Of a stretch of 64,000 nt of DNA, positions 1 through 64,000 are shown piece after piece. The notes under the pieces are model-generated. The model saw only the letters and a list, made by a program, of their open reading frames with translations, did not search any database and was not told where the DNA came from. Both the position numbers and the translations under genes were made by a program. Within the stretch, counting starts at the first letter, position 1; each line of letters begins with the position of its first letter. The DNA is from Deroplatys truncata (lineage: Eukaryota; Arthropoda; Insecta; Mantodea; Mantidae), in NCBI GenBank assembly GCA_030765065.1, contig CM060984.1, positions 106,125,488 to 106,189,487 on the forward strand, written 5' to 3'.

Positions 1-112
1 TGTTCGAAGTTTTGGACGTTGGCTTTCTCTTGTTATAAAGACGTCATCACTCTGAAGCATTGTGACGTGCTGGTTGCATGGACCACGACCATGGGGGAGG
101 CGAAAACGGCAC
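1..112 (+). repeat. End of a dispersed repeat, second copy at 38838-38950
   Basis: The first 112 bases match 38838-38950. Both contain CTCTGAAGCATTGTGACGT and then ACCATGGGGGAGGCGAAAAC before ending at CGGCACAT, after which the two copies diverge abruptly, so CGGCACAT marks the true right end. This copy is cut by the window edge. No coding potential is seen. The element type is unknown; an LTR or MITE end is possible. Confidence 0.6.
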
Positions 113-1359
113 ATACTTTATATGCAATTTTATTAACTATAAGTTTATTTTATAATCCGACTGACTGTCTTTTATCATGTTTTCATCTTCCAGCAGAATC
201 AGTATAAATTTAATTTTCTGTGGTTACGAAAAACTTTCTGCTAGTTACTTCTTTCAGCATATATGAAATTATCTTCAAATATTTCTGGGAACGAAAACGT
301 ATATATTCTATAGCTCTCAAAAGTTCTATTTAGCCTTAAGCAAAAAATGGGGCAAATAAATTCAAGAACAATGTAAATAAACAAGGTTTATCATTGTTTG
401 AATTTAAAATTTTTAAATTAATAACGTTACTTTATTACGATACGAGATTACACAACATTTATTTTCCTATTACAATTCGTATCTTAAAAGTTAGCATGGT
501 AAGTGATGCTCCCAATATATCAGACGGAACTTTACTTACTCAAGCGTAGTACGTAACATTTATATTTTACTCTAAAATGAATAAATAAGCATTTGTTAAT
601 TAAAATATCAATCTTCTATCGTGCTTTTTCTCTTACAGCAGCATTAAAGCGGCATTGCTGTATAACAGAATGCGAATTATATATGCGAATCTGTTGCACA
701 AAAAACACGTTAGCAAAAGGGTCTCGGGGTTGGTTGAGTTCAACAACCAAATCTTTATTCTTAACAACATTTTTATTACGAAGTTATAGAATGTTGTTAC
801 GAAGTTATAGCATGCCGAACAATTGGTGAACGGCTTTAACAATTAGTTAAGCCTTAACATAAAGTTACAGAATAGCCCTGATTTTATAAATTTGTAACAC
901 TTCAGATTCATTCTCATTTCTTACTAGGTAATTTGAGCTTGCCTGCATAAAGAAGGTATTTAGAAGATTTTATATTATTTAAGCCATTAATACCTGTAAT
1001 TGGTTTTAATTTTCAAAGACTTTATCCTTTTCTACAAATGTCTAGGTATAAGTATAGCTATCGGTTACTGAAAATAAGGGGACCTTCACGCACTGCAAGC
1101 TGCATATAATATATATATTATTGCGGTTAACACCCCAGGAGGAAGTGTAGGAAACACAGGAGGCTACAGGCCACTGCCATAGTCACAAACCTAAAAGCAC
1201 ACTTGATGAGAAGGAAAGAGAATGAAAGGGAAATTATGAAATGGAAATTTTGAAGAAAAACTCCGCAGCATTCGCATCTCAAACCGGTGAAAACACGAAA
1301 AATGCCATTGTTGAGAGTAGGCAGTTGTAAATCAGTACTCCATTTGTTTTTGTTTTGTT
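113..1359. other. No recognisable feature
   Basis: AT-rich sequence. The short open frames of up to 90 codons show no domain. Nothing assigned. Confidence 0.5.
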
Positions 1360-1600
1360 TTGCCCTGTTCGTGCAAAAAGTTCGGAATTTTAAAACCATC
1401 CCATAGCGACAGGCTTTAGAAACATGTAACCATCGCTTTGGTTTACTACATTCTTAATATACCTACAACAAAATGTATGATGAAGGTTTATCTGTATAAA
1501 CAAGAAGCAAACAGAAAAATTAGCTAAAGTAAAAATAGATTGTAGAAGAGCGGGTAGAGAAGGTCATGTGAATGCAGCACATCGGCTGTACATATTTAAA
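1360..1600 (-). repeat. R860 fragment, old diverged copy
   Basis: Aligns with the 'TCTGATG' third of R860 (R860 '+' being the orientation of 27596-28460). Landmarks in order are the ACGGAATTTTAAGGCC-like block, a CATAGCGAC block, and the terminal GTAGAGAAGGTCATGTGA followed by GCACATCGG, which corresponds to the R860 end AGTAGAGAAAGTCATGTGAG...ACACATCAG. Divergence is high. Confidence 0.55.
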
Positions 1601-3789
1601 CGGAAATACAGATTTTGTATTACAACTAGGGAATGTTTCGGAATAACGCATGCACGTGAGCAGGCACGTCTCCTGTTATGTGTATGTGAAGAGCATAATT
1701 TAATGAAGTCGGATACACACCAAGCTTCGTGTTTAACTTCGGCACCTTTAGTGCATACGAAACTAAGCTGTTAATTAGATTTCCACATCCCAACAACCTT
1801 TAAACAGTTCATTTTGGATTATTATTTAATGAGATTCTAAATAGTTTATTAAAATGTTATACGCGTATCTCAAACGTATATCTCAAAAGTGTTTTAAACA
1901 GCTGGTGAAGGGAGGGAGACATTTCGTTGAATTCGTTTAGTCCGAGAGCACGGATGCTTACTGTGGAAAAAACTGTTACTTTATTTTATTCAGCAAACTC
2001 AGCTCCCTCTGACCTTTCAGTCGTATGGCATAACATCGTTATGGAGGTACACTGACGTGCATAAAAAGTGGCCTTTAGATCGCCATAGTGTTTTTCCCTC
2101 CGTAAGGTTTCCACCTTCAGGTAACCAACTTTTGACTCCACCCAGACGGTATCGGTTCTCTATGTGATTGGCCTGAAAAACAATTCAGCGTCAAAAAACT
2201 AACAAACTAACGATATTTATAACCTATGTGAAATGCAGGGTGGTCCAATACCAGCTCTAAATAATTGTTTCGCTACGATTGGTACACAAGTAAAGACTAA
2301 ACCGTTTACAATATCATTCGGTCTTCTAGAGGAAAGGATGAAGTTATTTGCATGTGTGGTTAAACTCAACGATAGCTACGACATTTACATACATGAGAGC
2401 TTTCCATCAGAGACATGGAGACGAAGGTTAAGTTATTGTTGCTACTAAATGGCATTAAGAAAACGCTTGTAAGGTTTAAGTTGTAGCGTTACCTTTCAGC
2501 ATTTCGGCCATACTTTTGAGGAAATAAAGCACCTTGCCAATCCAGTGGCTAGAACTATGCTCAAAAACGGAAGGGTCGCCCTGATAGGGAGTGTGTTTGT
2601 AAGTACTAACATAAACACCCCCGTTCCACTATGGGCCACATTTTATGCACCCAGCATAAGTAGGCAAGGATTACCACATGGATACAAAGTACAACATGAT
2701 TCCCTTTACCCGCTAATGTTTTGTTAACAGTAATTTAGCCTTTCCCCTTGCCTCACCTGCCCAACTTGTTCTGACTTTCTAGCTGAGAGCAGGAGTCGAG
2801 AAGACTTCAATGACGTCACAGAGCGATCGATTGACTGATCCTTTATGCTTAAAAACTTCTGTATATTCTAAAGGCATTGAAAACTATTCCCCAAACATAC
2901 ATTGTTTCTACATTTCTCGTAGAATGATTAATGCTGTAAAACGAAGTATCTCTACAGTCTCACGGAAATACACAAAGTTAAGAGAGCTGGGTTCACACTC
3001 CAGTGTTACACTACAAATCAGACTCGAGTATAATTCCAGCTAAGGCATGGTGTATTACTTTATTATATAAAATAACCACCGAGAAGTAATTCAAAGAATG
3101 GTAGTTCTCAAGAATGTGAGATAAATACTCAAAACAAAGTCAAACCTTTTGATTTGAACCTTTGGTCCTCTATATAAACAGAGAAGAATACACTCCGTCG
3201 TAGATATTGCTACCTTCATTAGTTTAGTGTGTTACTTGAAGTACGGCTCAAAACCGACGGTTCAAATTTATTTTTATTCATGCACTTTCTATATTTATGC
3301 AGATTATGTTTTATAATACTATGGATATATTCTTCCATGGTGTGTGAGCTATTTGTCTGCTGTTCTCAAAAAAAAGCATAACAAAGTAAAAACCTTATTT
3401 GACACAGCGATCGCTATCCGATCACACTTAAATGAGTAAAAAAGTAAACTAAGTCAATCAGAAAGAGGAATAAAACGTATAATATTTTGTTGTCTACTAA
3501 TTTTCTGTCGCTGCCCTCAGTCTGGATCATGGAAGCCACTAGGTTCCGGTCGAGTAGAAGAACAATAGACGCCCTCTTTCGGTAATGTATGAAATTAAGC
3601 ACAAACGTGAAAACTTGACAGAAAGAAAGGAAACAAAAGAATGAAAAAGGTATGGCTGTGATACACAAGTACAAGGCATAAACATATATAACTAATACGC
3701 ATTTTATAACCTAACGTTATAGAAAACATATATGAATTTAATGTAAGAATACGTTGTATGGATGGAGAAATGAAAGAACGAAAATGTAA
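1601..3789. other. No recognisable feature
   Basis: Unassigned. A TATATAAAC at 3171-3179 resembles a TATA box, but no initiator, open frame or conservation supports it. Confidence 0.45.
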
Positions 3790-3875
3790 GAGGAAAAAAA
3801 AATCAGCACCGAGATTTGAACACATGTTGCCAGTACACAAAACGCACGCCTTACGTCTGAGCCATTTTCTCATAC
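3790..3875 (-). repeat. Degenerate tRNA-derived SINE head
   Basis: On the minus strand the sequence carries an A-box-like TGGCTCAGACGTAAGGCG followed at tRNA spacing by a B-box-like GTGTTCAAATCTC. This resembles the RNA polymerase III promoter of tRNA-derived SINEs. The cloverleaf is not intact, so it is not called a tRNA gene. The body, towards lower coordinates, is not recognisable. Confidence 0.4.
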
Positions 3876-4309
3876 CTCCTAAAGGCTCCGTCTCTACGTC
3901 TATTTAATGAACGAGCCATGGATTTCTTGGTAAGGTCATATTTCTCGTTTTACGCGTACTCGATGGTCTATATTGTTTTCAGTTCATTGGCCGTGTTCTT
4001 CAACCAAATTTTGGTTGCTTCTTCCATTTGTGTAAAGTCAATGAGCATGAAATCAGCTAGACATGTTTTCTAGTGACATTGGCTCACGAAGAAAGAGAAT
4101 TGAATTAACCTGCTTCACCACCCCTCTTACATTGTCAGGGAACAAATACAAGCGCAAAGGTGTTTTGAAGCGCCTCCTCTTTATAAGTCGACGATAAGTA
4201 ATGCCATAGATTGTCTTGTTGCCATTACGAGAATGCTTGAAGATGGACTCATGTGAAATCAGCTTGAGATTAAGCTGTAGAGTGGATAAGTTCTGCTCTC
4301 ATTTTTTTT
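3876..4309. other. No recognisable feature
   Basis: Nothing identified on either strand. Confidence 0.45.
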
Positions 4310-4872
4310 TTCATACTATTTGAAATTTCATGTTTTTCCGTCCCCAAACCAGTGTGTCAAACAGACCTTTTCCGTTTGCTTACTTTCCGTACTTTAACAC
4401 CAACTTATGAATGCATAATCTACTACGAGAATAACATTTCATAAGCATTTTTCTTCCGCGTTGCATCATTTCACGTTTCTGTATTAATTATAAAATTTGA
4501 GTATTACTTAATAACTTACCTTAATTGATTAACTTTCACAGATATTTCTTTTCATAATATTACTAAATTTCTGTAATCCCATCTATCCATACTCAACAAT
4601 ACGTTGAAATAGCTGATACTTCGACAAAGGCACGACAAGGTTACCAACATGTATTTCATCAACACATATGAGCATTTGAAACATGATTGTGCCTATGTCC
4701 AACACAATATGCAGTACAATGTTTAACCATTATATAAAGTATTTCGACATAGCGTGCAATAAAATATTTCACATAACTGAAGAAAGTGACTTTTTTCAGG
4801 CCTCGTTCCGATAAACACCATACTCGTCATGAAACAACTCAGTTTCCTATACAGTTACATAAATAACTATTT
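4310..4872 (+). repeat. Dispersed repeat D, copy 1
   Basis: Collinear with 42490-42740. Both share AATTTCATGTTTTTCCGT, then CCAAACCAGT, then after a gap CTATACAGTTACATAAA and ACAACTA/ATAACTA. This copy is longer in the middle by roughly 300 bases and ends exactly where the palindromic MITE begins at 4873, so the MITE probably inserted into it. No coding potential or terminal repeats were recognised. Confidence 0.5.
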
Positions 4873-5217
4873 CAGGGTGGATTATTTAAGTTGAGACTGT
4901 ATAATATCTCCAAAACTAAGCGTTGTAAAACGAAATGTCTTCAACAAAGTTGCTTGGCAAAAGTAAATGCCATTGGACGTGCTTTGTTTGGAGGACGATG
5001 TAGTGGTCATTTTAAGGTAAATTAAATATTTTTAATTTGGAACCTACAATTAGAGTCAATTTAAATTGACCCTAAAATGGCCATTATAACGTCCTCCGAA
5101 TAAACCACGACTAATGGCACTTACTTTCCCCAATAGTATCATGAAACTTTTATTCAAGGCGTTTCTTTCTACAACGTTTAGTTGTAAAGGTACAGTCAAC
5201 TTAAATGGTCCATTCTG
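4873..5217. mobile_element. Palindromic MITE-like element, 345 bp
   Basis: The whole element is an imperfect inverted repeat. The left arm (4873-about 5035) begins CAGGGTGGATTATTTAAGTT. The right arm (about 5056-5217), read backwards, begins CAGAATGGACCATTTAAGTT. Inner landmarks mirror each other: CGTTGTAAAACGAAA against CGTTGTAGAAAGAAAC, AATGCCATTGGACGTG against AGTGCCATTAGTCGTG, and GGAGGACG in both. The centre holds the 14-bp palindrome TCAATTTAAATTGA (5056-5069). Such foldback structures without coding capacity are typical of non-autonomous DNA transposons. The superfamily and the target-site duplication are not clear. Confidence 0.65.
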
Positions 5218-5463
5218 TATATTAAATTCTTTTATTGACAGTTGAGTAATGCCTCAGCATCCTGCGCGCTTCAAAATGAGGATTATCTCATGAAAGTAAT
5301 TAGTATGTAGGTATTCATTGCTATTCGCACCAGTTGAATGGGAAAATAAGAATATTACAGGAGTGGACTGTAGAATCGCTAACGAAATTGTAATGGGTAG
5401 AGGAAATCTTACCAAGCCGATCCAACAGATTTGAGGAAACATGTTTTGGAACAGTGTTTTGTA

Positions 5464-5585
5464 TTCTCTCTACCATGTACATAGTGGCTAGAGAAGGTAT
5501 TATACTAAAAAATTCGCTACCGAGATTTCACCGAAATACATGCTTTGAAAACATCTGAATCCAGGAAAAGCAATTTTTGCAAAAG

Positions 5586-5623
<38 letters not shown>

Positions 5624-6391
5624 ACCATGACTGTGTGTGTTTATGTGAACAGCATGACTGTAAAACAACATGTCGAATGAATACAAACTTGGCATTGATT
5701 GTGAACACAAACTTTAAGTTCAATTGATGTACATATATGAAATAAGATCAAGATAATTTCCCTACTTCATACTACACCTTACCCCTTGATTTTTCCAAAG
5801 TTTTTATTTTCTGAAAACTGTTCTAACGATTTTAATTAAAATACCGTATATTTAAAGACATTTACATGAAACAATACATGTCTTGAATTTTTGGGGGAAT
5901 GACCTCTGCACTCCTGCTCATTCGGAAGGAATTTTATATAATCTTGTATAACTGGTGAACGTCAAGCACACGCACTACACAAAAACTGTACATCTCTTCA
6001 AAATACACGCGTTATTTATAATATTATGTTTGTGGCATAAGCCATTTCCGAAATATTCGTGATTAATAGTTTGCACTGTTCAATACATTGTTGTTTGCAT
6101 GGTTGTTGTAAAGAAATTTCGACATTCAGTTGTTTCTCGCGATTGCATGGAAACAGTACGGAGTTTTTTAAAGCCACCATATAGCGTCCATTTTTAAAAC
6201 ACTTCACTATCGCTGTTCCTTTGTATATATAGCGATATATGTAATTGATCTATTTCTAGATTAAATGAATTAGGTAGAAAAATAAACATTCTTAAGAATA
6301 ATTTGTATACCCACCAATAAACGATAGAGTGTAGAAAAAGTCATGAATGCAGGGTATAAACGTCTCATGCAAATGCAACACATCAGATGTT
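5464..6391 (-). repeat. R860 full-length copy, diverged, with (CT)n core
   Basis: A complete older copy. It starts with a TCTCTACCATGTACATAGTGG block matching the young consensus TCTCTACTACGTATAGTAAG. It then carries CCGAGATTTCACCG, a microsatellite core, the GAACAGCATGACT block, AACGATTTTAATTAAAAT and AACTGGTGAACG, and ends GTAGAAAAAGTCATGAATG...CAACACATCAGATG. Here the usual GT tract has been replaced by CT. No transposase-like open frame is present. Confidence 0.7.
5590..5618 (+). repeat. (CT)n microsatellite
   Basis: About 14 uninterrupted CT units, embedded in the core of the R860 copy at the position where other copies have GT. Confidence 0.95.
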
Positions 6392-7274
6392 TTTACCTAG
6401 TAACTTCGTTAAGCTTCTTCATAAAACCACAAATAGACCCCATACATTGTACAACCTTTCTCGTTAGGAAGCGAGAGAAAGTAGCTTAAAAAAACTAGTG
6501 GTTTGATCTCCGTATGCTGACCAGTTTGCTTAATGCTGACCCGCCGTTAAATAAAATTAACTGGAAGCTCTTGCACGGAGGAAGTAGAGGGCAAAATCCG
6601 CTGGCTTATTGTGTTTGCTGTGTAAACCCGAGGAACCTAGCAACCATGCTGCGAGGGTGTATGAATGGTTACCACATTTCGGGCCTGCACCGTAGCACAG
6701 TTCACCCCTCCAATCAATAAGTATATGCTTTGAGAAGCGAACTAGAAGTAAATATTGAGCTGAAGAAACGATCCAATCCTCCTGCAAGATTTAAATCCAG
6801 CAACTATGAATGAAATCTTACTTTCTGCTTCCCTTACTTTTACTGTGAGACTCCCATAATTGGAAATACGTGGTTTTCTTCCTATAGGGTGATCCCTAAG
6901 GTTACCGGGCTTAAAAATCTCATTTTAGTTGCCATATTTTCATTTAATTATCGAAGATTTACTTCTGTATAACGCAATATGGATTTTCACAACTACAAAA
7001 ATTTATTCCGTGTTTCCTAAATGAATTGTTGTTCAGTACGATTCATTCCTTACATTTTGTTTTGTATTTTTAAGTTTGTATATAATTTTACTTTAAATAT
7101 CAACACCTTTACCAGGGTCAATTTTGTTTTATATTCAGGCATTTTAAAATTAATTTCCGGTTTCTAAAATGCAATATTTGCACGTAATGAATATGAATTA
7201 TTTTAGTAAAAACTTTCAACTCCCGAAGGATGAATCATATTTGGAAAACACTTCGAAATTAGGTACATGACTCA
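6392..7274. other. No recognisable feature
   Basis: Unassigned. A moderately GC-richer patch at 6530-6720 has no recognised product. Confidence 0.4.
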
Positions 7275-7777
7275 CCCGAGCGGGATGGCTCAGGTGGTAA
7301 CGTCTGTGGCCCGCATTCGGGAGGTCGTGTGTTCGATTCCCGCGGCCGAATTTCCTGAACCATGGGTTTTTTGGGGGTTTCCCCGGGTTGCTAGGCGAAT
7401 GCGGGGAAGGATCAGTACATTCTCCGAATTTCCTGTCCCTTCATTTCATTTCCATTCTCATTTCACCTCATCTGCTTGGTCTCTTTCAGGTTTTCAAGTG
7501 TCGGCGGGAGATCTCGGAGTTTGCATGGCAGGGGAAAGCGGATGTGTAAGCCCACAGGGGAACGGGAGCTGGCCGCACAAGCTACCATACGGGGAGTTTA
7601 AATCTGTAAACGGTAGGGGCCCTGTCGTGCCTGGTCCGGGCACCCTCTGTCTCCTCTCACTTTATCTCTCCTTCCCGGGGAGCCCCGTCAGGGGCCTAGG
7701 TACAAAAGATCTGCGTAGGTCAAAGTGCTAAGTCCCCCTCCGCTCCTAGTTCTGTCCTATCCTACCCTACCCTAGGG
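7275..7777 (+). repeat. tRNA-derived SINE, about 500 bp
   Basis: The 5' head is tRNA-like. It has an A box GGATGGCTCAGGTGGTAAC and a B box GTGTTCGATTCCC at tRNA spacing, expected to act as an internal RNA polymerase III promoter. The body contains GGGTTTCCCCGGGTTGC and a CTATCCTACCCTACCCTA tail, a simple repeated tail as SINEs have. Two more members occur at 62355 (+) and 63100 (-). It is strikingly GC-rich against its surroundings. A 154-codon open frame across it is not a gene. Confidence 0.7.
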
Positions 7778-8191
7778 ATATGAATCATACCGTGAAACCC
7801 CACCTTATTGCCTTTTTATATTACTTAACCCTCTGCACGTGTAATTTTATTTTTGCTTCAAGCGATAAGGCTCAGATACATCAAAACATCTAAACCGTAG
7901 CTATAAGCTTTATGTACTGCAATGACCAAGACCTGAAGGTTTATCTAGAAAATATCTCCTATAATTCCTTTCATGGCCTTATCTTCAAAAACGTGTTGGC
8001 AGAAATAGAACTATAACCATTTATTATATAAGATTTAGTACACTTTTAAGAACATGTATCATTACAATTAACTCTAATTTTCTTGCATAGTTTAAAGATG
8101 TTTACCACTAGTATATACCATTGTATGGATTTATTCCTGGTTGCTGGTGTTCAGCTTGTCTGATGATAGTTTTGAAGTCCTTTTTGCACGT
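7778..8191. other. No recognisable feature
   Basis: AT-rich, unassigned. Confidence 0.45.
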
Positions 8192-8573
8192 TGAGGCAGT
8201 ATTTTATATCACAACACTGTGGATGCCAGAGTGATTGAAGTGTAAATTAGCATTATTGCGTGACAATGATTTGAGATGTTTGTTAACTATAAGCATTGTT
8301 AGGAAATAAGTTTACACGGCCTCACTGAAACTGACAATAGGATCGGGTAACAATGAGCGAGGGGGTGAGTTGTTTATCAATTAGAAGAGACAAGCAAATG
8401 ACGTCAGAGTAGCGCGCTTTTCTTTAGAAATGGAGGGAATATCTTCCCTAGAGCATATGTGTTCGTAATTTTGATTGGATATAAAAATAGACGCTAATGT
8501 TGGCGCGTTTTATTAACCAATAGCAGCTCGATTATAATCTTTAGGCATATCGGGGTGAGGGAGTATAAATTCC

Positions 8574-8601
8574 GAGCCAGAGACGGGTAACACGCAGTTC
8601 T
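8574..8601 (+). promoter_or_regulatory. LTR core promoter: TATA box and initiator-like CAGTTC
   Basis: TATAAAT at 8574-8580 is followed about 20 bases later by ACGCAGTTC, resembling an arthropod initiator. This is the usual promoter arrangement inside an LTR. Activity is inferred only. Confidence 0.35.
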
Positions 8602-8690
8602 ACAGAATAATTCACAAGGCAAACGTCGCGCAGTTTAATAGAATAATTCACGGGTTACACGTCGCGCAATTCTACAGAATCTCTCGCGTC
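8589..8690 (+). repeat. Tandem repeat of about 45 bp, 2-3 units
   Basis: The blocks CGCAGTTCTACAGAATAATT, CGCGCAGTTTAATAGAATAA and CGCGCAATTCTACAGAATC recur at about 45-base intervals. They directly follow the LTR TATA box and duplicate the initiator-like motif. Confidence 0.6.
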
Positions 8691-9046
8691 GTAAAGTTAG
8701 TTAAAAAATGTGAAATACGCGAATTAATAATGTGCGGCAAATAAGTGATTATAGTTACATTTGAAAACATAACGGTTTCAGTCGGGCGTATATCAAGAGT
8801 AAATATGAGAAATTAAAGATGTGTGACGGCAATAAAAGTGTGAAAACAAATTCTTTTATCAGTGTTATCTTTTAGTACCAACTCCTTTCCGGTTACACAC
8901 CCTGTTTAAGAGATTTGCTTGACTTGTAATAATAGCTAGCCGGAGGATAAAGAACCCAAAATTCAAACTAGTAATATAATAACAGGCGCTCAGCAAATAA
9001 GATAACACGAACGATACCGCGACAACGTATCGCGTTGTTGCAATAT

Positions 9047-9127
9047 TTTCTTGAAGATCTTCGTGTCGCATCCTGGGAAGATGCTGAAGTTTTACTAAGA
9101 ATGCTTTTGTTGGATTCAATGAGCCTC
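9047..9127 (+). repeat. Short R860 fragment
   Basis: TTTTCTTGAAGATCTTCGTG, TCGCATC and GGAAGAT match the R860 core; TTGTTGGATTCAATGAGCCTC matches the segment just after the microsatellite. The CA tract and its left flank are deleted. Confidence 0.5.
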
Positions 9128-9829
9128 AGGATTGGATTTAATGTGCACGCGAGGACTCAGTATCGAAATTTTACGTGGAATGCCCAGTTCCTCTGTGTAA
9201 TATAGTTAAGTGCTAAAGAAAGTGGAAATGAAGGCAGAAATGCACAATTTTATGCTTAAACTGCATCCTATGAACTACGACATAACCTCATTAAATATCG
9301 CTATTTTATATAAGAACATCACGGAGAGTAATACCTTTATATTTCAAAAGAATTAAAAGACATTAAATTAAGTAATAATTAATTTAAATAGTGTAACTTT
9401 GACTTTTTTTCCTTGGGGGAATAAATGCATTACGCATTCAACCTCCAGCAATGGCTGGGGGATATGTGTGGCTCGCCGCTCAGTCGCGGAATACCCACTA
9501 AAAACCCCTCCACGTGCTAATTGTGTATTGCTGTGTTTTACGTTCAATTCATGCATGATCGGGTCCTGCATAGCACCCCGGTTACTGTGTGAATATCTAA
9601 GTTGCTGGCATGCATTGCATGCGAGCGCGTCAATTGTTAATTACTGAGATTGTCCATGAAACCTGAGCAATACCAGTAGGAATTCATGCATTATTAAATT
9701 GTGTATTTTAGTTGCTTACATTTTAATGTTGTGAGTGTGTGCAGGGAGTTCCTGCTATTCATGATTTTAGCTTAAGCTAAGTGTTAGTGTACATTAGTAC
9801 TAGAAGTTAAGTGCACAATAGTAATAGCG
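9128..9829. other. No recognisable feature
   Basis: Unassigned. A GC-richer patch at 9410-9630 has no recognised function. Confidence 0.4.
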
Positions 9830-11145
9830 TGTATTGGAAGGAATAATAACTGTGCGCCAGTAATTAATAACATCCAAATTCCAGGACTACTTTTTGCAGA
9901 TGATCTAGTGGCAGGATCTATTACAGTAAGTTGTTTAAAACAATTATTACAAGCAATTGATGTATATTGTAAAGAATGGAGGTTAAAAGTGAACCAAGAG
10001 AAGACACAGATTGTAGTATTTAAAAAGGGGGTAAAATTAAGCAAATGTAAATATGGAAGGGACAGAATAAAGATTATAGGGTGGTGCGTGACTGTATTTA
10101 CTTAAGAGTAAAAATAGATGGAGGTAATAAATGGAGAAACAAAAGAAGTTTGCATTGGCAATGGGTAAAGGGGCGATGGCAGCAATCAGAAGCTGCAAAT
10201 TAGAGTACCCAATATAAATGTTAAATAGCTGGAGAAAGTTTATGATATGGTTGTGGAGGAATAAATTATGTATGGTATAGAAATATGGGCATTAGATATA
10301 GGATGGGAAAGTATAGATGAGGGGCACAGGATGTTTGGTAGAGAAATACTAAGGTTACTAAATGCAATTATAAAACAGTTAGCGCAATTAGAGATAGGCA
10401 GGGTGGCGAGTAAGGGGAAGATAATGGAAAGAGCTTTGAAATTTTGGTTTAGAATTTTAAACTTAGGAAAAAGTAATGTGTTAAGACAGTGTACACAATA
10501 CCAAGAGAATAATTTAAAGAATGGTGGATGGATAAGTAATTTATGGAACATTTGGAGAAAAAAGTTCAAAAAAATGTTACAAAGAAAAAAATTTCTGAAA
10601 TAAGATTATTGGTTTAATACTGATCTTTCATAGGATAATTACCTACAAATGTGAGATTAAGTAAAACTTAAGTTAGGAGACATATGGAGAAGGAGAGAGA
10701 ATAAAGTGAATACATTTTTGGAAAAAAGCAAGGAAAGGACTGGAAGATATAGAAATGCAAAACATGTTTAGTAGGATTGCCGAAAAGAGTTCATTAGTTT
10801 GTTATATGCCAATGAAAAACACATGGGGTAGGGAAAATATATAGATATAGTAAATAAATAAGATAGGGAATCTATTGCATGGGTAGGAATGGAACATGGA
10901 GGCTAAGAGGGTCCGATATGTGGTGGTAATGAAGACATTGAAGACAATATTTATGTGCCAAGGAACAGAATATTGGAGAAGAGAATTTATTAAAAGAAGT
11001 GGTTGAAAGGGGATAGAAGTGCAGCTATAATTGAAATGATGTGGAAAGATGCTAGGAGCATTGGACAGTTTTTGTGCAAAGTCAAAAATAAATGGCTTTG
11101 AACAATGGATAGAGATAAGTAGGAGGTGTGTAGCTTACAAATAGA
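9830..11145 (+). pseudogene. 5'-truncated non-LTR retrotransposon, reverse transcriptase C-terminal part
   Basis: The conceptual product contains the catalytic FADDL motif (9893-9907), the downstream block with EWRLKVNQEKTQIVVFKKG, and a thumb-like region with MYGIEIWALDIGWESIDEG (from 10268). The last part, from about 10900, retains a decayed cysteine/histidine-like segment (CGGNEDIED...) as at the C terminus of jockey/R1/I-type elements. There are several stops and frameshifts, and the N-terminal reverse transcriptase and endonuclease regions are missing. This is a dead, 5'-truncated copy. It is related in organisation, but not closely in sequence, to the LINE at 50680-52169. Confidence 0.75.
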
Positions 11146-11388
11146 TGATGGCTAGAGGTAGTGAGAAACCATTAAATTAATGAAATTTTGATTGGAAAAT
11201 TGTGTGCAATTTTTTATGGTAAAGTAATTAAAAAGTGACAAGCGAAAAACCAGTGGTAATGGACATGAAAAACAGGAGCAAGATATAATTTATTGATGGG
11301 AAATTGTAAGTGTAGATAAACTGTAGTGGATGTCTACAGAATGAGTGGCCAGAGCCAAATTTCAGTAGACAATCAAATTGTAAATCTC

Positions 11389-11646
11389 TTAGCACAATAA
11401 ATAAATAATAGGTGTAATGTTATTGAATAATATATGATAGTGAATTGTAAATGTTGCTTCCTGTGCCGGTCTTTGTAGGTGATACCTGCCCGTTAGTTGT
11501 GCACAGTAAATCGTCCGTTTGAATCCAGCTCTCTGGCGTTCGTCAGTGTCATTGTCCAAGTAGTCTGCCAATGTTGTCTGTGTGATCGGCTCCATTATGC
11601 AGCGACCCGAAATTCGCTGCTCACGTCGATCACGGTGGGAGGCCAT
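11389..11646 (-). CDS. Unassigned CpG-rich open reading frame, 85 codons
   Basis: The minus-strand frame starts at an ATG in a favourable context (GTAGAAATGG) and codes for a charged N-terminal half beginning MASHRDRREQRISGRC, then an IYLLC end in AT-rich DNA. No domain is recognised. The region 11520-11710 is noticeably richer in CpG than its surroundings. It may be a first exon, a transposon 5' region, or chance. Confidence 0.2.
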   Translation of the reverse strand: MASHRDRREQRISGRCIMEPITQTTLADYLDNDTDERQRAGFKRTIYCAQLTGRYHLQRPAQEATFTIHYHILFNNITPIIYLLC

Positions 11647-11720
11647 TTCTACCGGCCATTTCTAACTGCGCCGCAGCAGTTGCGAGGTCTTAAGGGCACT
11701 GCAACGGGCTAGGTCTGAAA

Positions 11721-12074
11721 CAAAAGGAAGAAAAAGAAAAAGATCAATGTTCGGAATTTAGTGAGTAGTAGTCCTGTGTCAGCGTCTTTGTCATGATTGG
11801 ATGAGATTATCAAGTAAGTGTTGTATTTCATCAGTGTGATCAATGGATAATGTTTGATCGAGTAGTGATAGGGGTCTGTTATGTATGTTATTTTTTCTAT
11901 AGTAGTTTCCTAATGTTGTTATTAATGGGTTATGATGCTGGTGTAATTTTTCGTACATATCGTATGTTAGTTTCTTAATGAACTCCTCAATGTGTGCATT
12001 TTAACCTCTTCATGCAGTAAATCGGATGGAGCTGTGTAAGGTACTTTGGCTATCATGCGCAAGATCTTTTTTTT
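11721..12074. other. No recognisable feature
   Basis: Unassigned. Confidence 0.4.
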
Positions 12075-12312
12075 AGTTCCATTTATACCCTGCCTTTAAC
12101 TGCATTGGTCTTAACGGCGGCCTTTCCTTTGGTTTGTTATTGCCTATTGGCAATGGTGTTAACTCGTGTAACTCTCGTCGTTGCGTTTCTTGCACTTTGG
12201 TTTATAATCATTATATCATACACATATATTCACATTTCTCATTCATACTTCCAGACTCTGGGAAGGATATGGAATAATCTTGGCTAGAGAAAAATTCCTA
12301 CCCCCCAGCCCG
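12075..12312 (-). repeat. SINE body lacking its tRNA head
   Basis: Collinear with 43545-43750. Shared blocks, plus-strand orientation, are TTCCATTTATAC, CTGCCTTTAACTGCATTGGT, GACGGCCT/GGCGGCCT, TTCCAGACTCT and the GAGAAAAATTCC end. The full copy at 43540 carries a tRNA-like head after this end; here it is absent, so the copy is truncated or its 5' end has decayed. Confidence 0.6.
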
Positions 12313-12656
12313 CAAGATCTTGTTTTGAAATCTTTGACAAAAATTAAAAGAATAGTTATCAGTTTTGTATCTGTAGCAGATTTTAGCAACATTTTCGAGT
12401 ATTTTTGGCTAGTTTTGAGCTTAGAAGTTCTTAGCAATGCAGGTACTGCGTACTGTGCTATTCAAATATTAAAGCAAACACACTCGCAGTTTTACGTTGT
12501 TCCCAGCTGTTTCAAAGTTTTATCTTGAAATATTCTTGAAGTTGCTGACTAAACTGACTAAAAAGTACTGATGAAATATTGCCTAAGTAGCGGACCGTGT
12601 AATAGATGTAGAGACGTTCAATATGATCTATCCTGTTAAAGGACACTCACAGGAAA

Positions 12657-12692
12657 GAGGGAGAGAGAGAGAGAGGGGGGGAGAGGGAGAGA
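12657..12692 (+). repeat. (GA)n microsatellite, interrupted by G-run
   Basis: Alternating GA with a central GGGGGG interruption. Confidence 0.9.
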
Positions 12693-15045
12693 TACAAACA
12701 AATCCAGTTTTTGAACGCCTATCACATAAGCAATTTAGTTCAAATCGTCGCGTAAAAGTATAAAGAAGTTTTGCATTTTACAATCATTACACTAATAACC
12801 CAAATACTTAATATCCACTCGTAGATACACATTATATCAGTTTACGATTTTAAATTCTGCTTTAAATTGACGCCCAAGTCCAATCGACCGCTAATGTAAG
12901 GGGCACTAATGATCGTGGTGGTTCACTGCTGAAAGGAACACTATTAATGCGACTTCTGGTCTGGCTGTGGTGCACATTCTATGAATACCCTCTGAAGCAA
13001 ATGCGCTCGACATGCCATATTGCAGTTAACAAAGCAGAAGGTGCCCCATAGAGTGTGTAATGTTTGCAAGGTATATACCGCTCAATATCGATTTTACTTC
13101 GAAAGCCAGCTCCTTCAAAACCTTCTATTGTCTCATGACTTATTTATGACGTCATGCTGCTAGGAGATTTTTTTGTAGCATAACCTCCTTTCGAAAGAAA
13201 CGCCATTGAAGATCCTGATGTTTTATACAGTAAAGCTGTAAATTTTCTTAAAACACAACACTAACGTTTGGAGTAGATTTTCTTGCTACGCCTTTTAAGA
13301 AAACAGGACTTTAATTAGTAACTTATGCCTAAACCACGAGCACAAACTCCTTTACAGCATTTGTTTTACATACAGAGCTAATATTAGTTATTTACTACCT
13401 CTTTTCTTCCCGTATCTTTGATCTTTACTTTTACCATACACAGGGTGCTTCATTAAAGCTAAATATCTTAATAAAAATACTTCTGTAGTAGATATTAAGG
13501 AAATTAATATCAACGGTATGCGTTTCCATTTTTAAAATGCATTCTATATTTTTTAAATAACATTAATTTCTCTCCGATTCTTATCTTTCAGTTCTTCAAG
13601 GCTTTGTGTAAGACTTGAATAAACCCTGCTCTTTAGATATACTCAGAGAAAGTACACAGGTATATTTGGAAATCCACCATACTTCTTATTTTAGAAATTC
13701 TAGCGATAATGATATTTCCCACCTTATTGAAAGATATTGCCTCTTCAAAGTTTCTGTAAGAGAAATGTCAAACATCTGAATATAACGATTGTTTACTTCT
13801 GCTTTTCTTATAATCGTTGGACTATCCTTGCCCCTATAAACCAATTCTATAGTCATGATGCAATGATATGCAGATCTATTTGCAATGGTAAAAGTCTATT
13901 AAATGGGTAAATGGTTCACTTTAGGACAAACCAAAATATTTTGTTTGGTATACTTACTGTCAACTAAATTGCCCAAAGAAACAATCCTGAGGATAGAAAC
14001 TTTAATCAGACTTGAAAAGATTCACAATTCAGACTCTGTGGTTGGCACAGACGGCACAGACCCATTCGATGTTGTTAGCATTTTCCTACACAATTTTGTA
14101 AAGGAATATAAACTTTTTTCGTTTCATTGGACGTCCTGTGGAAATACGCTGTATGACTACAAAAATAAAATAAACAATCTTAGAACAATGTATGACTTGA
14201 TGTAACATCATGAAAAGCAAATGCATGCCGCAGTTACAGTTTAAAACATTATCTATCATCTATCAATTTGTAACTGGAAAACGTTGTTCCTCAGGTTGAT
14301 GCCCTCTGCTGTTATTGTCTTCGGCTATTGCTGCTCGTCGGCTACTGTATTCTCCATTCCTAATAATTACCTATCTAATTTCACGGAAAATCGAGGTTTT
14401 ACGTGAGGCAAATTAAAATATACTGATTTCCCTTAAATATGTGGTTTATTATCAAATAAATACTTATTTGGCGGTTAGCTTTTCCCATTATAACAATTCC
14501 CACCATAATAATTAGAAGCCTAGTCTAACTGCACACGCTTCCCACCCAATGCACACACGTGCATCTGTCGTCCAGAGAGTATAACTGTGTTTCGACGAGA
14601 TTCTATAAGAGAGTGAAAATCTGGGGCTTTCTTCCGCTTTTTACACCTAAGCCTAGTATCGCTTACCTCGCGCCTCAAAATGTAACGACATTTCTAATTG
14701 GCCCTTATTATGTTTGAGAATATTCTGCTCCAAAAGATTTCGCATACACGTATTAGTGACGTGTCCGGAAGCAGATTCAATATAGTCTCCTTCCTTTCTC
14801 TATCTGTCTCTTTCTATTTCCCCTTACTGCTACCAGTTTGCTGCTCATTAGCTTGGTGAAAGGTGAGCTCTACCTAGAATTATCTTTTACCTGGAATTAG
14901 CTAACTCGCCCATTCCTTACTTATCTAAGTTACAATCTATTTTTGTACTATTCTGGGTTGCTAAATATTCTAACATCTTTGTTGGTGAATTATATTATTA
15001 TGTACAATTCTTGTTTAATATTGATTTATATGTCTATGTGTATAC

Positions 15046-15046
<1 letters not shown>

Positions 15047-15124
<78 letters not shown>
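15047..15124 (+). repeat. Compound (TA)n(TG)n microsatellite
   Basis: About 22 TA units followed without interruption by about 16 TG units. Not inside any recognised transposon. Confidence 0.95.
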
Positions 15125-15125
<1 letters not shown>

Positions 15126-15849
15126 TATATCCCCCTTCAAATTTTTCACTTATTTTTATCATCCTCTAACAAACCTGTCTGCCCAATTACCCCATATAGG
15201 GAGCTCTACCGACGATTTTTGCAATCAGTAAACTTTGTAATACTATCTGCTATGGTGCAGATGTTTTCATTTTCCTGAGCAACTCGTGTATTACTTTATG
15301 CCATAGGATAAGTGCGACAGGCGCTACTGTTGGAATACCAAATCTAACAAAAACTATCTACTTCCCAATGGACTCTTCTCTTTTACTGGTTTATTGCCCT
15401 ACAGTAACGGAGAGAAGGAAGCCATCTGAGTTTCGGAAACCAACACACCTCCACTAATAACCAATTCTTTACACATCGCTAATGCAGATATTAAAAGACC
15501 AAAATAAGGAACGTTCTAAAACTTCCCTGCCCGACTCAGAAATGTCAGAATTATTATGTTAGTTCTTAAGAATCATCCTTTAGGTGGCGCACTGTAAAGA
15601 TTCAGAAACGAAAAGTGTAGTCACTTGTTAAAGACGATCATGTAAATTAGGTTTGCACTGGAGGGAACATAAGGATTGACCCATTCCTATAATTCGTTCT
15701 TCCGTTTGCCTGTCATCCAAGGAACTTCCATTATATTATTATCACTGTGTCACCGTCAAATCTGATCACTCCCAACCCATATAATTATTGGAAGAAAAGA
15801 GGAGAAGACACCGAGTGTCACAATGGCATGACTGGTGTAAACGGATTAG

Positions 15850-16790
15850 TGTTAAATTTTTTTACAAAATGGATGAAACTGAAAAACGAGCTGTGTTAAG
15901 AGTACTTCGTTTTGAAGGATTTAACCCCAACAGAAATACAAAGTATTCGACATATCAGGATTCTTACTCTTCGTTTTCGTGGTTAAAAAGTGGGTTGCTG
16001 AATTTAAGCGTGGTCGTACAGCGACTGAAGACGAGTGTTTTCGGACCCTTTGATGCACAAGGCGTCCCAAAAACCACTGCGACCTAAGAAATACTGACAC
16101 AAATTTACAATGTCGTATTTAATAATTGCTGACTGAAGATACAAGAATTGGCTCACATTGGCTTCGATAGGCCGCGTACACTACATTTTACCCGATGCCG
16201 CGTTTGTTAATAATGGGCCAAAAATGTTTTGAAGAGCATTTCTCAAAAGTGTTTATATTCATTCAAATGCAATTCCAGTTAGTAGATGAAACATGGATTC
16301 ATCACCGCACGTCAGAGACTAAGGAGCAGTGGGAGACAACAGGTGAAAGTGCACACAAAGAAAGCAAAAACGGTTCCTCCGCAGTAAAAGACGTGGCTAT
16401 GGGTGTAAGCATTTCTCATTGTATGGTGGCTATATACTGACTCCAGAGGGGTAGAACCACCACCAGGGAGTATTAAACTTCACTACTGAACAGGCTGAAG
16501 AATACTCTTCTGCCTCAATGTTCATACTTTTCGAAAAAATGTTTTTTCCATTACAACAAAGCGCCTACACGCATGTATGGAATTGTTACTGCAAAATCCA
16601 CCACATTCACCGAATTTGGTTCCCAGCGATTAACTTTTGTTCCTATACTTGAAGAAACGGCTTGTACACGAAGATTCACATAAAATTATATGAATGAAAT
16701 TGTTTTGCACAATTGGACAAATCTTATTTACTTGGAAAGGCGGAATAATTATATTGATATACAGAAATAAAAACTAATTTATCTTAAATT
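15850..16790 (+). pseudogene. Decayed mariner-family (DD34D) transposase
   Basis: An N-terminal helix-turn-helix region (from about 15868; MDETEKRAVLRVLRFEGFNP) is followed in shifted frames by a WVPRLL-like linker (about 16195). Next comes the first catalytic block DETWIHH with ETKEQ and GESAHKESK (16285-16380), and finally SPNLVPSD (16607-16630), equivalent to the mariner YSPDLAPSD motif with the third catalytic aspartate. Many stops, frameshifts and internal deletions make it non-functional. Terminal inverted repeats are not recognisable. Confidence 0.75.
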
Positions 16791-16859
16791 TTTGGCGTCT
16801 TGTTCAAAGCGAAAGGTTTTAGAACTCCTCTCGTACATCGCTTTTAAACACGTTGTGCA

Positions 16860-18124
16860 GTTTCTCCATGAAAAAGGATGTCAAAAACGCATGTAAAGAG
16901 TAAAAAAAGCTAAGGAAACTACATTTGTTAACGAGGTCCTCTGTACATCGGTCTCATTAAATGCTTCCTACCCGTAAGGGCATTTTAAAGTCATCTGAAG
17001 CGGAAAACGGTAGCATGGTTGCTCTTGTGATATTACTCCATTCGGCATCTTTAACTTTCCAAGCACTACTGGCTTCTGAGATCATCAAAGTTCCAAGAGC
17101 AATTTAATTAGCTTTTAAACTGTTCATGATAAGGGCTTTCAACGCAACACACTATAAAGCAAATGTCATTTGGTTGCAAACTATATTTAAATTACTTATT
17201 TCCAAATTAAAAACGGCATGGGAAAGGGCAATTTTCGGTACCTTTATTACTTTACCAACATACGCAAGGAAAAATCTAATAATAGAATATTTCAGATTAC
17301 AGCAGAGCCATATTTCACAATAATTTAAAAAATATGAACAGAATAATATTTGTTTCCTCTAAACGCATTTTCATATTTTAAACTTTTGAATGATGGCTTA
17401 AATGAGAAATAAAATACAGAAACTTTAATTTAGCGGAGCTAAGCTAATAGCATAAGCCACTCAAATTTAAAATACAAAATAGGTACATTCAAATGTTCAT
17501 TCTATGATATATACTATCTTGAACATAAATCCAATTCATTTATAGTTGCATAATGCAATTTCTATGTAGGGTGGAAGGGGTGTAGATGTCTATAGCTTAA
17601 CTGGTGATTCTAATGCTAAATGTAGTGAAATATTATTGATTTGTTTCCATTTGAGCACTAGGTTCATCATAAACTGGATTGTGTAAGGTATTGTGACACA
17701 GCTGCCATTATCCGAGCTTTTCCCGTGGATGGTGGTGTTCTTCAATGCCAGCTGATTGATTGTTTGGGAAGATAAGGAGCACGACAATCGCGCGATATAA
17801 CGAGATATTTCTGGATGTTCCTTCCCCTGCCTCCAGCGAACACTCTCGAACTCTCTCAAAGCTCCTGTGTCTATATATCGGTGAACGTGCTAGTGAGCTA
17901 GTGGGTGAGTGAGCTTTGTTGTTGACATAACTTAAAGTTTTGGTTATTCACTGTGTTCTACGATAATGCCACCAGATCGAGAGAAGACGAGTGAAAACTG
18001 AACTAAGTCGCAGTATTTATCACGAGATAAATACTTTCTCTACCAGATGTGGACACCTTCTTTGATGGGATTTAGTAGTGTTTAGGTGTATGTATATTTT
18101 GGAAGAAATTGAATCGAGATTTCC
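16860..18124. other. No recognisable feature
   Basis: Unassigned. A TATA-like TATATAT at 17872 has no support as a promoter. Confidence 0.4.
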
Positions 18125-18935
18125 TGTAGATTTTAGAGAAGGTATTGCATTCCAACCAAAGGCTTGATACTAAGATTTCACCGAAAATATATGTTTTGAG
18201 TCCCTCTGAATCCAAAAAGGAGAATTTTTAGAAAAAGGTCCATGTGTGTGCCTGTGAACTCAAAAACAAAAAGCCGGATAAACACCAAACTTGGTATTAA
18301 GGTTCAGTAACTTCTAAAGATACGACACCAAGATTTTAAAGAAAATCCCCCACCATCCTCCACCCAAAACTACTTTTTACGTGGAAGATTTTTCGAAATT
18401 GTTTATTTTCTAGAAACTGGCTCCAACGATTTTGATTAAAAAAAACACATTAAAAACATTTACATGGAAAATAACGGGTATACCTTGAATTCTGTGGGAA
18501 TAGCATGCGAAGTCCTCTTCTTTCGCAAGGAATGTTTTATAATTGGTAAACAAGTGATAGATGAAAATGTACTACACAAAAAATGTAGACCTCTTTAAAA
18601 CACACTTCTTTATGGAATCAGCCATTTCCGAAATATCCATTATTAATGCTTTGAAGTGTTCAATACTTAGCCATTATTTTCAACTCCTGTATATTTTCAG
18701 CCCTTTCTCGCAAAGTTGTGGAAACAGTACGGAATTTAAAGGCCAGCATATAGTGTCTAGTTCTAAAATCTTTTACTATCGCGGTTACCTTTGTATTTAT
18801 AACGATATGTGTAATGCGGCTAATGCAAAGGTTTATCTCGATTGAAATGAAGTAGATAGAAAACAAACTTTCTTAAGAATAATTTGTATACCCACTAGTA
18901 AGCTAGAGGGGAGAGAAAGTCGTTGAATGTAAGAT
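18125..18935 (-). repeat. R860 near full-length copy, diverged
   Basis: It runs from TAGAGAAGGTATTGCATTCC through AAGATTTCACCG, TGTGTGTGCCTGTGAACTC (a very short microsatellite core), GGATAAACACCAAACTTGG, AACGATTTTGATTAAA and CAGCCATTTCCGAAATATCC to GAGAGAAAGTCGTTGAATG. It lies 17 bases from the start of the left BEL-like LTR. Confidence 0.7.
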
Positions 18936-18952
18936 ATAAGACTTTTTCATTT

Positions 18953-19718
18953 TGAGGCAGTATTTTATCACTTAAATGATATCAGTCTAATTATATAATA
19001 AAAAACATAACAACAGCCCGCCTTAAAGCAATATGTGTATAAATAATATATAAAGTGTAGTAACAGTCATTGTGTTATGTTTATATTATTATGTACATGT
19101 ATAATAATGTTATGTGAATGTATTAAGTAATTTTATAATGTAAGAGCTGTGAGAATAGAAGCCGAAAGTTGCTAACAATGAGGTAACCTTGAGGCAATAA
19201 TAAATTAGCAAGTTTAATAATCCTACTAGTAATTCTTGAAACAACAATGCAATATTTAAAACAGTTTATAAATAGCCAATCAAAAACTAGAAGAGCTGAA
19301 AGTTAAATAAAAGTATTCTTTTGGAGTAGGATTAACCAATCAGAGACTTGAAATAGGGAAATTTACAAATTTAAGCGGTAAACGTCAGACACTACTAGCC
19401 AACATTCTAGCGCATATCGATACGGTACAGGTTAAGTGTGAGACATAAAACATTATTACGGGAAGAATAAAAATAAAGTTTACGTATTAAAAGTGCAATT
19501 AATAAATAATCTCGCAGCTCTACAGTATGATATATCAGTGAAGTGTTATTTAATCGTGTGAAAGATTAATAAAAAGGAGTGAAGTAAAAATAATAATTTG
19601 TGTAGGTGTTCATTCTTTAGTCAAACCACCCCCTGCTAAGGGATGCGTGATTCTACAAATTAATACTGACTCAGCCGAGGCATACAAGTATAATATTTAG
19701 ATAAACATTCAGATTACA
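18953..19718 (+). repeat. BEL/Pao-like LTR, left arm of large inverted repeat
   Basis: The LTR begins TGAGGCAGTATTTTATCAC and appears to end near ATTACA (19713-19718). It is the reverse complement of 22020-22770, with many collinear blocks such as AAAGCAATATGTGTATA, TTGAGGCAATAAT and AACCAATCAGA. The leader carries TGGGGGCGAAGGCCACCGG (19736-19754), possibly the primer-binding region, then CAACTTCAAG and CTCCCCAACAGT. No gag or pol reading frame follows. BEL/Pao assignment rests on the TGAGGCAGTAT start and leader style, and is tentative. Confidence 0.55.
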
Positions 19719-19815
19719 AAGTTGATTTTTAAACGTGGGGGCGAAGGCCACCGGAAACTTTGTATCCTGCATGGTCTAAACAACTTCAAGTTTTCGCTCC
19801 CCAACAGTGGAACTA
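19719..19815 (+). repeat. Retrotransposon leader after the left LTR
   Basis: Contains GGGGGCGAAGGCCACCGG, ACTTTGTA and CTCCCCAACAGT, mirrored at 21898-22019 on the other strand and again at 44552-44662. Homology stops after about 19815. Confidence 0.55.
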
Positions 19816-20458
19816 CAATATACTTCTTCAATTTTCTGTGAAGTCACAAAAGAAGTACTTCGTGTTGTTTGGAACACACGATCCATAATATAGCTCATCT
19901 TTTAGATCAGACTTTGCTCATCACTTCTAAATATGGCAGCTTTTTCCAAGCATTGATTTGTAAATTATATGCGAGCTCTTTTCTGTATTATCATTGTGAA
20001 CAGTATTTTCTCTGACTTTTCTGGTATAAATGAGTCTTTTACTCAGAAACTATTGAAGATAGGTAAGTAAAACTTTGATATGATAGCAAAATCTCAATGG
20101 TGTTATCGATCTACTTTGGAGTCAAGTAGATTATAAAAAATAATTTATAATAAAATTTTATAAAGGTGTATGTAATTAAGAAGAAATTATTACTTCCTTA
20201 ATAAACCACATTATTGTATAAAAGTAGACTAGTAAGCTTAGAAGGCATGCATCTTACATTCCATAAAAAGGTTTCACTATAATATGTTAAACAGTTTGTA
20301 AGATAATGTGTCATGTAATTAGCAAGTTTAACAATATGATGATATGGCTTTTAATCGTCCGTTAAATATGATGACAAATGCACTTAATACTACAAACGTA
20401 TGCAAATTTTCCATTATAGGAATTATGGACTATGGATGGGATATATTATTTATTAGTA
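19816..20458. other. No recognisable feature between LTR arm and transposon
   Basis: AT-rich sequence without frames or repeats, not mirrored on the other side of the inserted transposon. Confidence 0.4.
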
Positions 20459-20541
20459 TAGGGTCTTTCAACAAGAGTGTCCTATCTTTAACATGTGATA
20501 GCTGCCGTTGTTATTGAGTTACAGCAGTCATTTTTTTCACG

Positions 20542-20796
20542 TTGTTACAGTTGTTATTGACAAATAGCCATGAAACGTTACAGCATTCAGCAATTGTAGA
20601 AATTGTGAAATTTTTTTATCAAATTGGATCATCTGTTCACCAAACCTTCCGTGTATTGCGTGAAGTTTACGGTGTGCATAATCGTCCCTGCGAGAGAACG
20701 ATTCGGCGTTTGATCGACAAATTTGAAAGAAGTGGTTCTGACAGCAATCAAAGAACGCCTGTACGTAATCGTCGTAAGCGCTCCAACAAAACTTAG
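20542..20796 (+). pseudogene. Transposase, N-terminal DNA-binding part
   Basis: An 84-codon frame with a helix-turn-helix like that at the N terminus of mariner-type transposases in insects: AIVEIVKFFYQIGSSVHQTF, then RPCERTIRRLIDKFERSGS. It ends at a TAG. The following domain continues in another frame (AVRESVRENGNKSIARLAQE from 20799), so a frameshift breaks the gene here. Confidence 0.75.
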
Positions 20797-20798
20797 GC

Positions 20799-21284
20799 GC
20801 CGTTCGTGAGAGTGTACGCGAGAACGGAAACAAATCAATTGCTCGTCTAGCGCAAGAATTAGGGCTTTGGCCGACCACAACTTGGAAAATTCTGCATCTG
20901 GACTTGAAGTTTCACGCTTACAAAATGGTGTTAACTCAAGAACTAAAGCCTAATGACCATAGGTTGTGCCGTGTATTCGCTAACTGGGCTATGGAGCAAT
21001 TGCAAGCTGACCCAGATTTTTGTTGAAAAATCATCTTCAGCGAGGAAGCCCACTTTTGGATGGATGATTATGTTAAGAAACAAAATTGCCACTACTGGAG
21101 ATATCACAATCCAATGCAGATTCAAGAACGACCACTTCATCCCAAAAGGTTGCTGTGTGATGTTGATTTTGGTATGGTAGAAACATTGGTCCATATTTTT
21201 TACAAGATGAAGATGGAGAAGCTCTAACTGTCAATGGAGTAAGATACCGGGCTCTTATAAGGGACTATTTTTGGCCTCAATTGG
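20799..21284 (+). pseudogene. Transposase, middle part with altered first catalytic residue
   Basis: The second helix-turn-helix (ARLAQELGL...TTTWKILH) leads to the catalytic block. The usual FSDEAHF motif of this family reads FSEEAHF here (about 21030-21057), so the first aspartate is glutamate, and a TGA stop lies just before it. Two further stops follow near 21220. The piece is non-functional. Confidence 0.7.
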
Positions 21285-21653
21285 ATGGTATGGAATTTCA
21301 GAAACATCTGGTTCCAGCAAGATAGTGCCACATGTCATACTGCTCTCGAAACAATCGATCTTTTGAAGGAGAATTTCAGAGGTTTCATCACTTACCGTGG
21401 TGGTGATGTTAACTGGCCCCCGACGTCATATGATTTAACGCCGTTGGATTACTTCTTCTGGGGTTATGTTAAATCTCGAGTTTATGTCAACAAGCCAGAA
21501 ACAGTAAATGATCTTATGAATAACATCACGCGTTATATTCGTGAAACTGAGCCTAATTTACGTTCTTCCGTCTTTGAAAATTGGGTCAACCGTATACGCG
21601 CAACCCAACGAAGTCGCAGCGGTCACTTAACTGATGTTCTCTTCCACACGTAA
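21285..21653 (+). pseudogene. Transposase, C-terminal catalytic part
   Basis: A 122-codon frame with the second catalytic aspartate in FQQDSATCHTA and the third in YDLTPLDYFFWGYVK. I count 41 residues between the two aspartates, the spacing of the DD41D group. The C terminus VNRIRATQRSRSGHLTD is typical of these transposases. It ends in a TAA about 100 bases before the right terminal repeat. Confidence 0.8.
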
Positions 21654-21897
21654 TGACATTATGTTCCAAAATAAAAAAATAAATAAACCTCTATCATTTA
21701 TAGAACGTGTTTTATTTATGTTCAATGATAGGACACTCTTGTTGAAAGACCCTATACATTAGTAACTAGAATTTATTTATGAAATATTAGTGGCAAATAA
21801 AACGTGATACGTAGAATGTAGTGTTTTCATTTTCAGAACAATTCCATATGCATATAAGTTGTGTTCTGTGTAATTTTAGGAGTTGTATTGTATTTCG

Positions 21898-22019
21898 ACT
21901 GTTGGGGAGCCGAACTTGAAGTAGTTGCAACTGCACGTATGGTACAAAGTTTCCGGTGGCCTTCACCCCATTGTTTACTTTCCGGTGGCCTTCGCCCCAA
22001 CTTTAAAAAAAACTAACTT
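21898..22019 (-). repeat. Retrotransposon leader of the right arm
   Basis: Reverse complement of the leader after the left LTR: GTTGGGGAGCCGAACTTGAA, then CTTTCCGGTGGCCTTCGCC. The block CCGGTGGCCTTC(A/G)CCCCA occurs twice here (about 21952-21970 and 21982-22000), a small internal duplication absent from the left arm. Confidence 0.55.
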
Positions 22020-22770
22020 TGTAATTTGAGTGTTTCTTTAAATATCATATATTTAGGTTTGCCTCGGCTACATCAGTATTAACTTGTAGAAACATGTATT
22101 TCTTAACAGGGTGTGATACAGCTAAAGAATGTAGGCATACACGGATTATAATTTTTACTTCACTCGTTTTATTAATCCTTTACACGATTAAATAACACTT
22201 CACTCATATAGAGAGCTGTGAGATTATTTGTTAATTACCTGCACTTTTTAAACACGTAAACTTTCTCTCACACTGAATACGTATTAAACTTCTCGAGGAC
22301 GCGTCTCGCGTCCAGTTAGGAACGCTGTCTACTAGCAACTGACTTCTGTATTTGTAAATTTACTCTATTTCAATTTCTGATTGACTAATTCTACTCCAAT
22401 AGAATACTTTTATTTAACTTAAGGTTGTTGATTGGCTGTTTATAAACTGTCTAAAAATTACATTATTGTTACTCCAAGAATTACTTTTATAATTATTAAT
22501 CTTTCCAATTCATTATTGCCTCAAGGTTACCTCAAGTTGTTAGCAACTTGTGACCTATATTCTCACAGCCCCTACATTATTAATTTACGTAATACATTCA
22601 CATAACATTATTACACATGTATACAACAATATAATCATTAATACAATGACTGTTGCATACATTTTATATATTATATTATACACATATTGCTTTAAGACAT
22701 GCTGTTATTGAATATATATATATTATATAATTAGACTGAAAATCATTTAAGTGTTAAAAATACTGCCTCA
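22020..22770 (-). repeat. BEL/Pao-like LTR, right arm of large inverted repeat
   Basis: On the minus strand it begins TGAGGCAGTATTTTTAAC (plus end 22770) and ends near ATTACA (plus 22020). It matches the LTR at 18953-19718 along its length, with moderate divergence and small indels, so the two are not a recent duplication. No coding region adjoins. Confidence 0.55.
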
Positions 22771-23278
22771 GTTCCGAGCTCGTGAACTCCGGAAGGAATG
22801 CGCACAAATACACAGCAGTATGCAGACATGATGACGTAATTAATCAAAAGTCATGCACAGTTAGACACGTTGTTGAAAAATAACAGCCTACCTTATACTA
22901 GTGGCCGTTCTAATTCCGTATCCGATTGTTACATTAGTGAACTATTTGGATGCACCGAGGAAAGTGGACTATGCTGATTCCTGCAGGTGAATGCTGACTA
23001 GACCCTATTTTTCGCTGCATAAGAGCTCCCTGCGTAACAGAATGCATTTTCCCCTCTCTCCACGCCTCATCCCGCTGGACTCATAAGCCCAGAACACAAC
23101 TTTAGATGAGAATACTCACGCCTAAAGGCAAGTACATTTTCAGATTGTTTTGCCAATAATATATGTCAATGTATCGTTTTTCTGTGGTAATCGCTTATCT
23201 ATATTATAATTTTGTTTGGTTTTTACCTGCCACTTTATTAGTTTTCACTATCACTTGTTTTAATCTAGTTCAACTCAC
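22771..23278. other. No recognisable feature
   Basis: Unassigned. It would be intronic to the promoter-like unit at 23279-23573 if that is real. Confidence 0.35.
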
Positions 23279-23573
23279 CGTTTAAATCACCTGCCACTTC
23301 ACTAATGTGAAGTATTTCAGTTTCCTTGTCACTTCACTTTACTTCTTCAATTAGCGGCGTATTGCAATACGCACGGCGCGGATGTAGCTAATTCTTTCAG
23401 GCGGTTCACTCACATGAATCGAACATGAAACTTCTTCAATCTCTTCTTCAGCAGCACTCGTGCACTTCTCACTGTTCGCTTGTTGAGCGGTACTTGTTGC
23501 CTCAACAGGAAATGCACTCGCCAACTCGTTCTCCAATTGACTGACTGCTCTCACAAGAACGCTCACTTATATA
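23279..23573 (-). promoter_or_regulatory. Candidate core promoter with first exon and splice donor
   Basis: On the minus strand TATATAAG (23566-23573) is followed about 30 bases later by the initiator-like GTCAGTCAATTG (23532-23543). Downstream is a 70-codon frame ending IRAVRIAIRR, which lacks an ATG start, and then a donor-like CGGTGAGT at 23279/23278. The arrangement would suit either a host gene's 5' exon or an LTR promoter with an AATAAA at about 23240. No downstream coding exon was recognised. Confidence 0.3.
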
Positions 23574-25521
23574 GGCAATAAAATATTCCACAAAACATCA
23601 AAGACTCTCTGGACACACATTCTGGAAACGGGGTAAGAAACTTCCAGAAAATTTTGTTAGCACTTACGATATTTACGCCGGGCGACAGTGTTGCTTATCT
23701 CTGTTTACTTCCGACTTGGTGGCGCCGCCTCCGATAACTTCGGTCATAGTAGCAGCGTCTAAATATCTAACTTCGTATTTATATTACTTTACAGCTTAAG
23801 CTTGGCTTGGAATCTTCTTCGGGGATTTGAGGTTATCTATCACTGTGAATCATTTAAAACGTAATCACTTCATACACGCTATCCCTTCCTCCGAGTGAGA
23901 ACGGAATTTTTTTACTTTATTCATACGACAGCTGGTCTACCACGGCAAGCAGCGAGGCACAAGCTTCGGTGATGTCATTTGCCACAATTGTATTAGAGTA
24001 CAACGATTTTTAGCGAAATGCTTGAAAATGAAGCTAGGTTTATGAATACATTTTCTGTTTCATTCAATATTTTTTCGTCGTAGTAAAGGCAGACTTTTCA
24101 ACCCTGCATAGTATGGAAGAAACTATATTATGCCATTTCTAAAAGTGCCACTTCTTCGTTTGTATCTGAACTGCGAATTCACATATGGCTCCAATGTAAA
24201 TATCTTACTCACAAGAAAAGGCATTACCTTCTCAGTTCGAGTCATGTTGGTAGGCTGAGGACAGCCCAATGGAGTATTAATAGTATGTATCCACCCACGA
24301 TTTAACAGCTTGTAGAGAAAATAGGGTTGTAGGGTGGCGGATGAGAGTGAGATTGAGGGAGTGAAAGGAGGTAGCAAGTTTGCTCCTCAGGATGCAAAGG
24401 CCTTTATGAAACGCTGGTATTATATATCATACAAAGTTTTAATTATGGGGTATTATTGCGAATTTTGCGTCCAAGCATCTCTTGCAAGGATTGTGGAAGA
24501 GACCATGTTGTTTGGAGTTGCTCGTGTGTTACCGTGGTGCCTATATGCAGTGTCGCCTCAAGCGGCGTTGTCCAAGGTTATAATCCCAAGAGACCTAATG
24601 AGGCTGTTGCAATGGAATAGCAATTTTCGTAGAATTTTGCGACCCGGCGCCTAATTTTTTCCTTTACGTATGGAAGCATAAAGCACTCTCACGGGGAAGG
24701 AACGAGACCGCTATTTCTGTATCCTTTGAAGGCTCAACAAACTGAAGTCGCGGCCATGCCCCAGATGTATCAGGCGTATAGAAGTAGAAAGATAATCAAG
24801 GCTCTACAAAGGCGTAGCCTTAAGGCTACTGCAATCTCTGAACTTAGCATGGGGTACAATGAGGCTGTAGTCCCAATGGCCCGGTGCCAGTCTGGGATGT
24901 GTTATTGAAAAGTTGGACCCTTATCTAACTTGACGTCCAAGAAGGTGATGACATTTTTTCCACTGAATCCTTTGACAGAGATAAGAGAGTGTGTGACAGT
25001 TCGCAGGGAAGCGGCGCTTTTCTAACAGAATAACGTAGCAAGTTCCTGTCTGTACAGCACATCAACGTACTGGGCTACGTTGACGCGCTGTAGGTATGTC
25101 GGCCATGAAAACGTTGAAAATCGTAGTAGTAAAAACATTGCATAAACCGCGCAAGTGAGATGACTTTTGATCAGAGCACTCCTAGCGGATTGGCATGTAA
25201 ATTGACTGACGGGAGCTTCAAGCTGCAACATATTGTGATTTAGCTTATGTGTGAAATATCAGACAGGAAACGTAAATAACGAACTATTATTTGCACGGGT
25301 TTTCTTAAAAATTTTAGGATTTTATTTTAGAGTGACAAATTAACTGCCATATAATATACAAATCAAAACTTAACATTCCTTAGTTGCTGATGACAAGACT
25401 GTTTTCATATGTGTAGTAGTCAATACTGAACATTTCACATGCGATATTATGTGCTTCGTACCTGCTCCATGATTTTAGATTTATTACTTAGGCCTGTTTT
25501 CTTCAAATTAGTAATCATGTC
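23574..25521. other. No recognised gene
   Basis: Contains a plus-strand frame of about 106 codons from 24334 (GTG start, FMKRWYYISYKVLIMGYYC) and one of 60 codons at 24726-24905. Neither shows a domain I recognise. GC-richer than the flanks around 24330-24900. Confidence 0.35.
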
Positions 25522-25742
25522 GTTTGGGTGGCTCAGTTGATTAGGTGCTGGCCTTCGGATTCCATGGTCGCGGGTTCAAACCCGGCCTAGACCGATGGTT
25601 TTGAAGTCTGCTTAAAAGCGACAGCCCCATTTCAGTAGATTTTCTAGCATGTAGAAAAACTCCTGCTGGAAGAAATTCCGGCACACCGGTGGCACTGATA
25701 TGATCTTGGCAATTGACAGCATCACTAACAAACAAAATATTT
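25522..25742 (+). repeat. tRNA-derived SINE
   Basis: The tRNA-like head has A box GGTGGCTCAGTTGATTAGG and B box GCGGGTTCAAACCCGG. The body reads AGAAAAACTCCTGCTGGAAG, AAATTCCGGCACACCGGTGG and TGATCTTGGCAATTGACAGC, a body type common in SINEs of many insects. The 3' end (ACAAACAAAATATTTAT) abuts the R860 copy at 25743 with no spacer. Confidence 0.75.
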
Positions 25743-26621
25743 ATTACTTTCTCTACTACGTATAGTAAGTAGGGGAAGTATTGCATTCCACCCAAAAATT
25801 CGATACCGAGATTTCACCGGAAATACATGTTTTGAGACCCACTGAATCCAAAAAAAGCATTTTTAGAAACATGTCCGTGTGTGTGTCTGTGTGTGTGTGT
25901 GTGTCTGTGTGCGTGTGTGTGTGTCTGTGAACAGCATAACTCAAAAACGAACAGTCGGATAAACACCAAACTTGGTATTTAGGTTCAGTATCTTCCAGAG
26001 ATGCGACACGAAGGTTTTCAAGAAAATCCCCCCACCCCAGACTACCCTTTACATGGAACATTTTTCGAAAATTTTAATTTTCTCAAAAATGGCTCTAACG
26101 ATTTTGATGAAAATATCATATGTTTAACATAATGTCATGAGAAATGAAATGTATATCTCGAATTTTCTGGGAATGTCTCCAAAAGTATTCTTCATTGTGA
26201 ACGACTTTTGCATAACTGGTAAACCGTAAGAGAAAGACAGAATTTTACTACACAAAAAATGTAGATCGCGTTAAATTACACAACCTATGTTATATACATT
26301 TCTTTTGTTGAGTGAACCGTTTTCGAGATATTGCTTGTTATTTCCTTAAATTTTTCAGTACTTATACTTTTTCTCAAATTCGTTATTCATTTTTTTTATG
26401 TCCTGGACATGCAAAGAGAATGGAATGCGCCACATAGCAACCAGCGTTAAAATATTTGACTATCGCTTATAACCTACCATATTCCGCTTGCATCTACAAG
26501 AAAATTACCAATAAGATTGACATCTCGATATCTCGATTAACATGAAGCATATGGAGAATAGGCGTTTGTAAAATTAGATTGTACAAGAGTAGAGAAAGTC
26601 ATGTGAGTGTAACACATCAGA
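25743..26621 (-). repeat. R860 full-length young copy, left arm of an inverted pair
   Basis: Starts TACTTTCTCTACTACGTATA and ends GTAGAGAAAGTCATGTGAG, then ACACATCAGA and a T-run. It contains the GT microsatellite, the block GAACAGCATAACTCAAAAAC and the AAAAAAT junction between the two internal modules (about 26390-26402). A minus-strand frame (MFHVKGSLGWGDFLENLRVA..., 25756-26061) is identical over about 50 residues to that of the copy at 27596-28460, in keeping with their recent common origin. Confidence 0.85.
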
Positions 26622-27595
26622 TTTTTTTTCCAAATAATCGCGAAGCATATGCTGCGTTTATGAGATTTACTCTCCTCCCTAGGTAACTAAGGAAACCAGG
26701 ACTGTCCGAATTTTGCTAGAGATGAAATGTGTGAAAGGTGCAGTTTTTTCTTTAAAAAATGTTTATTTTTTAACAAATCATGTGTGCAGAGACAGTCGAT
26801 GAAAGAGATGAAATTCTTAAACGAGCCGTAGTCCACTGAGTTAAAAGTTAAACGATATTTATGGCGTGAGGATAAGGAAAACTGTCGGAAAAATATTCGA
26901 ATTTCGCCCTTCAGGACTTATATAAAGGTATGCCGTATGTTTCAAAAGTAAAGTACTCGTACAACGATCTAGTACACCTGAAACAAAGTTGCCAATTTCT
27001 GGATGTTAGTACATCGTACCAACCACTCAGAATTATATATTTATGTTTAAAATTGCTGTAAATCTAAACAAATAATAATATTGAAACAACACTGACGATA
27101 ATCATGTTAATTTTTATGGTCCTTACAATATCGATGACTATAGCCAGGATTAGCGCACCTGTTTCTCGATTTGCTCATCCTCACTCTGAACATCATTTAT
27201 TGTTATAAAGTTTAACATTTCAATGACTTGTAAATTTTCAGACTCACCACATTTTTTGACAAAATGGGATGACAATGATTCCATTTACTGTATCCAGTGC
27301 TAGTCTATATTTCAGTTTTTATTAAACACAGTTTAGGAAAAACTTTTTCGCAAGAAGCGTTGCTATACAGCAACGAAATCACTGTACAAATTCCGTTAGT
27401 TCTTTTAAATCGTTATGTTCATCAAGGTTGTACATGTGTTTAACAGCACCCCTTAAGCTATCAGTTTCGGACATGTTCTTTGTTTAGCAGGAATGTCACT
27501 TATTCGGAGTTTTCTCTACTGGTCATCAGGTTTTTGTGTAGTACCGTGTTCACTGAGATTAAAAATTCTAGGCAAACTGGAAAAGAGAGAAAAAA
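26622..27595. other. Spacer between inverted R860 copies
   Basis: About 970 bp of AT-rich DNA with no recognised gene. No homology with other parts of the window was seen. Confidence 0.45.
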
Positions 27596-28460
27596 TCTGA
27601 TGTGTTACACTCACATGACTTTCTCTACTCTTGTACAATCTAATTTTACAAACGCTTATTCTCCATATGCTTCATGTTAATCGAGATATCGAGATGTTAA
27701 TCTTATTGGTAATTTTCTTGTAGATGCAAGGGAAATATGGTAGCTTTTAAGCGATAGTCAAATATTTTAACGCTGGTTGCTATGTGACGCATTCCATTCT
27801 CTTTGCATGTCCAGGACATAAAAAAATGAATAACGAATTTGGGAAAAAGTATAAGTATTGGAAAATTTAAGGAAATAACAAGCAATATCTCGAAAACGGT
27901 TCACTCAACAAAAGAAATGTATATGACATAAGTTGTGTATTTTAACGCGATCTACATTTTCGTGTAGTAAAATTTTGTCTATCTCCTATGGTTTACCAGT
28001 TATGCAAAAGTCGTTCACAATGAAGAATACTTTTGGAGACATTCCCAGAAAATTCGAGATATACATTTCATTTTTCATGACATTATCTTAAACATATGAT
28101 ATTTTCATCAAAATCGTTAGAGCCATTTTTGAGAAAATTAAAATTTTCGAAAAATGTTCCATGTAAAGGGTAGTCTGGGGTGGGGGGATTTTCTTGAAAA
28201 CCTTCGTGTCGCATCTCTGGAAGATACTGAACCTAAATACCAAGTTTGGTGCTTATCCGACTGTTCGTTTTTGAGTTATGCTGTTCACAGACACACAGAC
28301 ACACACACACACAGACACACACACGGAAATGTTTCCAAAAATGCTTTTTTTGTATTCAGGAGGTCTCAAAACATGTATTTCCGGTGAAATCTCGGTATCG
28401 AATTTTTGGGTGGAATGCAATACTTCCCCTACTTACTATACATGGTAAAGAAAGTAAAAA
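27596..28460 (+). repeat. R860 full-length young copy, reference orientation
   Basis: It begins TCTGATGTGTTACACTCACA, then TGACTTTCTCTACTCTTGTA. Module A runs to CCAGGACATAAAAAAA (about 27828) and module B from TGAATAACGAATTTGGG to AAAGTAAAAA. In module B are the block TTCGTGTCGCATCTCTGGAA, TGCTGTTCACAG, a CA tract (28291-28324), GAATTTTTGGGTGGAATGCA and the end hairpin around CTTACTATACATGGTAAAG. Open over FHVKGSLGWGDF...(28154-28387) but without recognised protein homology. Confidence 0.85.
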
Positions 28461-29110
28461 TCGAAGGAGTTTTTGTGGGATATGCTTTAGACTTTGGAGG
28501 AATGGTGACAGACCATGAGGGTAAACATTTAGATAGGAATCAGGTTTAGTTGCGTCATTCACTAGTACATCAGAATGAGGAAGAAGGTAGTGTTGTTAGA
28601 TTCCTTTTATTTTCCTGTTGTGACAAACACAGCAGGGATATAATCGCATTTTTAGCCGGTATTGTACATCGTACAAACGATTAAATTATCATATGCTCCC
28701 ATAATTATGCTACGCGCCTGCAAATCTGACTCAAATATAGAATATATTAACTAGATACTTTCTGATTTCACTCATCTTTCGCGTAGTTCTATCCCTTAAC
28801 AAAGAACTCCAGGTCCTTCAGTGAGGCTGTGATAGGACATTTTCAATAAGAAGTCAGTTGCCAAGTGAAATAGCTGTTTCCAGACACAAAATGTCAACAT
28901 CAGCTTCTTCTGCTTTATTGCATCTCAAACCAATGGGATTAAAGATGTCAAATATTTTGATAACTTTCAAACAAAAGTGTACTGTCACTCAGTCCAACTC
29001 CCATAAGTATTTCTTTTTTTGGTGCGTATTTTACCTATGTACAGTCATAATTTCAAACCAAAGGATCCTGAAATAAACAGCAAGGAAGAGTTGATTTTAC
29101 TTCCTACGTT
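28461..29110. other. No recognisable feature
   Basis: Unassigned. Confidence 0.4.
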
Positions 29111-30014
29111 TACTGTCTCTACCACGTACATAATAAGTAGAGGTGGTGTTGCATTCCACCCAATTTGATATCGGGATTTCAACGGAAATACATGTTTTGA
29201 GGACCTCGGATTAAAAAAAAGCATTTCCAGACAAAGTTCCGTATGCATGTATGAGTGTGTGTTTGCGTGTGTGTGTGTGTATGTGAACAGCATAACTCAA
29301 AAATGACTATTCGGATAAATACCAAACTGGGTATTTAGGTTCAGTACCTTCAAAGATGCTACACAAAGATTTTCAAGAAAATCCCTCTATCCGCAACTAA
29401 CCTTTATATGAAACATTTTTCGAAAACTTTTATTTCTTAAAAATTACTAGCAGGTTTGATTAAAATACTATATATATATATATATATATATATATCAATC
29501 ATATTTACATGACAAATAAAATGCACATCTTAAATTTTCTGGAAATAGCCTGTGAATTCCACTCCATTCACAAGGAATTTTATTATATAACTGGTAAACA
29601 TTAGGGAATAACGAAATGTACAAGACAAAAAATGTAGATATCTTTAAAGTACACAATTCATTTCGAATAACCTTTCTGTGGCAACAGCCATTTCCGAGAT
29701 ATTGGTTATTAATGGTTCAAATTGTTCACTAACCTGGCATTCCTTTAAAGTCTCGTCGATTTTCAGTTGTTTCTCGCAATGGCATGGAAAGAGTACGAAA
29801 TTTTAAGGCCAGCCTATATCGTCCAGTTTTTAAACATCTGACTATTGCTTTTCTCTTTGCACTTATAAAGAAATATGCAACATGGCTATATTCCGCAAAT
29901 ATTTATCTCCAGTAAAATGAAGCAGATGGAAAGATAAACTCTCGTAAGAATAAAATGTATAGCCAATAATAAACACTAAAGGGTAGAGAAAGTTATGTGT
30001 ATGTAACACATCAC
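29111..30014 (-). repeat. R860 full-length copy, older
   Basis: Landmarks in order are TCTCTACCACGTACATAATA, GGGATTTCAACGG, a GT core (about 29258-29280), GAACAGCATAACTCAAAAAT, a (TA)n tract at 29468-29495 in the middle of module B, AACTGGTAAACATTAGGG, TCCGAGATATTGG and GGTAGAGAAAGTTATGTG. Module A/B junction lacks the A-run seen in young copies. Confidence 0.75.
29468..29495 (+). repeat. (TA)n microsatellite inside R860
   Basis: Fourteen TA units expanded from the short AT block seen at the same place in other copies. Confidence 0.9.
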
Positions 30015-31409
30015 ATTCTTTCATGAGCATTCTTTACATATGCAGGACACACATGATGTTGAAATTTAGGCTTATAATTCGTGTATTAATCGAATGTGTT
30101 TATGTTTACCTGGAACTCTAGAAGCCTGAGTGTTCACATCTGTTACGAGTAAGAAAACAAAGTGCAGCGAGTGCTGTAGCAAATCAAAACAAATGCATAT
30201 GATGTTTTCCAGTGTACACCTGTTCCATCTACCTTATCTCTTCCCTGTCAACTATTTATTTTAGTGAAACCGTCAGATTTTGTTGCATCAAATCACAGCT
30301 AAGGGTAACCAATTTCGCTTTGATTTCTGGAGGATAATCTGGATGAACCTTCGAGTTTCTTTGGCTTGTTATTTAATGAGAAATGTGTCTTTAAAAGCTA
30401 TAAGTCAACTTAATTTTTTAGATACAGCGTTATATCAGTCAATTATAGAACGTTATATGCCACCGACACTCCAGAGACCAGGGTTTGACTATCTCACCTT
30501 TTTGGTTCTTTTGTTGACGAAAACCATTATTAACCGAGTCCTCAATTTTTCCAAACGAAGTAATCTAAGTTTAAATAATAATTCAACAAGGTTTCCTTTC
30601 TAAGTCTTAATTTACAAATCCATATTTCATTTTTATGTATGATTCATATCGCGATGATTTAGATTTAGACTGAATTACGTTAAGCGAATATTCACTGGTG
30701 GCCATATTGACCCGTGAATATAGAATATGTCAAGAAAAGTACAATTTGGTTACATATATAAATAAGCATTACACATGAATAGATAACATAATATAATACA
30801 TAAATTAAGGAAAAGATGACAAAGGAAGCATAGGTACAATTAAAGAAACAACAAAATATACAAATATTTCCCAGCAGTTAAAGAGCTTATATATGCAGAT
30901 AGAAACAACTTTTGTTACATATAAATGGAACACTTAATGTTATTTTACGTTGTTACTGGGCTTTTATAGCCTGTGCGTCCCGTTATTTCATAATTTATTT
31001 GCAATATATAGCATTGTTTGTCAGTTTAATTTTCAATGTTGGTAATGGGTTTTATATATTTAATAGCTTAGATTAATTCCAATGCAGGCATCATATGCTA
31101 TAATTTGTCTTTAAAAACAATAAAATACTCTCTACAGAGCTATATTATAAGTTACCATCAGAATACTTTGTCGATCAAATAATGTTTTACAGAACAAAAT
31201 GACTGAGTAAAGGTTCTCTTTAACAACAGTTTTGAAAACATTGAAATTGTCAATTTTTTGCTTAAGTTCAGTGGAAAAAGAATTATTTTAAGGTTTCAGA
31301 ATATATAACTTTCTGAAACAAGACATTTGTGCATTACTATGCTTATTTGTCACATAAATATATTCTAGAAGTACTATTGTAATCAAAATTGGAGTCATTG
31401 TTCTAAAAA
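30015..31409. other. No gene recognised
   Basis: Very AT-rich. A 107-codon plus-strand frame (30280-30603) has no recognised domain and sits in low-complexity surroundings. Confidence 0.4.
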
Positions 31410-31703
31410 TTACTTTTAGATAACTTTTTCGTGTAAAATGTAGTTTGAATGGAGGATTTCCTTAAAAATCTTTGTATCACATCCTTAGAAACTACTGCAC
31501 TTAAATATAAAATTTGGCATTTACTGAACAGTTCCTTTTAGAGATAAGCTGATCATTAAACACGCAGACATTTTTCTAAAAATATTTTTTTTATTCAGGA
31601 GGCCTCAAAACATGCATTTCCGGTGAAATCACTGCATCAATTTTTTGGGTGGAATATGTTACTTCTTACCTATTATAGGTAGCTGGCAGAGAAAGTAAAA
31701 AGA
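31410..31703 (+). repeat. R860 fragment, right third
   Basis: Contains GTGTAAAATGTAGTTTGAAT, CTTTGTATCACATCC, a core without the CA tract, CAGGAGGCCTCAAAACATGC, TTTCCGGTGAAATC, TTTTTGGGTGGAAT and the GCAGAGAAAGTAAAAAG end. The left part is missing. Confidence 0.6.
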
Positions 31704-32902
31704 GGTATTTTTTATCCGTTACATGAAACGTACAGCATGTTTTAACAAACTGCTGAAAACAAGCTGGTACTATGCACTTTATGGCGAGATTAGGTAGAAA
31801 ACAAGAGAAAGCCTGAGCTTTAGCAACCACATATCCCTGCATGGAAAAGCAAAGGGGTAGGTGGAAGTTATGAACAAGCAAACAAACAGCAAAGCCTACC
31901 CGCGTAATAGAATAAAGAATGTGAAAATATATGTATTAAGGGGAGAGCTTAGGGCTCGGCAGCATCCCGAAAACAGCGAGGAAGTTCCATAAAGTCCATA
32001 AAGAACGCGGCGAGGAGTAAAGAAAAGCTGGATAACACAAGCCGATTGCAAAACAGCTGGAGTGGAATGGGGAAAATAGCAGAAAGGCAAAGAAGTAGAA
32101 AGGGAAGACAGAATAATAAACACCTAGCGAAGACGTGCACAAAAATATGCCTAATACATGCGGTTTAGCTTACCTGAGATGCCTCATTTGTGAGAAGGGA
32201 AGACCTATTAATTTATACAAATATAAGTTGTCATCAGGCTTAGAATTTTACGTGTCTGTTAAATTAGCGATGCGTACTTTTAAGGAGTAAACACAAAGTA
32301 TAAGTGTCATCTCTTCATAAATACTCTAAAACTGAGTTTAGAGGTTTTTTGTTTAAAGAAAGGTTTTTGTTTACGATAGCTGAAAAATGTAGTGATAAAA
32401 CATACATTCGTATTTCTTTAACTAACCCTTTCACTGTCTCTTATGTTAAAGAAACTCGTTAATGTAGTGTACACTGGGTGCAAAAAAAAGTGGCGATTTA
32501 ATGAACCGCGTGCTAAGTTGGTAGGAGATTTCGCTCCGTACATGGCACCATCCCGCCCCTTACATAGTTCTTGCTACCAAGTTCATTGGTGACTTTTGCA
32601 TAGCCTTTTTTCGCGATGGCGGATGTACACTAGAGGCTAGGATCCAAGACAGTTTTAGATTCGTTGAAAAAGCATAACCAACTCAGTTCTATTAATTGCT
32701 ATTCCGTAAGCTGGAAAAGAAGAATCAGAGTGAAAAAGTATGTAAGCTGACATTGGGGTATTTTATCTCCAGAGAAGTTTAGAATGCCTTGTGTTTTACC
32801 GTGAAAAATGGATTGAAATGGAGAATTTCATGATGTGTTATCATAGAGTAGCGGTACGTTAAGCTTAAGATCGGTGGTTGGAATCCTGACTATGGCATTG
32901 CA
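31704..32902. other. No recognisable feature
   Basis: Unassigned. A segment at 32470-32650 (starting CACTGGGTGCAAAAAAAAGT, with CGCGATGGCGGATG) could be a transposon end but no partner end was found. Confidence 0.35.
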
Positions 32903-33817
32903 TTTTTACTTTCTCTACTACGTATAGTAAGTAGGGGAAGACGTATTGTATTCCACCCAAAAATTCGTAACCCAGATTTCACCGGAAATACATGTTTTGA
33001 GACCCCCTGAATCCAAAAAAAAAAAGCATTTTTGGAAACATGTCCGTGTGTGTAACTGTCTGTGTGTCTCTGTGAACAGCATAACTCAGAAACGAACAGT
33101 CGGATAAACATCAAACTTGGTATTTAGGTTCAGTATCTTCCAGAGATGTGACACGAAGGTTTTCAGGAAAATCCCCCCCCAGATTACCCTTTACATGGAA
33201 CATTTTTCGAAAATTTTAATTTTCTCAAAAATGACTCTTAACGATTTTGATTAAAATATCATATGTTTAAGATATTTTCATGACAAATAAAATGTATAGG
33301 TGTCTTAAATTTTCTGGGAATTTCTCCAAAAGTATTCTTCACTGTGAACGACTTTTGCATAACTGGTAAACCATAAGAGATACACAAACTTTTACTACAC
33401 AACAAATGTAGATCGCGTTAAAATACACAATTTATGCCATATACATTTTTTTTGTTGAGTGAACCATTTTCGAGATATTGCTTGTCATTCCTTTAAATTT
33501 TTTAATACTTATTTTCTCAAATGGGAATTCGTTATTCATTTTTTTGTCTTGGATATGCAAAGAGTATTAATCTATGGCAAAGGGAATGGTGCTGCACCTA
33601 GCAACCAGCTATTACGAAATATGTATATGCTTAAAGGCTACTGTATTTCTATATTGCCCTTGTAAATATATATTCCCCTTACATCTACAAGAAAATTAGC
33701 AATTAGATATAGTCTGCAAATGTTTGTCTCGATTAACATGAAGTAGATGAAGAATAAGCGTTTTTAAAAATAGTTTGTACAAGAGTAGAGAAAGTCATGT
33801 GAGTGTAACACATCAGA
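32903..33817 (-). repeat. R860 full-length young copy with long module A'
   Basis: Starts TTTTTACTTTCTCTACTACG, has a short GT core (about 33045-33070) and the module junction at 33536-33546, and ends GAGTAGAGAAAGTCATGTGA. Its module A is the longer A' variant, with an extra segment containing GCAAAGAGTATTAATC and CAAAGGGAATGGTGCTGC, also seen in the array at 57218-57490 and 58340-58617. Confidence 0.85.
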
Positions 33818-34160
33818 TTTTTAATTCTGATTCTACTTTTCCACAGTAATTAGTATTATGTTAAATAAATTTTATTATCAGAGATTTGCAAGAAAATGAA
33901 TATAATGTCACCAACTCTTTTCAAGTAATGGGAAATGCTGTGTTTTGCAAACTTTTCTATAATGCTTTTTCCATATTAGGTGGTTTATTTCTTGTAACTC
34001 AATACCTTACTATTCTAGTTTGTGATATTTTGTAATTAAAATCAGTATCTCTGTTTCTCTAGCAAACAATTAGTATAAGGTAATAATAATAATAATGATA
34101 ATAACCAATAATGCCTTAACTTATTAAATCAGTTATTCATGTAAAATATTCTATTTATTA
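33818..34160. other. No recognisable feature
   Basis: AT-rich, with a short TAA/ATA low-complexity patch near 34080. Confidence 0.4.
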
Positions 34161-34182
34161 AACTACTTTCTTCACATGTACC

Positions 34183-34371
34183 TTAGTTTTCCTTTGTATC
34201 GCGTTGCGATATATTTCTGAAGCTTCTGGTTTCATGTGGACTGTATTTCTTCCACCAGTTAAATGCTGTTCCTGGAGATATTCTATAGCTCGCAGCCCTC
34301 GCTGCACTATAACCTTGTTCATTGAGGACAATAATTTTCGGTTTGTTGTCCATATCCTTTGTTGCTTTCAA
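34183..34371 (-). pseudogene. Possible Tc1-like transposase N-terminal fragment
   Basis: A 62-codon minus-strand frame contains IIVLNEQGYSAARAAS followed by AFNWWKKY. This resembles the first helix-turn-helix of Tc1-type transposases. No catalytic domain or terminal repeats are nearby. The match is short and could be fortuitous. Confidence 0.35.
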
Positions 34372-34629
34372 ATAACATATAATAAAGAGGACATTATTTA
34401 CAAGCCTGATTCATCCAATTACTTCGCTTTATTAGCTACTTGTAATGAGAGCGTCCCCTTACGATTTCCATGCACTTAATTTTAAATTGTAATTTTATGA
34501 CTTAAGCGTATGGCTTGTAAGCTCTACGAGATAAAAATAAATATCGAACACATTACATTGGTCTTATCCCCTTGTCTAATTGACCACTGTTCATTGGTTA
34601 GGGTTTTAGGTGACAGCAGAAAATAAAAG

Positions 34630-34950
34630 AAGGATACAGACAGCTGAAATTAAATTTATCAGACCTATAGCAGGATACACAAGACTGGATAAAAAGCCAA
34701 ACAACGAAATAAGGCAAAAATTAAAAATAGAAGAGTTAAATAAAGTAACAATATATTATAGAAATAGCCGGAAATAACACTTAGAAAGAATGTCATTAAA
34801 TAGGATACCTCGAGCAACATACAACTACAGACCCCAAGGATACAGAAACCCAGGACGACCAAAAAAGAGATGGACACAACAAGATTTTGGAGCCGGAACA
34901 GGCTAAACGGCTTAAAACCGTGAAGTAAAAGAAGAAGACTAATAATAGAA
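34630..34950 (+). pseudogene. LINE 3' end
   Basis: In one frame the translation AEIKFIRPIAGYTRLDKKP is followed by KIEELNKVTIYYR, HLERM and then NPGRPKKRWTQQDFGAGTG. This matches the extreme C terminus common in non-LTR retrotransposon polyproteins (AE.KFLR..AGYTR, HLERM, PGRPRKRW). One in-frame stop is present, and everything upstream is missing, as expected for a strongly 5'-truncated copy. The final block resembles 48670-48780. Confidence 0.7.
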
Positions 34951-35289
34951 GGACAGATTTTGTGAGTGCCTTGCAGCCATTCAGGTAAGATGCTTCTGTT
35001 TCCCCACCCGTTTCGTCGCTCACTTTTGTTCAAACCAATAAGAGATTTGCACATCCGGGTAGTGTGGAACGCAACTGATAAGGGGTTCTGCCAACATTAA
35101 ATAAAGAAGCATCGGTACGTGTTTTTTTTTTCACCGGACCGTACACTACTTGTGATCAAGACTGGTTGGCTTACTGTTTCTAGCTAGCTATTGCAGGATT
35201 CAGTTTTAAGAGTTTCAATTTGATTTCACCTAGTTGACTATTATTTTGCATTATACTAATTAATTTCCTTTTTTAGTTTCTCTGCGAGG
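34951..35289. other. No recognisable feature
   Basis: May include the LINE 3' untranslated region at its left edge. Nothing else seen. Confidence 0.35.
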
Positions 35290-35400
35290 TATCCAGTAGA
35301 TAGAGAAGGTATTATGTTCCACCCAAAGTTCAATATCAAGATTGGGTTAAACTCAAAACTTGGTACTTGAAGTTCGGCATCTTCCAAGGATGGGTAGCAA
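35290..35400 (-). repeat. R860 fragment with internal deletion
   Basis: TAGAGAAGGTATTATGTTCC and AATATCAAGATT represent the R860 end. These jump directly to AACTCAAAACTTGGTACTTG and CATCTTCCAAGGATG, with the microsatellite core deleted. Confidence 0.55.
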
Positions 35401-35413
35401 AAATACGGAAAAA

Positions 35414-36275
35414 TCGGATGTACTGCACTCATACGACTTTCTCTACTCTTGTAGAAACCATTTTACAAACGCTTGTTCTCCGTCTACTTCATGTTAATCG
35501 ATATAAACATTTACAGAAACTTATTACTAATTTTCTTGTAGGCGCAAGGGAATGTGGTAGGCTTTGAGCAATAGTCAAATGTTTTAAGAGCTGGTTGATA
35601 GGTTGAGCATTCCATTCTCTTTGCATGTCCAGGACATAAACAAACGGATAACGGATTCTCATTTGAGAAAAAGTATAAGTATTGGAAAATTCAAACAAAT
35701 AACAAGGAATATCTCGGAAATGGTTCACTACACAAAAAGATGTATATGACGTAAATTGTGCGTTTTAAGGAGATCTATATTTTTTGTGTAGAAAAATGTT
35801 GTCTATCTCATACGGTTTATCAGTTATGCAAAATCAATTCAGAATGAAGGACTTTGGGGATATTCCCATAAAATTCAAGATATATATTTCATTTGTTATG
35901 AAAATATCTTGAATATTTAAGATTTTAATCGAAATCGTTAGTCATTTTTGAGAAAATCAAAATTTTCAAAAAATGTTCCATGTAAGGAGCAGTTTGGGAT
36001 GGGGAATTTTCTGGAAAATCTTTGTGTCGCATCTTTGAAGGCCACTAAACCTAAATACCAAGTTTGGCATTTATCCGTCTTTTAGTTTTTGTGTTATGAT
36101 GGTCACAGTCACAGACACACAGACAGGCACACACACGGACCTTTTTATAAAAATACATTTTTGGGCGATTTAGAGAACCTCAAAATATGAATTTTTGGTG
36201 AAATTTTGGTATCGAATTTTTGGGTGGAATGCAATACTTCGCCTACTTACTATACGTAGTTGAGAAAGCAAAAAT
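35414..36275 (+). repeat. R860 full-length copy
   Basis: Begins TCGGATGTACTGCACTCATA, then GACTTTCTCTACTCTTGTAG, and continues through the whole series to a short CA core (about 36107-36138), TTTTTGGGTGGAATGCAATA and GTTGAGAAAGCAAAAA. It is immediately followed by another R860 piece in the opposite orientation. Confidence 0.8.
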
Positions 36276-36649
36276 GTTTGCAATTTTTTATTTTCTCGAA
36301 AATGTATCTAACGATTCTTGAATTTTCTGGGAATAGCATATAAAACCTCTTCATTATAAATGACTTTTGTGTAATTGGTAAACTGTAAGAAACCGGCAAA
36401 TGCAATTTTTGTGTCATTAACCATTTCGAGATGTTGTTTGTTATGGGTTTTTAATTTTTAAACACTTATACTTTTATCCCTTGGTCGTGTAGAATTACAA
36501 AGCCGTCACATAGCGATACATCTTTTATAAAGCTATATCTTTAATCTACTGCTTCTTTATTATACCTAAAACAATATGTATAAATATTTAATGAATGTCT
36601 CTCTGGATTGTATCAAGATGTATACATAAAATAACCTTTTGTAAGAATT
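36276..36649 (-). repeat. R860 fragment, old, interrupted by foldback element
   Basis: TTTTATTTTCTCGAAAATGT, AATTTTCTGGGAATAGC, TAATTGGTAAACTGTAAG, ACATAGCGATAC and finally CCTTTTGTAAGAATT align with module B to A. The last 11 bases are repeated at 36919-36929 after the inserted foldback element. Confidence 0.65.
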
Positions 36650-36918
36650 GAAACGGTAAAATCACACAGTTCAGTACCATAACCTGGACTTGAACCACGG
36701 ATCTTCCGGCTTCCGTCCAACTGAACTACCATGAGTAATCAGTCGAGGAATTTAAAACAGTGCCGGTATGTTGCCATGGTAGCTCACTTGATGAGAGCAA
36801 CCGGAAACAGAAGATCCGTGGTTCAAATCCCGGTTTAGGCATTGATTTTTCAGTCTGATTCGACCTTACCAACATTGTTCTACATACGCCTTGTGTGAAA
36901 GAACAATTAATTACCATA
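36650..36918 (+). mobile_element. Foldback element with tRNA-like arms, copy 1 (269 bp)
   Basis: Flanked by the 11-bp duplication TTGTAAGAATT (36639-36649 and 36919-36929). The short left arm carries a tRNA-like sequence on the minus strand (TTGAACCACGGATCTTCCGG). The longer right arm carries it on the plus strand: CCATGGTAGCTCACTTGAT, then AGATCCGTGGTTCAAATCCC and GGCATTG. The tRNA-like unit has A- and B-box motifs and, in consensus, a paired acceptor stem (GCCATGG with CTATGGC). The tail is TCTACATACGCCTTGTGTGA then AACAATTAATT. Related copies are at 40549 and 61379. Confidence 0.7.
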
Positions 36919-36972
36919 TTGTAAGAATTCTTTGTAGAAGAGTGAGTAGATAAATCCATGTGAGTGCAATAG
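36919..36972 (-). repeat. Continuation of interrupted R860 copy
   Basis: TTTGTAGAAGAGTGAGTAGA and CCATGTGAGTGCAATAG correspond to the R860 terminus (TTGTACAAGAGTAGAGAAAG, CATGTGAGTGTAACA). Confidence 0.65.
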
Positions 36973-38837
36973 AAGTTGTTTTTACAAAGTGAAAAAGAAA
37001 ATTAGTAGTTTGGATCAAGAGCGTATGATAACTGTAGTCTTGCCGTTGTTACATTATCGATAATTTCTTTCTGTATGTATATCCTTCTAGAACTGCTTTA
37101 ACTACTTGCAGGCTTAACTTTTAATTTCGACATATCTCCTATTTTAATGTACATATAAATGCAACAGACTGAGCAGTATAGTGAATTGGTTCAGTTTCAG
37201 TTTGGATTACGACACGAGCGTGGCTGATTATGACACGAGTGTCGCTGCATGCAATAACACATCCAAAACTGAGTGATGCGTAATGCCTTAAGTGATGAAT
37301 TAAAGCCGATAGATTAGTTTGCAGCGCTTTTAGGTTTTTTACGTATTTTTGTGTTTATTTTTACACGGATACATAGGACGGAAAATGAGATAAATGCAGC
37401 AATGCGTACAACTGAATAGCGCCCCCCTCCCAAACACGTACACATCATCCGCCATTCACTTTGAGTTTGTGCTACGCTTGCCAGTTTTCAAATATTTACC
37501 TGTTCAGCCAATTAGGCAGATGTATGCACTGAGAGATTGCGCAAGTTTACCCAATCTGAGAACACTGGAGTCATACTTTCAGACTTTAGGAGGCAAAATA
37601 TACCGTTTGAATGACATAAACGGTTGAATAATATTGATGCACGTTTAATTTTACCAAGTGTTGCTCTTTGTATTACGAAAATCAAATTTTAAACTATATT
37701 CAGCTGTTTATACCTTTTTTTTTCCTGTTACTCCCTGGCAATGTGGATGTTATCCTTTAAATGAAGAGAATAAAACCGCAAATTACGTGCGATTCATAAT
37801 TTAATGCAATAGTTGTATTTAATTGTAGTACTTTATTTAAAAGCAATATATGTCCTTTAAAAATATTTTGGGACAAAAATGTTGTACTCACATAGCTTTT
37901 GGAGTTTTCAGCTCAGAAACCATAGAAGAATGCAATTCACATGTATAATATGGTCCAAGTATGCATATTTTAAGATAAATTGAATTCACTTGTACTATCA
38001 ACTCAAGAATAATAATTGAAAACTCTAATTTAAGCGGATTAGCCAACTGTGAAGCACTTTTTCATTAATTAGTTTAACAAATATAACTGAATTAAGGAAT
38101 TCTGAATCAAACAGAGCTTTTATCGGCTATTTCTTTATTTGCGTCAATACGGAGTTTCTAGTGGTGTTAGAAAATATATACGGGGAAAAAGAAAGGGGTG
38201 TGTAAGTAATTTAATACTGCAGCACTGGTATTTTTATCCATACCTAAAGGGATGAATTACCGTGAAAAGGGACTATTACGTGGGAGCTAGGAAATTGTAA
38301 ACAGTCCCCGGCACATATGTTAACAATTTATTTTAAATGGATGTATTCGATAACAATTCTTTGATCAGCTTGCTTTAATATTTTACAAAATAATATGCTC
38401 AAATGCAATGTGATATACTCTTACACGTTTCTAAATTTAAAGTTGCCATATCAATTTAAAGATTTTATGGAAGAGCAACGAACACAATAAAGTTACATGA
38501 AATGCGAAATTATAAATGCTTCTCCCGTAAAAGAATTTAGAAAACGCCAAGAGTTAAGGGTCAAATTTCAAAGCTTACCAAACAAGTTTAAAAATAATTT
38601 GGAAAGATCGAAAGAATCACTCTTGGTGAATTATGCCGAAAATTTCGCTGTCACGATGTCTAGTTGTTAGCGGCTCGGTCTCTGGTCGAAAAAGACTCTC
38701 TGATGCCTGCCGAGGAGTTACTGGAGACGTCCACGAGCATGATGGCGTTGACGTCGGTGGCGTGTAGCAAACCGGCCAGTGATGACTACATGATGCTTTA
38801 CGTTGTGGAGTGATGTATTACGTCACTCATGGCGATA
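36973..38837. other. No recognisable feature
   Basis: Unassigned. The 200 bases before 38838 are GC-richer and may belong to the repeat that follows. Confidence 0.4.
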
Positions 38838-38950
38838 TGTTCTTCGAAGCTTTAGATGTTAACTTTCTCTGTCATCATCTCTGAAGCATTGTGACGTACT
38901 TTATACCGGTTGCATAAGGCATGACCATGGGGGAGGCGAAAACGGCACAT
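38838..38950 (+). repeat. Dispersed repeat, second copy of 1-112
   Basis: Matches the start of the window up to the shared end CGGCACAT. The element probably begins upstream, perhaps near 38640, but that part has no partner in the window to define it. Confidence 0.6.
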
Positions 38951-39149
38951 TAGGCCGTTATGGTTTAAATATAAGTTGTATTATGTTGAATTAACTTGTT
39001 ATTATGCATATCTGCACTTTGAAGACATTGTTGTATTGTATTATTGCATTGTTCTACTACTTGTATGTCGCAATATAACCGCTTGCAGTAAAGCGACAAT
39101 AAATACATAAAAATAAAGTCATAGCAATAATAATAATTAATAATAATAC

Positions 39150-39455
39150 CATGGCGCCACAGCCCATGAAGGGCCAAGACATGACAACCCGACTGCCGGC
39201 AGAGGTGGGCGATTATTCAGCCGATACGTGGAGGCGATGTGGTCTGCACCACGCATCCCCCAGCCAGAATGTTGGCCTCCGTGGTCAGCATCGCTGCCTA
39301 ATACAACCCCCCACTTTCCTCACGATTCTGAGTGGGCACCGCTCCTATACTCGGAACTTAAAAACAGGATCCCCATGAGGGGCCTCGAACCCGGGCGCAT
39401 TCCGTGGCCGGAAACCAGAGCTCCACCTGTAGTGTGCAGCGCCACGGCGCAGGAC
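39150..39455 (-). repeat. GC-rich tRNA-derived SINE
   Basis: On the minus strand a B box GGGTTCGAGGCCC lies at 39385-39397, with the degenerate head up to about 39435. The body extends down to CCATGGCGCCACAGCCC at 39150. It is far richer in G and C than the DNA around it. Two plus-strand frames crossing it are not genes. This is the only copy of this family seen here. Confidence 0.55.
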
Positions 39456-39460
39456 ATAAT

Positions 39461-40548
39461 AAGGACATGCCATTTGAAATTACAAATCGCTTGACTGGTG
39501 AGAGCGTTAAGTCTGAATAACTCCAGTTGTACTCTTCTCTGTAATGTTAAACTGACCGACTTCTTTTATTCTAGCTTAAAGGATGATCAAGGTGAAAATA
39601 AGTCCATTTTGGTCAAAACCTTAGACTTGATTTTCCTCCTTTTCATTATCACAACATCCCATTTTAAATATCTCAAAAATAAATTAACGTTGTTTCCTCT
39701 TATATTAAATCAGTTTTAAACAGTTATACAGTATTTTCCTCTCCAAATTTTTGTATCTAAACAAAATTCCAGCCCCCATTAGTTTATATGAATTTTGGGA
39801 TCCCTCAACATAAAATTTCAGGTAACATATAACAGCACCAACGAAAGAAAAGTATCTTGTAGGCGGAAAACTGCCTTTGGTTTTTCTCTCTGTAGCCAGG
39901 GGCCATTAATAATCCGATGGAAATTACTTACAAAAACGAATACGTGGTTTAATGAATTTTCTCACCGTGGAAACGGCAAACAAATATAATCAAACATTTT
40001 CAACCCCATTTGATCAGTCAGATTCACAAAACCTACTAGGGTTTTGTGAATCTTTCAGGTATAAAACTTTATTTCTAGTTTATAAACCGTAAAATTAGGT
40101 TTTTGCAGCAGAAATGGGAGTAGCTTTTAAATCAAAATTAATACTACCGACTGTAAAACTTTGCCATTGATCATCTTTTGTCAAAATCGGAGATTTATGA
40201 AACTTGTAAGTTAGCGAGATTATTTACACAAATTTCTTCAGTAAACGTAGCACGGAGTTAAATTTTCTCATAGTTTTTTTTTACAAATCACTTCCATTAG
40301 TTCAAAAAGTGCCTTAAATATTATCAAACAAATGGCGGTGTGAAAGAAGGCCTGATGGCCATAACTCTACTAGAATAAGTAAATACATTTATTTATAAGT
40401 GTCACGCAAAATAAATTGCTTCCCATTATTTGGGTGGCATCAGTAATAGGATTCCTCAGATTATGTTTTTGGAAAATAAAACTTAAAACGTTTGGAATAT
40501 AATTATCGTTTTATTGCAATCAACCAAATTTTTCTTCAACATTTACAA
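39461..40548. other. No gene recognised; one perfect hairpin
   Basis: AT-rich unassigned DNA apart from the inverted repeat at 40021-40052. Confidence 0.4.
40021..40052. repeat. Perfect 13-bp hairpin
   Basis: GATTCACAAAACC, loop TACTAG, then GGTTTTGTGAATC. It is not at the edge of any recognised element. Confidence 0.9.
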
Positions 40549-40906
40549 CTTTTGGAAAGATAGAATCAGATGATTGAAAAATTCAATGCCATAGCCGGGA
40601 TATGAACCACGGATCTGCTGATCTCCGTCCGGTTGCTCTAACCACTGAGCTACCATGGCAACATGCCGGCACGCCATTAAATTCTCCAGCTGATTTGCAT
40701 TTTTCCCGGTAAACCACAAGGAAATCTCAAATGTATTGCGATGTCATACCCCAATGGCGACTTACATTCTTTGTAAGTACTTAAGTCCCGGGCTTTTAGT
40801 TTCAACCACTATTAGGTCAATTAATGGAATTGAATTTTTCAGTTATCTGATTCTACCTTTCCAACCCTGTCCAACACATGGCTTGTGTGAAAAAACAATT
40901 AATTCT
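40549..40906 (+). mobile_element. Foldback element with tRNA-like arm, copy 2 (358 bp)
   Basis: Flanked by ATTTACAA (40541-40548 and 40907-40914). The left arm carries the tRNA-like sequence on the minus strand (ATGAACCACGGATCTGCTGA, GAGCTACCATGGCAACATG). The right arm has lost most of the tRNA-like part but keeps AATTGAATTTTTCAG, ATCTGATTCTACCTTTCCAA, CCAACACATGGCTTGTGTGA and AACAATTAATT. Same orientation as copy 1. Divergence of the right arm makes it less palindromic. Confidence 0.65.
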
Positions 40907-40914
40907 ATTTACAA

Positions 40915-41384
40915 TTTTTGTTTCGTCACCGGAAGTGTCTGTAGGAGTAAAGTTTTATTACCAGTGTGGCAGTATTTTGCTACTCAAAGACATTAAATAA
41001 ACAATGTTACAAGCGAACACGACTGGCATCTACTTCTCACCAGGCTGTTGGGAACTTTCGGATGGTCTGTCGTGTGCGTATTTACTCTTCTTGAATAATC
41101 TGCTCTTACTGAAGTATCTTATCTATCTGACCTCTGAATATGCTGATGATGTCAACACTTTGAGCCAGAGTCTACGCTTTGTGGATTGCTAACCTTGTTA
41201 ATGTTGACTAAACATAGGGTATTGGTCATGACCGTTAACGTTAACTGAGAAAAATACGCCCTCCAAAAGAAAATTATAAATAACATTTTGAGATATTATG
41301 AACTATGCAGTAACAGATTCGTTTTGATTGCCTGTACAGAATTATTCAAAGAGAAGGAACCAATTTCAGCTTTTTATTTTGTCT
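40915..41384. other. No recognisable feature
   Basis: Unassigned. Confidence 0.4.
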
Positions 41385-42222
41385 ATCACATGCATACTAA
41401 GTAGAGAAGGTATTGCATTCCACCGATAAATTCGAGATTACTGCGGAAAAGTTGTTTGAAGCATTTTATAAAATTCCCGCGTGTGTGCGTGCGTGCGAGA
41501 ACAGCACAACTCAAAAAAAGATATGTCCGATAAATACAAAACTTGGTATTTAGGTTTAGCACCTTTCAAAGCTACGACACCTTTCAAGAAAATCTTCCCC
41601 ACCCAAACTACCCTTCACAAGGAAGAGTTTTCAAAATGTTTCGACTTTCTCAAAAATGGATTTAATGATTTTGATTAATTTGATTAAAATACCATAACTT
41701 TATTTGCATGACCAAATTACATTTTTATCTTTAATTTTCTGGGAATAGCCTGTGAAGCCCTGTTCATTTAAAGGAATGTTGTATAATTTGTTAACTTGTA
41801 AACTATATGAAATAGACGAAAACGTACTATACAAGTGTAGATTTCTTTAAAATACACAATTTATTTAAAATAATATTTTGTGACATCAGCCAATTCCGAG
41901 ATATTCGTTGTTATTGCTTTGAATTTTCCATACTTTGTAATTTTTATAAAATTCTGTTGCTGTTCAATTGTTTCTCGCGATATCATTGTAAGAGTATGGA
42001 ATTTCTAGATCAGCATTTAGCAACATAGTTTTTAAAGATCTAAACACCGATTCGGTATCCTCTATCCACCTAGTATCTTCAACGAAATGTGTAACGTGAA
42101 TTACTACTTCAAAGGTTTATCTCGATTAACATGAAATAGAATAAGCTTTTCTAAGAGTAGTTAGGAACTATAAAAATAAACAGTAGAATTAGAAGGTGAT
42201 GTGACTGTAACATCGATTTTTT
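41385..42222 (-). repeat. R860 full-length copy, old
   Basis: Runs from ACTAAGTAGAGAAGGTATTG through a short GT core (41479-41495), GAACAGCACAACTCAAAAAA, CCTTTCAAAGCTACGACACC, ATTTTCTGGGAATAGCC and CCAATTCCGAGATATTCG to AGAAGGTGATGTGACTGTAA. Confidence 0.75.
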
Positions 42223-42489
42223 ATAACAAAGCAACTGTGAAAGAGACATTCTGCATGTCAGTAGAGGCATCTAAAAGTTAGGTTTTAGCTTTGTGCTCTT
42301 TGAGGTTAATGTATTCAATATCACCAGCATTTTCTGCACGGAAATTTAAAAATAACGGCGCATTTCTTCCCACCAGTAACTTAGTTGTTTCTAGCTTTAA
42401 AATCTGTATCATGTAAATTTGCATATGACGAGTTGTCTATTGGATCTGTTGCAGAAGCGACTAGCATTTCAGCAATGGATTCACAGCAA

Positions 42490-42740
42490 ACTGCTGGAAT
42501 TTCATGTTTTTCCGTCTCCAAACCAGTACATCAAATTGAAGTTTTCAGTTTACTTATTTGACGTACTCCAACACGAACATCCCTTTAAGTATTTTATCAA
42601 TAACTTAACTGTTTTCCCTGCAATGAGCATATGAAGCATATGACTGCGTCCATGTCTAAAATAATTTTTTGTTTTCTGACCTCAGTTAATAAAAATACTC
42701 ACTTTACTATACAGTTACATAAACAACTACTTCCTGTGCC
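42490..42740 (+). repeat. Dispersed repeat D, copy 2
   Basis: Collinear with parts of 4310-4872 (AATTTCATGTTTTTCCGT, CCAAACCAGT, CTATACAGTTACATAAAC). It lacks the MITE found at the equivalent end of copy 1, where it reads AACAACTACTTCC, and so shows the empty site. Confidence 0.5.
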
Positions 42741-43539
42741 CACTTTTTTCATAAATGGTCAGGACTCCTTTATGACACTAAAAGGAAAAATGTACAGTCA
42801 GTTTCCCTTTATCCATTGATGGTGTGACTTTCACAATTTGTTTCAAATATATTCTGAAATTTACTTCATTTGGAATAAATGTATATATTTAAGATATACA
42901 CTGTGATCTGAACTTTAGGGTCCGATAAACCCAAATGATGATTTCCCTAAAGGAAACTTAGTTAATAAACCACTGTCCCTATTATTAAAAGGACAGGATA
43001 TTCAACTAAAACAATAGTAATAGGAGATACCACAACGAGCTCTTAGGTTTCAGTGCTTAAGGGTAATAACAATCTGACTTCATCACTACGATAGTCAAGT
43101 CAAGATTTGCAAATCGCTTAGACAGAAAATTGGTAATTTTAACTTAAACGTTGTTGTACATGTAAGCAGCGTGACGTTTAATAAATACTGTTTCAAATTA
43201 CAGAAGTCTCAACTTCATGTTTTAGGGTAGCGTGTTTCACATTATAGAGCACAGCGCAAATTTAGTATTGTGCCCAGACATTATAACTAAACGATTTTCT
43301 CGGATTTTACCTTTTTTCTGAAAATACACATCGGGCAAACCCAAATTCTGTAGAAGATACAAGGACCTTTATATACATTCCTTCACCACCCTATATGCCC
43401 TGCCGAGTTATAGGACATCAGACCTTAAAAAGTAGAAATTCAGACATAAAAATAAGCTATTTTTTCTGTTGCTTACCTGTAGCAAATAGAGGAATATACT
43501 CGATATCGAATTTTCCTGAAAAGTTTTAGAAATTGTGAA
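42741..43539. other. No recognisable feature
   Basis: Unassigned. Confidence 0.4.
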
Positions 43540-43823
43540 CTCCCTTATTCTTCCATTTATACTTTGCCTCTGACTGCAATGGTGATATCGACGGCCTCTT
43601 ATCTTTGGAACATATTGCTATTGGTATTAACTTGTATAACGTTGTCATTGGATTTATTACATAGATCACACACACACACACAATCACACTCTCATATTTC
43701 CAGACTCTAGGGAGGATAGGGAATAATCTAGGGTAGAGAAAAATTCCCACCCAGTCGGCAATCGAATCCAGGACGCCTTGTATAGCAGGCAAGTACGCTA
43801 CCGACTCAGCTACGGGGCTAGCC
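43540..43823 (-). repeat. tRNA-derived SINE, full-length
   Basis: The head at 43751-43823 (minus) has A box TAGCTGAGTCGGTAGCG and B box GGATTCGATTGCC at tRNA spacing. The body, down to about 43540, includes a CA tract (43668-43683) and matches 12075-12312. Confidence 0.7.
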
Positions 43824-44551
43824 GATGTATATCTTGATAGCGGTTCTTTTAGAGAAATAAAATACGGGAGATGCGGTGCGATTTTTCCATGTCCTCTGTA
43901 ACTTTAATTTCTGATCGTCAATTTATACGTCTACTTCATTCTCTAACATTCTTTGTAATAATGGATCATTATTTGTTTATCAAATTTTTATTTATATGGC
44001 AATTTACTTATTTTTTGTGACAGACGAGGCCGGTCACACATCTTTGCAGTATGAGCAATTCATGCTGGCTTGAACCAAAATTCTCATCTCTCATCTCGTC
44101 GATGACAGCTGAGAAAATCCATACACGCGATGCACGAACTTGAAACGAAAGTGTGGTTCCCTAGACCTCTCTTCATTAACTAGCTTTATTTCTGGATGAA
44201 TGATCACCTTACCTTCACACAAATTGCACGAAAGACTTCTGCACGAAATACGCTCATCTCTTTCAAGACTGGAAACCCTAGGATCCGGCTTCACTAACGA
44301 GGGTCCGGGGACGCGCACGTTCCCATGAGAAATCTGCAAGTGCCCAGTATACCTGAGCACAGAAAAAGAAGCTTGCTGATGGATATTTCAGTGGGCGTAT
44401 GCCGTAGGAGTAACATACTCGTTTATATGCCCAACTTTTGGGCACGTTCGTTACTGTGTTATCGTTGCTTTAATCTTCCACCCGTTTCTATCCACAATGC
44501 AATTCACGAATTCAAAAACTCTTGTTGCAGTTGAAGTAGGTTGTGTTGGAG
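43824..44551. other. No recognised gene
   Basis: An 89-codon minus-strand frame (44091-44360) lies in a GC-richer patch without recognised domains. Confidence 0.35.
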
Positions 44552-45155
44552 GAGTTGTATTATATTTCAACTTTTGGGATGCCGAACTTGAAATTCGTTG
44601 CAATCGCACGTATAGTACCCGGTTTCAGGTAGCCTTCGCCCCAAGTTTAAAAATATTAGCTTTGTAATTTGACTGTCTCTTTAGATATTATATTTATGTT
44701 TGCCTCGGCTGCATCAGTATTATTGTTAGAGACATCCTTGACACAAATTAAATAGCACTTCGCTGATATAGAGAGCTGTGAGATTATTTTATTTAATACT
44801 TGCACTTTATAACACGTAAACTATTTTCGTCTCACACGAATACGTATTTAATTTCTCGAGGACACATCTCGCGTCTGGTTATGAGCACTGTCTAGAAGCA
44901 ACTGAACTGTTTTTCCACCGCCTAAATTTGTAAATTTCTGTATTTCAAGTCTCTGATTGGCTAATCCTAGTCCAATATAATACCTTCACATAACATTATT
45001 GAATATGTTTACAATAATATAAACATTTAAAATTACTGTAATATACACTTTTTATATAATGTTGCATACACATATTGCTTTAAGGCGGACTGTTATTGAA
45101 TTTACATATTTATATAACTAGGCTGAAATTATTCAAGTGTTAGAAATACTGCCTC
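44552..45155 (-). repeat. BEL/Pao-like LTR fragment with leader, third copy
   Basis: Minus strand. The LTR starts TGAGGCAGTATTTCTAACAC (plus end 45155) and ends near ATTACA (plus 44663). The leader continues to 44552 with GGGGCGAAGGC and the GTTCGGC-type block. Relative to 22020-22770 it is internally deleted (about 490 instead of 750 bp), missing the part around TTGAGGCAATAAT. Confidence 0.55.
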
Positions 45156-45267
45156 ACAGTTGAAAACTGGTTGAAATTGGTATAAAATTAAGGACGCTTT
45201 ATGTGCAGATACCTCTTAAAATTTGCGTTTACAACATTACTGCCGAAAATATTCGCTATAAACAAAC

Positions 45268-45500
45268 ACGGGTGGTCGAGATCGTTAAGGCATACACTCG
45301 TGTACGCAAAGTCCATGGTTCAAATCCCTCCAGGACCGTCTTCCCTGACAGATTTTTCCTCGGTGTCCTCAGTCCTCATAATTGCCAAATGCCATTATGT
45401 AGCAAGAACTGGCAATCGACACTACCCAAAATATTCCTAATATATTTTGTTCTGAGCTTCCATGGCTGACTACAAGCCAAGATGAAGAGGGGCTGAAATT
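45268..45500 (+). repeat. tRNA-derived SINE with Ser/Leu-type head
   Basis: Head: A box GGTGGTCGAGATCGTTAAGG and B box TGGTTCAAATCC (45316-45327), with the longer spacing and the TGGTCGAG...TTAAGGC form of class-II tRNAs. The body has TTCCTCGGTGTCCTC and TGGCTGACTACAAGCC. The 3' end is uncertain. Confidence 0.55.
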
Positions 45501-46779
45501 GTTGCAACTGTACTTCAGAAGGTTTGAAACGGTCACGGCGGTGTTCTAGATGAAACAAATGATTCAGAAGATATGTAGAAATGGAACTTCATGAAATGTC
45601 AGCATATAAGGGGATATGAATGTTTTTGCAGACGTTTATTATAAACGAGGTCTTCCAGAAATTTGGGAAATTATAAAAAGGGACCCATTGATGAAATTTT
45701 GTGTAGAAACTTAAACTGAGAAAGTCCCCCTTCTTAAAATATTGCAACTATTAAAAAGATGCTTCCTACGCGTAACCTTTGTTTTCCTATTATGTATCTT
45801 ATGTATCTTTGAAATTTGAATAAAGAGCATAAAGTAGACTACGATACAAAGGGTAAAATTGGGTTTTATTTTGGAAGTAGGAATGTTTGCGGAAACGAAG
45901 GCTGCAGACAGAGTTTTGCAATCCTACGAGCAAAATAAAACACTTTAAACACGTGTGACATGTACTATTTTTTGAAGCGCTCGAATTATATTATATTAAT
46001 TCCTGAAACTAACAAATATGGCGTTTAGAACGCGTTTTTGAAACGTTAAAAACCGAGACTGATGTTTTGTTGATTCTAGCAGTCATTTTCAGTGAAATTG
46101 TTTCAGCAGTTTTGCCTTATATCAGGCAATGAAGCGATTAAATCCTATGTCATATTGCTTTCTGGATTTCTTAGGTAAGTACTGCTAGTGTTATTCTTTC
46201 TACTACTGCCGTAATTTCACCTCCATTTCAGTTTCTTCTGAATTCATAATTTCCGTCACTTAATCTTTATGTAGGTTAGATAAAAGAATAACGTTATAGA
46301 TCAAAGAAAGCTGTCAATATAACGTATAAGTTAACTCTACAACGAATTGCAATAAATTAAAGTATGACGACTTGTGTTGGGATCAGTTAATGCGAGCGCC
46401 ATGAGAAATTAATAATGTAAAAAGACAATGAAAAGCAAAAGCTAATCAAACCAAGTTCAGTTATTAAACATATTCAAATACAAGGGTAATTGCTATGTGA
46501 TTAGGCTTGAAATCATAGTTGGTCACATTGAAGATCTAAAGCTTTTAGATCATGTGCTCTGTGTTAGAAGTTCTACTTTTTGGTCATGCTGTCTAATTTT
46601 TTTTGAGAATAAACTATATGCTAACTTTAAAAAAATTAAAAATAAACCAGCTTTTGTATTCGTAGCATTTAATCCTCCAATCACAGGGAGCTTAAATGAA
46701 ATTACTCATTACCAGGCGGGCCACCTATAAACCTCGTTTCCTCACAGTTCACAATATCGATGTCATACAGTGTGTAAAT
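45501..46779. other. No recognisable feature
   Basis: AT-rich, unassigned. Confidence 0.4.
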
Positions 46780-47100
46780 GTTAACTTATTTCTTCCGAAA
46801 ATATGCGTTTTGAGATCGCCTAAACCCAAACGCATTTTATACAGACGTATGTGCATGGGTATAGCCTTATTAAAAAACAACTTATTTGTTAAATACCAGA
46901 CATGTATTCAGGCATTCTCCGAGATGCGACACGAATGATTTTCTATAAAAATCCCCAACTTTAGTATCCTTTACTTTCTTGATCTTTATTTTCTCCAAAA
47001 GCTTAATTATATTGATTAAATGTCGTATTATGAATATATTGTTCCAAATTCCAGAGATACATTAGAATAAAACGTAATGTCGAAACATGTTGTATAAGAT
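46780..47100 (-). repeat. R860 fragment, very diverged
   Basis: TTCCGAAAATATGCGTTTTG, GATCGCCTAAACCCAAA, CTCCGAGATGCGACACGAAT, AAAAATCCCC and TTTTCTCCAAAAGCTTAA follow the R860 order. The microsatellite core is reduced to a few TGTG. Confidence 0.55.
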
Positions 47101-47660
47101 GGCACGAGATGGTTGGAGTAGGTTACTTGTCAAAATAAGCTTCAGGGGTATATCGTGAAGCTATGATTGTATTCAAGTTTTCAGCCTTTTCCACAGGAAA
47201 TATTGCCGTGATTATTCCTCAACTTCCCCAGGCAAAGATCAACTGCAATGAAAATTTAAGCAAACATTGCGAATGTGCGAGTTTCAAACAAATGCCGCTC
47301 TGCCGTTGTCCGTTTGTTTATGCATGGGATGCTAATCTCTGCGGGTTGTGGTATATCTAATGTTTGTTTAGCCAGTCTACAACAACTGGATCAACTGTCG
47401 AGTGGATTCAGCACTCCACGATGGGGGAAATTATCCAGTTGTCCTGAAGTTTGGAAAATGCGCTATTGCAGATTTTCCTCTGAATGCTGCGATAATGATT
47501 TAATCTTTTCATTTCATCATTTGAATCTACTTTAAGGCAGTACAAAATCAACATGTTCAACGATAACGTAGCGATTTCCCAAACTAAAAGTGAGCTATCC
47601 GAAATTTAAAGGGATTCATCATTAATCGGTTTATAATGGAATTGCGAGGCGTATTTCAAA
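47101..47660. other. No recognisable feature
   Basis: Unassigned. The mariner's outer 3' region may begin here. Confidence 0.35.
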
Positions 47661-47667
47661 ACTAAGG

Positions 47668-48330
47668 TCCGTTTGGTCATAATAATGTAGCTCATGAGAC
47701 AAAGTTTTTGTCAGTAATATTTACTTTTCCACATAACTGCCTTTCATATCTATAAATTTGCTGTAACACTGCACCAGCTTCCTTAATCCTTCGACATACA
47801 AGTCTGCCGCCTGGTACTTGAATTAGTTAATAACGCTCGTGAGTTTATTGTCGGTTGGAAAATGTTGTCCACCCAGCCACCGTTTCAAATGCAAGAAGAG
47901 GAAATAGTCGCTTGGTGCCAGATCGGGACTGTACGTAGGGTGATCAAAGAGTTTCCAACGAAACTCTTGAATCCTCTCTTTGGTTTTGGCAGCGGTGTGC
48001 GTGCGTGCGTTGTCGTGCAGAAGGATGGTGCAAGACGACAGTTTCCCGCGGCACGTCTCTATCTGGTAGGCGTTGTACAGTACACGTCTGCTGTAATTGT
48101 TTATCCACGATCCATGAAACCAAGAACGCCTTTGTCGTCCCAAAATACGATAGGCATCATTTTGTGATTCGTATACGGCGATTGCTTACACTTTTTTGGG
48201 TTGGTGAACCGGAACGGCACCACTGCATTGACAATTGTTTCGATTCTGCGTTGGTGTACGCTATCCATGTCTCGTCGCCCATAACAATGTGGGAAAACAA
48301 ACCATCTCCATCTTATCTAGCGCTCCAAAA
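47668..48330 (-). pseudogene. Mariner-family DD34D transposase, 5'-truncated
   Basis: Minus strand. It carries GDETWIAYTNAESKQLSMQW around 48220-48282 (first catalytic aspartate in GDETW), then MMPIVFWDDKGVLG in another frame. LLHDNARTHTA (about 47990-48022) has the second aspartate, and YSPDLAPSDYFLF (about 47895-47935) the third. I count 34 residues between the second and third, the mariner spacing. The helix-turn-helix region is absent and frameshifts interrupt the rest, so it is dead. It is a different lineage from the element at 15850, with a distinct motif sequence. Confidence 0.8.
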
Positions 48331-48669
48331 ACAGCCGTGCACTAATTGTGGAACAATACCGCGCATCTAAAAAGTAAACGCAACGAACAACAAAATTAAA
48401 ATTTCACAAAGCAATGATCGTATCCCTGTTGACATATGGCTATGAGCACTGAAGAATCAAGCAACAAAATCGAAGGTTGAAGCAAATTAAATGAAGTTCT
48501 TCGGAAGTGTAGCAGGTTATACGCTACAGGATCAATCAAAACAACGTGAACATTCGACAAAAGTGTGATATTTTCAACCTTACAAAATAGAATTAATCAA
48601 TAAAAACAAATTAATACAAGCATGTAATAAGAATGGAAGATAGTAAGTTGCCTAAACATTAAATTATGC
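48331..48669. other. No recognisable feature
   Basis: Unassigned. Confidence 0.35.
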
Positions 48670-48780
48670 TCTAATAGGGAAGAGAAATGTTGGAAGACCA
48701 AGATTACGATGGGCAGAAGGAATAGACTTTAAAGACGAAACAGGCTAATAGGTCTAATCCTAGTAGATGAAGAATGAAAG
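48670..48780 (+). pseudogene. LINE 3' end, short fragment
   Basis: Translation GKRNVGRPRLRWAEGIDFKD resembles the C-terminal GRP(R/K)xRW motif of LINE polyproteins. The DNA after it (ACAGGCTAATAGGTCTAATC) matches the equivalent end at 34900 (ACAGGCTAAACGGCTTAAAA), so the two belong to one family. Confidence 0.5.
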
Positions 48781-50439
48781 TATACCATCTAGTCAGTTGT
48801 TCTTATGCATATTCTTTTGCCCCCATTTTGCAGAAACAACTATTCATTAAAACGTGGTTGGTTAAGAGCCCCTCTCCCTATTTTAATTCCCTTCGGTATC
48901 TTCTATTATCACAGATTAGTTGCTTCATATTATGTATCAGTGTGTGTGTGTGTGTGGTGAAAGAGAAGGATTGTTCTGAGTGAAAGATAAAAACATACAA
49001 AGTATCATGTTGTTACGGTCATAGACTACTTGAAGAGATTCACTGGTTTTTACATGCTTGGGGCATGGCAATTAGAGAGCGTAGCTAATAACGGCAGCAG
49101 TTATTAGCACCAGTAAGCATATATAACTAAGGATTTTAGTTTATAGGTGGACCGGGAAATTTAAGGATAATCCGAAAGGAAGTTATTTCAATTGTAACAA
49201 GTCACAATTTTAATAGCAAAAAGACTCTTTATGTCTGGTTTACATGTTAAGGGTTTTACAGACAAATCAGCCAAACCACAACCTCGCTACGAGGTAGATT
49301 AAACGAGCACGCTACGTTCTTAAGTCTACAAAGGTTCGCAAGCTAAGAGGCCGATTCAAGCAGTCCAAACTTTTTATAAACAACTTACCCCGCCCCTATT
49401 TCCTGCCAACGCATCTAAAAGCTTACTGGAAGGTTCCATATATCGGCTTTATACCTTCATCAAGAGATTAAAAGATTAAAAACACACATAAAATAAAACA
49501 TTAAAAAACCCTTGATTTTCGACTACAATACTTAAGATAATGCAGGTAAATTGCGAAAGTCTAAGTGGCACCGAACACGCAATGATGTCAATGTCTTAAC
49601 TTATACAATGAAAGTATTCATCAACCTTCCGCGTTGTCATTAACACTTGATCGACGCCACGTGCAATACAATTGTCCCTTACTGCTTTTCAGTTACTTTC
49701 GAGAATTTCACAAGGAAATACGAGCAATATCAACAAATAATGGATGATAAAGTGCAGAGGAAAGGGAAATAATCATAAGTAGCCCGCTTTGGCCTTCAAC
49801 TCGAAGACCGGAACCTAGGAGAGATAACGTACATGGAAATCACCTCTTTATATATGTTGCAAATCAATTGTTATTTCAGGAGCTGTATTTAGCTGTATCC
49901 TCCATCGTTCTGGAAAAGTAAAAAGACTTCCAGCATCAAGAAGCAAGTGATGTTTCCCCCGAAAACCTTTGAAATGCGTTAGAAAGGACACTATGATGAA
50001 GTTCTATGAGATTATGGCGGTGCTCATACGGATCAGAAAACTGGTCATAAACAGATCAGATAAAAGAAAAATAGAAACGGCAGATATGATATTTCTTAAA
50101 TCATTTGCTGGATGTACCAGTAAAGACATCATAAATGAAACCAACAGATAACAACTAAACATTTTAACGTAAACCTCGAAACAAGTTAGATTGAGGATGA
50201 ACCTGACAAGAATTACACACCAGGCACTGCAATGCACCCCAAAAGTAATTCGGGGTATTTAATGATCTCGACGTAAATGCCGAGATTAACCTCTGAGACG
50301 GAATGGCCTAGACGCACACCTTACAAATGATAACGATGAAGATGACCTTTAAAATACCATATAACCTCTACTTTATTATTAATATATCTGACCTTAAAAT
50401 AAGGGTTTGCCATTTGACACAGAACAACTCACACTTTTC
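48781..50439. other. No recognisable feature
   Basis: Unassigned. A (GT)n tract of about eight units occurs at 48941-48956. Confidence 0.4.
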
Positions 50440-50679
50440 TATTGTATTACACCCAAAAATTTGACATCGGAAATGCATGTATTGAGGCCTCCTGAATTAA
50501 AAAAAACACATTTATAAAAAGGTCTGTGTCCGTGTCCGTGTGAGGGATTGTGTGAGTGTGGGTGTGTGAAGAGCATAACAAAAACGAAAAGTGGTATTTT
50601 AGTTCAATACCTTCCAAAGATGCGACACGAAGATTTTCAAGAAAATCCCCCTGCCCCAAACTACCTTTTATATAGAACA
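50440..50679 (-). repeat. R860 left part, split by LINE insertion
   Basis: ATTACACCCAAAAATTTGAC, GTATTGAGGCCTCCTGAAT, a GT core, AGAGCATAACAAAAACG, ATACCTTCCAAAGATGCGAC and CCCCAAACTACC. It stops at TATAGAACA (50671-50679), which recurs at 52170-52178 where R860 resumes. Confidence 0.8.
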
Positions 50680-52169
50680 AGTATGAATTTCAGAATAAAA
50701 ATAGACCAAGACACAATAACTGAATCTAAATCGACAAGAGATGACTTCCTCAAGGATGTATTTTATCGCCCTGCTGTTCAATTTATTAATAGATGATATA
50801 GCACACGCGTTAATAACAGAGGAAATGAATGGCCCAAATGTATACGATGTCTGCATTCCTGTACTTTTATACGCGGATGACATGACAATTTTGTCAGTGA
50901 CGATAGAAGGCTTACAGAAAGGTTGGAAGAATATTGAAAACAATGGGGTTTGGTGGTAAACATTAATAAAACAAAAGCAATGGCTTTCAAACATGGCTAT
51001 GTGTATGGCAGGTATTACAAGGGGGAACTACAAAACGTTAAACATTTATCCTATTTAGGAGTGATGTTTAATATGAGAGGAAAATGGAACAAACATCTAT
51101 CAGTAACTAACTATAAAGCACGAGAACAGTTAAATGAATTATTACGTACCCTCTCGCGGATACCGGATGTACCTGTAGATACATTAGAAAAGATGTATAA
51201 CTCTATGATAAGGTCGATTTTGTTATACGGAAGTGAAATCCGGGGATGGAAAAGAGCAGAGCATGTAAATAAAACACAGGTAGCATTTTGGAAAAGCGTT
51301 CTTGGAGTTTCACAAGGCACATCCAATTCGGGGGTATTGAGGGAGGTGGGATGTTATGAAGACACAATACACTGCAAAATAAGAGCAGTGAAGTACTGGC
51401 TGAGGATGATGCAGGGGGATAACTCTACACTGGGGTCCAAATGTTATAAATACCAGCGAGAAAACCTGTCTCCTAAGTTTTGGGGAGCTGATTTGGAAAG
51501 GGTTTGACGAGAATAGGAATGATTTCAGTATGGCAAAGAGCTGAAACAAATTACAAAAACATATGGAGAGGTGTCAAAAGAAGACTAAGAGACATCAACC
51601 AACAGGAAATAGAATCGGATTGAAAAATTAAACCTTCTCTAAGTCTAGCAAATGAAATAAAATTGAACTGGGGTAAAGAGGGTAAATACTTAATTTAGGA
51701 ACAACGGAATGATCATGAATGACATGGTTTAGACTAGGGGACTGGAGGCCTTAGAAAATGATTGACGATTCTGGCAGGAGAATATGCCCATTCTGCGATT
51801 TGGATGAGGACTCAGTACATATTTTGGCGGAATATGCACAGTAGGAGAACCAGCGAACGATTAAGCTCAAAGAAAAGCTCTTTTAGTCCCTCAAGAAAGA
51901 GATTGGCATGTTGGGAGCTACTGGCTGACCAGAGGAACTGGCAAAACATGGAAAATTTTTTGGCTAAAGTGCGCGAAGCTAGGTCAAATTTGTTCAGTTA
52001 GACAAAGGTAATTTATCTTTATTTTCCTTTTTCTTGTTTCTTTTTCTGTTGTTTCTTTTGTCACCATACTTGTATCTTAAATATTCATGTACGGTCAATG
52101 ACCCATGCATTAAATACTTGTGTAATAACTTCAATGATTTGAAATTAATAATGATACTATATCAATCTG
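50680..52169 (+). mobile_element. 5'-truncated jockey/R1/I-type LINE with 9-bp target duplication
   Basis: The insert of about 1.49 kb is flanked by TATAGAACA on both sides. It begins inside the reverse transcriptase domain, with the GCILSPLLFNLLIDDIA block (one frameshift) and then the catalytic YADDM (50870-50884). A long frame follows at 50950-51507 (INKTKAMAFKHG, SYLGVMFNMRGKW, MIRSILLYGSEIRGWKRAEH). The C-terminal cysteine cluster CPFCDLDEDSVHILAE (from 51785) has tyrosine where the final cysteine is expected. Stops and frameshifts make it inactive. The 3' end is AT-rich without a long poly(A). Confidence 0.85.
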
Positions 52170-52768
52170 TATAGAACATTTCTCTAAATATTTGGTTTTC
52201 TAAAAATGATTAACCATTTTGATTATAATAGCATATATTAAAGTTATTTACATGACAAATAAAATGTATATGTTGAATTTTCTAGGAATAGCCTTTGATG
52301 TCCTTTTCATTTGGAAGGAATCCTGTATAAACTTGTATAACTGGTAAACGTTAGGCAATAGACGAAAACGTAGGTACTATATAAGAAACGCAAGTCTCTT
52401 TAAAGTACACAATTTATTTCAAATAACTTTTTTGTTCCATCACAATTCATTGTTAATGCTTTGCATTGTTCAATTCCTCGTCATTATTTTCAAGTCCTGT
52501 TGACATTCAGTTGTTTCTCGCGGCTGCATGGAAAGAGTATGGAAATGTATGGTCAGTATTTGGCGTTCAGTTCTGAAACATTTTACTTTCGCTATTCCCT
52601 TTGCAATTATAGCAAAATGTGTCATGCAACTAATTTTGCAAAGATTTGTCTCGATTAAAATGAAGTAGATAGAAAAATAAGCTTATGTAAGAATAGTTTT
52701 TATACCCATTAATAAATGACAAGAGAGTAGCGAAAATCATGTGAACATATTACATTAATTTTTTTTTC
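52170..52768 (-). repeat. R860 right part, after LINE insertion
   Basis: Resumes at TATAGAACATTTCTCTAAAT (consensus CATGGAACATTTTTCGAAAA) and continues through AACCATTTTGATTATAAT, AATTTTCTAGGAATAGCC, AACTGGTAAACGTTAGGC and TTGTTTCTCGCGGCTGCATG to GAGAGTAGCGAAAATCATGT. Confidence 0.8.
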
Positions 52769-52995
52769 TATTAAAATACACAATCGTTGAACTATTATAG
52801 TAGTAGGTTGGAGCATAGTGTCTCGGTTCCCAGCTATATGCCTTTGGGTTCTAAGCCAACTCCATCGGTGGAGGTGCGGATTTTTCAGCCCGTTGTAGCG
52901 GATGTATGTTGTATTCTCCGGCGATATGTCTGTGTGGATGGGTTATTCTGCCAAGATGTAGTTCCGTTGCCCTCGGCTATATGCTCTATCTCAGG

Positions 52996-53670
52996 TGTGG
53001 TCGTTCAGGTGAATAAATGGACACTGATTACTGACACTTGGCTTTATTAAATGAATCTTGACTTTAATAGCTGTTTGAACTTGGCTTCATACACTGCTTT
53101 ACTAACTGTTTACACTTTACTTATTACAAACGCGACGTCGTTGCCACTCGTCAACCCCTTAACACGCCTCATTCTTTTCTATACACATTTCGTTATAAGC
53201 CGATGAGTTACACCAAGCAAGGAGATTGTTAATCTTGAGAATGTGCGCAGTTTTATCCTCGCACTCCCTTTTATAGAAAAACTAGCCATAACGCTTACAG
53301 ACGCTATGTTTCCCGGGCGTTTAGATACATTGAATCTCATTCGCTCATTTGTATATTTCAAATCTGTTTCGTCTATGCTTATTGGCTCAGTCAGCACACA
53401 TCTTTGGAAACCTCTGGAATCTCGTACCCCCAAGTCAACGAATTTTCGAGCCATCTGGAGAGTGTCATGTCTCTCACCCCATTTGTTTCGTCCACCCTTG
53501 TGTCCTTTTGAAGGAGGCGTGTCCAGGAAGTCAGACTAGTGGCACCACTAGGTTCCAGCTTTAGACTTACATTCAGTTTCTTACAACTAAAATATCTAAA
53601 CCATTTTACAGCTAACACATTTACACATGTAAATCACTATGTATACAATATGCACATATATTCCGTCACA
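52996..53670 (-). repeat. Gypsy-like solo LTR
   Basis: Minus strand, 675 bp, bounded by TGTGACGGAAT (plus end 53670) and CGACCACA (plus start 52996), that is TG...CA ends. It has a TATA box (TATAAAA, 53269-53275) and, about 230 bases downstream, AATAAA (53043-53048), the promoter and polyadenylation layout of an LTR. No internal region is recognised on either side and no target duplication was found, so decay or misplacement of an end by a few bases is possible. Confidence 0.45.
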
Positions 53671-54204
53671 CCGTATAGAGGAGCGGTTTCCACTCAGCAT
53701 TGCGAGTAGTTTGAGGAAGTACGATATATAGCGATCTGTAGGTCACGAAAACCAACTTTTTCGGTTGAGGGAAGTAACTACTAGGCTGCTCCTCGTATGT
53801 CTTGGATGACCGTCCACATCTGCCTTCAGAATATTGTATTAGACCGGCAGTCGGGTTGGTTGGCAAGGATCCGTCATGGTGACCGCTTACAACTCGCTTT
53901 TCCTTGATACATTTTAATAAGGAATATGTACAAAATACAACTGCGCATCTAACTCAAAGCACTTGGCTACTTACGTGTAATAAGAGATAAGGTATTTATT
54001 TAAATATTGTTTAAACATATTTGATGCTTGAGCAGAATCCCACGTGGGTGTGTGACCTGATATAGAGCACTTTTGAAGACATGGCTGCCAGCGGGAAATT
54101 CCAGACGGTTCCTTATTATAGCTGAAGCAAAATGTGAAGGCGTCATAGCTTCTCAATAATTATTAAACTGTCTTGAAGGGGGCGTCCAAAATGCACACCA
54201 CATA
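53671..54204. other. No recognisable feature
   Basis: Unassigned. Confidence 0.35.
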
Positions 54205-54570
54205 TCTAGTTCATTGATGAAGGAACTATTGAATTCCATCCAAAAATTCTATACCAAGATTTCAGCGGAAATACATGCTTTGCGGCCGCTGATAAACCAT
54301 AAAGCAAGCATTTTTTTAAAACAAGTCCATATGTGGGTGTGCACGCATACGTGTGTATGTGTGTGTGTGTGTGTGTGTAATACCAAACCGAAAATTCCGA
54401 TGAATACCAAACTTTCTATTTAAGTTCGTTATCTTCCAAAAGGACATGGAGAGTTTCAAGAAAATCCCTCCACCCGAAACTACCCTTTACATCGAAAAAC
54501 ATTGGATTTTTTTCCCAACAATGGCTACAACGAGGTTGATTAATAAACCATATAAGCATTTAAGAACTCC
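54205..54570 (-). repeat. R860 left part, interrupted by a LINE
   Basis: TTGAATTCCATCCAAAAATT, AAGATTTCAGCGGAAATACA, a GT core (54346-54378), CCGATGAATACCAAACTTTC, TTTCAAGAAAATCCCTCCAC and AACGAGGTTGATTAATAAAC, then the sequence leaves the R860 consensus near 54565. Confidence 0.75.
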
Positions 54571-56490
54571 AAAATCAAGCCTATATGCGAGGGGCTGGTA
54601 ACACCTCCATGGAATGTTGTCTTACTCAAAAGTCTCACAGAAAATAGCTGACATAACTAGTGTATACCCACCCCAACATGCTAAAAATAACTTATGGTTT
54701 GGTAGGAAAGGTACGTGGAATGTCCGAGGATTATCTACTAAAGAAGAAGAGTTAACACGGGAATTACATAGAAAATATAAATATACTAGTTACGACAGAA
54801 ACATAAAAGAAATTAAGGGTATATTTTAGATAAATGATTATACACTTATATTCTCTGTGGTGGAACAGAAGGCAAGAAAAGCAAAAGCTGTAGCAATATG
54901 GGTAGATGTAAAATGAAAGAACAACAGAGAAAGTTATTCTTTTATAAACGAGAGAATACTAACAACTAAGGTAAAGATGGATGGAGGCAAAATGCTAATT
55001 ATCGGTGTTAATTCACCTGAAGAAGTATAAAGGGAGGAAGCTGAAATATTCTTTAGAGAGCTTCAAAAAATACTTGATAAGTATAAGACCCACAAGAGTT
55101 ATTATTTTAAGTGATTTAAATGCCTGAATTGGTAATTTACCTATACCACAAGTTTTTGAAACTTTGGAAGAAGATTGCATTAATGAAAATGGCACAATTT
55201 TGAGGGACTTCTGTACATCTAATTCTCTAAGAAAAATAGCTCGTTTTTCCGGAAAAAAGATATCCTTAAACATACTTGGTTTTGAGATCTATTTTAGCTA
55301 ATTGATTGAGAGGATTGAGATCTATTATGTATCTATTATATCTATAGGATTGTAAACGAAAAGCTAAAATCTATAGTGAAGGACACTAGTGTACATAGAG
55401 GCAGTGATCTCTTTGCAGATCACTTCTTGGTAATATCTGAAGTTTATATATTGTCTAGATGGAAAAAGATAAAAGTAATGAATAAGAAATAATCAATAGG
55501 ATAACATATTTGAAAGTTGCCTTCTCCAAGAACATAGTATAAAAGACTTATAGCAAAGAAGAATATCTTTATACTTAAGTGAGACAGCTACTGATGAAGA
55601 TGTGGATGTCGAGTGGATAAGTTTAAAGGATGCTATCTCTAAAACTGCAAATGAATAAATACAGATGAAAAAAGGGCCAAGATGCAGCAGCAAGGACTAG
55701 AAAACAAGCATATGAAACCTTTCTTCAAAATCACAGTTATCATTCAAGATTGCAGTGTGTGGAAAAAGAAACACTTCAAAAGATATAATACGTAAAGTTC
55801 ATATAGAATTCTGAGGTAAACATATAGCAAACATTGAATACGATATCCATGGTAGACGGTTAATTGCTTGGAAAAGTCTGGGAAGTTTGAATGCAACTGA
55901 AAGAGATTTAGCTAGACTACCTTGCATTACTGCAAAAGCTTGATAAACCACTATAAAAATGTATTGCATAACAGAAATACTAAAAATATACATATAAAGA
56001 TGAACAAATCCAAGAATCAGCGAATCTTATTACTGTTGAAGAATTAAATGACGTATTATTGAGGCCTAAAATGGAAAGCTGCAGGAATAGGTGGTCCCCC
56101 AATAAAATTATTTAAATGTTACTACTTAAATTAAGACCTTTGCATTTATTAAACATGTGTTGGAAAACTAAAGAATCATAAAGGAATGGAAATTAGCTAA
56201 ATTATTCTCAATTTTAGGCTAGAAGATAGAAAGAGGTAAAAGTCTTTTAAATGCTATTTACAAAACATATGCAAGAATAATATGCAATAGACTTAAAATA
56301 ATATCTAAAAAAATACTGGGATAGCAAAGTGGATACGGTAGATCGTATGTAGATAATGTGCTCGTCCTAAAGCAAGTAATAGAAAAAAGAAAAGGGGCTT
56401 AAATTAGAGACCCATCTTGCCTTTGTGGATTTTGTTATGGTCTTCGATCTAATAAACCAAACTAAACTATAGTATATATTAAAAACTAAT
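54571..56490 (+). pseudogene. LINE fragment: endonuclease and start of reverse transcriptase
   Basis: The endonuclease region (from about 54707) reads GTWNVRGLSTKEEELTREL, later KAKAVAIWVD, MDGGKMLIIGVNSPEEV, and ILSDLNA-stop-IGN (about 55104-55136), where TGA replaces the arginine codon expected in DLNARIG. The reverse transcriptase begins near 56040, with YKTYARIICNRLK-like sequence in pieces, and reaches motif A, AFVDFVMVFDLINQ (56419-56460). It is cut off before the YADD motif. Stops and frameshifts occur throughout. Lying between two halves of an R860 copy, it inserted there and was followed by loss of about 100-150 bases of R860 and of the LINE 3' end. Confidence 0.75.
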
Positions 56491-56890
56491 ACACAATAAG
56501 AAATACACAAAATATATTACAAAAAAGTGTAGATTCGTTTAAAACATACAAACTTATTTTAAATATATATTTTGTGCCATCAGCCATATTTGAAATATCC
56601 ATTGTTATCATTAATTATAATTAATTATTATTATTTATATGCTTCTGTCATTATTTGAAATGTTATCGCTATAGAGTTGTTTCTCACGATGTCATGGAAA
56701 GAGTATGGAATTCCTAGGCCAGCGTATAGCGATCGGTTTTTAGACATCTGACTTGATTTAGTTTCTTCTATTCACCTTGTATATTCAAGAAATTGTAATA
56801 AATTTATTTCAGCAAAAGGTTTATTTTGGATAACGAAGTAGATAGAAAAATAAGCTTTGGCAAATATATATAAAATAATTCATCATGGGT
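56491..56890 (-). repeat. R860 right part after the LINE
   Basis: TACACAAAATATATTACAAA, GTGTAGATTCGTTTAAAACA, CCATATTTGAAATATCC, GTTGTTTCTCACGATGTCAT and ACGAAGTAGATAGAAAAATA follow R860 order up to near the module A end. The terminal 30-40 bases are lost. Confidence 0.7.
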
Positions 56891-57217
56891 AAACCATGTA
56901 AATCAAACAAAAGGGTTTCTTTAATTATTTTATAGGGGTTTAAATTTTTTTTTTCTTTTAAAGATTTAGTTAAATAAATAATAATTTAATTTACTGTTAA
57001 CAGTAAAGACAGTGCCAATATTATCTTGTTATTCCTTTTTCAAAAGGGAAAATTTTCCCCTATGTTCCATACATTTATTTAGTTGTTCCTAATCTGTGAT
57101 ATCCCCTTTAAATGCAGCTAATGGTTTTCCTAACGAATATAGCGGAATTAAGGTGTTTGAAGGGAATGTGGCAGAATGAACCTTACCTCGTGTTCATAGT
57201 TTCTTCCAGAAAATAAA

Positions 57218-59852
57218 AAATCTGATGTGTTACACTCACATGACTTTCTCTACTCTTGTACAAACTATTTTTACACACGCTTATTCTCCATCTACTTCAT
57301 GTTAATCGAGATTTGCAGACTCTATTTTATTGCTAATTTTCTTGTAGATGTAAGGGGAAATTATATTTACCAGGGCAATATAGAAATACAGTAGCCCTTA
57401 AGCATAGACATTAATCTTAATAGCTCGTCGCTATGTGCAGCACCATTCTCTTTGCCACAGATTAATACTCTCTGCATATCCAAGACAAAAAAATCTAATG
57501 TGTTACACTCACATGACTTTCTCTACTCTTGTAAAAATTATTTTTACAAACGCTTATTCTCCATATCTTCATGTTAATTGAGATATCGAGATGTCAATCT
57601 TATTGCTAATTTTCTTGTAGATGCAAGGGGAATATGGTAGGTTTTAAGCGATAGTCAAATATTTTAAGCGCTGGTTGCTATGTGGCGCATTCCATTCTCT
57701 TTGCATGTCCAGGACATAAAAAAAATGAATAACGAATTTGAGAAAAATTATAAGTATTGAAAAATTTAAGGGAATAACAAGCAATATCTCGAAAACGGTT
57801 CACTCAACAAAAAAATGTATATGACATAAATTGTGTATTTTAACGCGATCTACATTTTTGTGCAGTAATATTTTGTCTATCTCTTATGGTTTACCAGTTA
57901 TGCAAAAATCGTTCACAATGAAGAATATGTTCACAGCACACACACACACACACACACACAGACACACACTCGGACATGTTTCCAAAATTGCTTTTTTGGG
58001 ATTCAGGGGGTCTCAAAACATGCATTTCCAGTGAAATCTCGGTATCGAATTTTTGGGTGGAATACAATACTTTCCCTACTTACTATACGTAGTAGAGAAA
58101 GTAAAAATCTGATGTGTTACACTCACATGACTTTCTCTACTCTTGTACAAACTATTTTTACAAACGCTTATTTTCCATATGCTTCATGTTAATCGAGATA
58201 TCGGGATGTCAATCTTATTGCTAATTTTCTTGTAGATGCAAGGGGAATATGGTAGGTTTTAAGCCATTGTCAAATATTTTAAGCGCTGGTTGCTATGTGG
58301 CGCATTCCATTCTCTTTGTATGTACAGGACATAAAAAAATCTGATGTGCTCACTCACATGACTTTCTCTACTCTTGTACAAACTATTTTTACAACCATTT
58401 ATTCTCCAATCTACTTCATGTTAATCATGATAAACATTTGCAGACTCTATCTTATTGCTAATTTTCTTGTAGATGTAAGAGGAATATATATTTACAAGGG
58501 CAATATAGAAATACAGTAGCCTTTAAGCACATACATATCTCTTAATAGCTGGTTGCTAGGTGCGGCGCCATTCCCTTTGCCACAGATTAATACTATTTGC
58601 ATATCCAAGACAAAAAATGAATAACGAATTCCCATTTGAGAAAATAAGTATTGAAAAATTTAAGGGAATAACAGGCAATATCTCGAAAATGGTTCACTCA
58701 ACAAAAAAAATGTATATGACATAAGTTTTGTATTTAAACGCGATCTACATTTTTTGTGCAGTAAAATTTTGTCTATCTCTTATGGTTTACCAGTTTACCA
58801 AAAGTCTTTCACAATGAAGAATACTTTTGGAGACATTCCCAGAAAATTCAAGATATTCATTTTATTTGTCATGAAAATATGTTAAACATATAATATTTTA
58901 ATCAAGATCGTTAGAGAAAATTAAAATTTTCGAAAAACCTTCCATGTAAAGGGTAATCTGTGGTGGGGGGATTTTCTTGGAAACGTTCGTGTCGCATCTC
59001 TGGAAGATACTGAACCTAAATACCAAGTTTGGTGTTTATCCGCCTCTCCGTTTCTGAGTTATGCTGTTCACACACAGACTCACAGACAGACACACAGACA
59101 CACACGAACATGTTTTCAAAAATTCTGTTTTTGGATTCAGAGGGTCTCAAAACATGTATTTCCTGTGAAATCTCGGTAATCTCCCCTCCTTACTATACGT
59201 AGTAGAGAAAGTAAAAATGAATAACGAATTTGAGAAAAAGTATAAGTATTGGAAAATTTAAGGGAATAACGAGCAATATCTCGAAAACGGTTAATTCAAC
59301 AAAAAAAAATGTATATAACATAAGTTTTGTATTTTAACGCGATCTACATTTTTTGTGCAGTAAAAGTTTGTCTATCTCTTATGGTTTACCAGTTATGCAA
59401 AAGTCGTTCAGAATGAAGAACACTTTTGGAGACATTCCCAGAAAATTCGCGATATACATTTCATTTGTCATGAAAATACCTTAAACATATGATATTTTAA
59501 TCAAAATCGTGTAAGCCATTTTTGAGAACATTAAAATTTTCGAGATATTTTCCATGTAAAGGGTACTCTGGGGTGGGGGGATTTTCTTGAAAACCTTCGT
59601 GTCGCATCTCTGGAAGATACTGAACCTAAATACTAAGTTTGTGTTTATCCAACTGTTCGTTTCTGAGTTATGCTGTTCACAGACAGACAGACACACACAC
59701 ACAGACACACAAACAGACAAGTTTCCAAAAATGCTATTTTTGGATTCAGGGGGTCTCAAAACATATATTTCCGGTTAAATCTCGGTATCGAATTTTTGGG
59801 TGGAATACAATACTTCCCCTACTTACTATACGTAGTAGAGAAATTAAAAAAA
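57218..59852 (+). repeat. Modular head-to-tail R860 array
   Basis: Seven segments in one orientation: A' (57221-57490), A (57491-57720), B with a 220-bp internal deletion (57721-58108), A (58109-58339), A' (58340-58617), B (58618-59217), B (59218-59850). A starts TCTGATGTGTTACACTCACA and ends GGACATAAAAAAA. A' is longer, ending CCAAGACAAAAAA. B starts TGAATAACGAATTTGAG and ends GAGAAAGTAAAAA. All joints fall in a run of five to seven A. The B units hold CA tracts (57935-57969 and 59690-59705). The array is the youngest-looking R860 material here. Confidence 0.8.
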
Positions 59853-61044
59853 TAAAAAAAGAACATTAGAAGAAAGTGTCAGATTGTCATGTGTGACGAG
59901 ACCGATATCCTGACTTTTAGCCCCCATTCGGGCAGCGCTGTTCGGTTTGGGGTTATTCCTGAAAGGGTTCCTGGAGAAAGTTCTTCCACATCACTGCAGC
60001 TATTCAACCAAAGCCTTCAGAATTCAAAGGAAAGCGAGTTTCTTAAAGAATGAACACGTGTAAATGTGACATTGGAGTGCGTTGATCAATAGTGAGCAAA
60101 TATAAAGTAAGAAAGAAAATCCAAGGAACAACACAGTTTTTTTCTACCATTATCAGTTTAGATACATTATGTACTGTATTATCTAAATGAAAATTGTTCT
60201 AGCAATCAACTTAGGTTGAAACCAATAGTTAATGTTTGCCCAGAAATGTTTGCCAAAACAAACATTTTACGTTACAATAGGTTTTTCAATACGTAGGCGT
60301 ATATAGAAAACAAAGAAGGATCATACCTTCTCTAACATGTTCCATTACATATTCCTGCTTACCAGAAGAAACAGTATTTTGGTGATCTTAAGGCCTTATC
60401 TCAGGCGTCATCAACTGCTTGTCTTTGAGTAAAGCATAAATCAGAGAGAGTGACCTTGTTCGTTGCTCCCACGAATTAGCTGTCACGAATCACCTAATGT
60501 CACTATGTGACCTTCAACTACGTGGAAAACAAGAACAGATAATTCGTTCCGTGCAACGGCGGTGTGCAACATTTTGCGTTTGAAATACGTAATCTACCGT
60601 TCATAGATTAATACACCTTGTAGTTCATGATTTGTAGAATAATAATTGCTCTATTATAATGTAACTTACATTAGTATTTTTATTTTTAATATTAACACAC
60701 ATATATTTACATGTGTTTGGTAGTCGTAACATTAATAATTGTCATTTTTTGCAATTGTTTAAGTATTAATATAGTAAAACAACAAGCTCCTCAACTTGGT
60801 CAGTACCATTGTAATCACATTGTAACACTAACAGTATGAAAATTAATTTGTAACCAACAACTTTCCATTTATAGCAGTGACTATGAATGGCATTTTGGTA
60901 ATTAATTTGGATCTAAGACAATTCAAACAAACTAAGATACTTAATAATTGACACATTACAAAGGAACAAATAATTTGCCTATGAGGCACTTATTTTTACA
61001 AAGGAACGAGGGACCCCCCCCCCAAGTCGACCTCTGCTGGTTAC
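59853..61044. other. No recognisable feature
   Basis: Unassigned AT-rich sequence. A short poly(C) tract lies at 61014-61022. Confidence 0.4.
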
Positions 61045-61378
61045 CCACTGACGTATACGGAAAAACCTTACTACACAAAGGATGTAGATGTCGTTATAAT
61101 ACAAAGTCAATCTCATTTTTTTGCACTAACCATTTCCGGAATATTCTTTATTATTGATCTGAATTAACAAATAGACTATACTTTTTTAGCTATTCATTTC
61201 TTGCAAAGAAGTGAATTTCAAAGCCATCACATAGTGACCCACTTTTAAAAACTTGATCATCCCTTAAGCCTACTGTAATCCCTTTGCAGCTACTACAAAA
61301 TGTGTATTTAAGCCATTTTTTCAAGTATGTATCCCAAATAACATGAAAAGAGAGAAGAATAAGCCTTTGTAATAATAG
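61045..61378 (-). repeat. R860 fragment, interrupted by foldback element
   Basis: CTTACTACACAAAGGATGTA, AACCATTTCCGGAATATTC, CCATCACATAGTGACCCAC and AGAATAAGCCTTTGTAATAA align with the module B/A half of R860. It is interrupted after GTAATAATAG (61369-61378). Confidence 0.65.
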
Positions 61379-61661
61379 AATGAATTGTTCTTCTACATAA
61401 GCCGTGTGTTGGACAGGGTTGGAAAGGTAAAATTAGACGACTGAAAAATTCAATGCCATAGCCGGGATTTAAACCACGGATCTCCCAGTCTCCGTCCGGT
61501 TGCTCTAACCACCGAGCTATCATGCACCGAGCTATCACTGCAACAATTAAGTTCCCCATTTTTCCAGGTAAAGCAACCGGACGGAGATCGGGAGATCCGT
61601 GGTTCAAATCCCCGTTATGGCATTGAATTTCTCAGTCATCTGATTCTACCTTTCCAACTTG
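61379..61661 (-). mobile_element. Foldback element with tRNA-like arms, copy 3 (283 bp)
   Basis: Flanked by the 10-bp duplication GTAATAATAG (61369-61378 and 61662-61671). Here the longer arm is on the left (AATTGTTCTTCTACATAAGC, GTGTGTTGGACAGGG) and the short arm on the right, ending CTACCTTTCCAACTTG, so the orientation is opposite to the copies at 36650 and 40549. The arms mirror each other over about 90 bases, including GGATCTCCC, CTCCGTCCGGTTGCT and AATTCAATGCCATA. Each arm carries the tRNA-like A- and B-box sequence. GCACCGAGCTATCA is duplicated at the centre. Confidence 0.75.
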
Positions 61662-61715
61662 GTAATAATAGTTTGTAGAGGTGAGTGTAAAGAAAGTCAT
61701 GTGAATGTCGTGGTT
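61662..61715 (-). repeat. Continuation of interrupted R860 copy
   Basis: GTAATAATAGTTTGTAGAGG then GTAAAGAAAGTCATGTGAAT is the R860 terminus. Confidence 0.65.
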
Positions 61716-61759
61716 GCTAATGCTTCAAATATAGACTATGACCCTTGGAGATACTCATT

Positions 61760-62045
61760 TCACCAATCACTGGACCCATTACTGATGTGGAGGCACCCAA
61801 CGGGCGGAATTCGTTGCCTCCGATGGTATGACCATGATGAGGATAGCGTTGGAGTGAGAGGAACTACAGCTTTTACCGCGGTCTCCGAACCACGTTGGGC
61901 CTTATGGATACTTCACATAAACAAATCAAAGGTGAAGGCGTGGATCAGGCGGATTTAAAATCGCCATCCCAGAACCGGGAATCGAACCCAGGACCCTCAC
62001 TACGGCAGCCGGAAACGAAACCACCACGCTGCTCCTGGCGCCCCA
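61760..62045 (-). repeat. tRNA-derived SINE
   Basis: The minus strand carries a B box TGGGTTCGATTCCCGG (61977-61992) and a degenerate A box near 62030. The GC-rich body extends to lower coordinates with GGAGGCACCCAACGGGCGG. A 99-codon plus-strand frame across it is not a gene. Confidence 0.6.
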
Positions 62046-62119
62046 TCAGGTGAATGGGGAACATCACCTTCTTCACTCAAGTGATCTCAAATGCTGTATT
62101 TGTGAGAATAAGGATGTCT

Positions 62120-62265
62120 AATCTTTGAAACGAATGCAATGCAATGCTATTTCTAACTTAGGTAACAAAGTTGTTGGGAAAGTAGGAATCTGATGTAAAC
62201 AACCACACATACGTCTCTACTGAATACAGTATCATAGAGATTCATGTTAAATATTTGCATAGAAA
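62120..62265 (+). repeat. Degraded R860 B-to-A junction
   Basis: GCAATGCTATTTCTAACTTA, GGTAACAAAGTTGTTGGGAA and AGTAGGAA resemble the end of module B. These run directly into TCTGATGT, ACGTCTCTACT, TTCATGTTAAATATTTGCAT, the start of module A. This is an older head-to-tail joint of the type seen at 58108. Confidence 0.5.
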
Positions 62266-62354
62266 CAGTTCAGCACACAACAGTTTTAAATGACATCACA
62301 GCAGCATCCATCCTGTATTGCACAGTAAACTGAGAGAGCAGTCGATGTATGCGC

Positions 62355-62815
62355 TAGTCAACCGAGCGAGACGGCTACGCAGTGAAGTGTGAGGCTCGAA
62401 TTGGGGATATCCCGTGTTCGATACCCATCAACCCTACTCTAAACTGGGGTTTTTCGTGGTTTTCCCTGGTCGGTACGTGAATAATGGGATATCTTCTCTT
62501 CTACTACGATTTCCTTTCCATCCTTTCCGTTTCATTCGGTTTCCTTCTCATCTTCCAGGTGTGCGTGTGCGTGGCGTGTGCTGGTTGCGGATACTTGCTC
62601 AAAGGAAAGAGTATTCCACGTGAACACCAGAGAGCTGCTTGGTCAAAAGTCGTTCATCGCCCTCTCTAGGCAGCACCAGCAGTGGCACGGGTCTTTGAGA
62701 ACTGTTGGGACTTCCGCGCGTCTCTGTCGACTGTAACCTTCTGTGGTTCCATCCCTTTCTCTCGGGGAGTGGTAGGCACAATAGAACTACTCAGGTTGCA
62801 GTCAGGGTGGTTCCC
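62355..62815 (+). repeat. tRNA-derived SINE, same family as 7275
   Basis: The head (GCGAGACGGCTACGCAGTGA, CGTGTTCGATACCCATC) is tRNA-like but degenerate. The body has GGGGTTTTTCGTGGTTTTCC and GATACTTGCTCAAAGGAAAG, collinear with the minus-strand copy at 63100-63500. The 3' end is approximate. Confidence 0.6.
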
Positions 62816-63099
62816 ACTCCGTTATATAACCTATACCATTGCGCCATTGTGAGCGCTTAACAAAATAATGTACACTCACTTTTTAACAGCGGTCAGTATT
62901 ACAGCTGTTTTAGTTTAGAATTAATTATTGCTGTCTCGAAAGAACAGTCAGTTCAGAATAAAATATAGATTTTAAAGTGCCGGTTTAAAACGTTTCATTA
63001 AGGATTTAAATCCCTATAATTCTGGACGTAGTTTTAACTGATTAAAAGTTACGCTTTATAAGCAGGATGAAGGGTGTTTGTTAGGATGTGAGATGTCCC

Positions 63100-63500
63100 C
63101 CTCCGTGTATCGGTACACTGCGACCTGTTTGGTCTATTGCGGCTGCATCCCCTGGGATGAGGTGAAGGAACCAGTGGAGGCGAAGAATCCCGAGAGTGGG
63201 CAAATAAGGAACTAACGGACGGTACAATGCACCCTGGCGTTCACGGGGAGAAATCCTTCCAATGCGCAAGTATCCACGCCAACTGCCCGACATCAACACT
63301 GCAGGACCCCAAAACGCCAATGAAAACGTGAAAGGCAGAGATGAAATGAAAGGAAATGGAGGAAATGAGAATTGTGGTAGAATACACTACCCCAACATTC
63401 GCCTAAGCGACCAGGGGAAAACCACAAAAGAACCCATGCACATTAGGCGGTCATTAGGAATCAAACCATGGACCTCGGCGCCTGAGCCATCCCGCTTGTA
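63100..63500 (-). repeat. tRNA-derived SINE, same family as 7275
   Basis: Minus strand: head GGGATGGCTCAGGCGCCGAG and GGTTTGATTCCTAATGACCG; then GGGTTCTTTTGTGGTTTTCC and GGATACTTGCGCATTGGAAG. Its tail faces the tail of the copy at 62355, giving a tail-to-tail inverted pair about 300 bases apart. Confidence 0.65.
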
Positions 63501-64000
63501 TTTTAATATTTGTTTTTATTTTGTTAAGCAAATTCTGTTTTTACTCCCACAAATAAAAATCCAAAACTGTAGTAACGATTTTGGTTTTTATTAATCTGCA
63601 TTATTATGAAGTTGTCGATTACAAAAGCGCACTCTTAAATATGTAGTACATTCGCTTCCATTTATGCCTTCACCGCAGCTCCGGGAGGCATTCTACCAAC
63701 ATTTTCAGCGGGCGTGTATATAGCAGGAAGGAGCGAGTCTGTAGCGTTCTGTCTTTGTTGTTCCACCAAGCAGTGGCGTGTTTTAAGTTTAGCTCATGGA
63801 TGTATGCAAACATTTTGGACCTGCATCGGGACAGAATTGTGGGTGTGGGAATCCAATTTGCCATTTGAAGACATTGTTAGGGAAATTCCATGCAGTATTC
63901 GCATGGACAGATCATTAGAGTAATTTCTAGTAAATATCTCCGCTTTGAGAGTTTACAGCAGTGACGCAGGTAATTCTTCTGCCCACGTTTAGGCGCAATA
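63501..64000. other. No recognisable feature
   Basis: Unassigned up to the window edge. Confidence 0.4.

What the first reader, a model, noticed from the sequence alone, without database searches (positions are those of the whole stretch)
36639..36929. tRNA-bearing foldback element with target-site duplication
Three elements (36650-36918, 40549-40906, 61379-61661) are palindromic, with a short and a long arm. In the two better-preserved copies each arm carries a tRNA-like sequence with pol III boxes. They are flanked by 8, 10 and 11 identical bases. A SINE head duplicated in inverted form as a mobile unit is unusual. The transcript would fold into one long hairpin. Variable duplications suit LINE-driven retroposition, while 8-11 bp would also suit a Mutator-like transposon.
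Basis: partly seen in the sequence, partly recalled or inferred. Interest (0 to 1): 0.8.

Follow-up and report, generated by a model that had tools for sequence, protein, structure and literature searches.

The report
tRNA-carrying foldback Penelope-type mobile element
A very abundant non-coding mobile element that carries a tRNA-like sequence appears to be copied into this large eukaryotic genome by the unusual two-ended mechanism of Penelope retroelements, rather than by the LINE machinery that moves ordinary tRNA-derived repeats.

Summary
In detail: three palindromic insertions, each with one short and one long arm and duplicated target bases. A fourth, older, one-armed copy lies at 32735-32907.

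They belong to a family built on a 318-bp non-coding unit (tRNA-like head, linker, 46-nt tail, body); one arm word has 11,813 exact places genome-wide.

Outer ends lie near two fixed points of the unit, 46 nt apart: 30 of 33 foldbacks have one of each, 3 could not be classed, none has two alike. An unselected sample has 15 head-to-head and 0 tail-to-tail pairs. Head-to-tail units and 5'-truncated one-armed copies occur. This is the published signature of Penelope-like elements (PLEs), which cut and extend both target strands and start reverse transcription at two adjacent internal RNA sites. Five of 7 resident PLE foldbacks show it too (12-13 bp duplications, one tail).

LINE twin-priming, Mutator-type transposition and chance adjacency fit poorly. 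Not shown: which PLE drives it (no shared 3' region found) and what the tRNA does; a T5 run after it should stop pol III before the tail.

The parts
36639..36649 (.). target duplication, left copy, element 1 (TTGTAAGAATT)
36650..36918 (+). foldback element 1: short arm left (antisense), tRNA-bearing long arm right (sense); degenerate copy
   Evidence: short end at 36650 read by eye (could not class it)
36774..36846 (+). tRNA-like segment of element 1 (5-base gap in the alignment, below Rfam threshold)
36874..36918 (+). 3' tail of element 1 (unit positions about 109-154)
36919..36929 (.). target duplication, right copy, element 1
40541..40548 (.). target duplication, left copy, element 2 (ATTTACAA; about 13 bp with one mismatch, to 40553, by eye)
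40549..40906 (-). foldback element 2: left arm with full tRNA-like head and body (antisense), right arm sense with tail
40587..40659 (-). tRNA-like sequence (Rfam RF00005, 42 bits)
40660..40840 (-). body segment (unit positions 137-318)
40865..40906 (+). 3' tail of element 2
40907..40914 (.). target duplication, right copy, element 2
61369..61378 (.). target duplication, left copy, element 3 (GTAATAATAG)
61379..61661 (-). foldback element 3: long arm left (antisense, tail about 61379-61418), short arm right (sense, 61569-61658)
61662..61671 (.). target duplication, right copy, element 3
32735..32907 (+). fourth, older copy of the same family, one orientation only (unit 205-309 and 44-83); no target duplication found

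Best explanation
The three elements are copies of a non-autonomous retroelement that moves by the Penelope-type mechanism. A 318-nt non-coding unit (tRNA-like 1-73, linker 74-108, tail 109-154, body 155-318) is transcribed, in part as RNA of more than one unit or with template jumps. An enzyme of the Penelope-like class (reverse transcriptase plus GIY-YIG nuclease, supplied in trans by a PLE of this genome) cuts both strands of the target about 8-14 bp apart and primes reverse transcription from both cut ends, at two adjacent internal sites of the RNA: after about position 108 on one side and about 154 on the other. The two cDNAs grow toward each other, stop at variable places and are joined, leaving head-to-head arms, one short and one with the tail, inside a target duplication. 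When only one side extends, a one-armed 5'-truncated copy results. SHOWN here: the anatomy, the two end points and the one-short-one-long pattern, head-to-head orientation, tandem and truncated forms, target duplications and empty sites, and the same insertion signature in resident PLEs. INFERRED: dual-strand priming (from published work on another PLE), trans supply by a PLE, RNA of more than one unit. UNKNOWN: the particular PLE, and the role of the tRNA (promoter or processing signal).
For: Ends: of 33 foldbacks with both flanks in hand, 30 have one end near unit 99-116 and one near 149-159; the other 3 have one long end and one end not classed; none is long/long or short/short. L084, left out there as too near the edge of its piece, also has one of each. 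Unselected sample, the first 100 places of an exact arm word, all on C1: 77 clusters, 15 with a -/+ pair, 0 with a +/- pair. In these 15 the outermost matching arms run into the tail word on exactly one side in 11, on neither in 4, on both in 0 (searches compared by eye; a mutated arm or tail would go unseen). Ten copies chosen by arm plus tail, not by foldback: 5 foldback, 3 one-armed, 2 tandem running off the piece. Flank words: 24 of 33 foldbacks share 8-14 bp, most often 13-14, which can include a few bases of the element's ends; two more lie in microsatellites and are not counted; 7 have under 8. Empty paralogous sites for 10 of 25 insertions tested (24 foldbacks and L082). Resident PLEs: GIY-YIG search, 149 matches; by eye 10 places hold close -/+ pairs. 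A piece of L065 passes Pfam's cut-off for reverse transcriptase, pieces of L041 and L066 for GIY-YIG; the reverse transcriptase match in L041 is under its cut-off. Five of 7 PLE foldbacks (L041, L048, L059, L065, L066) share 12-13 bp flank words with about 41-49 bp of tail on one arm only. Literature: cutting and extension of both strands, two internal start sites that delimit the tail (PMC11167929, parts 1-2 of 4 read); inverted pLTRs, mostly head to head, one tail, 8-10 bp duplications, trans mobilisation (PMC3846280, passages).
Against: No resident PLE with the same 3' region was found: in 32 GIY-YIG loci (read as pieces, not all with a 3' end; L039 and L044 overlap) the only good matches to the unit are in L040, a separate insertion, and L042, probably one. 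Seven PLE 3' regions show no convincing similarity to unit 74-170 (best of 14 comparisons reached by 4% of shuffles). The unit lacks the hammerhead motif seen in 23 of the 32 PLE loci. Of 10 one-armed copies with flanks only L082 has a shared word of 8 or more (L005 has 11 with one mismatch by eye), so that part of the model is thin. Two of 7 PLE foldbacks (L039, L043) gave no exact flank word of 9 or more. Whether a LINE shares the tail was not tested. No RNA data. The unit's 3' part does not fold convincingly better than shuffles (z -1.7); neither body nor tRNA shows covariation. Most foldbacks were fetched with foldback queries.
Confidence: 0.8

Rival explanations
1. An ordinary tRNA-derived SINE moved by a LINE; the inverted form comes from twin priming or template switching of the LINE enzyme.
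For: tRNA-like head with a B box and an A box by a relaxed pattern, the strict one failing; short non-coding unit; one-armed 5'-truncated copies.
Against: Twin priming (recalled) inverts an upstream piece and leaves one 3' end; here both outer ends are 3' sites, near two fixed positions, one of each per classed foldback. No A-rich or simple-repeat 3' end (by eye). The T5 run at 79-83 should stop pol III before the tail (T of 4 or more in 49 of 53 arms with an exact B box).
Confidence: 0.1
2. A foldback or Mutator-like DNA transposon (MITE) that captured a tRNA; arms are terminal inverted repeats.
For: Inverted repeats and 8-11 bp duplications in the window copies; uninterrupted host repeats at empty sites.
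Against: The two termini differ by 46 nt in the 30 classed foldbacks; one-ended copies truncated at variable 5' points exist; head-to-tail units occur.
Confidence: 0.03
3. Separate insertions of a one-armed SINE next to each other by chance or by preference for its own sequence.
For: One-armed copies exist.
Against: 15 head-to-head and 0 tail-to-tail pairs; one target duplication round the whole element; joined flanks match uninterrupted host repeats.
Confidence: 0.01
4. The family is an internally deleted derivative of an autonomous PLE that itself carries this tRNA in its pLTR and was not among the loci examined. (A version of the best explanation rather than its opposite.)
For: Same insertion signature as PLEs; only 150 of 13,894 GIY-YIG first-look candidates were scored and 32 loci read.
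Against: No PLE coding remnant recognised in the unit; in the 32 PLE loci the unit appears only as L040 and L042, separate insertions or probably so.
Confidence: 0.25

Closest known systems
Penelope-like elements (Penelope/Poseidon type, GIY-YIG bearing)
   Same: Head-to-head inverted terminal segments, tail of 40-50 nt on one arm only, tandem units, 5' truncation, duplications of about 8-14 bp
   Different: No reverse transcriptase or nuclease frame, no hammerhead motif; the tRNA-like module overlaps the place where resident PLEs have the hammerhead (their GAAA lies about 70-74 nt before the short end, by eye)
tRNA-derived SINEs
   Same: tRNA-like head with pol III boxes, short, non-coding, high copy number, truncated copies
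   Different: Two 3' start sites, inverted double arms, no simple-repeat 3' end (by eye), likely pol III stop before the 3' end
Metazoan non-LTR retrozymes
   Same: Tandem non-coding units of about 150-450 bp; PLEs proposed as their mobilisers (PMC7761336 section 8 and passages; PMC7229834 abstract and passages)
   Different: Retrozymes carry a hammerhead ribozyme; the unit has no such motif but a tRNA-like fold
Helenus (TRIM with tRNA-like sequence in its LTR)
   Same: A tRNA-like pol III module carried in the terminal repeat of a non-autonomous retroelement (PMC10886601: abstract, section 4.1, passages)
   Different: Helenus has PBS, PPT and 4-5 bp duplications; this one has 8-14 bp duplications and PLE-type ends

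Membership tests
Penelope-like elements | inverted, head-to-head terminal segments inside one target duplication | tested here: met
Penelope-like elements | tail of about 30-50 nt on one of the two outer ends | tested here: met
   30 of 33 foldbacks one short and one long, 3 not classed, none both
Penelope-like elements | tandem or partial tandem units | tested here: met
   for example L003, L011, L013, L024, L083; spacings of 318-319 bp
Penelope-like elements | open frame with telomerase-like reverse transcriptase and GIY-YIG nuclease | tested here: not met
   unit is 318 bp, longest frame 105 codons; so at most a non-autonomous relative
Penelope-like elements | hammerhead motif in the pLTR | tested here: not met
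   no CTGANGA on either strand of the unit L011:1687-2004; motif in 23 of 32 resident PLE loci
Penelope-like elements | 3' region shared with a resident autonomous PLE | tested here: inconclusive
   not found in 32 loci or 7 compared 3' regions; most PLE copies were not read
tRNA-derived SINE | tRNA-like head with A and B boxes | tested here: met
   Rfam tRNA in 17 of 18 element loci scanned, up to 53.5 bits; ARAGORN tRNA-Ser(gga) in the 5 good loci given but none in the window; boxes, A box by a relaxed pattern only
tRNA-derived SINE | 3' end shared with a partner LINE | not tested
   no LINE 3' ends were collected
tRNA-derived SINE | pol III transcript that reaches the 3' end | tested here: inconclusive
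   T5 at 79-83, 5 nt after the tRNA; T of 4 or more in 49 of 53 arms; no RNA data
Mutator-like or foldback DNA transposon | identical terminal inverted repeats at both ends | tested here: not met
   ends differ by 46 nt in the 30 classed foldbacks
Retrozyme | hammerhead ribozyme in each unit | tested here: not met
   by motif only
Helenus | LTR element with 4-5 bp target duplications | tested here: not met
   shared flank words 8-14 bp

The most novel reading that the evidence does not exclude
A third class of small-RNA-gene-headed retroelement: after SINEs (LINE machinery) and Helenus/Cassandra (LTR machinery), one that uses Penelope machinery. In it the tRNA fold replaces the hammerhead ribozyme of PLEs and retrozymes as the device that cuts multi-unit transcripts (by RNase P and tRNase Z) into unit-length, perhaps circular, RNA, and each insertion records a dimeric enzyme that assigns one of two RNA start sites to each DNA strand.
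Probability: 0.2. Interest if true: 0.9.

Novelty: new variant of a known kind. Interest (0 to 1): 0.72.

Why it matters
The authors of PMC11167929 write that relatively little is known about how Penelope-like elements transpose; they report two-site, two-strand activity for one purified protein. This family offers very many natural insertions of one small RNA, each recording both start sites, so that model can be tested in vivo. The one-short-one-long pattern suggests that the two strands or protomers use different RNA sites. It also shows that a tRNA head and a SINE-like look need not imply a LINE partner, so PLE-driven families may be filed as SINEs or MITEs in repeat libraries. Nine literature searches in an open-access library listed no tRNA-bearing PLE that I could recognise from titles and abstracts; subscription papers and Repbase were not searched, so priority is not established.

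Tried and rejected
Rejected: LINE twin priming, Mutator-type transposon, chance adjacency (see rivals). Tried without result: covariation in the tRNA (91.6% of cells paired, no better than shuffles); consensus structure of the body; hammerhead by Rfam (cmscan at E up to 5 missed it in the 5 PLE loci given, so 'hammerhead' here means motif only); a partner PLE by the pattern CGAAA...tail (201 places, 100 or so listed; those look by eye like ordinary copies with a chance CGAAA); similarity between the unit and 3' regions of four resident PLE groups. L091 and L092 were fetched because one search suggested two tailed outer ends; both run on into further units beyond the piece, so they do not test the rule either way. 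Three similar cases (C1:6897235, 30359943, 52853052) were not read. Copy number: 3 copies in 80 kb of random stretches, too few for an estimate. The organism was not identified; 'insect-like' in my notes is a guess.

Full report
What is there. The window is a 64-kb piece of a 4.29-Gb genome in 818 contigs. The three palindromes are as described, with flanking duplications of 11, 8 and 10 bp; the 8-bp one is probably 13 bp with one mismatch (by eye). A fourth, older copy in one orientation lies at 32735-32907. In the window only 40587-40659(-) passes Rfam's tRNA threshold (42 bits), and ARAGORN finds no tRNA. Of 20 loci scanned, tRNA matches passed in 17 of 18 with the element and in neither of the 2 PLE loci; there were 32 matches, the best at 53.5 bits. 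ARAGORN reads tRNA-Ser(gga) in the 5 good loci given to it. The RNA of 61379-61661 would be one long hairpin (z -17.2); a 150-nt part of the degenerate first element is not remarkable (z -0.9).

The unit. Locus L011 is a palindrome of head-to-tail units with a period of 318 bp. One of these (L011:1687-2004) serves as yardstick U: tRNA-like 1-73, linker 74-108, tail 109-154, body 155-318. Mapping the loci on U shows that arms start near fixed outer points and end inside at variable points. The short outer end is near 108 (TTGGAAAGG on the other strand), the long one near 154 (GGAATTAATTG).

The rule. One search lists the distinct copies in hand: 33 foldbacks with enough flank, plus L084 near an edge. 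Thirty of 33 have exactly one short (99-116) and one long (149-159) end. The other three each have one long end and an end not classed: L008 at 87, L022 at 205, and the window's first element, whose short end at 36650 is clear by eye. None has two long or two short ends. Most of these loci were fetched with foldback queries, so I looked for samples free of that bias. (a) An exact word of the arm has 11,813 places in the genome and none in the reversed control. The first 100, all on C1, form 77 clusters: 56 single, 6 same-strand pairs, 15 with a -/+ pair and none with a +/- pair. Since exact words were required, a single place may still have a mutated partner. (b) Compared with a second word that runs into the tail (8,909 places; it asks for less of the linker, so the two counts are not nested), 11 of the 15 have one tailed outer arm, 4 none, 0 two. 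(c) Of 10 copies taken from every fourth row of an arm-plus-tail search, 5 are foldbacks with one end of each kind, 3 are one-armed and truncated (at 276, 175 and 287), and 2 are tandem and run off the piece. (d) In 80 kb of random stretches there were 3 copies: one foldback, one partial tandem in one orientation, one fragment.

Insertion. The longest word shared by the two flanks is 8-14 bp in 24 of 33 foldbacks, most often 13-14. The flanks compared include 10 bases of the element on each side, so a few element bases can be part of such a word. Two more foldbacks lie in microsatellites and are left out of that count; 7 have less than 8. Mismatched flank pairs, cut the same way, reach 8 in 3.6% and 10 in 0.6% of 1,056. 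Of 10 one-armed copies with flanks only L082 reaches 8; L005 has 11 with one mismatch by eye. Joined flanks with one copy of the duplication match uninterrupted host repeats (best identity 66-87%) for 10 of 25 insertions tested, among them the first and third window elements. These two sit at the same point of two copies of one host repeat but in opposite orientation, so they are most likely separate insertions.

Link to Penelope. A GIY-YIG search found 149 matches (150 of 13,894 candidates scored) and, by eye, 10 places with close pairs in -/+ order, one of them a longer array. Pieces of L041 and L066 pass Pfam's cut-off for GIY-YIG and a piece of L065 that for reverse transcriptase; L041 also has a reverse transcriptase match under the cut-off. 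A hammerhead-like motif is in 23 of the 32 PLE loci, though Rfam models did not recognise it in the 5 given. Five of seven PLE foldbacks examined share 12-13 bp flank words and have about 41-49 bp of tail on one arm only; L039 and L043 gave no exact word of 9 or more. Published work on a lizard PLE found cutting and extension of both strands and reverse transcription starting at two adjacent internal RNA sites that delimit the tail (PMC11167929, parts 1 and 2 of 4 read). Work on rotifer PLEs describes inverted pLTRs, most often head to head, a 31-bp tail on one of them, 8-10 bp duplications, and mobilisation in trans (PMC3846280, passages). The family has these insertion features and not the coding ones.

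What is missing. No PLE with the same 3' region was found, though few PLE copies were read. The unit has no hammerhead motif. The tRNA overlaps the place where resident PLEs have theirs (by eye). A run of five T lies 5 nt after the tRNA (T of 4 or more in 49 of 53 arms with an exact B box), so a pol III transcript would be expected to end before both start sites; the template RNA is then either read-through or made otherwise. This is the basis of the bolder reading that the tRNA is a processing signal. There is no covariation to support selection on the fold, and no RNA data.

Literature. Nine searches listed no tRNA-bearing PLE that I could recognise from titles and abstracts. 'Short, nonautonomous Penelope elements' are mentioned for butterflies in the passage I saw, without structure (PMC6685494). 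PLEs are proposed mobilisers of retrozymes (PMC7761336, section 8). A tRNA in the LTR of non-autonomous LTR elements is known as Helenus (PMC10886601: abstract, section 4.1 and passages).

Verdict. Observation confirmed; interpretation partly supported; the most likely account is a tRNA-carrying non-autonomous element of Penelope type, a new variant of a known kind.

Noticed in passing
window 52227-52440, 29492-29702, 41688-41904, 5840-6056, 59276-59496, 33255-33478, 58678-58897, 27885-28103, 35709-35916, 26112-26331 and others: An abundant dispersed repeat of more than 200 bp, ten or more copies in the window at 66-80% identity to the joined flanks of L002.
   Followed up: partly
window 47823-48182 (-): Transposase remnant: Pfam DDE_3, 28.1 bits, just under the cut-off of 28.6; mariner-like by eye. 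The frame at 21261-21650(+) looks similar by eye but has no Pfam match.
   Followed up: partly
window 36600-36960 and 61350-61700: Elements 1 and 3 are inserted at the same point of two copies of one host repeat, in opposite orientation, which suggests a target preference.
   Followed up: partly
G000:C1:78552925-78553748: Three copies of the arm at exactly 318-bp spacing on one strand: a tandem array of the unit.
   Followed up: no
G000:C16:99264118-99270119: Five GIY-YIG matches in the order -+-+- within about 6 kb: apparently a repeated PLE foldback.
   Followed up: no
L016 1299-1478, L032 1341-1515: Unit junctions that differ from the usual AATTAATTCCATTAATTG (shorter in L016; joined inside the tail in L032), possibly template jumps.
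   Followed up: no
L011:1687-2004: The unit length is divisible by three and one sense frame is open for 105 codons per unit; 1-2 base indels between copies argue against coding.
   Followed up: partly
L040:2629-2747: A 119-bp miniature foldback of the family with a 14-bp shared flank word, about 0.9 kb from a GIY-YIG match.
   Followed up: yes
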